NCBI GenBank assembly: GCA_947184155.2
Contig: CAMXCT020001724.1
Span: 613,217 to 677,216 of the forward strand
DNA: 64,000 nucleotides
Reading direction: 5' to 3'
DNA from: Cladocopium goreaui
Lineage: Eukaryota > Sar > Dinophyceae > Suessiales > Symbiodiniaceae
The notes under the pieces were generated by a model. That model saw nothing but the letters and a program-made list of their open reading frames with translations. It was not told the DNA's origin and searched no databases. Below are positions 1 to 64,000 of this stretch, in pieces. Position numbers and translations under genes: made by a program. The number at the start of each line of letters is the position of its first letter. Position 1 is the first letter of the stretch.

Positions 1-118
1 GAAAACTCTCGATATCAACCATCTATAAATCAATTCTCGATATCACCTATACCCTCAAACTTCAATGGACTTAGAATTCCCCAAGACTCAGCCACAATAG
101 TATCCTTACCCCCCCTAA

Positions 119-253
119 TGCCCTTGAAATGCCAATCTTCCGCCCCGCCGCCCTGCTCCGTCCAAGCAACGTAGTGAACCTGCCAGCGATGTGCCAAGTC
201 CAGTGCCTCCAAAATGGTCTGGGACTGCGTATCGAAGTCCATGGGAAGACTTC
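119..253 (-). CDS. Candidate internal exon, unknown protein
   Basis: A GC-richer island read on the minus strand. It starts after a CAG acceptor at 254-256 and is open through residues such as ILEALDLAHRWQVHYVAW. The low end is uncertain; a GC donor near 119 is possible. It could be a downstream exon of the BTB gene at 3.4-6.7 kb. No family recognised. The reverse frame has no comparable sequence character. Confidence 0.3.
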
Positions 254-343
254 CTGGATCGGTGCTGGTGAATCATCCCCTGAGATGACTGGTTGAACCA
301 ACAAAAATGGCTGGTAGAGTGTGGATTTTCTTAGCAACAATAT

Positions 344-444
344 CTGCTTGGTGGTTTTAACCATCTTGAAAAATACTAATTAGTCAATGGGAAGGATTAT
401 CCCATATATTGTGGAAAATACAACATGTTTGAAACCACCAACCG
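344..444. repeat. Foldback element, family B (copy 1)
   Basis: Ends are inverted (CTGCTTGGTGGTTTTAACC ... GAAACCACCAACCG) and the body resembles copies at 5343, 6963 and 40189. The same 6-bp word CAATAT lies directly before and after it, which fits a target duplication. A non-autonomous MITE-like element with no coding capacity. Confidence 0.6.
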
Positions 445-564
445 CAATATGATCATATTATATCATATCATGATATATTATGACCAGGGTGGTGCCCCAG
501 TTCGGATTAAGTTGGGAGAAAGTTCACTAACATGCCACTGTTGGATAAACTTTTGGGTTTATGT

Positions 565-770
565 TATATATATATACATAGATAGATAATAGTTGTTATA
601 AAAGTAACAATAATAACTAAGCATAGTGATACTAATAACATAATAACAACAACATTAATATAAAACAATAACAATAATAGTATATAATAATAACATAAAA
701 CAGTTATATATTGATAATATAACAACAATAACAATAATATGAAACAATAATAACATATCAAACTAGTTAA
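565..770. repeat. AT-rich low-complexity tract
   Basis: About 200 bp built almost only of short A/T words with scattered C (ataataacaat type). The open frames across it are compositional artefacts. Confidence 0.7.
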
Positions 771-1474
771 TGGGTCCACACAACAGGGGGTCTGTCACTT
801 GTAGCAAGTGGGTTGAGTTTTCCTCTGGAGGAGACCAAATCTGAAGCGAACCAAGGGGCACATTGGAATATGGTAAAGCCAATAGAGAATCCCCAAAATC
901 ATCAGAAATGGGTGGTATACTGTAAAGCATCCCCAAATGGTTCCGGTCATTTTTGGGGAAACCCCAAAATCATGCCACCAAAATGAGCACCCGAGCGCTT
1001 TTCGAAAACCCCCACCTGTGTACATCAACGACAAAAGCACCTTCACTGCTAAGACACTCACCTGGGGGCGCGTTCATTTAGTCACTCGAAAATAGATTCC
1101 AATGCCCTGTTGCAAGACCAAAAATCCATTGGACAAGTGCCACTTTGATTAAAAAACAAATACCCTCTGGTAAACTAACATAGCTATTGAAAATGACCAT
1201 TTATAGTTGATTTAACCATTAAAAATTGTAAGAAATCCAGTGGAGTCTGAGAACTTTTTTGCTCTTTGTGGCAAATCAGTTTTTGGGAGCAAATCTTCTA
1301 ACTTTGTTGAAAGAACAACTGAAACAAGCTCCACAAGTCATCTAAGCAGGGGCTTTAGATTTGGATGTTCCAGGTATTCAATAATACTTGGTAGTTCATC
1401 CCAGTTAGTAAGTGGATTTGAACCCCAGCTCTAAGTGAACATGGCTCTTGTTTAGCCCATTGAAATCACCCGGG
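771..1474. other. No gene seen; one partial repeat
   Basis: AT-rich sequence without convincing exons. It contains a truncated family A foldback element (1161-1232), listed separately. Confidence 0.5.
1161..1232 (+). repeat. Foldback element, family A (half copy)
   Basis: Begins TACCCTCTGGTAAACTAACA and follows the family A consensus for about 70 bp, then loses the second arm. Compare complete copies at 4259 and 12003. Confidence 0.7.
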
Positions 1475-1796
1475 GTATAACCTACGTACAATTCGTGTGA
1501 TGAACGGTACGGAGACTGTACGCTTTAAGATAGAAGACTTTACAGACTTAGCCTAGATATAAAGAAGTTACATAATTTATGTTGGAAGTTAACATGACTT
1601 ATCAAAAATATGAAAAGAAGTTATGTTAACTTGGATAACTTATTTGTAAGTTTTTGGTAAGTCTCGATAACTTTTTATAACTTTTTTGACTTTTTATAAC
1701 TTTTAAAGGCTTTGCAGTGTTGGTTTCAAAGTTTTTTTCGGATCATGCTTAATAATAACCTAATACAGCCAACATACATGATATCATGTTTGCAAT

Positions 1797-2350
1797 TTTT
1801 CTAGGAACTTTCATATTTGATGTGAAATTTTATCAGTCTTGTGTTTTTCAGGAATTATCACATTTGATGCGATATCCTTTCAGATTTTCTCCCTTTCACG
1901 AACTGGCGCATTTGCCAGGAAATCTTTTCAGATTATGACTTTTCCAGGAATTATCATACTTGATGTGGGTTCTGTTTAGAAGTTTTCCTTTTCAGTAGGG
2001 ACCTTCACATTTGATGTGAATTCTTGACAGATTTTAACCTTTATATTTGTTTGTTGCAAATGGTTTCGTTTTAGGATTCTTATTCTTCAAACCATTCTTT
2101 TCGGTATCTGTTAGTTTCAAACTTTCTCTGTCGGGAACTGTTTTCATCAAACTATTCCTGACGGGATCTGTTTGTTGCAAACTTTCCCTTCCGGGACCTG
2201 TTTTCTTCAAACTATCCCTCTCGGGATCTGTTGGTTAGAAACTTTCCCTTTCGGGATTTGTTTCACTGAAACTTTCCCTCTCGGGATTTAGTTTTTGCAA
2301 CTTATCCCTTGCGGGATCTGTTTTTTCAAGCTTTCTCTTTCAGGCCTGTG
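1797..2350. repeat. Degenerate minisatellite, ~33-bp unit
   Basis: The second half (about 2085-2350) repeats a 33-bp unit of the type 'aaactttccctctcgggat...tg', roughly eight times with divergence. The first half (1797-2080) is a looser array around 'aggaattatcacatttgatg'. It leads directly into the 11-bp array; 33 is three times 11, so the arrays may be related. Confidence 0.6.
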
Positions 2351-2363
2351 GCAAAGGATCCGG

Positions 2364-2846
2364 ATAGTTCCTGTATGGTTCCTGCATAGTTCCTGTATGG
2401 TTCCTGCATAGTTCCTGCATAGTTCCTGCATAGTTCCTGCATAGTTCCTGCATAGTTCCTGCATAGTTCCTGCATAGTTCCTGCATAGTTCCTGCATAGT
2501 TCCTGCAAAGTTCCTGTATAGTTCCTGCATAGTTCCTGTATACTTCCTGCATAGTTCCTGCATAGTTCCTGCATAGTTAGTTCCCGCATAGTTGCATAGT
2601 TCCTGCATAGTTCCTGCATAGTTCCTGCATAGTTCCTGCATAGTTCCTGCATAGTTCCTGCATAGTTCCTGCATAGTTCCTGCATAGTTCCTGCATAGTT
2701 CCTGCATAGTTCCTGCATAGTTCCTGTATAGTTCCTGCATAGTTCCTGCATAGTTCCTGCATAGTTCCTGCATAGTTCCTGCATAGTTCCTGCATAGTTC
2801 CTGCATAGTTCCTGCATAGTTCCTGTATAGTTCCTGCATAGTTCAG
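2364..2846. repeat. 11-bp minisatellite (TAGTTCCTGCA)n
   Basis: About 44 near-perfect copies of an 11-bp unit, with a few GTA variants and one disrupted spot near 2576-2596. Because 11 is not a multiple of 3 and the unit has no stop codon on the minus strand, all three minus frames stay open and each spells the same 11-residue repeat (MQELCRNYAGT). This is the property of the repeat, not evidence for a protein. Confidence 0.9.
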
Positions 2847-3371
2847 GCATAGTTCAGCCATAGTTCAGCACCAAGGGTGTTGACATAAGTTGTTCGGATA
2901 GTTTGCCTAGATTTTGAAGTTGTGCTTCTGGGGTTTTCAGCTCTATGTGTGTCATTTTTTATGTGGATAAGTTTTTTGTATCTTATAAAATTTTGTTTTT
3001 GTAAGGAAAAAATATGTTGATCATAGTTTATGTACTGCTGGGGGGTTGTACCTAGCCAGAAGGTAGCTACATCAAGAAGAGAGAATCTCTCCATCCATAT
3101 TTCGACCGTGATATTATTTCAATAAAACTCAATATGTATCTAGACCCGGACTATGGCTGAACCATTGCAAATTTAAGCTTGCGTTATGAACCATAAATTT
3201 GCAAGATAACTCCAATGCAAATGACGCAAAATAGGGGTTCCATAAAGGAGTGCCTCAAGCAATGGATTTTCAAATGTAAAAAAAAGTTTGGGGCACTCGT
3301 AGCTCTTTTTTTGGCTGTTTTTAATCTAAGGACTTGGAACTCACAACACGCAAAATATACTAAAAACACTT

Positions 3372-3491
3372 TGAAGCAATCATGGTCTTGTAGCAAAGGC
3401 GAGGCAGCAGCGGCAAGTGCCAACATAAAGGAATCCGTTGACATTTTCGATCGCCAATGGACACCGCGAGCTATCGTTTTGAGCAAATCAG
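3372..3491 (-). CDS. Weak candidate exon after the BTB exons
   Basis: Minus strand, after a TAG acceptor at 3492-3494 and phase-compatible with the exon at 4402-4470. It reads ADLLKTIARG... and an Ala-rich helix-like stretch. The position fits the C-terminal helices of a BTB domain, but the usual YIYTG-like strand that should precede it was not seen. It also lies inside a repeat-rich element. Confidence 0.22.
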
Positions 3492-3539
3492 CTATATCAC
3501 ATGCCACGATGTGTCCATATCAAAACACAGAGCGCAAGA

Positions 3540-3740
3540 CCCCTTGCAAGAACTGTCTTCAGAGACATATCCTTTTCAGGAAGTATCTTTGCAGAACCTA
3601 TCCTTTGCAGGAACTGTCCTCAGAAACCATATCCTTTGCAGAAACTGTCTTTGCAAACCTTATCCTTTACAGGAACTGTCTTTGCAGACCGTATCCTTTA
3701 CAGGAACTACCTTTACAGATCAAATTCTTCACACACAGGA
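3540..3740. repeat. 31-bp minisatellite
   Basis: Six or so copies of a 31-bp unit of the type 'ctttgcagaccgtatcctttacaggaactgt'. The spacing between successive 'aactg' words is 31 bp at 3612, 3643, 3674 and 3705. Confidence 0.75.
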
Positions 3741-4258
3741 ACTTTCTATTCACACTTCAGTCGTTTAAAAAACTTATTCTTGGGAACCATAACCTTTCCG
3801 GGAAAGCATCTTTGCAACTATCTTTTTCCGGGAAACATTACTCAAGCCATCTAAACATACTGCACAAATTCCATTTTGTAACTTTTCTAACTTTTTATAA
3901 CTTTCTGTAACTTACGATAACTTTTGCTAAGAACTTATGTTAAGTCTCTTAACATAGTTATGAAAAGTTATCTTTAGATAAGATACTTCCGATAAGTTCG
4001 TTACGAACTTATATCCTACCTAAACATTTACAACTTCACCCAGCCGGTTACCTGAAGATATAACTTACTTGTAAAAAGTTATGAAACTTTACATACTTAC
4101 AAGCAGGTTATAAAGACGTTATAGAGGGTTTAGAAGCACGTTATAATTCATATAAATTTGTAAACCCACATAACTTTAAGCGTACGGAGAAGGAGATTCA
4201 TGTAGGTAAAACAATGCGAAAACAACCACCCATGACTGGGAATGGTAAACATACAACC

Positions 4259-4362
4259 TACCCTCTGGTAATTTAACATAGCTATTGAAAATTGCCATTT
4301 ATAGTGAGTTTTCCCAATAAACATGGTGATTTTCCATAGCTATGTTAGTTTACCAGAGGGTA
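4259..4362. repeat. Foldback element, family A (complete)
   Basis: A 104-bp palindrome: TACCCTCTGGTAA... to ...TTTACCAGAGGGTA, with arms of about 30 bp that also share the ACATAGCTAT block. Flanking TA may be the target duplication (Stowaway-like). Read as RNA from either strand it begins CTG|GTAAAC-like and ends TTTACCAG|. Confidence 0.85.
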
Positions 4363-4401
4363 TTTATGGTGATGACTGGGGAATGGTTTCCTATTGTTTA
4401 C

Positions 4402-4470
4402 CCACAGCTTCCAAGATCCAAGTCGCATGCTCCAAGGACACTTCTTTGGCAGACGCCTCCTGCATGCATC
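4402..4470 (-). CDS. BTB/POZ domain exon (third)
   Basis: A 69-bp minus-strand exon between a CAG acceptor (4471-4473) and a GT donor (GTGG|GTAAAC). It begins in phase 1, matching the previous exon at 4906-4986, and encodes CMQEASAKEVSLEHATWIL. Joined in phase with the preceding exon this follows the BTB pattern: SPV..AML, a short acidic segment, then KEV-L and a helix. BTB domains mediate dimerisation and Cullin-3 binding. The family call rests on pattern and phase, not a search. Confidence 0.5.
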
Positions 4471-4905
4471 CTGAGGCATCGGTCGATCTGTCAGAGCTTT
4501 CGTGTCCCCCCGAAAAAAGAACAACAAACAACTGGAATCACTGGGAACACTTGAGGTACATGTGACAATGTGCTTTTCGGTCTTTTTTGGGGGGATCACC
4601 ATTTGTTGAACAAATTCCCATTTTCACGAATAAGGACAGTAAACAATCAGTGACTATTGTTCACAAATCAGGCCATGAAATTGATGGGTTGTTGCAACTA
4701 CGGTACCGAAAAAAAAAAAGCATCCCAGATCATAAATGGTTGACAAACCTGATTAACAAGCGATTATCCCATGTGTAAGTGGTGCAGCTAACTCCACTGA
4801 GTCACCAGCTTCTGATTCAAAGAAATGTGACTATAATATCTTATTGACAAATATTGACAAGGTATAGAAATTCCTTTGATCCCACTTTCCGTGGTTGAGC
4901 ATGGC

Positions 4906-4986
4906 CTGAAAGCATGGCATTCAGCACAGGAGACGCAGCACATAAGACCCCCAGATGGGCTGGGACTGTCTCAGAAGTCTCCTCAC
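4906..4986 (-). CDS. BTB/POZ domain exon (second)
   Basis: An 81-bp minus-strand exon after a CAG acceptor (4987-4989), ending at a GC donor (TCAG|GCCATG). It encodes VPAHLGVLCAASPVLNAML, the core BTB signature 'AH...L.A.SPV...ML'. It enters in phase 1 from the exon at 6090-6204 and leaves in phase 1 to 4402-4470. Confidence 0.55.
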
Positions 4987-5040
4987 CTGCAAAAGAAGTG
5001 GCGCAAGGTGCCATGGTCAAGACATGGAATATCCCATGGA

Positions 5041-5041
5041 C

Positions 5042-5073
<32 letters not shown>

Positions 5074-5116
5074 GTATGGGAAAATCTATGGGGCAAATAT
5101 ATATATATATATGTAT
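5041..5116. repeat. TA microsatellite
   Basis: Two (TA)n runs interrupted by a short unique segment (5072-5095), lying in the intron between two BTB exons. Confidence 0.9.
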
Positions 5117-5342
5117 GTACATGAGAATACCAACAATGAGAATACCAATGCTACAAGGAATAACCAATACTATAAATACCCAACTCAGTATGATTTTATG
5201 CGGCCCCTCATCCCTCATGGGAAGCCTCAAAAGACCGCCGCAAAAGGACGACTGGCTCATCCAATTGACCACACATCTGGAGATATCGTAGATGGGTGGA
5301 ATCAAGAAACTTTGGGGGCGATATTTTACCAATGATAGCTAT

Positions 5343-5442
5343 CTGGTTGGTGGTTCTAACCATCTTGAAACATATGAAAGTCAGTTGGGATGATGACATT
5401 CCCAATATATGGACAAAAAAAATGTTCCAAGCCACCAACCAG
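5343..5442. repeat. Foldback element, family B (copy 2)
   Basis: 100 bp, CTGGTTGGTGGTT ... AGCCACCAACCAG, flanked on both sides by CTAT. The body 'gaaagtcagttgggatgatgacattcccaa' is shared with the copy at 6963. Confidence 0.8.
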
Positions 5443-6089
5443 CTATGGAATGCTTTTTGGCGACTATGGGCCAAAACTGATTTTTGGGGATATCTGGATA
5501 TCTGCAGGACATCTATCAACAACATGGGACATGTTTTTAAAAGAATGGGACTATGTGGACATATTTTCCGACAAAGTGGGATGTCTATATCGAGATGGTG
5601 ATATACTGATACTGATATATACTGACATACTTACCATCAATAAGATTCAAGAAACTGGTGAAAATGCCTGACCCAGGCAACCTCAGACTCTGGTTGCCTT
5701 AAAATTTACAACATGTTGGATATGTTTAGTCAAGCCATTGGTGTACCGTTGCGCCCAGAAACGGTGCCATTGTTAATGATGAACCTTAAGGGCCCGAAGA
5801 AAAACATGTTCCTCCATCAAAGTGAAAAACAAACTGTGAGCCTAGCCGGTCAACAAGGTGAAACCAATGACATCGTCAACCATTCTCAACCATTCTCAAC
5901 CCCAAAAAGACATATCAACATTAGTTATAGCAACCCCCAGCCATAGAAAACACAAAGTTGACAGGTTTCCAGATTAGGATGATAAGGGAAAGATCAACCT
6001 TCTTCACATCATTCACATCCCTGAAAAACTGTTCCATCTTATGTTCTCAAGATGATCTGATAGATGGGGGTCTCCGGACTGGCTCATAC

Positions 6090-6204
6090 GGCTCATAACA
6101 ACGGCCCGGCCTGTCTTGCACACGATCATGCGCACGTCCGCAGTGCTAGTATCTCCAAGAAAACGAGCCCACATCTCCTGCACAGATTGGATGCCCAAAT
6201 GGGC
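6090..6204 (-). CDS. BTB/POZ domain exon (first)
   Basis: A 115-bp minus-strand exon from a CAG acceptor (6205-6207, preceded by a pyrimidine tract) to a GT donor (AGCC|GTATGAG). It reads AHLGIQSVQEMW... and then STADVRMIVCKTG, which fits the opening strand of a BTB domain (DV..V). Phase in 0, phase out 1, compatible with 4906-4986. Confidence 0.5.
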
Positions 6205-6504
6205 CTGAAAACCACGGTTGATCATGGTTTATCAGGGTTTACATCCGAAATCCAGTGGCTTATCATCGTTTATCACCAATTTCCTTACTCAAGTTGCTAT
6301 TTTGGGGGCGTACCCAATTTTCAGGCACAAGGGATATGAAGCAATCTGCATTCGTAGGATCAAAAGCGCTCTTTTCAAGACATCTGAAATCGCAGCCACT
6401 GTATACCCCAACAATGGCTATTTAGTAAGGAAAATGATGATAAACTATTGGATTTTGGGGTACTCTATTTTCAGACAAACCCGTTAGCATCAGCCCCATC
6501 AGAC

Positions 6505-6672
6505 ATTTGCTGCCATGGAACCAACAACTCTTCCGGCACCAGGGCTTTCTGGCTGTCCGTCTTCGAATGCTCGGAGAACAACGTCAGCAACGCCTCCAAA
6601 AAACCACGCCATGATGGGGGGAGCTTTCAGGGACCGCAGCAAAGCCATGTTCGAAATCATCCGTCTATGGTT
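6505..6672 (-). CDS. ARM-repeat-like exon upstream of the BTB domain
   Basis: A 168-bp minus-strand exon, CAG acceptor at 6673-6675 and GT donor after ...GSMAAN. The pattern resembles armadillo repeats: ISNMALLRSL, then GGVADVVLRAFEDG, then AGRVVGSMAAN, i.e. paired helices with N..ALL and GG...VL. Phase 0 to 0, feeding directly into the BTB exon. ARM repeats followed by a BTB domain is a known eukaryotic architecture. The repeat call is inference. Confidence 0.45.
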
Positions 6673-6962
6673 CTGGATGATTTCAATCCCCATTTCGAAC
6701 CCCCCTACCTTATTGCACTTATCGATGTCATCACGGGCAGATCCTTTTTTGGTCAATCCGTTTTTGCTTCATCCCAGAACGGTGATGCTCGAGCAAGAAC
6801 TACATTTCACTTAAGCCAAGGCTGTTTGCCGTCATGAATCGCTGGTATTGCAGACTTTGGCAACAGAATTCGACCTTTCCTGTGATGCTTGCAGAACTAC
6901 GAGCAAAGAAAAAACCTACACTGCCATAAGAATGGGATGTTGCATCTTGGATTATGTACAGT

Positions 6963-7070
6963 CTGGCTGGTGGTATACCTACCCCTCTGAAAAATATGAA
7001 AGTCAGTTGGGATGATGACATTCCCAACTAAATGGAAAAAGTAAAATTCATGTTCCAAACCACCAACGAG
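6963..7070. repeat. Foldback element, family B (copy 3)
   Basis: CTGGCTGGTGGTA ... AACCACCAACGAG, flanked by CAGT on each side. Its body is closest to the copy at 5343. Confidence 0.75.
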
Positions 7071-8137
7071 CAGTATAATACAATATCAAGAGGTGGTTTG
7101 TGTGATGGAGGTGATGGGAGCAATTGAGCAATTTGATTGCGCTGCAAGAAGCAATTCATATGATCTGGTGGTTTCTTCCTGAAATGAACTGGTATCGTTT
7201 CAACACATATTAGAGATTATTAGAGTATATCACTAGAAAAATGATATATTATTAGAGTATTTCAACACATTTCAATGGTACCTTCAAGACATATTAAAGA
7301 TTACTAGTCGTTTGCCACGCTGAAGATATCTTTCCAAACCGGCTCCGCAGGACTTGATGTGGCATGGCTGAATGCCTTATGTTTCAGTTTTAAACCTTCA
7401 GGATATGGGGGTTTCCTAAAATATGGGGTGCCCCTAAATCATCCATTGGGATTTTCCACAAAAAACTATCCATCTGGGATACTAGTATCCACCAGTTTAC
7501 CTCTAACATAAACATTAGCATGTAGCGTAATTTCTTGGTGTCTCCCATTTCCCATCACCAATGTCATGGTATGGATACCACTGCGGCTTATCCCTGATCC
7601 ACCCTGCTTGATATTCGTCCACGTATCCATCGAAAAAGGGTAGGTCAATATCCGAAGCAGCAACCTACTATGATGGTGAGTTGATATAGAAACCATAGCT
7701 TGGTTATAATAATCACAATAATGACAGTATATGACATGCAGTGATCATGATCATCATCCCCATTCATGATAGCAAATTATAGTAACATGTTAAATCACCG
7801 TCACCCGTATAATGATAGTTAATCACCACATAGCCCCACAATCGCAGCGTAACATATCACTCATATCACCTCAAGCATGTATATATATATAAAATAATAA
7901 CCATTAACTCCATCATGTAACATATAGTACTCATGAACCCCATCAAGTATGAATGATAATTAGTATTCATTCATGATCGTAAATACTAAGCATGACAATT
8001 ACCAGCTCCATCAATGAAGGCAATGAGATGAACTCTAGAATAGTAACTCAATAATTAACGTCTACTAACCATGACTTAAATTCACCATGAGAATGACTCC
8101 CCCCATCAACTTCAACAGCTGCGCCCTGCGCCCTGCG
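7071..8137. other. AT-rich intron or intergenic DNA
   Basis: No convincing exon. From 7690 to 8080 it is dominated by repeated catcat/gataac-type words without a clean period. Confidence 0.5.
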
Positions 8138-8268
8138 CCCTGCGCCTTATCCACGTCCTGGATCTTTTTTTGCACCGCCGACTTTTGCGTCAAACTCTCC
8201 GACTTCAGCAGCGCTCGCTTCACCGCCAGCAGCGTCTCCAGGCCCGTCTTCCGCGCGGGGATCACGTC
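8138..8268 (-). CDS. Candidate exon, helical protein
   Basis: A GC-rich minus-strand block after a CAG acceptor (8269-8271). It starts DVIPARKTGLETLLAVKR and continues as a charged helix-like segment ending in KIQDVDKAQG. The low end runs into a perfect heptamer repeat (CAGGGCG x3, 8120-8145), which supplies several possible GC donors. Function unknown. Confidence 0.45.
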
Positions 8269-10123
8269 CTGGTCGAGGGGGGAAAATCACTGGAGAATGA
8301 CCGGGAAAACATGGGATCCACAGGACATGGATGGAAATGGGCTATCCTGATGGGTGTCTTTTCCATGGGAAAGGACCCAATAAGTAATAATTTGTTGATC
8401 ATGTGTATATGTTTTCTTTATTTTTCTCTGCGTTCATAAAAAGGGAAGCTGTAGCATGGTGGATGAAAGCAGCAAAACTGGGCTGTTGAAGGGTGCAGGA
8501 ATTGGAACAACAACCTACAGCTACTACAGCCGTAAATCAAGGCATTTGGATGTTATATGGTACTGTAACAGTCCATTCGCTTAGTATGTTCCGATCGCTC
8601 GAGTCACTGTTCCAACTAGATCGCTGGGTGATGACAGCGACCACCCGAGAGGGGCTCGACGAAGGTTCAAAGACGACCAAGGACCAGTTGCAGGAACCAG
8701 TTACTCCATGCCCCATATCCTGCACATCTATCTGATAGATGGTGATATAAGTATAGTCTATTTAGCAATTTTTATTTTGTCCCCATCAAACGAATCATTT
8801 GAGCAGGTAAATACCGGGCTTGGTCAGTGCGATGATTTGCCCCGTATGGGTATGTGGCTATGGGTCAACACAGTACACATGTTGGTACAACAATGTCATA
8901 AACATATGGATCCAGATGGGTTTCATCCCAATCATGTTTACATGGATAAACATGGTGTCTATGTGTGGATGGTCATGGTTTTACTATGGTTTTACTATGG
9001 TTTTTACCATGGCAAACTGCCCACAACAGCCCCAAGTCTGTCTCAGTTTTACTATGGGCAGTTCTTCCCGCCTCGGTCCAGTCATCTTTCTCGAACCAGC
9101 GCCAACTGAGGCAGCGAATGCCTCAGGATCTGTAACGGACAGATCTGTAACAAATGGCAACCCCCAAGTAGAAAAGCACCATGAAAAATCCTAGAATCTA
9201 CTTGGACCATTTCTGAGTTTTTTTCGGGTTACTATATTACTATGGTTTGTTCTCATGCTTATTGGATTTGCTGGACGTCTCTTGCAGACGAGACCATCTA
9301 TAAGATGTCCCTAACGAACGATAACAGTGGCTACAGTCACGGCCCATCCCCATGTTTAACCTCCCCCACCATGACTGAGCAGATGACGGGGACCATGATT
9401 TTCCGATGATTTTCCCATATTTTCAACCACATCTGGCGATTGAGTTGTCAGGCCATACACTTGGCAACGTAGTGTGTATATATATATGTATATATATATT
9501 ATATGTAGTGTACTCTATATATATTATGAGTTTATGATGATAATATTATGATACTATTTATGATCCTTAGTTTACTATATCCCATACTGAAATCACCATA
9601 GTTACTATAATTGTAATCCTGTATGTATGCAAATATGATTCATACATAATCATATTCATACATATTCATGCATATTCATACACATTAGTCAAACGTTGCG
9701 ATTAATTGCTTTATTGTTCATGTTGATCAGGCTATCCAAAATGACTATCACTATGTATATACGAGGAAATTCATCCCTTGTGCATACAATATCCGAAGAT
9801 CATATAGCCGTGGATCAAAACCCCAGTAGCCCATTGTTCAAATCAAAATCGTGTGAAACTATGGATATTCATCATCCCAGCCTTATAGAGAATCATATTG
9901 ACATGTTTTGATGGCCATGATGTTAACTTGGTGAAACCTTCACCTATACACGTGAATTCAACATAACATAGAACCAAATCCAATAGAAAGATAATCTAAT
10001 TTCAGAAGAAACTTGGGCAGGCATACATTGGACACAGGCCTAAATCATTTCTTTTCTGTGTATTTGACATCTCATGCGTCATTTCTTTTGTAAGGTGTCG
10101 ATCTCCATGGTTCCACGTCAAAC
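8269..10123. other. Long region without a confident gene
   Basis: Two GC-richer islands, 8585-8710 and 9050-9150, read plausibly in frames on both strands and were not called. 9475-9530 is a TA microsatellite; 9530-9680 is AT-rich. Confidence 0.4.
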
Positions 10124-10178
10124 CTCGATCAGCAAGAGACAGGACTCCGGCGCAGGCAAGTCTGGAGAAGCGCCTTGC
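10124..10178 (-). CDS. Candidate short exon
   Basis: A 55-bp minus-strand segment, GAG acceptor at 10179-10181 and GT donor (CGAG|GTTTGAC). It encodes ARRFSRLACAGVLSLADRG. No family assigned. Confidence 0.35.
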
Positions 10179-10387
10179 CTCGGGATGATTGGGTGATTCC
10201 AATGTTGTGGCTCATCTTGAACAAACTGCAAGAAATGGGCTGCGTTATAATCCCCTGAAATTCATAGTATTTTTTATGGTATTCCACTATGCTTTTCATA
10301 GGTTGAAGAGACATATCATTGATTTTGGGATAGGGTAGAAATTAGAATTGAAAAAGGCCCATGCATATATGATGGAATATTATTAGA

Positions 10388-10454
10388 TACCCTATATATA
10401 TATTTATATTTAAAGGCTTTGATTCTCCATTCTATGTTACTTTACCAGAGGGTA
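10388..10454. repeat. Foldback element, family A (degenerate)
   Basis: The right end TATGTTACTTTACCAGAGGGTA is clear. The left end is only TACCCT followed by a TA run, as if the first arm decayed or was replaced by a microsatellite. Confidence 0.5.
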
Positions 10455-10864
10455 TCGCTACAGAATATTCTACGAAGTCATGCCGGCGGTTTATCCAGCT
10501 CTGGGTTTCACGGATCCCAACATTCGTGGTGCCAAGTGCCAAAATACAAAGTCTATGCAAAGGCCACCATAGGCCGCCTAAAGTAGACAAGGGATAGGCA
10601 CCTTTCCTTCTCAGGAAATGTTCAAAATCAATCTAGAAAAACCATCCGTTGTGGGTTTTATCGTATGAAATTGCCTGAGACGGTCTTGTGCACAGGATCT
10701 GAAGGATGATATTTCTGAACATATACTTTGGAAGACGATTTTACAAACTTTGGAAATGACCCCAGGTTACCTGCCATCAAACATGGCAATGGACAGTTCA
10801 CCATTTTTAGATGACTGTCCCATTAAAAAAATACTTTACTTCGAGTGATCCCCACCCTAGCATT

Positions 10865-11130
10865 TCAAGTCATATATTCTGACATATATTTTGAGATTTT
10901 ACCTAACATTCTATCTGGCATCTATTCTGATATTCTATCTGGCATATCTTCTAGCATTTTATCTGGTATTTTTTTTTGCGTTCTATCTGGCATATATTCT
11001 GGCATACTATGTGGCATTCTTTCTCGCATATATATTTGGCATTCTATGTGGCATTCTATGTGGCATTCTATGTGGCATATATTCTGGCAGTCTATCTGGC
11101 ATATATTCTGGCAGTTTTTCTGGCATTACA
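10865..11130. repeat. Minisatellite of 12-24-bp units (GGCATTCTATGT)
   Basis: Repeated 'ctggcatatattctggcat' and 'gtggcattctat' words, with three perfect 12-bp units at 11037-11075. It changes sharply at about 11136 to a second, GC-rich array. Confidence 0.8.
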
Positions 11131-11135
11131 TCTGG

Positions 11136-11300
11136 CCGCTGAGGTCCAGCGGTGCCCACCCACTGGGCTCGGAAGGTCCCTGGTTGAGGTCCAGCGGTGC
11201 CCACTGCGCTCAGAACCTTGCGGTTGAGGTCCAGCCGTGCCCACTCAGATCGGAAGCCGGCAGATGAGGTCCAGCAGTGACCACTGCGCGCGGAAGTTGG
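11136..11300. repeat. GC-rich tandem repeat, ~45-bp unit
   Basis: Four copies of a unit starting 'tgaggtccagcggtgcccac'. It is followed at 11330-11410 by a purine-rich GGAGGA tract that opens Gly-rich or Pro-rich frames on the two strands. Confidence 0.8.
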
Positions 11301-12002
11301 CGAAGAGAGTGGCGAAGAGTTGGCAAGGCGGAAGTGGACGTGGAAGTGGAGGCCGAGGTGGTGGAGGAGAAGGAGGACGAGGAGGAGGTGGAGGAGAAGG
11401 AGGAGCCGGAACAGCTGTGATAAAATCTAACAACCCTCACCTGGCAGGTGGGGAAAAAACAACCTTGGTCGACTCGTCAGGTCCAACTCTGGTGTCATTC
11501 CATGGGAATACACCTGACACCAGTGGCTAGAAACCACCGAAACTTTGCACATTATTAGTTAATCAACAATATTACAGTACAGTGGGAAAACCTACCATGT
11601 GTAGATCATGGATTTCGCGAATAGAAACCCATGGATTTCCATCTCTGTCAATAAAAACCGGATGTTTCCTGCAGGAACAACTCCTGACCTGCTGGTGGTT
11701 TTAACATGTTTTAACCGATCCCTTAAAAATATGCTGAAAAAATCTCAACCAATCATCCCAAGGATGCTTGAACTGCAACATTTATATTTGAATGACTCAT
11801 AATGACCCCTCAAGCTTCCTTAATTTTCCAAGCCAAAGTCGCTCCAGAGCCAACTTCAACAGGTTGAGGCGCTGTTTGGTGCCCACTGGATGCGACTTTT
11901 GGGATGCGATACCAGGGGGCCCAAAAAAGAAATGGTATCAGAAATGGTGGATAGTCCATATTGATGCTAGTTTATGGGACACATTCAGTGGGTTGTTTCA
12001 TG
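11301..12002. other. No gene called
   Basis: Apart from the GGAGGA tract (11330-11410), this stretch contains no exon I can support. Confidence 0.4.
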
Positions 12003-12106
12003 TACCCTCTGGTAAACTAACATAACTATTGAAAATGGCAATTTATAGTTGATTTACCCATTAAAAATTGTGATTTCCAATAGTTATGTTAAATTACCAG
12101 AGGGTA
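12003..12106. repeat. Foldback element, family A (complete)
   Basis: 104 bp, TACCCTCTGGTAAACTAACA ... TTAAATTACCAGAGGGTA, the same size as the copy at 4259 and very similar to it. Confidence 0.85.
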
Positions 12107-12306
12107 GTTTCAGATATGTTCATACCATTATGACATGGCGAATGGGGAACTGGGGCACATTTTTTAGGAACGCCTCTCAACTTGGAGCAGTAGATATCAG
12201 AAGAAAAACACGACCAAACATTGAACATGTGCACTATTGCACTGCTCAGAGGGAGACTACTGCACAGTATGCGAATGGCCAAGAATCATCAAGAATCATT
12301 TGAAGA

Positions 12307-12421
12307 TACCATCTGGTTATTTAACAGTTCGCCATGGAAAATCACCATTTTTAATAGGTACACCATCTATTTCTATGGGCCATCTATACCATGGCGAACT
12401 GTTAGTCATAACCAGAGGGTA
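12307..12421. repeat. Foldback element, family A variant (115 bp)
   Basis: TACCATCTGGTTATTTAACAG ... CTGTTAGTCATAACCAGAGGGTA. The arms share a CGCCATGG block not present in the 104-bp type, so this is a subfamily. It lies only 200 bp from the preceding copy. Confidence 0.75.
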
Positions 12422-12702
12422 TTTGAAGCATCCCATCGTCATCTAGAGCAAATCAGGAAACAGAAATCAAAAAATGCGGTCAGATCCTCTCGATGATGAA
12501 GATCCCAGGGTATATTCCAAAGTCTCATCCCGGGGAGACATTGCCGTCATTGTCAGGCTTCAACCAGAGATTTTCAACCATGATTTCAACATCAGACGAG
12601 GGATTTGGCTGAGGATTCATGGGATTTAATGAGGTTTTGTTTGAGATTTAACGGGCTTTACTTTCGGAAAATCATGGATCATGGAGAATTCATGGAATAT
12701 AC

Positions 12703-12880
12703 CTGACATGCGACCATTCACCAACCTGACAAAAGATTGGTCATCAATCACCACATATTCCAGTGACGTCGCATTAAACGCACGATGGCCTTCTGTTGCC
12801 AGCACAATGTCGGAGTAGTGATAGATGTCCTGTGCACAGCAGCTGTGCAGCATGATCTCTGAAAAACTGGTAGGTTCCTC
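12703..12880 (-). CDS. Candidate exon, unknown protein
   Basis: A 178-bp minus-strand exon between a CAG acceptor (12881-12883) and a GT donor (TCAG|GTATAT). It is open throughout: EEPTSFSEIMLHSCC..., then DIVLATEGHRAFNATSLEYV and FVRLVNGRMS. Splice sites on both sides match consensus. Family not recognised. Confidence 0.45.
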
Positions 12881-14049
12881 CTGAGGCAAACATCAACCAT
12901 AGACCTACCGAAGCACCAAAAATTACCCGCTTTTTGATACCAAGGGGGATAATTCACAGGAGACATCTCTAACGGTAACGGTCAGCCACCAGCATCCCAC
13001 TGAAATCGGGCTTGGATCATTCCAATCCACCGGTCCAGAACAACTTCCATACTACCAAACCAACATAGATATGAATTTCCACCATTTAAAGGTCATTGTA
13101 CCGAAGGGGAACACACAGATACACACACACACTTGGTTGTTTTCCACATCGTTTCGTATCACCAGGGTAATCCATCATAGTTCCTAAACCTCATAAAGCC
13201 ATGGCTATAGAGATTGTATATAGGCTTCGCTGAGCTACAGGACAAAATAAGTCAAACGATCCAGAAAAAAACACAAACATAAACTGTTTGATTGGATTTG
13301 ACATTAAGCATTTAAAGTTAACATGGATTTTTTTGGATGATTATTGGATTACATTGGTAAGTTTCTGTATATGAACCATATGCATTTTTGTTGGGGCGGC
13401 TGGCGACCCAGTCTCGACCATTTTGAAAACATGTCCGAGCGATCTGATGATCTGAAACTACGCGTTACTGGATTGATCCTCGCTGATCCTCGCTATTGAA
13501 CCTCTTTTTCTATATGTTTGTCTATATATATATAATTGTTTCTATCTATTTCATGATTTGTTCTATCACTATCCTTTTCTATCTTTTTCTCCCAAACTAT
13601 GTGATGATTCTTGATTGCCGACCCATGGTTGTGTTGAAAACCACCCAGCGCTTCTCCCAATCACCGATCCAATGTTGTATACCACTGAGAACCAGGCTAG
13701 AACCCTAAATCAGGCTGAACCGCAGTCAATGTTTTCGGACTGTGATGTCAGATTTCTGGATAGATCGGGGATGTTTCAGCTTCAATCCCCCTGGACACAC
13801 CTCTAAGCTTCTGGTTGGTTCACAGAGCTTTCACTTTCGGACCATATGAAAACAAGGCCGACGTCACAAAGACTTTCCATCACTAGTTCTGATCAACATC
13901 TCCCATTTTTTCAGTTTTTTCGGTGAATCTCCCCATGTTATCACCAAGTATGGTGATACCAAGTATGGTGATCCCCATAACATTCCTACTAGCAATCACC
14001 AAGTATTTGTTTCTGGTGAAGTCAGTTTTTCTGCTCCGATTTTGATCAA
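12881..14049. other. AT-rich, no gene called
   Basis: Long intron-like sequence without a supported exon. A short pyrimidine- and TA-rich tract lies at 13500-13600. Confidence 0.45.
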
Positions 14050-14178
14050 AATCATCCCCTGGGGCATGAAAACCAAGTCCTCCTCGGCTGGCTCGTGACC
14101 ATCGTCGATCCGCCCGAAGAGGATGGCATGGACCACGGAGCCGAAGTGTGGATGCGTGGACTGCGGCTGGGCATTCTA
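14050..14178 (-). CDS. Weak candidate exon
   Basis: The minus strand reads PHFGSVVHAILFGRIDDGHEP, which recalls the C-terminal part of cyclophilin-type domains (H..FG.V..G). The opposite strand also has a plausible frame, so both strand and family are uncertain. Confidence 0.25.
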
Positions 14179-14795
14179 TAGGCTGGGAGAAAAAAGAATT
14201 GGGATCATCATGAATGTGGAGATAATATGGGATAATCATACTTTCATCAATGGATATTCATGGGATGTTTGATATTGCTTCTTTGGATACTCATGGGATA
14301 CATATGAATATACTATTTTCAATTAGTCACCCATGATGGCATATAGTGGCTCAACGAGAGTCTCGGGGATGTGACGACCAACTTTTGGAAAGCAACAACT
14401 TTTTATGCGAGAGTTGGTGGATAGCCGTTTCCCTTGAAAAACATGGCTCCCTTGGAATTGGAGGTTTGAAGGGATAAAAGCAAGACTATCTATATATATA
14501 TATATCTCTCTCTCTCTCTTGAGAGCCAAACACGCAAACATAAGTTAGCAAACATCTACAGTAGCTCTTTGTAGGGGTGTTAGGGGTGATGGGGGTCAGT
14601 GCAAACCCCCAAGCAAGGCTGTTATGCAAGTACGAAACCAAGAAATCATTTGGACATGCGCCATGTGATCTATGTGCTAAACGATCGTTTGTTCAAGCCC
14701 GAATCCATGGAGGCCATCATCATCCTACGACAACCCAAAATACAGTGGCTGATTCAGCAGAAGATTCCCCGCTAGATGGTAGCATCGCTTATAGT

Positions 14796-14886
14796 ACCCA
14801 TATGCTCCACGTATGGTATATTTACCTACATTTGGGTGATGTTTAGGGCAAATGTTGGTAAATATTCCATACATGGAGCATATGGG
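14796..14886. repeat. Foldback element, family C (copy 1)
   Basis: A 91-bp near-perfect palindrome: CCCATATGCTCCACGTATGG ... CCATACATGGAGCATATGGG, flanked by GTA on both sides (3-bp duplication, Harbinger-like). The inverted second copy is at 39920. Confidence 0.85.
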
Positions 14887-15041
14887 GTACGTATAGTTGA
14901 TATCATGATACGACATGATATGATACGATAATGCATCCCCTACATCTTTATATAATGGCAAAATCACTCAGCCAATCAACCAGCAGTTGTGACACCCACC
15001 AGCAACCAAGGGTTGCTGTAACCTGACCACCCGATCCTTGC

Positions 15042-15198
15042 CTGCCAGTTGAAACTGGCGGTGTTGGTGGCTCGTACTAAGAGTTCCTCGCCCATTGCTA
15101 AGGCTTCCCATACCGCCCGACGATCGCCCTGGCTAGCATTGGCCATGACAGCGTTCGCGGATTCACGGCACCCGCAAAGGCAGGACCGCGACCATTGG
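15042..15198 (-). CDS. Candidate exon, unknown protein
   Basis: 157-bp minus-strand exon, CAG acceptor (15199-15201) and a strong GC donor (TGGCAG|GCAAGG). It encodes ...RESANAVMANASQGDRRAVW and MGEELLVRATNTASFNWQ. The site pair and codon character support coding. Function unknown. Confidence 0.45.
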
Positions 15199-15320
15199 CT
15201 GCAGTGAAATCCTAGTTCTTTGAACAGCTGATGACTGTAGAGCCTGAAATTTCTAATCCATCTAATCACCATCAAAACGTACCGAAATGATCTGAAATGA
15301 GCATTTTGCTGCCATCTCAC

Positions 15321-15441
15321 CCGGAAAACAATAGTCTTCGAAGTTCGTTGAATTCGGCTCCAGCAGCCTTTGTTGCTTGGCCAAGCAATCTGTGTCATCA
15401 TAATCAAAAGAGCGTGTTGTTGAACCACCGTCAATTTTTAG
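15321..15441 (-). CDS. Candidate exon, unknown protein
   Basis: 121 bp on the minus strand, CAG acceptor (15442-15444) and GT donor (CCGG|GTGAGA). It encodes LKIDGGSTTRSFDYDDTDCL and an acidic tail. Its end phase does not match the exon at 15042-15198, so a further exon or another limit is likely. Confidence 0.35.
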
Positions 15442-15648
15442 CTGCAACTACTTCATCGAGATGTTGAAACACATCCTGTGGATCGCGCGGATCGGGATCA
15501 GAAGAACTGATGGCGCCCGTGACCCATCAAATGTATGACCACACATGACCACAAAAATATCAGGAATCGAACATGGAAATGGACAATGCCATATTCTTGA
15601 GCAGTCTTACAGGTAATTCCATGATATTCCATGTTTTTCTGTTGGATC

Positions 15649-15775
15649 CTTGTAGAGTTCCAGAAACCTGTTTTCCCAGCGTTCCTTCTCCGCTTGATTC
15701 TCTAGCGGCCCCGGCCATGAAACAGCACCCACCAGGCTCGAAGAAGTGCCTCCAGAATCTCTTGGGGTCGTGTCG
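15649..15775 (-). CDS. Candidate exon, helical segment
   Basis: The minus-strand frame ends in PLENQAEKERWENRFLELYK, followed by a GA donor (CAAG|GATCC). The acceptor was not fixed. The charged helix suggests a real exon. Confidence 0.35.
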
Positions 15776-16205
15776 GACAGTCAGTAGGACCATCGTTTCT
15801 TTTTGGATGGAACATGTGACATATCAACATCACATGTATATACAATATGTATATATATATATACTATATTATATACTAATATATCAAAAAGATTCAAAAA
15901 GCAACCATCATCATCAACATCTCCGTTTTCTCATCACCAGACCTACCATCTTAAGCATAACCAAGTGGCCAGTAGCGGATTGCGGGATTGAAATGGTGAG
16001 ACCAACCTCAGGAAGGGATGCGATGGCCGTTGAAGCAACAACCTATGGAGATAAAGTGAATCGTCATCTAACATAGTCAAGCCAAGAAATTTAAGATCAA
16101 ATGTTCCTCCCATTTCGGGGTGGTTTACAGTGTTTTACAGCATGCATAGCACTCATTTGACTATCCATGTCATCATTTCTTCTTAACTTGGGGATGGAGA
16201 ATTCT

Positions 16206-16308
16206 TACCCTCTGGTAAGCTAAGATAACTATGGAAAATCACAATGTTTAGTGGGTAAATCAACTATATGGACCATTTTCAATAGCAATGTTAAATAACC
16301 AGAGGGTA
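16206..16308. repeat. Foldback element, family A (complete)
   Basis: 103 bp, TACCCTCTGGTAAGCTAAGA ... TTAAATAACCAGAGGGTA. The internal ACTATGG and CAATAGC blocks are in the reverse order to the copy at 4259, i.e. the opposite orientation. Confidence 0.8.
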
Positions 16309-16565
16309 CCACATTATTGATTTTACGAACCATTCCAATCCCATAGCTGGAGGACCACTACTAGTACGAGTAGCTGTCTGCATCGTGTGGCGTCGGCTTT
16401 ACACAGACAGCCCAGATGGCCTACCCATTGAAGACCTTTTAAGATGCACCAAAACTTGCTTTGGACATTGATAATTTGTATTATAATCATTTATATCGAA
16501 AATGTGTGACTTCAGACCTGATATATTCTGATTTCATATTTCTAGAGGTTTTATTAAAGACCCAT

Positions 16566-16685
16566 GGGCTGTGAAACCACGGGGCGCCCCTTGGTCAGGG
16601 CGTCGTGGCGTGTCCTGGGCTCTCCGTACTGCGACCCCGGTGTTGCACCGTGCAACACAGCGCACAGGCCACCTCCGCCAGGGAG
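16566..16685 (-). CDS. Weak candidate exon
   Basis: A GC-rich island; one minus frame reads GGLCAVLHGATPGSQYGEPR and on to KGRPVVSQP. Splice sites were not determined. Confidence 0.22.
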
Positions 16686-17115
16686 ATATGGAACAATCAA
16701 CGACTGCGAATGGGAACTAACCTGGACATTATATCTTATTAGGTTTCATTAGATCTATAAGCTGGACAATTATGGGTCAATCGTTGATAACAACTAACCT
16801 GATAGTATATTAGGCATGTTTTCTTATCACCTTGAAAGTGTGTTGCCAGTACCATGACAGTTTGTTGCACTGATGCCAACCTTGGGCCAGTTTCAGCACT
16901 GGGCCACTGGTGCTGACAACAGTCAGTCTTAAAGGACAGAGGTTTGGAATAGCTTAAGGTAAACATAGTCTCAGATTGTCTCTACAGAATGAAAAGCTGG
17001 ACTGTCGTTTTCCTCTTAAATCTTCCATTTCGATGATTTTCCATGATTTTCCCCATGTTTTTCCCATGTTTTTCCCATGGATTTTCCCATGATTTCCCCT
17101 GGGGATTTCCCTCAC

Positions 17116-17181
17116 CTGGCGCCATGAAGAGCTTTGCCGTTGGACGAAGACCGGCTTCACCGAGTGCACCGCCAAAATGCC
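17116..17181 (-). CDS. Candidate 66-bp exon
   Basis: Minus strand, CAG acceptor (17182-17184) and a consensus GT donor (GCCAG|GTGAGG). It encodes 22 residues, GILAVHSVKPVFVQRQSSSW and two more. Phase-neutral. Function unknown. Confidence 0.4.
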
Positions 17182-17458
17182 CTGACTTTCGCGATTTTTT
17201 TTGGGTTTTTGGAACGATCGGAAATACATATTTAATGGGATTGTATATGAGATGATATAGGGAGTTACACATATTTTATGGGATTATATATGGGATATTA
17301 TGGGATGATATAGGGATTATACACATTTTACGGGATATAATGTTTATCTTTGGGTATTTAATGAGAATCTAACCATCGTCTATAGGGATTTTACCTATGA
17401 TCTAATCTGGGAATATCATTGACAAATGACGGTTGTTTGATTTTCTCACATGGGCAAT

Positions 17459-17650
17459 ATATTGATATGCTATATATATATATATGATTATATATGATTA
17501 TATATGATTATATGTGATTAAATATGATTATATATGATTATATATGATTATATATGGTTATATGATTGTATATGATTATATATGATTATATATGATTATA
17601 TATGGTTATATATGATTATATATGATTATATATGTTATATATGTTGAGAA
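17459..17650. repeat. 10-bp minisatellite (TATATGATTA)n
   Basis: About 18 units of TATATGATTA with single-base variants (TATGTGATTA, TATATGGTTA). Confidence 0.9.
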
Positions 17651-18453
17651 TTACCACAATCCATGATCCATGAGCTGGGATTGTTTCATTCGTCTGGATA
17701 AATCATGTGCGCTCGCAACCATATTTGTCGAGCATGTGTTTCAAAGCACATAAACATTCACCAATCGTAATCATATCAAATACAATTTTAGTGGGGTTAA
17801 TTTCGAACATATATAGTGGAACTATTTGGTGTCATTGAAAATCATTGTCAGATAGTAGGAAATGTAAAAAACTAACTAGCTTTGTTTCTGGAATGCTTGG
17901 AATAGATTGGAAGTGCTCGGTTTCACCACTAGTTACTTAAAATTATGATACATGATGTTCTTGATTCTTGTTGCTAGGGGGGTTCTTAAGTAAGTGACCC
18001 CAAAATCATTCAAACAAAGTTGCTTTTAACGGAAGACACATTGGTTTGGGGGTGGCCAATTTCAAGAAACGTCAAGACATGGCATAGTTTGTGATCATCC
18101 ATCCTATATTGGGCCTCGCAATGGATATATAAACCCTATGGGTTGATGACCATCGTCAATCTTGCTATAGGATCCAACTTCAGACCATGGCAAGTCCCTG
18201 AAACTCATCATGGATTCCTGCACTCAAATGGCCAAGGTGCTACCCGAAACAGTTTTTGGGCTGAGAACCCCCATTAACTATAGATAAAACATGATACAAT
18301 CTACTATAAACTATTGATATAGCCATTTATTAACTGTAAATACTATAGATAAATCTACTGATTATAAAGCTTAATACGGTGTAAAGCAACGGAACGGAGT
18401 TTTCATGCGTCGAAACGACCTGGGGCACTGAACAAAAAAGGAGATCCCCGCGC
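17651..18453. other. No gene called
   Basis: AT-rich intron-like sequence with no supported exon. Confidence 0.45.
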
Positions 18454-18516
18454 CTGGCGTGGCTCGGACTCCAGGCGCTGTAACGAGATGGGCACCACGC
18501 AGTAATCGAAGCCACC
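18454..18516 (-). CDS. Candidate 63-bp exon
   Basis: Minus strand, CAG acceptor (18517-18519), GC donor (GCCAG|GCGCGG), 21 codons with FDYCVVPISLQRLESEPRQ. Clean CAG|G...CAG|GC boundaries and the GC content support it. Function unknown. Confidence 0.4.
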
Positions 18517-18651
18517 CTGGCAGCGCCAGGAAGGGTGAAGCGCTGCAGCATGTCACGAAACATGGGAGATTGGCAGATTTGTTGTTGATTTGTTGTTTAT
18601 TTATCGCTGCATATTTTTTTTGGATATTTGATTCAATGATTCATGATTGTG

Positions 18652-19443
18652 CCTGCGGACCGAAAACCGTGCTCATAAAACGCACGTTTTCGAAAACTGC
18701 AATTTCGGAGGGATGGGGTGTGGGGTGGGGTGGGGGGGGGCCATGTTAACGTTCCTTGTACTTCGTGCATGAGATCTCTGGGATCGTTGCTACGTGACAT
18801 GTTTCTACGCTGCAGAGATCTCTGGTGTTGTTGCTACGTTATTTGCTACTACACTGCTGATGGGGTGGGGTGGGGTGGGGTGGGGCATGTTAACGTTCCT
18901 TGTACTTCGTACATTATAGTTTGCTACGCTGCAGAGATCTCTGGGATTGTTGCTACGTGACATGTTTCTACGCTGCAGAGATCTCTGGTGTTGTTGCTAT
19001 GTTACTTGTTACTACGCTGCAGAGATCTCTGGTGTTGTTGCTACGTGACATGTTTCTACGCTGCAGAGATCTCTGGTGTTGTTGCTACGTTATGCTGCTG
19101 ATGGGGTGGGGTGGGGTGGGGGATCGTTGTGTTCAAAAAGAGATCTCTGGGATCGTTGTGTTCAAAAAGCAAAGATCTTCTCCTGTATGTCAAGTGCTGG
19201 CAATGGCAATATGTCAATGGACATAGTCGCCTCCAGCAAAAGACGATCTCGACGCTGAAACGCCTGGTCTGAAAGAAGATGAAAAAGTGTCCGACACATT
19301 TTGCCAAAAACCCTCACGAAACGCAAATTTTCGCGCGAAAATTTGGCCAAATTGTGCTCATCGAAGTGTGCATTTCGCTGTAGCGAAAACGTCATTTTTT
19401 AAAAAAACGTGCGTTTTGTGAGCACGGTTTCCGGTCCGCCGGG
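18652..19443. mobile_element. Non-autonomous TIR element with 9-bp target duplication (MULE-like)
   Basis: The element is bounded by inverted repeats of at least 35 bp: CGGACCGAAAACCGTGCTCA... at 18655-18689 and its reverse complement at 19405-19439, with about three mismatches. The 9-bp word ATGATTGTG directly precedes (18643-18651) and follows (19444-19452) it. Long TIRs plus a 9-bp duplication are typical of Mutator-like elements. No transposase is encoded. The interior is a set of macro-repeats: three GGGGT tracts (18714-18740, 18861-18885, 19102-19122) and five copies of 'ctacgctgcagagatctctgg'. Confidence 0.75.
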
Positions 19444-19452
19444 ATGATTGTG

Positions 19453-20082
19453 TACCATCCAAAGAGGTCTTGCTCATGTAAAAAAAACAGTCATAAATCC
19501 TGAAATGGGTAGCATTTTTGGAGTTGTTCAGAGCTGGGAAAAATATTTTTGGTGCCATCATTATGAGTCAGTATCGATACCATTATTGGAAATTTGAAAA
19601 TCAGATAATCCGGTAGCCTCTTGTACATCAATATGTCAATGAACATTCACCCATTTATGTTTTCATTTATTGCGGATTTTTCGTCCGAAAAGTAGTTATA
19701 TATACTTTCGGACCGCAACTGGCTGATCGAATTGCGATTCGCATCTGAAACTTCGGAAGCTGCCAAATTTGCATGGTGAAATCCCCATCCCTTAGGCAAT
19801 TTATTTGGATAGCCATTTGTACTGTAACCCAGTGGGATTGGATCTATGGATTTATCTCTGTTTCTATCTCTTTCTTCCGCTATCTCGCTGAATCTCTCTT
19901 ATATCATGTAATATAAATGTATATATCTATACACATCATATATACTCCATACTATATACTAGACCAACACCAAGAGCACAAACTTGGTGGATCATCCAAC
20001 CCATATCTTCTATTTAAAAATGGTTTGTCGTACAATCTGATTTTTACTATACACGTCAGATGCGTTTTTTACTGATCCATGG
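19453..20082. other. No gene called
   Basis: AT-rich sequence; no exon or named repeat seen. Confidence 0.45.
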
Positions 20083-20165
20083 CCGTTCCGCCTCCAGGAT
20101 CACCTCCACACTGACCTTGGAGCTGAGCTTAGCTGAGCTTAGCTGAGCTTAGCTTCGCACTCATG
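20083..20165 (-). CDS. Weak candidate exon over a 10-bp repeat
   Basis: The minus strand reads LSSKVSVEVILEAERPW after a tandem 10-bp repeat (AGCTAAGCTC, 3.5 units). It may be coding with an expanded repeat. Limits uncertain. Confidence 0.22.
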
Positions 20166-20439
20166 GGGGTAGCCGGAAGAAACCGCCATTGATTGGTTCA
20201 GTTTAGTTACTCTATGTTACTGTTTAGAAATACATAGAAATAAATAGAAATACATGTATATATAGAAACCTCATAGTCATCTTTCTAAATGTGCCATCTT
20301 GTTCTGTGTGTTCTGAACATGTTCTTGTGCATGCTAACGGGTGTGTGTGTGTGTGTTTTGTGCATTCAAGATCATTCAAGAATATTCAAAAGTCTCTCTT
20401 GGAAGTCATGAATGTTAAACAGCGAAAAGCCTATCTGTA

Positions 20440-20620
20440 TAATATGTATATATATATATATACAATTTCGATATGTGTGTATATATAATATACTATATAA
20501 TATATATATAATATATAATATAAAATAAAATATATAAAACAATATAAAATATATATATATAATGTATATATATATATGTATATATATGTTTATGTATATA
20601 TATATGTATATATGTACATA
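20440..20620. repeat. TA-rich microsatellite block
   Basis: Nearly continuous A/T sequence, TATATA runs with AAAATATAAAA segments, directly abutting the giant hairpin on its left side. Confidence 0.9.
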
Positions 20621-21510
20621 TGTATACATTAAAACTATTAAATTTTACGAGCTCCTGGGATTTTGTGATTTTTAGGGAATATTGGATATCAAGGTCAAGA
20701 TGCAATATTTGGTGCAGTGTACGCGGACAAGGGTCGCACGAAAAAACTTAAGCGTCATGATGCGTCATGGTTTGCACGGGTTTGCACTGGATCAGCCTTC
20801 CATAAATGGAATTGGTCCAATTAATCCTTCAGAAAAAATGAAACGGTCGGAAACGGTCGGAAACAGTCGGAAACATGATCAGGCCAAAACTTGTCTAACC
20901 CGCATTCCTTTAAAAAATAAACATTTCCGCGCAACGCAGTTTTTTTTTTGAAGGTCCAAAAAGGTGTCCAAGGGGAAACGGTTGGAAACAGTCGGAGATC
21001 GCACCTTCGCTCGGCAAACAAGACATGTTTCTACAGAATTTTCAAACATTTTTCATCAACATATGCCACAAAACAACTACTTTTTTGCCGAGCGAAGGTG
21101 CGATCTCCGATTGTTTCCAACCGTTTCCCCTTGGACACCTTTGGACCTTCAAAAAAAAACTGCGTTGCGCGGAAATGTTTATTTTTAAAAGAAATGCGGG
21201 TTGGACAAGTTTTGGCCTGATCATGTTTCCGACTGTTTCCGACCGTTTCCGACCGTTTCCGACCGTTTCTGACCGTTTCTGACCGTTTCATGTTTTTTTC
21301 TGAAGGATTAATTGGACCAATTTCATTTATGGAAGGCTGATCCAGTGCAAACCCGTGCAAACCATGACGCATCATGACGCTTAAGTTTTTTCGTGCGACC
21401 CTTGTCCGCGTACACTGCACCAAATATTGCATCTTGACCTTGATATCCAATATTCCCTAAAAAACACAAAATCCCAGGAGCTCGTGAAATTTAATAATTA
21501 AAACATATAC
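20621..21510. repeat. 890-bp giant inverted repeat (hairpin)
   Basis: The left arm (about 20621-21018) and right arm (about 21084-21510) are reverse complements with few differences, separated by only 65 bp. The arms differ mainly in the number of a 10-bp GACCGTTTCC-type unit (three on the left, six on the right). The same ~89-codon frame beginning MDIKVKMQYLVQ appears on the plus strand in the left arm and on the minus strand in the right arm. No terminal target duplication was identified. It could be a foldback transposon or a locus giving long double-stranded RNA. Confidence 0.9.
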
Positions 21511-21551
21511 ATATATATATATATATATGCACCACATTATACCAACCTAGC

Positions 21552-21660
21552 TGGCTTGGAGAATCTTCCCACTTCCACTCAATTCATCACTCAGATCCTC
21601 CAAGCTCCCGCACACAGTCTTCAAATGCACGGGGAGCGGCATCGACCACGTCATACCTCG
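21552..21660 (-). CDS. Candidate exon, unknown protein
   Basis: The minus frame with high third-position GC reads PLPVHLKTVCGSLEDLSDEL. A second frame over the same bases is also open. Limits approximate; a GC donor near 21552 is possible. Confidence 0.3.
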
Positions 21661-21846
21661 ACCGTTTATACGACCGTTTGGATCAAAACCATGGAGAACC
21701 ATGAGGAACCACGGAGAACCACGGAGAACCATGGCATGTAAGCGTCTGCAATGTATACCTTTCTATTGGATCATCTGAGTTTCTTCACTACGTCGCATTG
21801 AAATGGCTGGTAAAGCCGGATGTTCATCTCCCCAAGTAGGTACAGT

Positions 21847-21951
21847 CAGATGTTTTGACATGTTTTGACATGTTTTGGCATGTTTTGACATGTTTTGACA
21901 TGTTTTGACATGTTTTGACATGTTTTGACATGTTTTGACATGTTTTGACCC
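21847..21951. repeat. 10-bp tandem repeat (TGTTTTGACA)n
   Basis: About ten units, one carrying GGCA instead of GACA. Confidence 0.9.
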
Positions 21952-21995
21952 ATGCTCCAATGGCGGCTCTTTTCCGCTCTCCGGTTCTGTCCTAC

Positions 21996-22128
21996 CTGGT
22001 TTCAAGGCAAAGTGTTGGAAATGCTGACAGGCACAGGATCCAACTTCATCTACCCAACTTGCGTTTGACGTCCCTGGATCTGTGTAGTTTGACCGTGATG
22101 GATCGGAGAATGCCATGATGCCATGAGA
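21996..22128 (-). CDS. Candidate exon, unknown protein
   Basis: The minus strand ends at a consensus GT donor (ACCAG|GTAGG). The frame includes SDPSRSNYTDPGTSNASW and VGSCACQHFQHFALKP. The acceptor chosen (AAG, 22129-22131) is one of several. Confidence 0.35.
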
Positions 22129-23733
22129 CTTGAATTCCATCAAGGTGATCCCAACATTTCCATTTGGATGTCTACAGCACCTCAAATGCCATCCCTGTCG
22201 TCTCCAGCACCAGTTTCTGGGGCTTCCAAACCCATCTGCACCTGTGCCCCACTGGCAAGGTCTATGTGAGTTGGGGGATGGTCACATTGCTACAAAAAAA
22301 GAATGCAGCCCAACTTAACAGACTTCAGGGATGATTATTTAGGGGTGATAGATACGATTGCCACTGCTGATACTGTTTGTGTTGCATCTTCTGTTGACGT
22401 CTGTGTCAGTCACGCTTTTCAAGAGTCATCATAGTGCTGGAAGACGATCAGATATACTCCCTGCATCAAGAGTAAGGGCTACCACTATCCATGTACTCAG
22501 GAGTGTTCCCCTGTTTGCCTCGCTGCCCAAAACCCTTGGACTCCCAAAATCATTCTCTTGGAATATCTTACGATATTTTCAGGGTGTTCCGAGCAATACA
22601 ACAACATTATAATTAATATACATTATATTATATATCAACCTGGAGGAAGGAAATTGGAGAAGACTTCAGGCACATCACTTTATCAGGCCGGAAAAATGTT
22701 GTGGGATCAGCTTTGTAGATAGAACTTTGCCAAACAAAAAAAACTATAGACAGTGGGATAGATCCTCAAGCGACAGAAATGGACCCCAAAGAAACATCGA
22801 ACACTTCAGGTGCTCCAAAAACCCCACCTCGCCGTCGCCTTGGAGTGGCCAGGGTGGGTTCGGTGTTCCATCCATGTTGCTGATGGATGTTCCATTGCAG
22901 TGTTAAATCCCAAGGGGGTTTTCACTCAGCACTCGGATGAGTTTCCTCGTGTCGATGATGAGTCCAAAACTTGGAGACTTTCTCTTGGCCTCTGAAAGTG
23001 GATGATCAAAAAGGATCAAAAAGGCACAGATTCCCTGAAATTGATACCCAAAATGAGGATGTCATGGATGTCCAATCATGCCCAGCCATCACCACGTATC
23101 ATCACCTTAAAGCTGCCCTAAGGCACAAGATCACCAGTCCCACATCGACGTTGGTACACGTGGCGCCGAGCCTTGGAGACTCTTTTATTCTGTTCCTCTG
23201 AGTAGGTAACGGCTTGGAATTTAAGGGCTCTCTAATGTATGATTTAAATTGATTGAATTGATTGCCTTGCCGTTTCGAATGAAACCCTCACATGTCTTCA
23301 TGGAATTTGTATGATAATCTTGATGAATTGAACATTTACCACCAAAAATCGAGAATAGCATTCACCAACAAATACGGGGAGCGAGATGGGATATGCATAT
23401 TCACCACCAAATTCCAACAAATACGATTATAGGATGGGTGGGAGATTCATCAACAAAGCTGGGGATCCACCATTGAGAAAGAAACATGTGGACAAGTTTA
23501 ATTACAAAGTTTCGCAGATCTGAAATTATCAAATCTAGCAAGGCCTTCCTTAGGTCGAGAAGGGCTTTTAAATAATTCTTCCAAAGCAGATCTACTGTAA
23601 GGTGACTTAAAGCATTTTTTGGATTGGCCCAAAATCACCCCCATCTTGAGGCTGCATCCCAGTTGTGAAGTAGCTATACCATGCTATCATTCCCATGTCT
23701 CTAAGTGGTGACGAGGTGAGCCTGGTCCCTGAC
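22129..23733. other. No confident gene
   Basis: Islands at 22190-22260, 22790-22860, 22940-23000 and 23050-23195 have plausible frames on one or both strands but no consistent splice pairs. The rest is AT-rich. Confidence 0.35.
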
Positions 23734-23812
23734 CTAATTCGTCTGTGCAGTGGCTTGTTCCACAGTCCGTGACTGAGCTCTCAAACGCACCTTCTCGAGT
23801 GCTATGTCGTTC
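23734..23812 (-). CDS. Candidate terminal exon of the calpain-like gene
   Basis: Minus strand, CAG acceptor at 23813-23815, open through NDIALEKVRLRAQSRTVEQA to an in-frame TAG at 23734-23736. It could be the end of the calpain gene or an internal exon with an unrecognised donor. Confidence 0.3.
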
Positions 23813-24049
23813 CTGGACCACGGAAGTTGATGGCTATGACTTGTGACACAGAAAACCCACCTGAACCATCCGATTGTTGAATTTTGCCCTGAATTTCCAC
23901 TCTGGAAAACCACTGGAAGAGGGTAGCTGACCCCCAAAGTCAACGATATACGCGATTGGATTGTACATCCTGGATGGGCATACATTGGTGCGGATTCTGT
24001 CCATCTAGAATCTTTGAAAATCGTTTTGAAGCATCCATTTTCGCTTAAC

Positions 24050-24092
24050 CTGATGCCAAGAAGCTGCATAGCGTCCACAACTACGTTACATT
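24050..24092 (-). CDS. Candidate calpain-like gene exon
   Basis: 43 bp on the minus strand, AAG acceptor, GT donor (ATCAG|GTTAAG). It encodes CNVVVDAMQLLGIR. The position, after the C2-like exon at 24263, would fit a following strand of that domain. Confidence 0.3.
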
Positions 24093-24262
24093 CTTTCATA
24101 TTGCGGAGTGATGTGTCATTCAATAGATATAAATAAGCAATGATTTATTAAGATGTCAACAGAATATTTCTAATTGACCACCACCAGGAACATCAAATCT
24201 GAGTCGTATTGGCTTCACTATCTGGATTCGGCATCGTGGAGGGGATGATCCAAATCTCCAGC

Positions 24263-24316
24263 CTGCCAGAAGGCAATGTCCACATTGCTACGTTCCCGTA
24301 GACTCAGGTCGAACGC
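24263..24316 (-). CDS. Calpain C2-like (domain III) exon
   Basis: A 54-bp phase-neutral minus-strand exon (GAG acceptor, GC donor GGCAG|GCTGG), 18 codons: AFDLSLRERSNVDIAFWQ. This fits the pattern of calpain domain III strands (F.L.V.E.T.V.I.L.Q). It follows the calpain core exons in order on the same strand. Confidence 0.45.
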
Positions 24317-24688
24317 CTCACAGCCCGGGCCCCGGACCGCAGGGGATGGATGGCAGTTTCACAACGGGTAGTTTTTTGCACTCCTGAACCGGAACCACTT
24401 GTTGCACTCCTAGACCCAAATTTCTTCCACTATTTATTTTGGTTGCTGAAATCTGCAGTCTTGTTTGCTTTTTCAGGTGAACTCCTCACGTGTGTTGGTA
24501 GATTGAAATCAACATTTTCCAAAGTAAAATCCAACAGAGGTAAAATCCAACATGTTCTGCTCTGAAATCGGTAAAACAAATCCTCAACATAACAACATAT
24601 GTACACATCTTACTTTTATCTTCTTTTGGCAGGTCCAAAAGCATGTTTTTTCCCCGGTATTCCCCGGTCAAATCTGCCCAGGGTGCAC

Positions 24689-24765
24689 CTGTCCCGGTCC
24701 CAACAAAGATGGCAGCCAGGCTTTCTCTCGAACCTCCAAACGTTTTGTTGACGTGCGCGTTTGAA
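24689..24765 (-). CDS. Candidate calpain linker exon
   Basis: The minus frame reads KRLEVREKAWLPSLLGPGQ up to a GT donor (GACAG|GTGCAC). Joined in frame to the next exon (AFDLSL...) it gives the usual approach to calpain domain III. The acceptor is uncertain, and another frame over this exon is also open. Confidence 0.35.
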
Positions 24766-25262
24766 GCGCTTGGAGCAGGACCCAGAAAGAAGTAAAAGTC
24801 ATGTTATGTGGGTAAAACAATGCCATAAACGGGTTTATACATGTTTATACATGTTTACACCACCCATTTATTATTGTTTTTACCACATTAAGTCATGTAC
24901 AAAAACGATTCTCTTTGTAAATGTTCAAACTGTTCTATCTTTATAGATTCATGAAGTGGATTCTTTTCTGCCTTTAAAGAATCATATAGATAGAAAAATT
25001 GTTAATTATCCTATCTATAATTAAGTGACGAAGATGGCTGATTTTTCTATCATACATATCGAGAATATAATAATCATATGATATATGGCTGATATATGGC
25101 CAAAATCCTATGGACATTTTAACTATCTCTTTTAAGGGACACCCAGATGGACGTAGACCCCACATCTGTGGCGTATCCCCCCAGCCCAACCTCCTGGTCC
25201 TCATCATCATCATCATCATCATCACCATCAACAAGAACAGCAACATTTGGGAGATTTGAAGA

Positions 25263-25371
25263 TACCCTCTGGTAAACTAAATTAACATAGCTATTGAAAA
25301 TGGCCATTTATAGTGGATTTACCCACTAAAAGAAGTGATTTTCCATCGCCATGTTAGTTTACCGGAGAGTA
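25263..25371. repeat. Foldback element, family A (109 bp)
   Basis: TACCCTCTGGTAAACTAAAT ... GTTAGTTTACCGGAGAGTA. A 5-bp duplication (TAAAT) in the left arm makes it longer than the 104-bp copies. Confidence 0.8.
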
Positions 25372-25573
25372 TTTGGGTGTTTCTTAAAATGATAGGATAC
25401 CCCAAAAAACCAATGGAGTTTCAATAAACATCCGTGGTGTGCCACGGACATCTTGGGCCTTGGGCCTTGGGCCAACGTCGTGGTTCCATCCCCAGCCTTT
25501 GTTGGCCTTTTCAGGGCCCTTTTATGTAAAAAAAACACCATCCAATGATATCTGTGTTCTGGGACGATCACAC

Positions 25574-25642
25574 CCAATCATGCCCTTCCGCCTCATGCCA
25601 ATCTTGATGGACACGACAAATTTCCACCTGTGCAAAGTACTC
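25574..25642 (-). CDS. Calpain core exon, end of protease domain
   Basis: A 69-bp phase-neutral minus-strand exon with a CAG acceptor (25643-25645) and GT donor (TTGG|GTGTGA). It encodes EYFAQVEICRVHQDWHEAEG. Calpain cores end FED-(2-3)-YF..VEIC.....W, so this joins exactly to the preceding FWMAFEDVK exon. Confidence 0.6.
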
Positions 25643-26301
25643 CTGCAAACGTGCAAACGTGCAGAAGGCAGTTGAACAAAGCGACGCGATGTGTCCATCT
25701 CTCTCCATACATACGATATATCGTATACAGTCAGTCCATTCTTTACAAATATGAAATTAATATGAACATATAGAGTCATAATTTTCCATAGTCTAGAGAC
25801 ATCTTCACCGATCCAACTATGAAATTATGTTGCTTCTTGGATAAATATAAATATACATATATGTATATAGTGTAATGGTAAACTATCACTTGGCTTTGGG
25901 ATTGATTACTGTGACAACAAAAAAGGAACCAGACTATGGACATGAAAAAAAAGTGTCGCAGTAGCTACAACCCAGGGATCAATCCACCATCACAGGGGTA
26001 GTTTAGATCATCCGGTTCGTCCTCCTGGTTTGGGCCAAACTATAGAGATTTCGCTTGGACAATTCGTCATGTCAACCCCAGAATAAACCATGATCATCTA
26101 AGAGAGCTTCATCCAAGTCATAATTTGCTCTCTGAACATGGTTTTCTCGCTTAAATAAATACGCTCTGGTAAACTGTTACACTTTGCGAACTGGAAAATC
26201 CGCAGTTTTCAGTTCGGTAAATCATGGTAAATCAAATAACAACGGGCCATTTTCATCCTTTTCTATAGCCAAACTCTTAGTTTTTCTCGCCATGGCCCGT
26301 C

Positions 26302-26357
26302 CTTCACATCCTCAAAGGCCATCCAAAAGATGGACATTGGGTCATCCATCAGAACGC
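26302..26357 (-). CDS. Calpain core exon with FWMAFED motif
   Basis: A 56-bp minus-strand exon entering in phase 1 and leaving in phase 0. TAG acceptor at 26358-26360; GA donor (GTGAAG|GACGGG). It encodes VLMDDPMSIFWMAFEDVK, matching the calpain 'DDG.FWM...DF' strand. The GA donor gives the family spacing to EYF; the alternative GT two codons earlier would shorten it. Confidence 0.6.
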
Positions 26358-26566
26358 CTAGACGACGGGTGAAAATGGGTCGTCTGACACGTTTACGTCA
26401 CCATATGTCATAGAGAAACTTAAATTGAAAAATGAAACTATAACATGATTGAAACAAATAAACAGAGCTATATATATTTGTATATATACATATATCTTGA
26501 AGAAAAAACATGCAGAAAATAAAACATCTGCATCTCTGGGACGAATCATGGCTCTGAGAGCCACGC

Positions 26567-26633
26567 CAGAGGAATTGATGACTTTCAACTCCTTTCGTAG
26601 TTCCGGGGTCCATCCATCCCAGTCCTGACATAA
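26567..26633 (-). CDS. Calpain core exon
   Basis: 67 bp on the minus strand, CAG acceptor (26634-26636), GC donor (TCTG|GCGTGG). It encodes LCQDWDGWTPELRKELKVIN, following the RNPWG exon in phase. Calpains have a W-(P/D)-LR..L helix here. The sequence GGCGT occurs at both the donor and the next acceptor, so the junction can slide. Confidence 0.55.
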
Positions 26634-27242
26634 CTGAAGAAGGGGGCACGAAATGTTTTTTCACATCTTGACATAACAGCGAAAATTTCAAATCGATGTT
26701 GACCCCACTGCCAAACGGATTTCCAGTATTTCATGCTTTCATCGTATGTATATATATATAGACATCAAAAAAAAGAATAAATATACCGATACATATACTT
26801 TACCTCTATATATATAATATATATATGTATATATATATATCTATATGTATATATATATGTATATGTATATATAATATCCCTATCGGTAATTGGTGGGGGG
26901 GGTGGGACCCCTGGTTTATTTTTTTTAATTAAATGGGGTACCCTGCAGTATGGTTTTTCCAAAATTCTTCAGTCAAGCATACCATCCGTTTATTTTTAAC
27001 ATAAGAAATTAATCCAGCACAATCCAGAATTAAACCAACTCAACTTTCTTCAGAATCTTAAGGAGGTGGGTGGACCCCCTGTTTTCGTAAGATTTTTCTA
27101 ATTAAACCAAAAAAATAAACCTAACACAGTGTACACCTGGTTTAATTTAGCTAGTGCAAGGGATATTATATATATACACATGTATATGTACAATTATATA
27201 TATATATAGGATCGACCATCAAAACAAACGGCCAACAACCAC

Positions 27243-27334
27243 CCCGTGCCGGTCCTTGCCCCACTTCCCTTTCCAGGTTCTGGGAGCATTTTGGCCCCAA
27301 GGATTTCGGATCCTTAGCGAAAAACGCGGCACGT
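27243..27334 (-). CDS. Calpain core exon with catalytic Asn (RNPWG)
   Basis: A 92-bp minus-strand exon, CAG acceptor at 27335-27337, GT donor (CACGGG|GTGGTT). It encodes PRFSLRIRNPWGQNAPRTWK and GKWGKD. The calpain Asn motif is 'L.RLRNPWG..EW.G.WSD', and both the NPWG and the W-K-G-x-W parts are present. It enters in phase 1 and exits in phase 0, matching its neighbours. Confidence 0.65.
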
Positions 27335-27359
27335 CTGGGTCACGATAAACATATGTATA

Positions 27360-27440
27360 CATATACGATGTCCATGTATAGAGATATGTATATATATATA
27401 TATATATGACTACTGTAAATATATATATATATAATAAAAC
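27360..27440. repeat. TA microsatellite
   Basis: (TA)n runs flanking a short TGACTACTGTAAA segment. Similar TA tracts lie at 26745-26875 and 27165-27210. Confidence 0.85.
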
Positions 27441-28377
27441 ATCAACATGCATCTACTTTTTATGTTTAATTATTCAATGTACACAGACATATGAAGATAT
27501 CTGAGCTGCAACAGCTGGTATAAGCTGAGATCATCGCGGATGGAGGAGGGGAACCCAAGAAAAACTCTATATAGATTGTATAGGCCATTTAAAAAAATAT
27601 ATACAATGATCTGGCTGAAGTGTAGTCTATAGTAATTCATAGTGATTCATGGCAATTCACTTACCTGAAAATTGCTGAAACTTGCGCGATCATTTGGGGA
27701 TGACTCCCCCTGCAAATAAACCATCATTCCAGTGACGTCAGGACGTGAGGTCGCGATCAAATTCATCCAGATCTGATTATACAGAAAATTAAACAGGAGC
27801 TCAAAAACATGGCTTATGGGAAATCAATCCCAAAAGTTTAAACTAAATGATTGTATATATATATATGATTCTATGACATTTTATCATATCTTATGATATT
27901 GTATGATGTCGTATGGTATTATATCATATTAATAACACATTATATCTACTCCAGCTTGGTGTTCATTATTACAAACCTCGGTTCTCCACAGCTCGGTGCT
28001 CAATGTTTTTTTCCGAGTGCCGTGTACGATCTGCTGTTGGGGATCCTGCTAGGTACAATCCAAAGAGCTCCTGCTATATGGTTATCAACCACAAATGGTT
28101 ATGGTTTATTGTACAACCATGGTAAAATGACAATAACCATAACCATTTATGGTTGATATATATATATATGGTAAAGATCCACAATATGGCATTATATGGT
28201 AAAATGGTAAAATGACAATCTGCGACATTATATAGAAAGATCCACAAAACAATAACCTTGGTATATACTTCCTTGACATTGGCAATTCTATGCAACTCTA
28301 TGGTTTGGAGGGTATACTCCATTTTCAGACAAAGCCAATTCTCAATGGGACCTGCCATCACGGCCACTCAGCCGCAC

Positions 28378-28457
28378 ACTTCACCAGGTGCTCTGTCTTG
28401 CCATCCACCACCACCTGCAGCGGCATCACATGGTAGCCATTGGAATTTTCCAGGATG
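28378..28457 (-). CDS. Candidate calpain exon between His and Asn motifs
   Basis: 80 bp on the minus strand, AAG acceptor, GT donor (GAAGT|GTGCGG). It encodes ILENSNGYHVMPLQVVVDGK and TEHLVK. Phases match the His exon before and the RNPWG exon after. This makes a longer His-to-Asn loop than usual in calpains. A direct join of the flanking exons with another donor is also phase-possible, so it may be optional or false. Confidence 0.4.
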
Positions 28458-28907
28458 CTTCATGATTCATGACTCAGGACAGGCCAAGGATACATCTAAG
28501 ACAAAGAGCCAAAGTAGAGACACGTGATACAAACCCTGAACTACTCGCAATCAATCTTGAGTTTGTTTGCATTATTCCCTTCCTTTTCCCGGACTTGCTG
28601 AGGAGGACCCCAAGATTACAAACTGCAAAATCTAAAATCTAAAAAATGGATTCTCAGTGGGATCGGCAATTGGAGTGTCCGTTTCTGATTTGGAAATTGG
28701 ATTGTAAATCCAGTTCCATGTTGAGTGATTGCCAATTGATTGGATCGATATTTGGAAACTCCAACTGGAAACAAACTCCCAGTTCGTTATACTGTAATTC
28801 AGAACTGTATCAGCATCAACTTGTCCAACTTGAATTAGAACCCAATCTATAGCTTCATTGGTTTGGACACGAATTTGCGCAATTTACAAGTGGGGGCCGC
28901 CACCATG

Positions 28908-29038
28908 TACGCTCTGGTAGTCAAACATGGCAATCGAATGCAATAAACAGTTCTCCATGTAGTTGTATGATTTACAAATTAAACATGCTACTTGTTTCAA
29001 TATTTTTTCGTCGCAAACTGTGAAATTACCAGAAGGTA
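28908..29038. repeat. Foldback element, family A-like, diverged
   Basis: TACGCTCTGGTAGTCAAACATGG ... CAAACTGTGAAATTACCAGAAGGTA. The ends match family A but the interior is different and longer (131 bp), with an AACAGTTC block seen in the 12307 copy. It lies immediately beside the calpain His exon. Confidence 0.55.
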
Positions 29039-29055
29039 TAAAGTCTTCACTCCTC

Positions 29056-29093
29056 GCCTCAGCCAAGTCCAGAATCCCATAAGCATGCGGAGC
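29056..29093 (-). CDS. Calpain core exon with catalytic His (PHAYGIL)
   Basis: A minus-strand exon after a CAG acceptor (29094-29096). It encodes APHAYGILDLAEA, the calpain catalytic-His strand (GHAY.IL.....). The end is placed at a GA donor (GAGGC|GAGGAG), which keeps phase with 28378-28457. A GT donor five bases downstream would instead keep phase with the RNPWG exon. Confidence 0.6.
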
Positions 29094-29429
29094 CTGGTTG
29101 AGGGCCCAAGAAAAATGGTGAGTTGTCATGGCTAATTTCGAAGCTAGTTGCAGCACCTGTGCTACTTAGTATGTATCTCTACATATATATATATATATAT
29201 ATTGATATTGATATTTATATGTATATGTATCCCATGGACATTGCAAAAAAAACTGAAGATATTGAAGGATCCAAGCTTGACCCATGGAAAGTTAACCAAG
29301 GGCAATGGTAACAAAAACACAAACAAAAGGATAAAACCATGTCGAGGAGTGGAACTGCAGCTTTGTGAGATGACTTCAGACTGTCAGTGAACTGGCGAAC
29401 CCCAGCTAAACATTAGTAATTGATATTAG

Positions 29430-29660
29430 ATATATATATATATATATATACAGTAATATATATATATATACACATTGTTCAATAGGAAAAAAAGGGAACA
29501 TACAGGGAAATCCATTGGAAATAGAGGTTTATAGCTGGGAAAATCATCTTCGGGATGATATGTATATATATATATATATGTATATTAATTTCAATCAATA
29601 AATAAATAAATATGTATATATATATATATAAATGTATCTATATATATAATTATATAATAT
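29430..29660. repeat. Series of TA microsatellites
   Basis: (TA)n at 29430-29475, 29560-29585 and 29611-29665, separated by short unique sequence. Another lies at 29180-29235. Confidence 0.85.
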
Positions 29661-29720
29661 ATCTAACATACTTTGAAACAAGTGGCCACACTTCAAAGCA
29701 CTTCAACGGCCCAGTGAATC

Positions 29721-29759
29721 CATTTCAGCTTCACCATCGCCACCAGGGCCAGAAGTCGC
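29721..29759 (-). CDS. Candidate 39-bp calpain exon
   Basis: Minus strand, CAG acceptor (29760-29762), GA donor (AAATG|GATTCA), 13 codons ATSGPGGDGEAEM. Phase-neutral and placed just before the His exon, where calpains have a variable Gly-rich loop. Other frames over it are open, so confidence is modest. Confidence 0.35.
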
Positions 29760-30049
29760 CTGCAAGCCCATCTCCTCTACGATGTGATGCTTGGACTTTT
29801 CGCAGGCTGGCGTCAGAAGGCAGGGGCAGGGACCCCCGGGGAGGTAAGCTGATTGGTAACATGTGCAACTTGTGGTTTTCAGTATTCTATATTTTGGATA
29901 TATCATATCTATTATATTTCAGTTTATCAACTACTGAAGAACTCCAACCGCACGTCGAACTTGCACTTTGACTCTGAAAATCATACACTCAACGAATAGG
30001 TTGTCTGAACATGGCTTACCACTGAAATCTCAAGGTTGGTCCTACCGTC

Positions 30050-30151
30050 CCGAGAAAAGTCGAGGTCATCTGCATGCGATGCGAGCTGGAGCAGCTGGGA
30101 CTCCACCAGGCCTTCTTCAGAACATCCCAGACCCAATAAGTAGCCTGCATC
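30050..30151 (-). CDS. Candidate calpain exon upstream of the His motif
   Basis: A 102-bp phase-neutral exon on the minus strand, CAG acceptor (30152-30154), GA donor (CTCGG|GACGG). It encodes DAGYLLGLGCSEEGLVESQL and LASHADDLDF. Calpains have a 'G.LLGCS' segment some residues before the catalytic His, which fits. No exon with the catalytic Cys (GDCW) was located further upstream. Confidence 0.45.
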
Positions 30152-30579
30152 CTGTCCATGGAGGGCTTGGGGCTTCTTGCTCCGTGATCCATGGCTTCGG
30201 CTTCCATTGCTGCGGATCAGAATGATCATGGAGGGATTATTCTAGTTGAAAAACTACAAGACGATCAACGATTATCAAAAATGTCCAAGAAAACTATTCA
30301 CAACCTGCTCTTGGCACAACCAAACATGTTCTCCCAAAGTACCGTTAAGTTTCGACCACTTTCCGCCTTTACAAGCTGATGGTTCCCCTGCCACTGAATT
30401 TATTTGCTTTATAAACCCATCTAACGTCATCTAAGTATAGATATACCTATCATGAACCCGACAGCTAGCCAAGTTATAAACCAACTTAGCTATCTATAGG
30501 GCACAAATGATGGATAATCCTCCCCGTTATCTGGGTGGACGTTGTTTCTTACCCCAGGCAGCCAGAAGTTACCCCATCC

Positions 30580-32425
30580 CAATGGCACACAGGGTTACCC
30601 CAGTCCAACCGGAAGTTACCCCAGGAACCAAATCCTATTGGCACACTGGTACCACGCCATCGTTGGTTTGGCAAACAAAATATAAAATATAAACAATGTG
30701 TCCGTGCCATTGCGGACCACATATTTAATACCATCTCCTTTTGTGATAAAACCATGTTGAAAGAGGGCAACCGCAATTGGCACACACGCATTGACAGCAA
30801 AACAGCTGCCTTCCATCCAAATGAGAAAAGTAACCAATTCTGCAGCACACGCCCCGTTTCCTTGTCATGACTCTGGACATGGATTCGTTTGATTTCGGTA
30901 CTTTAACTATCTGTTTCCTAATGGCACACCTAGTGCCAAATAAGTCGTGCAAAGCATCCCTGACCCGGGCCCCGGCGTGATCCTACGCCATTTACTAGAA
31001 CTTGCGCCAGCAGCATGGCACACCGCTTACGCCAAAGATCAATAATCTTCCGCCAGGTGGAAATCCTATTGGCACACCGACGGTCAAAGTGGACTAATTC
31101 TGAGGCAGGCAACTCAAATATATCTATTTAATTACTATGCGTTCAATGTACGCTTGTTAACCAAAAGTTGACAACCATATGCCGGATTGAACAGTCAGAA
31201 CTATCATCCTCCGCATGGCACACCAAATTTCATGGCATTTCCAACATCCAAACTTGGATGATGATCGACGTTACATTCCTATGGTTTCTATGATAAATTC
31301 TACTTCATGCCAATTAACCCTTTCATCCACTTCCCCATGGCACACCGCTGATCGGATCGACTTTCTTTTTTCAGGTCATCTTCTTATGCTTTTGGTTTCT
31401 TCCGCACAGCTTCCAGCCTTTTCACAAATCTCTTGGTTCTCTGCCCAAAACCGCGCCCTGCCCAAAACCAGCAGCACGAGCAATAACAGCAGCAGCAGCA
31501 GACCAAGCAGCAGACCATTGCAAAGCCTTTCCAAAACGGCTGGATTTTGACTGGCTGCAATTTTAACGAGGTCCGAACGAGGTGCGAGCGAGGTCCGAAC
31601 GAGGTCCGAAAACAAATTTTGGGAGACTGACCCCCTAAGTCTCCTGACAAACTCTTTGGTAGCCACACGCTTTCGCATTCTTTTCAGAACAGTAAAACTC
31701 AAGAGCTTTCAGCGGTGGAGCAGAGCAGGAAACCAAGCCAAGCAGCAGCTGCAGGCAAGAGCAAGGAGACAGAAGAGGAGACAAAGGGCGAGTAAGGGAG
31801 ACAGAGGGGAGAGAAAGGGACGCAAGCTTGGCAAACAAGGCGGCAGTGACAAATTTGAGCGGGCACAGACTGTTTGAGACGTAGGAACCGTGATAGCCAG
31901 GTAAGCATCGTGTGCCTATGCGAGGTGCCAAAAAAATACATCAGCAAGTTGAAGTCATAGGCGCTGCCCATGTGGGCCTCTCCACATTCCCCATAGGCAC
32001 ACCACGATTTGGCACAAGATCTTGTCATCGGCACTTGTTACAACATCGACCCAGCTCCCAAACTTGAACCCACTGGCACCAAATGGCAGGCACACCGATG
32101 TTAGCACAAGATCTGTTGTGCTGCACAAAATCATTGAAATACCCAGGGCCACATATTCTCTTTGACCGAGCATGCCACTTCGTTTGGATGTCACAAGTAT
32201 CAAACCAAGTAATAAACAAACACGTTTATGACAACCAGTGTGCCCCTGCGTTAAGTGCCCTGCAATGGACAAACAAACGATAAGAGGGTTTATGACTACA
32301 GATGGTAGGTTCATGTTGGTGAAATTCAGCGTGCCTATGCATTTTGTGGTCTTACAATAAGCAATGATCCAATGGAATAATAATACCATATGTATCTTTT
32401 ATACACATTTCCCCACGGCACACCG
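30580..32425. repeat. Region enriched in GGCACAC words
   Basis: The heptamer GGCACAC occurs at 30584, 30640, 30779, 30923, 31017, 31071, 31217, 31339, 31996, 32089 and 32417 on the plus strand, usually as (A/T)TGGCACACC, and as GTGTGCC at 31910. By chance about 0.2 would be expected. The surrounding sequence is not obviously repeated. It also holds a CAG-rich stretch (31490-31510) and GAGGTCCGAAC repeats (31568-31612). Confidence 0.6.
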
Positions 32426-32670
32426 ACCTGAGACAACTTCAGGGGAGACGAGACAAGAAACAACATGAACCCATTATGATTCATTATTATTCATCATTAG
32501 ATCACTATAAATCACTCTTAGTCACATTTCATCCCTACTGTTCGCTCTCAATCACCATTGCCAAAGGATATCGCCATTATGACATTATAGTCATATGATT
32601 GAGGTCAACTATAGTTACTATAGTTGCTATCAATCACTACCAATCACTATCAATCCCTTCACATTGAAAC

Positions 32671-32755
32671 CGTCCCGCGTTGTTCGAGCCCAAGAAGTTG
32701 ACCTTGCAGGAGACCAGCTTCGACCAGTTCAGGTCATCATCGTCGCTGTCATCAC
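32671..32755 (-). CDS. Candidate exon with Asp-rich start
   Basis: An 85-bp minus-strand exon, CAG acceptor (32756-32758), GT donor (GGACG|GTTTC). It encodes DDSDDDDLNWSKLVSCKVNF and LGSNNAG. Good sites on both ends. It may be the N-terminal part of the calpain-like gene or a neighbour. Confidence 0.4.
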
Positions 32756-33009
32756 CTGGAACGGTTTGTTTTTTGGACCGTTGGGTTCCCTCAATATGAC
32801 AATGTATACTGTACATATTCATATAATATCTATTGATATGTATATTATATATATACAATGTGTATGAATATATTCTAGTTGTAAATCAGCCAATACCTCA
32901 ACATTGATGGTTTCTATTTAGCACAGAACGGCTTCCCGTTGTCAAGTGTCTGTATAATCCCAAGTGTGGGAACAAAAAGCATATCAAAATGAATCGATTG
33001 TGTGTCTTG

Positions 33010-33093
33010 GAAACCAGCAGCCAGTGGAAGAAATGGGATGAGTCCAAAGCTTCGCCCAGCACTCCAGCGTCAGGATGGTTTTCGCCCCCAAGC
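33010..33093 (-). CDS. Candidate exon, frame uncertain
   Basis: Minus strand, CAG acceptor (33094-33096). Two frames are open and look coding: LGAKTILTLECWAKLWTH and AGVLGEALDSSHFFHWLLV. The low end was not fixed. Confidence 0.3.
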
Positions 33094-33981
33094 CTGAAAC
33101 CTTTGGATTTACTTTTCAGCAACAAACACCAGCAGCATCATCAACTTGGCTATCCCTAAATTAATTCACCAAGTGCTGCCACAACCGGGCCAAGGTCCCA
33201 ACTTTGATCCTCAGGGACCTCTTGCCCACGGAGAAGCAGCTCAGTTCGTCGCTCTTGCTGTGCCTGAGGAACTTGGCAGCGAAATATTTGAGTCAATTCG
33301 GAGATTGACCCCCAAACGCTCCAAAAAAACGACATGGACATGTGTTAATTGGGAAAACACAACATGATGTTCTCAACCATAGGATTTCGGGATATTTTGG
33401 GCTCTACCCTACTTTTCCAACCAAACTCATCATATAAATATTTGATCCGGGAGATCCTCCTGGCAAATGATTCCAGCAATCACCAACCACAAAACTACAC
33501 ATAGATCATGATAGATCCCAGGAATCATAATGATTCACTAAGCTGCAAATAACTGACATTTTCAACCACTTGGGGATGATTTTAGCCTTAATAATTAACC
33601 ATCATCTTTGGTGAGGTCACAGGGAACCTCCCAGGTCACAAAAGTGTCTGACAAATTCCATGGATTCCATGATGACATCGACTGAGCATTTTCCCTGCGG
33701 TGAACGTTTGCGCAATGGAACATCACCACATAAACATCAAACTACGATAGTCATCTGTACAACTGAGCATTGTCCACTGCAATCCAATATTGCTGGAGGG
33801 TACTCCAAACGTTACATTGACCTGGCAAATAGTCGGGAATGGCTTCAAGAAAATCCCAACAACAAAAAGTTGATTCATATTGATTCATTATCATTAATGT
33901 TAATTAATGTTGATTAATGATGACTAATGCCATCATTTTCTCTACACATTGAGGCCATTTTTTGGCAACGACCCCGCGCAC

Positions 33982-34064
33982 CTGACGTCGTTGCGCCCGC
34001 TCCGCCCGCTGCAACTTGGGGATGTAAAGGCGCAGCTTCTGGCAAAGCCCATCGGAATCCACGG
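33982..34064 (-). CDS. Candidate exon, basic helical segment
   Basis: An 83-bp minus-strand exon, AAG acceptor, consensus GT donor (GTCAG|GTGCGC). It encodes VDSDGLCQKLRLYIPKLQRA then ERAQRRQ. GC-rich in contrast to its flanks. Function unknown. Confidence 0.5.
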
Positions 34065-34996
34065 CTTGATATTCCAGAAATAGCTGGGATTTATGGATGA
34101 TTCATGGATGTTTCACCAAAAAGTATGGAAAAAACATATGTTTGCCAGTAAACTCTTGTAAGCATAGGTGACTGGACAAAAAAACACAGATACTTGCAGC
34201 AAACATAGGTAAATTCAGCAAATGGCACGTCAATGTGCCGAGCCCGGCATGTTCCTGTTTTCATGGTGATTTACCTTTCATCCCTTCTATCTTTGTCTCG
34301 AGGAGTCCTCGGGACATTATTATGCTACCAACTTACATGTCGATGAAAGAAAAGCTGGACACCCGGGAATCATGGTATGAGCTTTAGTAACACCTGAACT
34401 AGTCTTTCAGGCGCCCCTGTATGGTTGTTTGGCCATCTTTCTATGACTCATCAACCAAACACCCTCGCAGCCTGCGTGGGGTAGCCAGTGAACAGGGCCA
34501 AGGCCTCACTATCCCGGATCGCTGATTCCGTCGGTTGGGGCACGGATGAATCAATAGAATTGCCTAAGATTGGTGTTACATGGTGAATTTTGATTTTGGA
34601 TCTTTCTTATGGCGAATTTCCTTGGGTCTCGTCTCCATTTTCTAGTGTCCCACATGGATTACCAGCAGCTGCTGTAAGTACTCATGCCACTCTATTAATT
34701 CTGTGTACCATGTTATGCATCACATCAACATGAGTCTATGGCAAACACCCAGTAATGGGACCCCTCCATACACCCAGTCTGGTCGCTTCGCCGTCTGGTC
34801 GCCTCTGCAAAAGTGCCACCCTTTAAAGCTCCATAACAACCTGAGATGCACAGGTGACAGCAAGTGACATCACAGTGCGGTAGGTGAAATGATCCGAAGC
34901 TGTTTTGGATATAGAAGCTTGGACCTATATGCTGAATGGAACTATATGCAAGGATAAAACAGGTGTTTTTCGGAAAATCTGTTGAAACACGTCGAA
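34065..34996. other. No gene called
   Basis: AT-rich with a few GC islands lacking paired splice sites. Confidence 0.4.
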
Positions 34997-35044
34997 GCCA
35001 TGTGGGCTGTGTGAACTCTTCATTTCAGGGCGACCAAGATCTGC
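34997..35044 (-). CDS. Candidate short exon
   Basis: Minus strand, CAG acceptor (35045-35047, after TGGTCTTT). It encodes ADLGRPEMKSSHSPHG. A GA or GT donor lies near 34997-35000. Confidence 0.33.
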
Positions 35045-37765
35045 CTGAAAGACCACTCAAGTCCTGCTGCTTGCCACCTGTCCTCTGACTCATATATGGC
35101 AAGATCAGGCAAAATGCACATATCCCAGTAGTTTTTATATATATATATACACATTTCATGGACACTTTTTAAAAGCATATTCTCCATGTCAGTGCCGCTT
35201 AACATATCTAAGAATCCTCACTAGGCTGTCTTTACAAACAAGCAATGGCAGAAAATTTACTCAAAGCACCAACCACATGTTTGATTTATACAATGGAATG
35301 AGGTAAACCCAACAATAAACTGACCCTGTAACCAAGTATTTGGGTGTCTTCCTACATCATCCGAAGTAAGGTATACCCCAATCAACACCCATTGGGACTT
35401 TTGCCATATTCTCCATATCAATGGGAATTCCAGGATCCTAAAATGGAGGTACTGTACCATATAAGGCCATATGCCATATTTTGTAGGGATATTCCCTTAC
35501 ATAGGCCTTATACAGGCCTTATATATGTTAGGTACCTCTAATTTAGGTTCCTGAAATGGCCATTCTCCATATTGAATTGCTACGTCTACGACTAGCTACT
35601 TTTTGGGTGTCCAGATTTCATCAAAAAAACATCATCCACTTGCGACTGGCTGCACCTGAAATCACCGATCAGCAGACAACCCAACTGAACATGGCTTTGG
35701 AATATGATGGTGATATCAGCTCTGGTTTATTTTGCTTCAAGCAGATTGAATCCAATGGATTTTACAGGTGCAAGGGGTTCCATATGGTGCTCCCAAAAGT
35801 CAAATGTTTATAGAAATTGTAGTTGAATTGTTGAACAAAAATCTGGCTGATTCTCCATACAGGGATGTCATACTGAAATCCGGAAGAAAAATCAGCTGTG
35901 TCCAATTCAGCATCAACCAACAAAGCAGAAGTTGCCATTAGTTAAGGTTTCCATCAAAATTAATAGATTTCGCGCTCTTTGTAGCATAAGATAACCTTAG
36001 ATATACTGCAAAAAAACTAGTTGGTTAATTAGATTCCCAAGATATCATTATATAATTCCTCGTCCCTCATGAATTAATATCTGAATGTCTCCATTCACCA
36101 AACAAAAACAACCTACTCACCCTGCATAATACGCCCTAACAACCCAGCTCCGAATCCCTGTGGCTCTGACCAAAAAGCTTGGCAGCTGCCTGGCATAACT
36201 ATAACTATGGTAATGTTCTGATGATAATAGATGATTACCATAATAGATGCTAGTCATCATAACTATGGTAATTCTTACTCAGCGGGTGTCCCTGCCAAAA
36301 AAAAATATTGTCTGGGTTCGCACGCCAATTTGGGCTATAGAAGAGGGGACAGTTTCGCGCGCGCGCGAACCCAACGACAAAAAAAGTTTAAAGTGTAGTC
36401 ACTTGCTGAGTTAGAATTAATAGATGGCCCATATAAATTTAGTTCGATGATTTATCTGTTGACTACCAGAGAGTAAGGTCCATTGATAAGTAATAGAAAA
36501 TTGCATCCATAAGATTCCAGCAGTCTGTCAAATTCAGAAAGAATGATCAAATGACCCTGCATTTCAGGAGGTTTAATCACAAATTGATACACGATTACTG
36601 GTGCTAAACGTAGGGAATTTTCGGGAATGATCCACAATAACCAGTAATAATCATCCCAGCAAGCCCCATTCCCCCATTCCCATCAGTGCCCTACGTTTAG
36701 CACCAGTAAGATTATCAATATGTCAAAAAAATGATGCAAACCCATGCAGTCCATGAGGATCAAACTGGGATGTGACCAATGCTGCTAGGGTGCCGCTGAA
36801 GGTTCAATCCGGGCATATTTCTGATGGTCACAACCAGGTGTCAACTGAAGGCGAAACCATGTGAACATCATCTATGGAACCACCAAACAGTGATTGATTC
36901 GTCGCTGTGACTGTTTCCTTGAAACCTGATAGGGTTTTTATCTATTTTTTTGAGCCGTTGCATGCAACATCATATACTTATTTTATTATTAGATGCAGCT
37001 TTCTCATGGCCAGTTTATACATCGGACTTCCCTGTTCATGAATCATGACTATGATGATCCGCAACATCTGAAGGGTCGTAGAAACCCCTACAGTCAGCAA
37101 CTCATCCAAAGTTTCGTGTGTCGTTGAAATGCATTCCTTGATAGTGCTTGAAAATGAATGTTTGCCTTAGACCTAAGATCCAAGAACATTTCTACACATT
37201 GTTTTTAGATGTATTCTTGGATCCCTAAGACCTTGTTATTTCTTAAATCGCATGGTTTCTGATCTTTTCGATGGGACACTGGGAGCCTTCTCCACCAAAG
37301 GAGGCCAGAGCTGTCGCCGAGCACCCTGCGTGGAACGAGTTTCGATGTGGGGATGAGGGGATATTCACCCATGTAATAATGGGTACACCATGGTACACCC
37401 ATGGCATCATATAATGAATAATCTCAAAAAATGATATGTCTACAGACATATATATATATATAATAGAGGTATCTGGGTTTATCTGAAAAATGGTATATAA
37501 CACTCGAAAATTCCATGGTTGATCTATGTAAAGATATGTTTTAACAATGTCATTTCAAGGGTGTGCACAATTTTTAAAGCACACCCTATATATTGACCAA
37601 CCATTAATGGATCTATACAAATAGGGTTTCTGAACAGGATCTCCCAAACCAATGGTTTTCCTATACATGAAAAACAGCGGATTTGGATGTTGTTGGGTTC
37701 CCCACTTTTGAAAAACAAACATGCACATAATTACTTCCGCAAGACACGCGACAACGCATACATAC
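35045..37765. other. Long AT-rich stretch, no gene called
   Basis: No exon could be supported. Notable only: a (GC)n-like run GCGCGCGCG at 36356-36367, and the word CCCTACGTTTAGCACCAGTAA at 36690 with its inverse at 36597-36613, forming a small inverted repeat. Confidence 0.35.
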
Positions 37766-37990
37766 ATACATTACATTACATTACATTGCATTACATTACA
37801 TTACATTACATACATATACTATATATAATATATATAATATATATATAATATATATAATATATATAATATATATAATATATATATATATAATATATCTATA
37901 TAATATATATCTATATAATATATATATTTAATATATTATATATATTATATATATATTATATAGATATATATTATATAATATATATATGAT
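37766..37990. repeat. ATTAC pentamer repeat and palindromic TA block
   Basis: About nine ATTAC units (37768-37810) are followed by roughly 180 bp of ATATAAT words that read as a reverse-complement palindrome around 37940, so it can form a long AT cruciform. Confidence 0.9.
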
Positions 37991-38263
37991 CACTGTATAT
38001 ATGCATAGCCAAAATAAGTGTGTATGGGTATCAATTATCAATTTCTTAGATTTTGTGTCCGTCCTGCCCCCCCCGGGCACCTTCCATGAACAGTATCATG
38101 CACAAGCGAGGCATTGGCTAACACAAAAAGACACAAAATGTGTTGGTTGCAACATGAGGGGCCACTACCCTCTGTGAATTCCCATCGGTTTCCCTCTAGG
38201 TACAAAAACAAACCATCAATTTGGTGTTTTTTCTGCGGAACCAACCAACATTAAATGACATAC

Positions 38264-38406
38264 TTGCCCAAAAGCATCTGCTGCATCTGCCATGCATAAG
38301 AGCTTATTCTTTTCCCGTCGACTGCGGATGTCTTGCTCAATTCTCTCAGGAACTGCCAGTGGCTGACACCGTCCTGTGCCTGTACAAGGTTGCGACAGCA
38401 TAGCTC
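38264..38406 (-). CDS. Candidate exon, unknown protein
   Basis: A 143-bp minus-strand exon, CAG acceptor (38407-38409), GT donor (GGCAA|GTATG; a GC donor four bases earlier is also possible). It encodes ELCCRNLVQAQDGVSHWQFL, then RELSKTSAVDG and a helix WQMQQMLLGK. No family recognised. Confidence 0.5.
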
Positions 38407-39435
38407 CTGGACTGCGACCGTGTCGCATCCAGTGGCTACCAAAATTAGCCACCGCATTTACCGAGTCTTTGAGCTGTTCTCTAGACGTATCTTGCAAACA
38501 TATTTGGGGCTTGCCAAGCAAAGAGGCAACACGGTAACAAGAAAGAGCATCATGTAGAGGGATATCAGCGGTATATCTCCATCAAAAAGCATTTAATTCT
38601 ACCTCGGGCCAACCGGAAAATTGTGGTACTGATATCATGAAAGTGTTGGCAAAGGCCAAACACATGAATGATGATGATGCTTCATTATCACCAACAGTTT
38701 GGCAATCCCCTTCTGTTTTCCTCTTCCCTGTGGAATGCTCTCTGTTACACTGTTCGCAAGCAGAAAACGAGTTTGATCGCGGATACGGAAAAAGGCTCAG
38801 TTGTAGGGGCTAGATCCATTCCACTCAGGACCTTACTGTACTGACTGCATCATCTATCATCATCCCCTGCTCATGGCCAGTACATTGCATAGGACAGCTG
38901 CCACTGCGCCTGATCCAGCGGAACACCAGTGGCATGTTCCAATGTCGCTGTGGTCAGGCGATATGATTCCCAAGAGTAGTTGCTATCTGAAGGTGACGAT
39001 ATTCCAAGGAAAACTGGCATTCAACTATTCAACTTGCACCATCCAACTGTCCGGACGCCAATGCACTTCCTCACAATGACACTGAAACATCCCGTGCACC
39101 ATGGGAAAGATGGGCTTCAGCAGCGCAGGTAACCTGCGCCCAAACCAAAATCAAACCACATACTGAAGGAAGTGTCGAGAAACTGAAGAGTTTGGAGTTG
39201 AATCTGTCACCTTAAACTCATCAATACTGTACGGGGTCATGCATGATCGAAGCGGAACCAAATTGAAACCGTACCAAACAAAATGTTCTACGAATCAACG
39301 GCCGCTATCTCCTAGCTAAAGCCTAAAATCTTCGACTAGACACTTCGGCACCCATATCATCAGCAACAATTTGTATGCGCGTTGCCTACAAGACCCTTCT
39401 TCTCAAGTATACCGACATACGTTTGAAACGTCAGC

Positions 39436-39566
39436 GTAGCCAGTGACAAATGCCATGGCCAAGACACGCCGACTCGACTGCAGAAAGCGCCAGGGATGCA
39501 TCGCCAGCTCTGGTCTTGCTGGCGGAGGACTCCGCAACACCTGGACGGAAGAACTGCAGCGGTTCT
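39436..39566 (-). CDS. Weak candidate exon, frame uncertain
   Basis: A GC-rich minus-strand island after a CAG acceptor (39567-39569). Two frames remain open: FRPGVAESSASKTRAG and RPELAMHPWRFLQSS. Donor not fixed. Confidence 0.28.
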
Positions 39567-39919
39567 CTGTATGCCATGGGATAGGATGGCATCGGGATGT
39601 GCTCCAAACCATCAAATCGGAAAGTTAATTTACTGCTCCACTTGTAAAGTTTGGATAAGCACATATTAGATGTGTGTTTTACATCTATCTGCATATGATT
39701 ATACATATATATATATATAAGACATGGGCAAACATGGTCTGCATGGTGCAAGACTAAACATTGCTAAAACCAGTGGACATAGCAGTCCCCAGGGCCTAAA
39801 ATGTTGAATTCATCCTGATACATATGTACACTGTATATGTATATATCTATCTAATATCTATCTGATTGATATAATATATACAGTCATGTCGTTGGGAAAC
39901 TTTGTTCTAATCTCCAATT

Positions 39920-40009
39920 CCCATATGCTCCATGTATGGAATATTTACCAACATTTGCCCTAAACATCACCCAAATGTAAGTAAATATACCATACGTGGA
40001 GCATATGGG
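39920..40009. repeat. Foldback element, family C (copy 2)
   Basis: A 90-bp palindrome CCCATATGCTCCATGTATGG ... CCATACGTGGAGCATATGGG, in the opposite orientation to the copy at 14796. ATT flanks both sides. Confidence 0.85.
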
Positions 40010-40075
40010 ATTTGCTGATTTTGTTTCGGGAATGTGGCTCCCCCCATTCACCGCTGCCACCGGCAAGCCCAGCGC

Positions 40076-40126
40076 CTGCAGGAACCTCTGGTGGCTTCAG
40101 CGGCCGGTGCACTGCCTCGAGCTGCG
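40076..40126 (-). CDS. Candidate short exon
   Basis: 51 bp on the minus strand, TAG acceptor, GC donor (GCAG|GCGCTGG). It reads QLEAVHRPLKPPEVPA. Confidence 0.3.
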
Positions 40127-40188
40127 CTAAGCAGATGCCAAACGGGAAGCAACAAACAGATACCCTGCGATTTATCCCTACAAGTATA

Positions 40189-40288
40189 CTGGTTGGTGGT
40201 TTGAACCATCTTGAAAAATATAAAAGTCAATGGGAAGGATTACCCAATATATAATGGAAAATAAAAACTGTTCCAAACCACCAACCAG
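40189..40288. repeat. Foldback element, family B (copy 4)
   Basis: 100 bp, CTGGTTGGTGGTTTGAACC ... AAACCACCAACCAG, flanked by TATA on both sides. The interior matches the copy at 344 (gtcaatgggaaggatta). Confidence 0.85.
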
Positions 40289-40755
40289 TATAATTTGTTG
40301 ATAGTAGCCCCTGCATCTCCACAGCTTCAAGAGAGCTCAACATGAGGAAATCCTTCATTTGTATTGCGGAAGTTTCTGAAAGTCATCTATAGTAGTAAAT
40401 GGCTATGATGCGCATGTAGGGTTGTCTCAAAATGGAAATTTACCTCGATTGTCTCGGAAATTCATGGCCACCAAGCAATGGGAGAATTTTCTCGATCACG
40501 AGGTTTTGGGTTTTGGGGTACCCTACATTCAGACAACCTACTTGGAACTTGGAGGATCACTCCAGTTGATAAGCGGTTCATCACTGAGGGCTAGTACGTC
40601 CACAAAGCGGGTTATAATGGGTTATATATCCCATTTATAGATATTTATAGTTGGCCAGGACCATAATCAATTTCCTATGTTTGATCAACGCAGTGCACAT
40701 TTCAAGAGATTTTCTAATCGTTTCCTACATCTAGCCATCTTTGATTACCATAGAG

Positions 40756-40860
40756 TACCCTCTGGTAAACCAACGTAACTATGGAAAATCACCATTTTCA
40801 AATGGGTAAATCCGCTATAAATGGTCATGTTCAATAGCTATGTTAAATTACCATAGAGTA
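40756..40860. repeat. Foldback element, family A
   Basis: 105 bp, TACCCTCTGGTAAACCAACG ... TTAAATTACCATAGAGTA. The word ATTACCATAGAGTA also precedes it at 40745, so two ends are adjacent, as from a nested or tandem insertion. Confidence 0.75.
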
Positions 40861-41482
40861 ACCCCCACTAACCCACCCACTCCCAGATACCAATGGTGCC
40901 TTGGCTTTGCACCCGTCGCACATGTCATAGTCACATGCACCTTGGGGCTCCAATCCGGCCGCCAAAATGTTTCATTTTGGAGATCAACAATGTCATTTGG
41001 ATCAGTGTGCTAGTACTATCTAATCATTAGATGCATTTTGGGTACCAAACACTTAGATGAAATCAATGTAAATCAATCATCTAGTACTTTTTTGGGTGGA
41101 ACTTGAATGAACTTAATATAAACCAACATCTTAGGTACATTGTTAGGTACATTTCAGTAATTTTGGCATTCTTGGGATCTGAATTGAGGTCTTAAAAACG
41201 TCGCTGTCCACTGTCCATCCACTGGGATCCAGGACCGCACCCCCAAAGATGCTCGCCTGTTTTCACCTGGTGCTGTCGCCGAGTCTTTGGCGAGTGGATG
41301 AGTGTGATCTACTTATCGGACGTACAAAATTTATGGAATTATAACACCTGCCATTTCATGACATAAAATAATGTAGGGGATTTTGCAATTGCGAGGAAAA
41401 CACCGTTTTTCAAAACATTCACCCCAATAACAAACCAATTGTTCCTTCAATTTCCCCTCCGAAAGAAGCAGCCAGACCCAGC
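40861..41482. other. No gene called
   Basis: Intron-like sequence with no supported exon. Confidence 0.4.
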
Positions 41483-41548
41483 CTGGCGGTTGCACACGTC
41501 ACAAACGTAATGCGCATGTGGCGTCGCGTAGCGCCGCAGAACATGATC
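41483..41548 (-). CDS. Candidate zinc-binding exon
   Basis: A 66-bp phase-neutral minus-strand exon, CAG acceptor (41549-41551), GC donor (CGCCAG|GCTGGG). It encodes HVLRRYATPHAHYVCDVCN, resembling the H.L......Y.CD.C half of C1/ZZ-like zinc fingers common in alveolate proteins. The other half would be on neighbouring exons, which I did not identify. Confidence 0.4.
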
Positions 41549-41674
41549 CTGACACGCGACAGGCACGGTGGAGCATTGGAAGCGAGATGAAGACAGGACA
41601 CACCCATAAATGGTGTTATTTTAAAGAGATATAAATATGAAGATCATGAGATAATGGGATACGAATAGATATGA

Positions 41675-41870
41675 TATGTATATATATATATATATACTTA
41701 TCTATATATATATAAATATATCGTGATATATATATATATATAGTGATATATATATATAGTGATATATATATAGTGATATATATATAGTGATATATATATA
41801 TATAGTGATATATATATATATATATATAGTGATATATACATATACTGATATATATATATATATCATCAAC
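41675..41870. repeat. TA microsatellite with AGTGATA interruptions
   Basis: (TA)n blocks of 10-24 bp separated by GTGA at irregular spacing, at least eight blocks. Confidence 0.9.
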
Positions 41871-41910
41871 TGATAAATGTGGGTGTGTCGGAACATGGGG
41901 GAATCCATAC

Positions 41911-42026
41911 CGGAGCCATCGCCTTGGGACATCTGAGCTGTGCTCGGCCCGTCGTGGTGTTCCCCGAAGCCCCGTGCTGACGAAGGTGCCTCCACGGACC
42001 CGCCAGGGTGATGCCCCGTAGCCAAG
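41911..42026 (-). CDS. Candidate exon, Arg/Gly-rich
   Basis: 116 bp on the minus strand, CAG acceptor (42027-42029), GT donor (CTCCG|GTATGG). Phase 0 start compatible with the exon at 42971. It encodes [20 protein letters not shown] then [12 protein letters not shown]. Flanked on both sides by TA microsatellites. Confidence 0.4.
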
Positions 42027-42589
42027 CTGGTTTATAAGTCCAATCATGAGGATTTTTGATACATATATCGTATATATCGTATATAATAATATGTATATAT
42101 ATATATATATATGGTATATCTATATATATATAAATATCATAAATCATATATCATATATCATATAATATATATAATAGTTACAGTAATGGGTGTTAAAACC
42201 AACATATACCTTGAAGGGCACCACCTTGTAAATATCATGGATGGTCTAAATGTAAAAAGAAATTCGAAAAAACACCCAAATATCTAAAAAACATAGACTT
42301 TTGACTGCCTGTCGAAAATGATAGTCATCAAGTTATGACAGCTTATAAGCAGTTACTCGGTGCAACACTTCCTCAGAACCCATCCAGTTTGCTCAGATTG
42401 ATAGCTGGCTCATGAGCCCTTATTAGTGCCTGCTGGTGGTTAATAGGCCCTTCATAAACCCAAACATGATTGGGGAGGTTACCTGTGGTTCTGCTATTGA
42501 ACCCTATAGCCTATATCCAGCATTGGCAATTGAATGCAGGTGATATTCCCGTAAATAGTCCCATGATATCCCCATTGTTATACATGTGT

Positions 42590-42860
42590 ATGTTACAAAT
42601 ACACACAATTACATAATTATATCTCTCTCTCACATATATATATATGTAATTATATATATAATTATATATCATATATCAAAATCATATATCATACAGAATC
42701 ACATATATATATATATATATATATCCATACATATCATGTATATATATAGGTAATATATATATATGTATATATATGATATATATATATGTATATGATAAAT
42801 ATATTAATATATATATATATATATCCATACATGTCATTTATATATATATATATTATAATC
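42590..42860. repeat. TA microsatellite block
   Basis: Several (TA)n tracts with CATAC and CATAT interruptions. A further block lies at 42065-42180. Confidence 0.9.
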
Positions 42861-42970
42861 ATATATAATTCAATTATAATTCCCTTATTTAGGGTTTGTT
42901 AGGCTCCACTGAAATTGCAATAAAAAATAAAAAAATATCACCACAACCCGTGAGATGAGCTCTGAGTCAC

Positions 42971-43030
42971 CGCCAAATCAGGCCCCAGAAAAGCGATGCG
43001 TCTCCACGTCCACCAGATCTGTTCCAGGAC
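42971..43030 (-). CDS. Candidate 60-bp exon
   Basis: Phase-neutral minus-strand exon, CAG acceptor (43031-43033, good pyrimidine tract), GT donor (TTGGCG|GTGACT). Twenty codons: VLEQIWWTWRRIAFLGPDLA. Compatible in phase with 43697-43785. Confidence 0.42.
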
Positions 43031-43696
43031 CTGCCAGGGAAAGGTTTGTTTTGTCGTGGAAAAAATGGCGAAATCGACTTTTTTTTTGCGGGGGGGGACA
43101 GAATTGGGGACGTATTCATGGAAACCGATGGGAAATCATTGGTGATTCAACTTGCAGAATTTCTTGGAACAACTTTGCCATGCAGAAGTAATTATGCTGA
43201 AGCAAAACATGTCCTGATTGGTGGTTTCAACGCATCCACCCAAACAACATCTCAACCCAGCTTTGCAACCCACCAGCAGTGGGTTCCAAGGTTTCAGGAA
43301 TGCTGTTGGGATTAGTCCTCTGGGACTATCCCAAGTATGGAGGGAAAACACGTAAAAGCATCATTGAAACCGTCCGTTGTACGTCCCTATGCCATAAATG
43401 TAATGCATCCTACTGTTGCTTCCCCAAATCCCCGTTGGAACCAAAACCACCAAAAAGTTCATCCAGTTGTGTGTCATTAACTTTCCAAATGGGTTTCTTT
43501 AAAAATGGGGTACACCTCAAAAATTGCAATTTTTGTTGGTAAATGAAATCTTCAAGTCCGGAGGTGTCCCAAATATTCAATCCAGATTGAAACCAAATCT
43601 TTCAGGATTTAATTTGGATTTCACTTTTCTATATTTTTCTCGCTTTTTTCGAGGGGGGTTGAGGGGTGCTAAAGACAGTCCCTGGGCCCCATCCAC

Positions 43697-43785
43697 CTGC
43701 TCTCGAAGCGCCATCCCAGGTGTGTGCCGCAGCGGCGGCAAATGGCCATGCGCCAAATCCAACCTGCGCAAATACGGCCCCATCC
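43697..43785 (-). CDS. Candidate exon
   Basis: 89 bp, minus strand, GAG acceptor, GT donor (GAGCAG|GTGGAT). Enters in phase 1 from 43948-44000 and encodes MGPYLRRLDLAHGHLPPLRH then TPGMALREQ. Two other frames are also open; phase continuity decides this one. Confidence 0.42.
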
Positions 43786-43947
43786 CTCCAAGAATAGTAT
43801 ATCACGCATGAACCCCCCCCAAAAAAAAACATATGAAATAAGGTATCAAAGAAAGAGACACCCAAATTATCCCAATTTTAAGCTGCAAAACATGGAAAAA
43901 CTAAGCCGTTCCCTCACCAAAGGCGCGCCGTGCGCCAACCGAGAGGC

Positions 43948-44000
43948 CTGGGAACCAAGTGGTTCCGTCGTCATACTCGCGCCCCTTCGGTGAGACAGCG
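43948..44000 (-). CDS. Candidate exon
   Basis: 53 bp, minus strand, CAG acceptor (44001-44003), GC donor (CCCAG|GCCTCT). It encodes AVSPKGREYDDGTTWFP. Confidence 0.42.
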
Positions 44001-44815
44001 CTGTGTTCTGGTTCTGCTTGGAGGATCATCCAACAACTGTAACTGCTGAGGAACTGGGGTGATCCAGTTATTAGGGGATACACCCACTTGGGGAACTTAC
44101 TAACCAGGTTTTCGAGCAGGTACCAAGCTTGATGATCCTCCAAGTGGGAGGTGTAGGGAATGCAAGACACCAGGATACAGCGCGACTTCATACCCGTTGT
44201 CATCGTTTGCCTAGTGGTTGCGAAAATGGCCAACCACTTGACTTCAATTGACCAAACATAACTGGGTTCAGACACGTGTGAAGAATTTACCTCTATTTGA
44301 CACGGGGATTTTTCCTATTTCAGGGAGCAGGCTGCCAACCCCAAAGATCTGGACATGGAACATCGCCAAACATGGCAGAAAATGGTCGGAAGAACATGTT
44401 CCATATCTTGGCATCCTCTTTTAATCAACCAACCAGCAGGAAAAACAAACACAAAACATGAAAAATCATGCCAGTCTTCCCGCACCCCCCACTCCAGCAG
44501 CTTCAGCACCTCGGCAACTGCCCCTCCCGCCCGAGAAAACTGGCCTCATCGCTGTGAAATCGGCGTTCAGGGAGTGGGTCGAATCTGCTGATCCTAAGGG
44601 AACTACTAGACCAGTGAGTTTGACCATCTAATCTCAAATTTCTGACTGGGCCTGAATTGGTGAGATGGCTTGATTCTCTTGACGGATTCACTCTCTTCGA
44701 TTTGAATCGCCCCAAGTTTCCCAAAATGGTCTATCTTTGAATTCATTCCCCCGCCCTCCAGGCCCCACAACCCCCGAGCACATGCAAGGCGCCAATGTCG
44801 AAAGTGCAGCCATAC

Positions 44816-44880
44816 CTTTGCACTCGACAAAGCGTCGAGGTACCCGGGCTTGATGCACAGCCGATTGACGATCATCCCAG
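44816..44880 (-). CDS. Candidate exon
   Basis: 65 bp, minus strand, CAG acceptor (44881-44883), consensus GT donor (CAAAG|GTATGG). It encodes GMIVNRLCIKPGYLDALSSA. It enters in phase 1, which matches the end phase of the exon at 46061-46231. Confidence 0.48.
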
Positions 44881-44920
44881 CTGGAACGACGAAAACCAAA
44901 ACAGCCAGAACTAACTTCTC

Positions 44921-44990
44921 TACCCTCTGGTAAACTAACATAACTATGGAAAATCACCATTTTTAATGGGTAAATCCACTAAATTTCTAA
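44921..44990 (+). repeat. Foldback element, family A (half copy)
   Basis: TACCCTCTGGTAAACTAACATAACTATGGAAAATCACCATTT followed by unrelated sequence; one arm only. Confidence 0.7.
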
Positions 44991-45671
44991 ATACATCCAA
45001 ACACAATGAAAAACCACGCAGCTGCCAGACCCCTTCCAGCAATTGCACCATGTTTTACCAAGCTTCGGGTTGGTGTGCGTGGAAGTGTCTCGCCAGTGCT
45101 TCTGCAATGCCACAGCGCTGTCGCAGCCTCATCAAACATGATGCCCATGCCATCCCGTGCCCCATGCAGCTATGACAATAGAAAAGCCGTCATGATTTCA
45201 CAGATTTGAAATTTTACTGCTGTGTAGCCGTGGACGTATTTTAGCATGTCATGAGAAAAATGCCACTATACCGTTATACCTATGGATCGGTCTGGACCAC
45301 TTGCGTTTTGGTATGGATCAAGGGTATGGACCACTTGTGGGTTTCAACCCGCACCCTTGATGTGGGTGAACTCAAGCGGGCAAATGTGGCAAGTATGCAT
45401 CCACTGGCCTATACATGGAATGCATGACATGAACTGGTCGAGATATTATATATATATGTGTGTGTGCGTGTGTGTCATCATATACAGACATATACATATA
45501 CAATTATTATATATACTTACATACATGTGTATGCTGATATATGTAAATGAAAATATATACGGATTATAGTTGCAAAATAATAAGTATGCACATACAATAC
45601 ATATACAATCATATGCATACAATATTGGCCAAAATATACGCCAGTTCCTATGCTGGCAACATCTTATTCAG

Positions 45672-45734
45672 GTCCGCTTGTCAAGGCCAGGGGGGCTGTG
45701 CAATCCAAGCTTCTCGAACACCTCGGCAGCCATG
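45672..45734 (-). CDS. Weak candidate exon
   Basis: Minus strand after a CAG acceptor. It reads AMAAEVFEKLGLHSPPGLDK before an in-frame stop; a GA donor is possible. Its phase relation to neighbours is unresolved. Confidence 0.28.
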
Positions 45735-46060
45735 GCTGAGAAGCCCATCCCGGAAACAGAATGGCGATGGAACCTTCCTAGCAATTGAAACGTTTTGGCT
45801 CCATTAATGGGAAAGTAAACTCAAAAGAGGTAAGGGAACCCAACAAAACCAAGAAGCATTGTCATAGCCCGTGGCATATGAATTCCTGCCCACCAAAAAA
45901 ACAACAAGTGTTTCTTGTGTCCTGGGTTGATATCATTCCCTTTCGTAGATAATCTTTTGTAGCACGATCCATCCACAGCTACAAAAGGCAATTCAAAAAA
46001 AAAGGATATAGTGAAATCAGAGAAAACAAATCTTTGAGTTTTGAAGTTATTCATAACTAC

Positions 46061-46231
46061 CCTCAGCCCCAAAACAGCCAGCTTCCGCTTTCTGGCGTCG
46101 CCAAGCATAGCCAAGCTGCACATATACCGTGCCTTCGTTCTCCACTATGCGCTTCAACCGCCCAGCACTTTTCGCGGTGAACACCTTCGTGGCAGTGGCA
46201 AACACGAAACGTGAAACTCCGTCCCCCATTT
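46061..46231 (-). CDS. Candidate exon of the host gene of the retroelement
   Basis: 171 bp, minus strand, AAG acceptor, GT donor (GAGG|GTAGTT). It encodes MGDGVSRFVFATATKVFTAK, then SAGRLKRIVENEGTVYVQLG and YAWRRQ. It enters in phase 1 from 47196-47255. Alternating hydrophobic and basic residues suggest a globular domain. No family recognised. Confidence 0.5.
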
Positions 46232-46599
46232 CTTGATAGGTCAAGCTATACATTACTAATTAATTGTAAAACATTTTTTCCAGCTTTCACATGTGTTCCA
46301 GCCAGGTTCCCTGCAACACACAATTGGGCCGTTCCACCCTTGCTCTCTCGCGTTTTTTTTTCCACCAGCGGCCACTGTTGGCCCGGCATCCCTGCTCAGC
46401 GGAAGAGACCGCCAAAGATCCTGCGAAAGGTATGGACATCACTGCTTTGATCTTGATCGCAAAAGATCAGGTATCCCGCAAAAAAAAGTTTACTTATCGA
46501 TGGTTGCCAAGTGTATGCAATATATATACAATATTATGCATTATCAATATAATTATTCTTATTACAATAATTATTATTATTATGTGATAACAGACAGGT

Positions 46600-46712
46600 A
46601 GATCGACAGATAGATAGAGAGATAGATAGAGAACAATGATAGAGATATAGATAGAGATATAGATAGAGATAGATAGAGTCAGAGATAGAGTCAGAGATAG
46701 AGTCAGAGATTG
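46600..46712. repeat. GATA / CAGAGATAGAGT microsatellite
   Basis: GATA tetramers (46600-46680) grade into three 12-bp AGAGATAGAGTC units. Confidence 0.9.
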
Positions 46713-47195
46713 ATATTTAGGTTTAAACTTGTAGATTTAGTTATAGTTATAGTTATAAACGTACTTGCACTTGTATTTCTGCTAGTAGTTATACGCTCAC
46801 AATTGTATAGATTTATGCATACAAACATGCAAAGATATATATATAATGCAAATATGGAACTCTCTCACTAAATGCGTGGTATATGGATTGGTTCAGCCAT
46901 AGCTTTAATATGCAACTTTAATTGGAAAAACAATGTTTTTTTCTGAATCGTGAGATCTTGAGGTACCCAATTTCCAGAAAAAAACAGAGAAACTGGAGGA
47001 TGGGAGCCGTACAAATATCCCAATGATCTCGGGACATCAACGAGTTACTAAGTCTACTAAGTTACAAACTTACATACCTCAGAGACCCAGATACCATTCC
47101 AGTATATCCCAGGGGCATTCCAGGTTGCTTGATGCTTGGTGGATCCGGTTGGAGGGAGCCAACCACATGGCACAACAGCCGCCTCCTGAACCAAC

Positions 47196-47255
47196 CTTTG
47201 TGGCTGGCTGCATAGGTCATCGCGGTGTCTACGTCGTCCGCGGCCTCTGCCAATC
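47196..47255 (-). CDS. Candidate 60-bp exon, helical
   Basis: Minus strand, CAG acceptor (47256-47258), GT donor (CAAAG|GTTGG). It encodes LAEAADDVDTAMTYAASHK. Phase 1 in, phase 1 out, matching both neighbours. Confidence 0.5.
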
Positions 47256-47552
47256 CTGGAAGCTGCTGGTACTCCTACTTGGCCCCCTTGAAGTCATCCC
47301 AAATGATGATTCACCTGCAGTGTGCTAGATTGAAATAAGATCAATAAGTAGGCTAACTCCTTGGATAGATATATATATACATATGATATTCGAAAGTTGG
47401 ATGGGTGAACATAAGCCTACCGGTCCAACCCGGCTGAATTACAACAATCCACTTTCTCTCAGAAGCCAAACATCAACCTCCAAGTGTTAGCCTATATTTC
47501 TCCCAATGACAGGGACTCATCCTCATCCCATCCATCTGACTATGTCCTGCTC

Positions 47553-47672
47553 GGTAAACGTCTGTGAGGTGCTGCAAATTCGCCAACATCTTCGAAGTGC
47601 TGCTGGTCAAGTCATTGATTTGCTTCGTGGCCTCTTCCCCCAGTGCAATCTTCAAGGGCTCCTCCAACATAC
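47553..47672 (-). CDS. Candidate exon, coiled-coil-like
   Basis: 120 bp, minus strand, AAG acceptor (47673-47675), GA donor (TTACC|GAGCAGG). It encodes MLEEPLKIALGEEATKQIND, then LTSSTSKMLANLQHLTDVY. The GA donor restores the frame into the next exon (…YR|LAEAADD), giving one continuous amphipathic helix. Confidence 0.52.
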
Positions 47673-47952
47673 CTTCAGCGGACCGGGGCGAAAAGCACCG
47701 GGGAAACGTGGAAAAAAAGAAAAGGGGTGAGTTTGATGTTTGGAACCAGGGAAACTCCTTGGTGCCCTCTAAGTAAATCTGAGCTGGCAGGCTGACAACG
47801 GATTTAAGACCTTCATATGTTCTATGTATTTCCATGTGTCCGATGGGAGAAAACATCTGGTGCTTTTTGATTGCCATGTTTGATCACTTTTTTTAAAAAT
47901 CATTTTGAATCAAACATCAATCATCTAGAACTGCAGGATTTTACACGAGCGC

Positions 47953-48040
47953 CTGTGAAGGTCTGGAGCTTCTCGTTGAATGCCTCCCTGAAACTTCCGG
48001 TGGTCTCCGAAATGTAAGCCAACTTGTCCTGCGTTAGGGC
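47953..48040 (-). CDS. Candidate exon, helical
   Basis: 88 bp, minus strand, TAG acceptor (48041-48043), GC donor (CACAG|GCGCTC). It encodes ALTQDKLAYISETTGSFREA then FNEKLQTFT. Phase 0 in, phase 1 out into 47553-47672. Confidence 0.5.
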
Positions 48041-48282
48041 CTAATTTGAAGGATCATGTGCAGGAAACCTTTACCCCAAATATACGGCGTGTTTAGCCTG
48101 AGCAACGAGCAAACAGTTTGAACACCTCAATGTCTGTCCACCTATCCCAAAAACAGTAGTTAGTCAATTTCAGGTTGTCTTGTCCAATATCGGTTTTAAC
48201 TTTGGTGGACAACCTATGACATCGCCAAAAATTCGGCAACATCAATCCCACTGTGTCCTTATACCCCAATCCCCAAGCAAAC

Positions 48283-48350
48283 CGCCGCGAAAAGCCTGTC
48301 CTTGAGTCCGCTCCAGATTTTCTTATACTCCTTGCCGGTCTTGACAAGTT
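48283..48350 (-). CDS. Candidate exon just downstream of the retroelement
   Basis: Minus strand, ends at a GT donor (GCGGCG|GTTTGC) in phase 0. It encodes KTGKEYKKIWSGLKDRLFAA. The acceptor is not settled (TAG or AAG near 48350-48365). This is the first host exon after the retroelement-bearing intron. Confidence 0.42.
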
Positions 48351-48812
48351 CCCAGCACTATGGGTTGATCTGGGTGGATAGTAGCACATCGTGATCCCGA
48401 CAATGGCACAAGCAACACTTGCACCTCCATGGGGGAAAAGACATGACAGCTGTATCGTTCATTATCGATCTACCTCACAAACACATCAGTTCAAAGAAAC
48501 GAATACCCTGAATACCCTCCAGGATTTCCACACGTTTGTTCCAACCACCCAGACAAATCCCATTAAGGCAGCATGAACTTCCATTTAAATCCTCAATGAT
48601 GTATCTGGCTAAATTATGAGCCATCAACAGCCTAAAACTAGCTGACACTTGCGGCCATTTGGGGATGATTTATAATTCATGCAGAAATATGTGAAATAAC
48701 ATCAGCTTATTGATACGTATATATATATATATAAGTTTCCTCTACACATCTCTATAGCCCATGCCCGCACTTGGAGGATAAGCCCACTTAGTAGGTGGCT
48801 AGCAAGTGGTAA

Positions 48813-48817
48813 GTGGT
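48813..48817. other. Target site duplication GTGGT, left copy
   Basis: The five bases directly before the left LTR are repeated directly after the right LTR at 61392-61396. Five bp is the usual duplication made by copia integrases. Confidence 0.9.
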
Positions 48818-48988
48818 TGTATTTTCAGGTTTCAGCGGGGTAAACTATGTTATACCCAAGTAGACTGATAAACCTAAATAACAATGGGCAAAACCGTTAA
48901 GCACCTGCGACTCACTCCTTTTTCCTGAGCCGCAACAGCTGTCAGATATATCTATTATACATGGGTTTTATGGTGGAGTGCAAATACA
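48818..48988 (-). repeat. 3' LTR (171 bp)
   Basis: Identical over all 171 bp to the LTR at 61221-61391. It begins TGTATTT and ends AAATACA, a 7-bp perfect terminal inverted repeat with TG...CA ends. In element sense it has an A/T-rich ATAATAGATATA stretch that may serve in initiation. Confidence 0.97.
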
Positions 48989-48996
48989 CCCCCCTC
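48989..48996 (-). promoter_or_regulatory. Polypurine tract GAGGGGGG
   Basis: The plus strand reads CCCCCCTC immediately inside the 3' LTR, so the element sense strand has GAGGGGGG abutting the LTR. This is the expected position of the plus-strand primer. Confidence 0.9.
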
Positions 48997-49146
48997 AGGT
49001 GAGCCGGTCACGGCAAGGCTGCCCACTTACCAGGGCGAGACCATTTCGGTCTGCCTTACCGCTCCTGGCTCTTTTGCACGACCTGAGGAAACCCAAACAG
49101 CGGCTATGATACAAAAATCGATCGTCAATGCAAGCAGTTTCACAAC

Positions 49147-51078
49147 TTATCCCTCTTCCCATTCAACTCGGCCATGCCTGATAACTTTCTCATACCAGCG
49201 CCCGTGCCACTTCTGCCATTCTCCAGTGTAACGGCGGTCATCATGGGACTGACTTTGCTGAGGGCGGTTGATCCACTGACTTGCAGACGTTGATGATGAA
49301 GCTACCTCTACGGTGGATGTTCGGGCAACCGGTTTGACGGTGCCTTTCTTGGAGGGACCCTGGCCGTACGCACCAGTCTGCTCAGCTTTGCGCTTGGCCT
49401 CGTTCTGTTCGCGAGCCCTGTCAGACTGTTTCTTCTTCTCCGCAGCGTTCTGCTTGTACAGCTCCTCGTTTTGGCCCTTAATCCACCTCAAATGCCTTTC
49501 AGCATCATGAACAGCAATGTTGTCGACGCCAGTACAAGACAACAAAAGATTATGCTGAGGATTCCGGTTCAGATAGTCGATGTATTCTTCCTCAGAGTAG
49601 ATTTCAGTCCGGTACATGTAGAACCACGGTTGATCGATGTACCTGAAGGACTTCGGGACGTCAAGACGGCTGGCAAGATCCAAGTAAACCAGCCTCATTG
49701 CGTTGTGCTCGAGCTGAGACTGCTCGGAAACACCCATCTTGACCTGAGCCTTGGTACGACCTGGCTTCGGCAGATGTGCAGACTTGAGGAGGTCGTACCT
49801 TTCACAATCGTACTCGTTCTCCCCCTCGTTCAGCACGCTCTCTGCGAATGTGGCGTCCTGAGCAAACCTGTCTGCCACAGACACATAGCCCAAGCTCAAG
49901 GCACGGTCGAATCGACTCTTCGCCCTTGCTAACAAACTAGCTTCGGGGCTAGAGCTTCCTCTTGCCTGGTCGTCCAACAAACCCAAAGATTCGAGCTGAC
50001 TGTGTGTGATGCTCTGCAGGTACTCGCCACGAAAGTCATAGTACAAGCCCAGCTTGTGAAGGGCGGCCTTCCTTCGTTCTGCAATCTTGGTGCGGTCGGC
50101 CTTGTTCACCCCTTCGAGCATCAAGCCACACACATCACATTCGATCTGTCCCTTGAAAGTCTGAGCAAAACATCTTGAACATTGCGTGACTTCAATCTTG
50201 ATTGGCACCGGCTTCTTGTCCTCCTTCTTTTCCTCTTTCTTCGAAGGTTGGTCATCGCCTTTAGGGCGAGACTTCTGCTTTGGCACCAGTGACTTGGATG
50301 TTGATGCCGGCGTCTTTGAAGGTGACCCTGCAACTGGAGCTTTTGGATCTTTCTGTACTGCCTTTGGCGGTGCAACTTTCGACACAGGCTCCAAGAAGGC
50401 CGCAGCTGATGATGCCGCAGGCACAGCTGCGGGCACGCTTGTCAGGGCTGCCTTCTTCTTTGCAGGTTCTTCCTTTGCTGATGCATCAACTTCTGAGGTC
50501 ACAGCTTTTGGAACTTCTGGTGCATGAGGTGCAGAAGTCCCTTCCTTCGGTGATGGTTTTGGAGGTACTTTCGGCGGTGTCTTTGGGCTTTCAACCTTTG
50601 CTGCAGGAGGCTTCGGAGCTTCGCCTTTCGGAGGAGGGGGCAACAATCTGCTGCTTGCATATCCAGGCATACCGGCAAGTTGGGCCACATTTGGTGGCGG
50701 AGGCTTCACCTTTCCTGGGAAAAATGCTGTTGCAGTGGGCGCGCCAGTTGAGGCGGCCGGAGACTTGGAACCAGCCTGTTGTGATGCCTTGGCCTCAAAG
50801 GTCTCGACAAGCTGTTGGACTCCAACTTCTCCCCCACTGCTCGTTGCAGACTGTGCGACCTCCTGCTGGCGACGATACAAATTCACCTTTTTGGCAGTGT
50901 CATCGACAGAAATAATGTATTGAGGCGGCACGACATCACTTGTAAGAATGCCGTCAGAGGCTGTCCTGAAAACACACAATTCCAGCTTTGACCGCCTCAG
51001 CCATTGCGACCCTGATTTCAATGGGTCGTTCAGCACGCAGGCCGCTGACATACTCTTTCTCGTCGACACGCACTTCAC
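49147..51078 (-). CDS. Retrotransposon ORF3: end of Tpt1-like domain, Pro/Ala linker, zinc ribbon, unknown C-terminus
   Basis: 643 codons from the first ATG to TAA, but the first ~36 residues are probably read in the wrong frame, antisense in character to nothing known. From residue 39 (TASDGILTSDVVPPQYI) the protein is the missing end of the Tpt1/KptA-like domain begun in ORF2. Residues 100-295 are rich in Pro, Ala, Ser and Lys. C300, C303, C314 and C317 form a CxxC-x10-CxxC zinc ribbon. Residues 325-545 are a charged, mostly helical region unlike anything I recognise, followed by a basic Glu/Lys coiled segment (545-570) and a Trp/Arg-rich tail. The frame is shifted by +1 relative to ORF2. 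The product could be made by frameshifting or be lost from the mature polyprotein. Confidence 0.8.
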   Translation of the reverse strand: MKCVSTRKSMSAACVLNDPLKSGSQWLRRSKLELCVFRTASDGILTSDVVPPQYIISVDDTAKKVNLYRRQQEVAQSATSSGGEVGVQQLVETFEAKASQQAGSKSPAASTGAPTATAFFPGKVKPPPPNVAQLAGMPGYASSRLLPPPPKGEAPKPPAAKVESPKTPPKVPPKPSPKEGTSAPHAPEVPKAVTSEVDASAKEEPAKKKAALTSVPAAVPAASSAAAFLEPVSKVAPPKAVQKDPKAPVAGSPSKTPASTSKSLVPKQKSRPKGDDQPSKKEEKKEDKKPVPIKIEVTQCSRCFAQTFKGQIECDVCGLMLEGVNKADRTKIAERRKAALHKLGLYYDFRGEYLQSITHSQLESLGLLDDQARGSSSPEASLLARAKSRFDRALSLGYVSVADRFAQDATFAESVLNEGENEYDCERYDLLKSAHLPKPGRTKAQVKMGVSEQSQLEHNAMRLVYLDLASRLDVPKSFRYIDQPWFYMYRTEIYSEEEYIDYLNRNPQHNLLLSCTGVDNIAVHDAERHLRWIKGQNEELYKQNAAEKKKQSDRAREQNEAKRKAEQTGAYGQGPSKKGTVKPVARTSTVEVASSSTSASQWINRPQQSQSHDDRRYTGEWQKWHGRWYEKVIRHGRVEWEEG

Positions 51079-54000
51079 TAAAATAGGAGTGTGCCCTGCC
51101 TGATGAATTTCGTTCTCCTCCTCCAGCTACGAAACCATTCTCAATGATCCCCTTCCAATTGCCTTTCGTAGTCCTGTGATAGACTACGCCTGGGCACATC
51201 TGCGGTGTTGTAATCTTTTTGCCTTTGGCGTTCATCTTCTGGATGGCTGCCGCTCCGGACAGCGCATAGATTTCCACCGCATTGAATGTGTCCTCGGCCG
51301 AGGCAGCATCCATGGCACGCTTTGTGTGCCCCTGCACTGCACGGATCCTGATGGGCCAGTAGGCTAACCCTTTACGGGTTGCCTTCTGGTATCCTGCAAT
51401 GCACTGGAACTCAAAACGGCACTTGCTGTCCCAGTAGAGAAGGGAAATGAGCTCTTCAACCGTCATTCGGGGTAACTTGGCTGGCAGCATTTGATTGAAC
51501 ATTCGAAAGAAGTCATCAAGGTCAAGCCACATGTTTTCATCAAATCCAGAGGTGTCCTGACCTGGCTGTCCACGTGTCACTGCATTGACCTTGGTTTTGT
51601 GTCGGTCCATGCGATCTGGGTACCTCAGCTCCTCGGCTCCATCCATCTCCCAACATGTTTTCGTGATCAGTTCATATGGATGGGAGTCCACAACACAATG
51701 CTCAACAACTTCCGCATTAATGTTCTCGTCCAGCATGATCCGATACTTGTCAATGTGTCCAAGTGTATGTTTCGGGATGATCGTGCCTTTGAGCAAATTC
51801 TCCTGCGTGGGCTCACCGGCTGGGGTGGCCTGAGTTGAGTCTTCCTGTGCAGGTGGAGCTTTCGCCTTGGGGTCAGGAGGAGCTGCATGACTGGCTTTTG
51901 CCTTTCCCACCGATGGGCCTTCATACTCGTTGGCATCCAGAGCATCCCATGGGTCGCCTTCGTCATCATCATCATCATCAGCGACACCAGCATCAGTTGG
52001 GCGATCTCTCAACTCCTCTGCCGTCAAGCTTTCTGGGGTCGAGACGCTCGGTGCAGACTTGTTCGTCTTCTCCCGCAGAGCGGTGAGGACCTGCACAAAC
52101 CTGACTGGGAGATGCTCCATCTTTGGTGGGATGTCACGCATAGTAGCCTCCCCTGCAGGACGCCTGCGCTTGTACAAAGACAGGTTGTACTGGGGCACCA
52201 AAATGTCTGTCATGTGCAACATGTGGAGAGTTGCCATGACATATCCGATCATCTCACTTCGGTTGAGCTCGGTCTCGAATGCGTGAAAGTAGTCCCTGAG
52301 CTCAAGCCTCGGTGGAAGCTTATCATTCTGAATCCACCTGATCCGATCGTTGTCACTGGCAATCTCTTTGAAGAACCATTCCTTCAGACGCTCCACAAAG
52401 GTGGTAAAGATGAGACTCAATCCATAAGTGAGCGGGTCGGGCTCGCCGATTAGGGCGGCCTGATCCACTCCCAATTCCTTGAGCTGATTGTTCCACCACA
52501 CAATGTTGCCCTTGACCCTGTCCATGATGGCATTCCAGTCGCCCTGTGGTTCCCTCTGCCCCCAAATGGGAAGGGGTTCAACACCATGTTCCCCACAAAT
52601 TTCATTCCCAGACCAAAAGATCACCGAAATAACCCTGATGGCTGATCCATGAGAAGAATATTTTGCCATCAACTCCTTGATCATGGAAATATTTGCTTTG
52701 CAGAGCTGTTGCAAGTCCTTTCCCCAGAGCATGTCATGACCGATTTCGAGAACCATGTCCGACTTTCGCAATTCCAGATCCTCCTTCAAGGTGTACTTCT
52801 TCAAAGTCCTACCCTTTCCAGTGATCAGAGCCAAAGTTGAATCGGAAGTCACCACGTAGATGGTGGGCACGACGTCTACCGCCGGCCTTGAAGTCCCAGG
52901 GACATACTCAGTAGGCAAGTTCAGATCCCACAGCGAGTCGTGCTCGAGCTCGGACAGATGGCGGATCTCCTTTGCCCACGGCACATTCGTCAGGGCGTCA
53001 GTTGACATGGATTGCGCAGTGAAACATTGCATTAATCCTGCGGCAATCTCGAGGTCTTCTGTCCTGTTTCCTTGCGCCAGGATCGTTGACGAAGCGAGGA
53101 CCGTTGAAAAGATGTCCTCCCACCCTGCATGCCTATCCCCCTGAACATCAAGGCACTTCCGAAAAGCAAGCCACTCCGACATGTTGCTTTGTTGGGGCAC
53201 GGTCTTTAAACCGGCCGACTTGAGAGCCCGCGCGTTCATCTTTTCAGTGATCGACAGATTTGAATCATCAGAACGGCGGCTCATGGCGGGCAGAGCTAAC
53301 CTTTTCCTGTTCTTGGCGGTTTGTGCCTGGTTAGCTCTGGAACGAAAACAATCATGGATGAAGTCAGTCAACTTGAATGTGTAGTTCTCTGCAAGTTTCA
53401 ATGCAGTACCCCGGCTTTGACCATGAGTGTGGGAACCGTCACAAATGTATTCTGAAAGACTTGACAACTCTTCCATGTTTGTTGCAATCATCCAACCCTT
53501 TTTCATTGGATTCCCGTCCAAGTCAATAACCCCAAACTGGCAACCGTGGAATGGATACAACTTCAACTCTTGTCTCTTCAAAAACGATTGGACCATTGGC
53601 CATTTCCAATACTTGCAGTTCTTTGAGAGTTCAAATGCAATTGAAAGATGTGGCCCATCGATTTCACTGATAACTTTCTGAAGTGATTTGAAAAGTTTTG
53701 TAAATTCCTTTTGTTGCTGTTCGATCCGTTCGGCCCCAGTAACAGTCAAACTGTTGATGTAACCCCATGGGCTGCCGCCAACACATGGCAATGATGCGTA
53801 AAGCAAAATTTCTCCCTCTGGGTTACTTTCCCTGAATGACTGAACTTCTTGGGCTAGCCATTTGCGGCAGCCTTGGGTGGTGCCATCTTCAGTTTCTGTA
53901 ACTCTGATCAATCTGCACCCCTTGCTGGCTTCCCGCGGTGTACATAGCTTCGAATCATTTGAACAGCAAAACTCAATCAACATCCTTTGGAAAGAGTTTG

Positions 54001-55138
54001 AACCTTTACGTCCCCCCTGATCGTCGGCATTAGCTGGACACGCAGGCTTGGAGTCTACTTGGCGCACCTTCGGCTTGTCGGCGTCGATCCAAGTCTTTCC
54101 AATGGCCATCAACCTCAAAGCATGTTCCCATTTAGTTGGGGAAGTAAAAGGTTTTGTAAGAATGTCAGCTGTTTGCCAATTGGTGCCAACATTAATGAGG
54201 TCAAATTGTTCCTCCTCAAACTGCTGTTTCATCCATTTAAAACAGACGTTCTGAGTTTTGTTGGCGTACCGCATGGTGGAGGAATTACCGGTGCTCATCA
54301 CAGTTATAGAAGCCTGATTATCTTCCATGAACTTCACTTGATAGAACTCCGGAAAGTGGGCCTTCAATCCATTGATATTTGCCGCAGAAAGGCCCCCCTC
54401 AACATTACCATACCTGATTTCATCGATCTCTTTGTCGATACGAGTAAAAACAGGATCACTTGGTTCGGGGATGTTTGGCTTGGGGTTTGACCCAGCCTTC
54501 TGCGACAATTTCTTGAAAATGCCCAATTGCTCCAACAACGCTAACATTGGAATCCCTTCTGCTCTGAGTGCGTGATTGGCTGACACGACTTCGGCTTCAG
54601 TGGACGAGTTTGCTACAACTGTCTGCTTCTTGCTGAATGCGTTCAAAGGGAAGTAGGTGTTTGGCCCCACAAGAAACATAGCACAACCTGAAGTTGATTT
54701 TGAATCATGTTCCCCCGCATGATCAGCGTCTGCAAATAGCCACAGTTGACAATCCTCAAACGAGTCTCCCACAAAACCCTCCATGAAAACATCTGTAGTT
54801 GACTTGATGTAGGATACCAATCGGTGCAATGCAATATCACACTCAATGGACCATTTCGTCACCCTAGATGCCAAGCTCTGAGTAGCTCTTAAGAGATCTG
54901 GGCGTGCCATACGGGCCGCAAAGAGAATCTTCATCAGAACCTTCGATGCAATCGGCTGCAACCTCCCTGGCTTCTCCTTCTCATCGAGAGTTGGCCGGGC
55001 TATTCCCGCTTCTGTGAACGGCGTTGCAACCACTGGCAAATCATCTTTCTGAACCTTTGCCAGCTCACAGTATGCATCTACACATGATTCCATGAAAGAA
55101 GACATGTCGTATCTAACCAGGTTTACAGGTTTGTTCAT
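50954..55138 (-). CDS. Retrotransposon ORF2: end of RT, RNase H, methyltransferase-like, SGNH-like, Tpt1/KptA-like
   Basis: 1,394 codons. Residues 1-110 are the end of the copia reverse transcriptase (ARPDLLRATQSLAS). Residues 130-345 are RNase H with D137, E181, D273 and D325 in the motifs ADADHAG, STEAE, EDNQA and TADILTKP. Residues 387-556 resemble a C5-cytosine methyltransferase: IEFCCSNDSKL, LPCVGG with C452, FELSKNCKYW, and CQFGV...KKGWMIATN. Residues 756-990 may be SGNH-like (D766-S767, GHD 800-802, SGNE 843-846). Residues 1171-1390 match Tpt1/KptA: R1179-H1180, IRAVQGHT (R1266), YHRTT 1320-1324 and SGLR (R1368). It overlaps ORF1 by ATGA and stops inside the Tpt1-like domain. Confidence 0.9.
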   Translation of the reverse strand: MNKPVNLVRYDMSSFMESCVDAYCELAKVQKDDLPVVATPFTEAGIARPTLDEKEKPGRLQPIASKVLMKILFAARMARPDLLRATQSLASRVTKWSIECDIALHRLVSYIKSTTDVFMEGFVGDSFEDCQLWLFADADHAGEHDSKSTSGCAMFLVGPNTYFPLNAFSKKQTVVANSSTEAEVVSANHALRAEGIPMLALLEQLGIFKKLSQKAGSNPKPNIPEPSDPVFTRIDKEIDEIRYGNVEGGLSAANINGLKAHFPEFYQVKFMEDNQASITVMSTGNSSTMRYANKTQNVCFKWMKQQFEEEQFDLINVGTNWQTADILTKPFTSPTKWEHALRLMAIGKTWIDADKPKVRQVDSKPACPANADDQGGRKGSNSFQRMLIEFCCSNDSKLCTPREASKGCRLIRVTETEDGTTQGCRKWLAQEVQSFRESNPEGEILLYASLPCVGGSPWGYINSLTVTGAERIEQQQKEFTKLFKSLQKVISEIDGPHLSIAFELSKNCKYWKWPMVQSFLKRQELKLYPFHGCQFGVIDLDGNPMKKGWMIATNMEELSSLSEYICDGSHTHGQSRGTALKLAENYTFKLTDFIHDCFRSRANQAQTAKNRKRLALPAMSRRSDDSNLSITEKMNARALKSAGLKTVPQQSNMSEWLAFRKCLDVQGDRHAGWEDIFSTVLASSTILAQGNRTEDLEIAAGLMQCFTAQSMSTDALTNVPWAKEIRHLSELEHDSLWDLNLPTEYVPGTSRPAVDVVPTIYVVTSDSTLALITGKGRTLKKYTLKEDLELRKSDMVLEIGHDMLWGKDLQQLCKANISMIKELMAKYSSHGSAIRVISVIFWSGNEICGEHGVEPLPIWGQREPQGDWNAIMDRVKGNIVWWNNQLKELGVDQAALIGEPDPLTYGLSLIFTTFVERLKEWFFKEIASDNDRIRWIQNDKLPPRLELRDYFHAFETELNRSEMIGYVMATLHMLHMTDILVPQYNLSLYKRRRPAGEATMRDIPPKMEHLPVRFVQVLTALREKTNKSAPSVSTPESLTAEELRDRPTDAGVADDDDDDEGDPWDALDANEYEGPSVGKAKASHAAPPDPKAKAPPAQEDSTQATPAGEPTQENLLKGTIIPKHTLGHIDKYRIMLDENINAEVVEHCVVDSHPYELITKTCWEMDGAEELRYPDRMDRHKTKVNAVTRGQPGQDTSGFDENMWLDLDDFFRMFNQMLPAKLPRMTVEELISLLYWDSKCRFEFQCIAGYQKATRKGLAYWPIRIRAVQGHTKRAMDAASAEDTFNAVEIYALSGAAAIQKMNAKGKKITTPQMCPGVVYHRTTKGNWKGIIENGFVAGGGERNSSGRAHSYFSEVRVDEKEYVSGLRAERPIEIRVAMAEAVKAGIVCFQDSL

Positions 55139-58100
55139 GCAACCGGATTTGTCTGTGACGACATTCTCAATGCTTTTAAACCGTTGAGATTTCTTCTCAT
55201 TCTTGGCTTCCCTTTTGTCTCTGTGCGGACCGGGTCTGTTCTTTGATGGGAGGGCAACTGGTTAGTGTTGCCATACTCGTCACCATATCTGAAGATTGTT
55301 CTTCCTGTCCAGAAGTCCTTTGTCTGAATCTTTTGATCCACTGTCATGTCATCCTCAACAATAGCTGAACTTTCATCTGACATATGCATGTTGAGAACCG
55401 GGAGACCTCTAAATTCAACGTTTTTGTCGAACATTGTAACCCGTTCTGAATGTAAAGACTTGACAAACTCCCCCCCCTCATCGCCAGGCTCGAACAACTT
55501 CTTCCGTGGCTGGAGATGATACCTTGTCCAAGTTTTGTTGAAGGGGTCATGTTGCCAAAAATCATTTGTTCGATGTTGTGTACGTGACGCAGCAGCCGCT
55601 TGAGAATCAAAAACATGTGCAAAAGGATGAGCTTTTCGTGTAACATTGTTAAACTCCACGTGTTGACAACCGAAATATCGATCATAGGGTTCGGGGTCAC
55701 CAATGTTGACTGCTCGTTTGATACTTGCCCATGCTTTGTCCATGTTCTCAGTGGGACCTGCGAGTTTGAAATCATCCACGTAAACAACCAACATGCAATT
55801 GTATTCAGCATGATAGAAAATACTTTGCCATACATCAGGAAGAATTTGTTTCCAACCTTCTTTTCCGATTCTGCTGTTGAGATGGTTTTCCCAAATACCA
55901 CCGCTGTCTGGATGCCCGTATAAAGCTAATACCAATGGAACCATGGGTTGCCAGAATTGCTTTTCCCAGTGTTCTAGCCATCTGTTCCGTGGCAATGATA
56001 GCCATGTGGGCACCCCAGTGAAGAGGGCCTGGATGTAAGCTTGGATGGCATCTGCCTGTGCTTTTGAAAATCCGGGCTGAGAACCAAACGCGTCAAGAAG
56101 CTTTGCAGCTTCCATCGAAGCAGGACTGCTACCTAACTCGGCAAACAACGCGTGGTCAGAATCCTGGTCGCGGACATTGTTACCCTGGAAGACAGTACGA
56201 CCCTTGAATTTCCTACGAGGGTCATCGGCTGGAAGCTCTGATCCCTTTTCGTAGCAGGCTTCAAAAATCCGACCTAGATGTACAGTTTCTCCATTTTTGC
56301 GGGCTTCTTCAACAATGCTTCTACATTCCTTAACCCTGGATTCATCCCAAACTCCTTTGGTTCTGAGGTTCTCCCATTCCTTATCTAAGGCAGCTTTTGC
56401 TTTGGGATTTCTCCTAACCTCATCTTTGGGAACCAAACGTGCAACAGCAGAAAACAATTCAAGTGCCACTTTGAATTCCAACTCTGCGATCTTGTTCTTG
56501 ATCATCTCTCTCAATTCCGGGCGATGCAGTTCAGCTTTTGCTGGAACCGCTTTCGGCATTGCAGGGACGCAAAACTTCGGTCTATCCTTTGGAATGACCT
56601 CCCATTTTGACACAGTAGGCTCACCTGAGGGGCTAGGGTTTACCCGAAGCTTTCTTGCAGTTGCAACTGCACCTTTCTTCTTCTTCGGACCCTTTGATGC
56701 TGAGCTTGACGCAGCACCGCCGCTGCCAACAGCCATCTTTTCAGCCTCCTCCTCAACGAGCTTTTGCCTATCCTTTGGACTAAGCATTTTCCAAAAATCC
56801 GATGGGATCGACTCAGGGCGTTTTGACCCTTTGTACGTTTTCACAAGGCGTGTACCGTCCCAATGATATCCATCCGGGATTGGTGTTCCAGTTGGAGTGT
56901 ACTTGATATCAGGAAAAATTGTTTCCTCAGCCGCCCTTTCATCACTGGCAAGTGCGTCAAGCACTGCCTCCGTTGACTTGTCAATTGCTTCTTCACTTGC
57001 TTCTGCATGTTCCTCTGTTTGCAGTTCAGATTGAAACGGAATCGGACGAGGATCAGCAATGACATTGTCAGCAAGACGGTCCGGCTTGGGCTCTTTGGCC
57101 TCTTTCAATGCACGGAGTGGGAAGACAAAACCTCCCGCGATGAGCTCAACACGTCGTGCTCGCTGCACTGCGATGCTGCCTGTTTCTGCATGATAGTCCA
57201 ATGCTTCTAACTTGGCAACAAGATACTCACCCTTCCATGCAAAACCAGGTTGAATATGGTATCCCAAAAAGATTCCATCATTTGCGGTTGGTGATGTCTT
57301 TCCAGATGTGTTGTCAACCCTTTTTGGATTGTTCCAAAACAGTATCTTTGCACCGAAAGGAATCAACTGACCTGGAAAATCTTCTTCGAATCGGAGTTTC
57401 CATGGGGCATCATCACCGTTGAGCTGTGGCGTGGCATTCACTGCCATGGAGAAATGCTGCATAGCCATTGGCCAATACTGCAATGGAAGACCGGACTGCA
57501 CAAGGTTTGTGCGTGTGCCTTCAAGCATGTGCCTGATCTCCCTCTCCACAAACGACTTTGAACTGTCCACGTACTCTGTTGACGTTTGATGTCTGTACCC
57601 CAACTCTGAAATTGTAGCAATAAGTTCTCGTGAATTGTCAGTGTAAACTGCCCCAACTTCATCCTTGTGAGATAAGAAGTGGTTGAAAGCGTTGACACAT
57701 GACTCACTCGATTTGGTCTGACTTGGATAAACGTGCCTGAACTGAGTGTGGATGTCCTTCATCACCAATGCCACTGTTTCACCTTTGACGCCTTCTTCCA
57801 CATTGGATTTGATTACAGTGTGGTCAGCGACGATGTGATCCCCAAAACTTTTGGTTTCCAGTCTTTTCTGTCCCCCTTTCTTCTTTGCGGGTGGCGCCAT
57901 CATGCGCGCCTTCTGACAGATCTTGCAAAATGGATTCTTGGGGTAATGGCAAAATTGGTGAGATTTGCTGCATGCCTCTTGCTCAAGGTCGGATGCCTTT
58001 CTAGACCTGATGTAATCGGTTTCACTATCATGAGCTACTCCCTCATCCACACCTTCTTCATCGGCACCTTCTGCTTTTGCAGCAACCATTGCAAAAAGAC

Positions 58101-61100
58101 GTAACAAATCACAATCTTTCTTGAACTGTCCACTGTTCAAAACACGACAAGAGCTATCAATAACCGGCACACGGCCGTCTACGTTGAGCTCGATGACTCC
58201 CATATCCGGACGAATGAAGTAAGGCCTACCATCAGCCGGCCAAACAAAGCTGTATCCCTGTTCCATACATCTTACCCCGACCGAAAGAACAGCAGGAGTT
58301 TCCTCAAGAATGTATGGTGAGAACGGCTGGTGCAGGGCATCGACCTTTACGTCGGCCACCTCATCCGCACGTGTCGAACCGTTGGCTGTTGCAAGACTGA
58401 TTGGAGTGTCACTGACACGGCGATTTGTTGCCTTTGCAGTCTTCAACATGCCTTCACTGATCAGGTCCTGTTCACTACCGGTATCAACCAACCAAACACA
58501 TCCGTCTTTTGAAGCAGGAGTGGCAACAGTTGGCAAATGAGTGTTACTGAGTTTGTTCTTTGGACCGATCAGAGCTCTGCAGTGGTTACATGAGACTCCA
58601 CCTTCTGGGTCATTGCATCGGAAACGGCATTTGGGCTGCACATCGTTGCCGAAGAGCTTCACAAGTTCCTGCAACTGTCTGGCCGAAACCTGAGCACGGT
58701 GAGCAGTGAGTTTTGCCGGCTTTGGCACTGACTCTGAATCGGGGAACGTCTTCTCATAGATTCGGGGTTTGTGCACTACCTTTCTCTGTTCGCCTGTTGC
58801 TGGTACTTTGATGTATTCCACTTTTGATGAAAATACAACAGCTCTATGGCATTGTTCTTTCATGGCCTTTGTAGCCTTTGGCAACCCTTTTCCCTTTGCT
58901 ATGCATGCATACCTTTGAGTAATGCATGGCGCAGCTTTTGCACTGGCCTTCTTCTTTGGTGCAGGGCTATTAGTGCGCTTTGGATCCTTTGTGGGTGCAG
59001 CTGCAACTTCATGTTTGTAGAAACATTTGTCACCACGACGACATTTGCCCTGTTGGAAGTAAGTGCATGGGATTTTGGCCATCTCTTCCCTTGACTTTCT
59101 GTTAGGGGAACCACTTCTGCTACCGCCTTTGCCCTTACCCTTCTTTTTGGGAGTGCCAGATCTTGAGGAATCCTTGACATGCTTGTAGGGACAGTCTTTA
59201 CCCTTTTCGCACTTGCCATCCCTGAACTTGTAACATATCTTATCCCCTTTTCCACTCTGGCTTCGACCACGGGATCGACCTCGATCACCTTTTCCTTTGC
59301 CGCGATCTTTGCCCCCCTGAGCGGGTGCAGCGGGCTGAGGCTTTTCGGTCTGTTTGTTCTTTTCAACGATTCTGTTTCTGTTTGAACGGAGTCTTTCTCT
59401 ATCCAAAAGATCACGAATGTTTCTCAATAAGAATGCATAAGACTTCTGTTCCGACTTTTCAGGAGCTCTGTCGAATGCTTCAATGTCATACTTCATCAAT
59501 TGGCATTTTCGGATTTGTCTAAGTAGGATGTCTCTGAGAACCAAATCATCTGGTGGGGTTTCCATGCCGGCAATTGTGGCGTCCCATCGGTTCAGAAACC
59601 TTCTAAGGTCCTCCACGGATTCTCCAGTGCGAACGACTCCAAGTAGGTCCTCCACGCGATAGAGACTGCCAGCTTCCTCAGACGTCCTGAAGTAGTCTTC
59701 AAACATCAAAAGGACTCTCCTACCTCTAACTTGGATCCCTTTCTTTGACTTCTCATCTTTGAAGTTGTGGATCTTTGTTGCTAAATCACCTTTGGCCGAG
59801 CGAGTTAACGCTGCCGACAACTTGGTATCAAGTGTGATGAATTTCCCAGGTTCCTGCAGCTTTTCCTCCAACTTTTCCCTAGGAGTTTTGTTGTCAAAGA
59901 CTTCATTGAGCCAAAGCCAAGCCTTATCGGGTTTGTCGGAGCACGACTTGACTTCATCTCTGACATGATTACGCCAGTGACGATACGCTTCCGGGGCAGG
60001 CATGTCGTTCAGTTTGATAGTCTCTGCCTCTTTTGTTCGGGGCTTTTCACCATCTGAATCCTTTGAAGTCAGTCTAGTGATGAGATCTAGCAATTGTTGA
60101 CCTGAAAGACCTAAGCCTGCATCAGCAGCTTTCTTGCCGGTGTCGCTTGCTATTGCTGTAGGACTGGGCACACTTTGTTCTTGGTTTGCATCATCATCGT
60201 TTTGTCTTTGAACTGGCAATGGTGGCAGTTTTGGAGGTGCTGCTGATCCGGCAGGGGTTGTTGAGAATAAGTTGCTCAATCTTTCTTTAGCGTCCACGGC
60301 TAAGCTGCTCATACCAGTGTTTGGCATGGGTTCTGCTCCAGCCTTGGTACCGACCGCTGATTTTTGGGTCAAGTACAAATCGACATTGTTCCCGCCTTGT
60401 GCATCATCAACTTCGACGGCTCTGTCGACCTTGATTTCAGGGGCGCTGTACTTGTTGAGCTTCTCCATCAAATCCTCCACTTGTCCCTGCAGTTGATAGT
60501 TGAGTTCAGCAGCTTGGTTTTCCTGCCTACTGCATTCCTCTCTAATCTCCTGGATTACAGCTTGTTCCTCCTTCTTGAAACCTTCCATGCCATTCTTTGC
60601 ATACTCCACTGTTTCGTCCACGATTCGTTTACAGTCTGCCTCGAGGCTACCTCTGAGTTCAGAAAACCTTTGTTCGTACTGGGCTGTAACATGGGCTACC
60701 TTTTGGTTTGCTCTTTGCTCAGCTTCCAGTGCAACTGCATTTGCAGCGTTTTTCAGCTTTGCGTTTGCATCGCTAAGTTCCTGTCTCAGTTTTGCGACCT
60801 CATGCTCAGTTGCCGTTTGGGACATTGAATACTCTGACACTAGGTGTTCATGTCTACGATCAGCTTCTGCACGTTGATGGGCAATTTCACTAAGGCAAAT
60901 TCCCTCAAACTCTTGGTACAGTTGCTGGACCTTTTGTTCCATGAGATGTGTGTGTCTCTCTTCTGCCTCTCGTCTGAAAGCGTCAATGTTACCTTCATTA
61001 ATGTAGGTAAGATTGTTCTGCACGAACTGAAAATATGCCTGGACGGGCTGTGTGAAGAAACCTTCATCTACCGACATGGGCGTGGGAGTTGCCCCAGCCG

Positions 61101-61194
61101 TCGCAGGCTGAGATCCAGTTGATGCAGTCGCCATTGTTCCTGATGCAGGTACGGGAGCACCACCACCACCTGTAGCATCATGTGATTTGTCCAT
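55135..61194 (-). CDS. Retrotransposon ORF1: Gag, protease, integrase, reverse transcriptase
   Basis: 2,019 codons, starting in the strong context GCCATGG 26 bases after the 5' LTR. Residues 70-250 form a long coiled coil. 395-610 is a copia-type Gag region. Two CCCH fingers (C654-x7-C662-x5-C668-x3-H672 and C710-x7-C718-x5-C724-x3-H728) replace the usual CCHC knuckle. C856, C860, C869 and C872 form a further cluster. The aspartic protease has VDTGS (D904). Integrase spans 1070-1350, with H1079, H1083, C1090, C1093 and the triad D1124, D1186, E1217. Reverse transcriptase spans 1590-1850, with D1715 in DAIQAYIQA and YVDD at 1805-1808. The last ~30 residues are probably out of frame: the true continuation lies in the ORF2 frame, which is open back to 55,261. 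Confidence 0.95.
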   Translation of the reverse strand: MDKSHDATGGGGAPVPASGTMATASTGSQPATAGATPTPMSVDEGFFTQPVQAYFQFVQNNLTYINEGNIDAFRREAEERHTHLMEQKVQQLYQEFEGICLSEIAHQRAEADRRHEHLVSEYSMSQTATEHEVAKLRQELSDANAKLKNAANAVALEAEQRANQKVAHVTAQYEQRFSELRGSLEADCKRIVDETVEYAKNGMEGFKKEEQAVIQEIREECSRQENQAAELNYQLQGQVEDLMEKLNKYSAPEIKVDRAVEVDDAQGGNNVDLYLTQKSAVGTKAGAEPMPNTGMSSLAVDAKERLSNLFSTTPAGSAAPPKLPPLPVQRQNDDDANQEQSVPSPTAIASDTGKKAADAGLGLSGQQLLDLITRLTSKDSDGEKPRTKEAETIKLNDMPAPEAYRHWRNHVRDEVKSCSDKPDKAWLWLNEVFDNKTPREKLEEKLQEPGKFITLDTKLSAALTRSAKGDLATKIHNFKDEKSKKGIQVRGRRVLLMFEDYFRTSEEAGSLYRVEDLLGVVRTGESVEDLRRFLNRWDATIAGMETPPDDLVLRDILLRQIRKCQLMKYDIEAFDRAPEKSEQKSYAFLLRNIRDLLDRERLRSNRNRIVEKNKQTEKPQPAAPAQGGKDRGKGKGDRGRSRGRSQSGKGDKICYKFRDGKCEKGKDCPYKHVKDSSRSGTPKKKGKGKGGSRSGSPNRKSREEMAKIPCTYFQQGKCRRGDKCFYKHEVAAAPTKDPKRTNSPAPKKKASAKAAPCITQRYACIAKGKGLPKATKAMKEQCHRAVVFSSKVEYIKVPATGEQRKVVHKPRIYEKTFPDSESVPKPAKLTAHRAQVSARQLQELVKLFGNDVQPKCRFRCNDPEGGVSCNHCRALIGPKNKLSNTHLPTVATPASKDGCVWLVDTGSEQDLISEGMLKTAKATNRRVSDTPISLATANGSTRADEVADVKVDALHQPFSPYILEETPAVLSVGVRCMEQGYSFVWPADGRPYFIRPDMGVIELNVDGRVPVIDSSCRVLNSGQFKKDCDLLRLFAMVAAKAEGADEEGVDEGVAHDSETDYIRSRKASDLEQEACSKSHQFCHYPKNPFCKICQKARMMAPPAKKKGGQKRLETKSFGDHIVADHTVIKSNVEEGVKGETVALVMKDIHTQFRHVYPSQTKSSESCVNAFNHFLSHKDEVGAVYTDNSRELIATISELGYRHQTSTEYVDSSKSFVEREIRHMLEGTRTNLVQSGLPLQYWPMAMQHFSMAVNATPQLNGDDAPWKLRFEEDFPGQLIPFGAKILFWNNPKRVDNTSGKTSPTANDGIFLGYHIQPGFAWKGEYLVAKLEALDYHAETGSIAVQRARRVELIAGGFVFPLRALKEAKEPKPDRLADNVIADPRPIPFQSELQTEEHAEASEEAIDKSTEAVLDALASDERAAEETIFPDIKYTPTGTPIPDGYHWDGTRLVKTYKGSKRPESIPSDFWKMLSPKDRQKLVEEEAEKMAVGSGGAASSSASKGPKKKKGAVATARKLRVNPSPSGEPTVSKWEVIPKDRPKFCVPAMPKAVPAKAELHRPELREMIKNKIAELEFKVALELFSAVARLVPKDEVRRNPKAKAALDKEWENLRTKGVWDESRVKECRSIVEEARKNGETVHLGRIFEACYEKGSELPADDPRRKFKGRTVFQGNNVRDQDSDHALFAELGSSPASMEAAKLLDAFGSQPGFSKAQADAIQAYIQALFTGVPTWLSLPRNRWLEHWEKQFWQPMVPLVLALYGHPDSGGIWENHLNSRIGKEGWKQILPDVWQSIFYHAEYNCMLVVYVDDFKLAGPTENMDKAWASIKRAVNIGDPEPYDRYFGCQHVEFNNVTRKAHPFAHVFDSQAAAASRTQHRTNDFWQHDPFNKTWTRYHLQPRKKLFEPGDEGGEFVKSLHSERVTMFDKNVEFRGLPVLNMHMSDESSAIVEDDMTVDQKIQTKDFWTGRTIFRYGDEYGNTNQLPSHQRTDPVRTETKGKPRMRRNLNGLKALRMSSQTNPVA

Positions 61195-61204
61195 GGCTTT
61201 AGAG

Positions 61205-61220
61205 ACTACGGCTGATAACC
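61205..61220 (-). other. Primer-binding-site candidate
   Basis: Directly after the 5' LTR the element sense strand reads GGTTATCAGCCGTAGT. Its complement ends CGGCTGATAACC, which looks like a tRNA anticodon stem and 7-nt loop (CTGATAA) rather than an acceptor end with CCA. The copia element of Drosophila is primed in this way by a half-tRNA. A looser alternative is the TGGTATCAGAG sequence complementary to initiator tRNA 3' ends, sharing ATCAG. Confidence 0.5.
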
Positions 61221-61391
61221 TGTATTTTCAGGTTTCAGCGGGGTAAACTATGTTATACCCAAGTAGACTGATAAACCTAAATAACAATGGGCAAAACCGT
61301 TAAGCACCTGCGACTCACTCCTTTTTCCTGAGCCGCAACAGCTGTCAGATATATCTATTATACATGGGTTTTATGGTGGAGTGCAAATACA
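61221..61391 (-). repeat. 5' LTR (171 bp)
   Basis: Identical to the LTR at 48818-48988. In element sense transcription would start here and run toward lower coordinates. Short for a copia LTR. Confidence 0.97.
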
Positions 61392-61396
61392 GTGGT

Positions 61397-62297
61397 TAGT
61401 AAGTGCATGGGAAGTGGATAGTAAGCATGGTTAGAAAGTGGCATGAGTTTTCCCACTTTGAAATGGAACACCACCACAAAACAGAAACATATAAGCATCT
61501 CCAAGCAGTCAGTCAGGACAGCATCTGGCATTGATGAGGTTTACCCTGCGGCAATCAAACATGGCTTGCTGGGAACTCACCCATTTGTTCGATGAGTTTC
61601 CCATGAACACCTCCATTTACAGGGGATGTTCCATTGCCATCTTTGATTACCAGAGTCCCAGACACCGCTATCGAAGTGGTTCTATCCCAATTCTGAATCA
61701 TCAATCCCATTCCCGCACTGGGCCGCAAATTTAATCAATAAACCACCATCCAACGACCTTATGAATTAAATGGCAGAAAGACATCACGAAAATCATATTA
61801 TGATGTCACCATCCCCCAACCCGCCAAAATGAATCATGTTGAATACATCGTCAACACATTCCCTCAGAAACATCACCAAATTTCCCCTATCTCTAGAAGA
61901 TACCAAAAAAAAAGAATTTGTCAAAAAACATGTGACAAGCCCATCCCCCTCTACCCCCCAAACAGATTCATATTCTATAAATCTTGAACCAAAATCACCC
62001 AAAACATTCTTGACCGAACAGGTTCATCTGCAATAAATCCTCCCTCAATTTAAGATAGCCTTCATGCTTGCGGACATCAAACGGTAGAAAGTGGCGTAGA
62101 AACCAACTCATTTTTTAAGGGTACATACCATTCATCTAAGTGGCCTATAATATGATTCAGTACTCCCCCACTTCCTAACCACTGTATCTAACTCATGCCA
62201 TGTTGGAAATCCCAGCATATCTTCCACTCAACGCTTACATCTATCACAAAAATCCCTGAAACCTCCATGAACTCCCCATTTGTCTTGGGTCAACCAC
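61397..62297. other. Intron flank of the retroelement
   Basis: No exon seen. The first ~50 bp repeat AGTGG/TAGTAAG words also found left of the element (48785-48815), so the target was a small AGTGG-rich repeat. 61546-61665 has weak inverted ends (CAATCAAACATGGC / GCCATCTTTGATTACCAG) related to foldback family A. Confidence 0.4.
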
Positions 62298-62430
62298 CGG
62301 ACTTCGCTGTCCCCCGCACCTCTAAAGTGGACTTGGCCACGGCGCTGCTGAATTCTGAGGAGCTCTGGGCCAGGGCGTTGAGCTTCGTGGTCACTGTCTT
62401 GTTGACGTCCTGGAGCTTCTCCTCTAGGTC
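62298..62430 (-). CDS. Candidate exon, coiled coil
   Basis: 133 bp, minus strand, CAG acceptor (62431-62433), GT donor (GTCCG|GTGGTT). It encodes DLEEKLQDVNKTVTTKLNAL, then AQSSSEFSSAVAKSTLEVRG. The heptad pattern is clear. It continues in phase from 63607-63708. It is the last host exon before the intron carrying the retrotransposon. Confidence 0.55.
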
Positions 62431-62433
62431 CTG

Positions 62434-63606
62434 CGGGGTCGTTTTTCACCAACTGTTTTTTTTCCAGCAAATTTTCACCTGGGATGAGAAACCTGGGATT
62501 GAGAAACTTAAGGGATTTTTAGTAACACATCTGGGATCTTAGCCTGAGGTTTACTGAGAAGCTTGGTTGTTAAGCAACAAGTTTGGGATTTAAATTTGAA
62601 TGTTTCATTCAATCAAAAATCTTTGGGGAGCGCACCAAGAAAACATGGGTCAGTTTTGGATTCCAGCAGCAGCAAGTTCTGTCTTGGAAAAAAAATGCTA
62701 GGGACTTTTAGTAGCAGGTAGCAGCTAATGGTGGTCCAACCAACAACAACCGGGATTTCATCAGCAATCATGCGGCTTCTCCTGCAATTCCTGTGTTGGG
62801 ACATTCTGTTGCAGACGTACGGTGCTTTAACGAAAACATTTGGCATATAACAAACATACTCAGAGTTTCAAGTCCTTGGTGCCAAAAAAGGGTGATGTAA
62901 TCGGACAAAAACTGTAGATTTTGGCTTGACCAACAACAATGACTTCTTCGACGCATCCTGTGGCTCTGCTGATACAGCGGCCACACATCATGGTACAAAT
63001 GAAAAACATGGTAAATCAGTCACAAATCACACTTCATGCTGCTTTTATCTCCAATTTTTGGTATACCTGGTGGTCACATTAGCTGGTAAGATCCTACCCC
63101 TAAATAACAAGCACGCCCGCTTTTTGCAGTTTCCCTTGCTGCCATATGTTCACCCCTTCACCTTCAGACAAACCTCCACCTTAAATCCAACAGCAGCCCA
63201 TCAATCCAAAAACATTGCCCAATAAACCCGCATTCTTCGGTTTATGGGAATGGGTCCCAACCGTGTACCTCTGTTTTTCCGAAACAAAAAACACCAAATA
63301 ATTGGTGTTTGGATGCTCCTCCACCCTTGGACATTTCTGGGCGTGTTTGAAACTGGATCAAAACAGGATCTGCTCCCAAATGGCCATTTTAGAGTAAAAC
63401 ATAGTAAAACTCATCATTCACCATGCCATACCTTTTTAGACAAACTCTTCATTAAAAAATGTTGTAAACATGGTAAATCCGATAAAACACAATCCCCAAA
63501 AATCACCATAAAATACGCGCAATAACCCCCAAATGGTATATGTAGCACATATGTTTTGATCCATCTCCGTTTGTACAAACGCGGCTGCCGTGCCGCGGCT
63601 TGGCAC
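62434..63606. other. Intron, no exon called
   Basis: AT-rich with no supported exon or named repeat. Confidence 0.4.
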
Positions 63607-63708
63607 CTTCTTTCCCATGGTCTTCACCACCATCTGGGCGGCCTTCACGGCAGCGTTCACCTGGCCCACGGCGCCCGAGTAGAAGGGCACATACTCTGCG
63701 ATCGTGTC
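63607..63708 (-). CDS. Candidate exon, helical
   Basis: 102 bp phase-neutral, minus strand, CAG acceptor (63709-63711), GT donor (AGAAG|GTGCCA). It encodes DTIAEYVPFYSGAVGQVNAA then VKAAQMVVKTMGKK. Strong GC contrast with its flanks. Function unknown. Confidence 0.55.
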
Positions 63709-63711
63709 CTG

Positions 63712-64000
63712 GAGCAGTGGTGGGGCCGTGGTAGTTGTGGTTGGTGCTTTATAAACTTATGTCTACAGTATAATATAAAACTATATTGGTATTATCATGG
63801 GTGCTTGATTAATATGGGGCTAATATAGATCAACTTAGCAGTTCCGAACTGGGGCACCACCGTGGAAGTGGTATGTAACCCTTCCACGGCTAAACCGGAC
63901 GCAGCCACGGCAAAGAAACAAGGATAAATTCATGACTATTCATTATCATCCCAAATAGGGTGAACATCAAAAAAACTCTTTGAAACAACCTCGTTCGGTT
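63712..64000. other. Intron to window end
   Basis: AT-rich after 63730; a GC island at 63845-63910 has no clear frame. Confidence 0.35.

Follow-up and report, generated by a model that had tools for sequence, protein, structure and literature searches.

A many-copy family of Copia-like LTR retrotransposons, one member of which lies in the 64,000-nucleotide stretch of Cladocopium goreaui DNA analyzed here (contig CAMXCT020001724.1; hereafter the window), regularly encodes a divergent Tpt1/KptA domain within its polyprotein and keeps it under selection. A sequence-only reading of this DNA had placed a Tpt1/KptA-family domain within an LTR retrotransposon, and this assignment is now backed by a profile match, the predicted fold, a survey of copies and sequence conservation. 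All coordinates refer to the window, and all features lie on its minus strand.

Organization of the retrotransposon

The window copy, 12.6 kb long, carries several features expected of Copia/Pseudoviridae elements: LTRs, a short target-site duplication, a probable primer-binding site (PBS) and a polypurine tract (PPT). The 5' LTR (61221..61391, TG...CA) and the 3' LTR (48818..48988) each measure 171 bp and are identical at 171/171 positions, and they are flanked by the duplication ACCAC at 61392..61396 on the 5' side and 48813..48817 on the 3' side. A probable PBS, GGTTATCAGCCGTAGTCTC, is located immediately downstream of the 5' LTR (61202..61220), and the PPT, GAGGGGGG, occupies 48989..48996.

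Three open frames, delimited stop to stop, share the coding region. ORF1 (55135..61227; earliest ATG past the PBS at about 61194) comprises a gag-like coiled part, CCCH fingers, a protease-like region, an integrase placed by eye upstream of the reverse transcriptase (RT), and the RT itself. In a Pfam scan of ORF1, the CCCH match was above its cut-off, while the protease and RVT_2 matches were below theirs (RVT_2, E=6e-4); in lineage C1, RVT_2 scores 9.8e-12, above the cut-off. ORF2 (50954..55261) contains the end of the RT, an RNase H recognized by eye, two unnamed regions and the bulk of the Tpt1/KptA domain. The two unnamed regions, situated between RNase H and Tpt1, gave no match in the Pfam scan, and a 611-residue structure model of them failed (mean pLDDT 34.7). 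ORF3 (49147..51126), with nothing above cut-off in the Pfam scan, holds the end of the Tpt1 domain, a Pro/Lys-rich stretch, a CxxC...CxxC motif and the C-terminal part of the polyprotein.

The final strand of the domain, DGILTSDVVPPQYI (50914..50955), is indeed read in ORF3, as the sequence-only reading had noted in placing the domain's end in the next frame. This strand is unbroken with the rest of the domain in the copies L026-L028, P0001, P0003, P0005 and P0006, so the frameshift represents damage to the window copy and not a family trait. The frames of other copies reach about 4020-4040 aa.

Identification of the Tpt1/KptA domain

The Pfam PTS_2-RNA profile (PF01885) matches residues 1264-1431 of ORF2 (50969..51472) over profile positions 46-166 of 177, with E=2.1e-11 and 44.6 bits against a cut-off of 26 for the ORF2 piece, and E=3.2e-9 for the whole 1435-aa frame. 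The N-lobe, starting near 51620, lies outside the Pfam match and is delineated by alignments and by the structure model, which predicts a winged-helix RNA lobe and an ART-type NAD lobe, the arrangement expected of the Tpt1/KptA family. A phmmer search with a short domain piece found no match among PDB sequences up to E=1, indicating that recognition of the domain needs a profile or a fold. No relatives of the window domain were found in IMG/VR viral contigs.

The domain resembles cellular Tpt1/KptA/TRPT1 (PF01885) in its two-lobe fold, in the IRAxQGH and HxT motifs, and in the Arg18, Arg68, Arg121 and Arg139 columns. It differs from the cellular proteins in being embedded in a retroelement polyprotein, in bearing Gly at the His19 column and HRT in place of HGT, and in having insertions before IRA and before HxT.

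Catalytic residues

All the motifs named in the sequence-only reading occur in the sequence, under residue numbers equal to ours minus 41, since that reading numbered the frame from its Met 42. Its allocation of these motifs to the catalytic tetrad and NAD-binding site holds in part. The Arg of IRAVQGHT (51341..51343) does fall on the Arg68 column. The R-H pair at its residues 1179-1180 (MDRHKTK), taken to be catalytic, is ruled out by two alignments, in which the Arg18-His19 columns fall on T-R-G ten residues downstream (Arg codon at 51572..51574, followed by Gly where Tpt1 has His19); in P0003, the pair reads K-H while T-R-G is retained. The fourth tetrad Arg is not that of SGLR (51035..51037), which aligns with the NAD-phosphate Arg139, but the Arg of SGRAHSYFS (51095..51097), on the Arg121 column. 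The reference rows, 80 bacterial and 36 viral, were chosen by peptide patterns including IRAxQGH, and invariance at those columns is therefore partly built in.

The canonical Arg-His-Arg-Arg tetrad is complete in classes C1 and C2 (R-H-R-R); in classes D and E the His gives way to Gly (R-G-R-R), and in class B the Arg68 column holds Ala in 7/7 rows (R-H-A-R). These substitutions favor an alternative that we consider somewhat unlikely, namely that the retained domain is no longer a 2'-phosphotransferase and acts as an RNA/NAD-binding module, or as an ADP-ribosyltransferase restricted to step 1, for packaging or for capping the 5'-phosphates of RNA or cDNA. Consistent with this alternative, changing Arg64 of RslTpt1 to Ala lowers the rate of step 1 about 3-fold and that of step 2 about 210-fold (PMC6333775), and Tpt1 proteins are able to ADP-ribosylate 5'-phosphate ends (PMC6582358). 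However, the full tetrad persists in C1 and C2, and the remaining catalytic-site residues are retained in D/E. Moreover, replacing any tetrad residue of human TRPT1 with Ala abolishes 5'-phosphate ADP-ribosylation (PMC6582358), a result that counts both against this alternative and against the phosphate-clearing role proposed below.

Copies, selection and lineages

The survey of copies scored 150 places, and by eye a stop lies within the match in only five of them. The undamaged relatives P0001, P0003, P0005 and P0006 stand at 60-98% identity, the tetrad Arg and NAD-lobe residues are retained with few exceptions across 40 further places, and dN/dS values of 0.031 and 0.065 indicate strong purifying selection on the domain. 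That many copies keep the domain under strong selection suggests that the elements need it for their own copying. Retroelements do capture genes, and the frame of the window copy is broken within the domain, which would suit an accidental origin without a role, either as a gene picked up from the host or as a chimera made in assembly; such an accident is nevertheless highly improbable, being contradicted by the copy survey, the undamaged relatives and the purifying selection, which together with the profile match also speak against chance or artefact.

In the tree, lineage B forms one clade (100/99) and D/E another (100/100). C1 stands apart from D/E, yet the insertion before IRA is common to both; deep placement suffers from long-branch trouble. 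When C1 and C2 were excluded, a tree constrained to unite B with D/E was 7.15 log-likelihood units above the free quick tree (p-AU 0.603), which makes a single origin of the domain, followed by exchange between elements, possible. Lineage B carries a candidate tyrosine recombinase (phrog_216 integrase, 9.3e-5; PF00589, 0.0044, below cut-off), and RT and RNase H motifs were seen by eye in its members P0008 and P0009. By the candidate recombinase and the RT and RNase H motifs, the lineage B elements appear DIRS-like.

Probable primer-binding site and proposed role

The PBS is shared without change by 7/7 further class D copies and by the single class E copy inspected, an identity of at least 19 nt between classes whose LTRs differ. 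Its complement, GAGACUACGGCUGAUAACC, has the shape of a tRNA anticodon arm cut after nucleotide 40. GAU, the anticodon deduced from this arm, would be uncommon in a nuclear tRNA; one idea is that the PBS nucleotide facing position 34, a C, may be a trace of inosine in a tRNA-Ile(AAU). Searches for a host tRNA with the deduced arm, assuming a perfectly paired stem, gave 0 matches with a contiguous pattern and 0 with A or G at position 34 and an intron of 0-30 nt. Both copia and Ty5 are known to prime from half-tRNAs (PMC1181622), and in fungi the anticodon loops of intron-bearing tRNAs serve Copia elements in this way (PMC10886601).

Our tentative proposal, whose likelihood we place a little short of even, is that the domain binds NAD+ and 2'-phosphorylated RNA and that, in the particle, it would clear phosphates, or form a phospho-ADP-ribose intermediate, on RNA destined for reverse transcription, the likeliest substrate being a half-tRNA primer. 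Because such a primer would have its 3' end within the anticodon stem, it must arise by cleavage and may bear a phosphate. If the primer tRNA has an intron, the splice junction and its 2'-phosphate, the known Tpt1 substrate, would sit 2-3 nt away from the end that primes. The PF01885 match, the fold, the few stops in copies, the kept residues, the dN/dS values, the shared PBS with its arm-like complement and the priming habits of copia, Ty5 and fungal Copia elements count in favor of this role; the change of the tetrad His to Gly in classes D and E, the blank host tRNA searches and the unusual anticodon count against it. Of the roles suggested in the sequence-only reading, namely mending of RNA ends or tRNA primers and reversal of a defence, the primer role gains some circumstantial backing from the PBS.

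The primer idea does not explain the seemingly DIRS-like lineage B. Counter-defence, in which the domain mends RNA of the host or the element after cleavage by a host nuclease, or reverses another RNA-directed defence, would fit both the Copia-like and DIRS-like lineages, and has been proposed for KptA of jumbo phages and of RNA-virus polyproteins, one from a picorna-like virus and one from a nidovirus (PMC9503650). The Pfam scan of the element pieces found no RNA ligase, 2H or macrodomain, several regions lacking assignment, and we regard counter-defence as quite unlikely. Returning to the primer, a bolder form of the proposal, which we also hold to be rather improbable, is that Tpt1 was recruited into two or more unrelated retroelement lineages, and that in the Copia-like one it strips the 2'-phosphate, left at the splice junction or at the cleaved end, from the half-tRNA that primes the element itself.

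Relation to known systems and implications

Like hemivirus-type Copia elements (copia, Ty5, Osser, 1731; PMC1181622), the window element has LTRs, a PPT and a PBS seemingly complementary to an anticodon arm; it differs from them in its 12.6 kb size, the roughly 4020-4040 aa frames of other copies and the Tpt1 domain, and its primer tRNA was not found. Viral and phage KptA likewise resides on selfish replicons, and in some cases inside polyproteins, but those carriers are RNA viruses and phages, which are not reverse-transcribing; the available text of that report (PMC9503650) mentions no retrotransposon, retroelement, dinoflagellate or reverse transcriptase. SymbioLINE-Dnmt and SymbioDIRS-Dnmt3 of Symbiodinium (PMC5890265) are a similar case, in which retroelements of more than one kind have captured an enzyme that modifies nucleic acids; unlike in the window element, the enzyme is a cytosine methyltransferase and its carriers are LINEs and DIRS elements, the Copia elements there being reported to lack a DNMT. 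The word phosphotransferase occurs 0 times in the available text of PMC5890265, and searches of open-licence papers brought up no retroelement described as carrying an RNA 2'-phosphotransferase.

These findings indicate that a tRNA-splicing and RNA-repair enzyme has been adopted and retained by more than one type of mobile element. The natural Tpt1 variants, with their differing tetrad changes, could allow step 1 and step 2 to be told apart, and the finding offers a testable tie between how reverse transcription is primed and the chemistry at the ends of tRNA halves. If the bolder form of the proposal is true, this would be a retrotransposon that supplies its own tRNA-splicing enzyme to render its primer usable.

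Domain identity and abundance

A sequence-only reading had placed a Tpt1/KptA-like domain inside an LTR retrotransposon (50905..51628), and the identification is borne out by a profile search, in which the ORF2 piece of the window copy matched Pfam PTS_2-RNA (PF01885) with E=2.1e-11 and 44.6 bits, above the cut-off of 26 bits. A whole-genome profile search of G000, the genome searched (1,165,616,438 bases in 6202 contigs; probably that of a dinoflagellate), located the family at no fewer than 150 places, since all 150 scored out of 1496 candidates exceeded the cut-off. The domain is also kept in frame in other copies: a by-eye count found a stop within the match in 5 of the 150, and 14 belong to frames some 4020-4040 aa long that contain no stop. 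Three of the scored places are cellular-type Tpt1 genes: L001 looks like the host's own, while L002 and L003 look bacterial, with L003 placed among planctomycetes in a tree. These two bacterial-type KptA genes are on contig C5523 (L002, 14.7 kb) and contig C1 (L003, 7.4 Mb), which probably entered the assembly as contaminating DNA or from companion bacteria.

Searches of the protein database returned relatives P0001 (95% identity), P0002 (80%), P0003 (60%) and P0004 (85%) in the first round, and P0005 (98%), P0006 (83%) and P0003 (62%) in the second; some may derive from the same genome. The entire domain is held in a single frame in P0001, P0003, P0005 and P0006; the frame is lost within it in P0002, and P0004 stops short of its second half. 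Among the papers listed by searches of open-licence PMC literature, we recognized no report of Tpt1/KptA in a retroelement.

Elements carrying the domain

The window element runs from 61391 to 48818 on the minus strand, LTR to LTR, and is bounded by LTRs of 171 bp each, identical at 171/171 positions, and by the target-site duplication ACCAC. Its probable primer-binding site (PBS) adjoins the 5' LTR, and GAGGGGGG precedes the 3' LTR. In ORF1, CCCH fingers exceed the Pfam cut-off and protease-like and RVT_2-like matches fall below theirs; integrase and RNase H were recognized by eye only. This copy carries two frame breaks, one at the ORF1/ORF2 boundary and one between ORF2 and ORF3 within the Tpt1 domain; undamaged copies also occur. 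Additionally, two conserved regions without a Pfam match lie between RNase H and Tpt1 in ORF2 (51990-54000, minus strand), one holding LPCVGGSPWG and the other a DS...GH pattern.

Classes D (the window type) and E have a Copia-like polyprotein in common; for instance, one 3333-aa frame of the E copy L023 combines CCCH fingers, RVT_2 (1.7e-4, below cut-off) and Tpt1 (2.6e-11). Lineage C1, at two places on contig C5927, pairs Tpt1 (1.3e-15) with RVT_2 (9.8e-12). These places (L018 961-1575 and L190) represent another Copia-like element, with the full Arg-His-Arg-Arg tetrad and HVT replacing HGT. Lineage C2 (places L019, L020 and L031; contigs C691, C5903 and C4182) has a PLD-like domain (PF13091, 3e-9) in the frame that follows the Tpt1 frame, and at L019, the one place whose reverse transcriptase neighborhood was inspected, Tpt1 (2.4e-13) adjoins an RVT_1 match (2.3e-4, below cut-off).

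Lineage B (L009-L016 and L030) gives Tpt1 scores of about 92-101 bits, and its C-terminal part resembles an integrase (phrog_216, 9.3e-5; PF00589, 0.0044, below cut-off). In each of its relatives P0008 (44% identity) and P0009 (49%), a single frame joins an RT-like part, an RNase H-like part, Tpt1 and a tyrosine-recombinase-like part; because all parts except Tpt1 were assigned by eye, the lineage is termed only DIRS-like. A profile of P0007-P0009 matched human TRPT1 (E=7.3e-19). The lineage B domain sits between the RNase H-like and tyrosine-recombinase-like parts, with Ala at the Arg68 column.

Catalytic residues and selection

The catalytic residues of CthTpt1 are given as Arg18, His19, Arg68 and Arg121 (PMC6333775). 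In our alignment this tetrad reads R-H-R-R in the C1 and C2 rows, R-G-R-R in 7/7 D/E rows and R-H-A-R in 7/7 B rows, and the NAD-phosphate Arg139 column and the HxT His are kept in all 16 rows. Another 40 places were surveyed: 23 of class D and 13 of class E, all with an intact N-lobe, plus 2 damaged upstream, 1 C1 and 1 C2. They were taken from the best-scoring matches, so that damaged copies are under-represented. Arg68, His101, Thr103 and Arg121 are kept in every one; Arg18 is kept in 38, both exceptions being the places damaged upstream, and Arg139 likewise in 38, with one Pro and one Ser, the latter in the C1 row at an uncertainly aligned position.

Nei-Gojobori estimates, from pairs that share ancestry and hence are not independent, gave for class D Tpt1 a median dN/dS of 0.031 (highest 0.139; median dS 0.243; 233 of 253 pairs, with dS over 0.05) and for class E 0.065 (highest 0.119; 55 of 78 pairs used). 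The frame-broken window copy, compared with three others, gave 0.02-0.03 in the Tpt1 domain and 0.08-0.10 upstream. In class B, dN/dS was 0.08 for L009/L010 (upstream 0.09) and 0.15 for L012/L013 (upstream 0.11); the remaining B pairs and D versus E were saturated. Since synonymous codons vary at kept residues, as with CGT, CGC and CGA for Arg68 in class D, their constancy is not a matter of recent copying alone.

Primer-binding site and possible role

The PBS GGTTATCAGCCGTAGTCTC is the same in the window, in 7/7 other D copies and in the sole E copy inspected. At the site that would pair with wobble position 34 it has C (window 61202-61220; L149-L156), which could be a trace of inosine in tRNA-Ile(AAU), copied by reverse transcriptase. 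Separately, L150 661-1080 is made up of tandem units (TTACGTAAATTTTGACGTTGTAAACGCC...), each roughly 45-50 bases long, and lies some 300 bases upstream of the class E LTR region.

The PBS complement, GAGACUACGGCUGAUAACC, is shaped like an anticodon arm cleaved behind nucleotide 40, which is where priming is described as starting in Hemiviruses (PMC1181622). For fungal Copia elements with such a PBS, primer tRNA genes are reported to carry introns (PMC10886601); were the primer an intron-bearing tRNA, the splice junction would fall within it. Tpt1 is described as taking off the 2'-phosphate remaining at tRNA splice junctions (PMC6333775) and as able to ADP-ribosylate 5'-phosphate ends (PMC6582358). 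Action of Tpt1 on the splice junction of a half-tRNA primer would, we infer, be the most economical use of the enzyme in such an element, but two strict patterns found no host tRNA matching the PBS, classes D and E have lost the His of the tetrad, and a role at the primer leaves lineage B uncovered.
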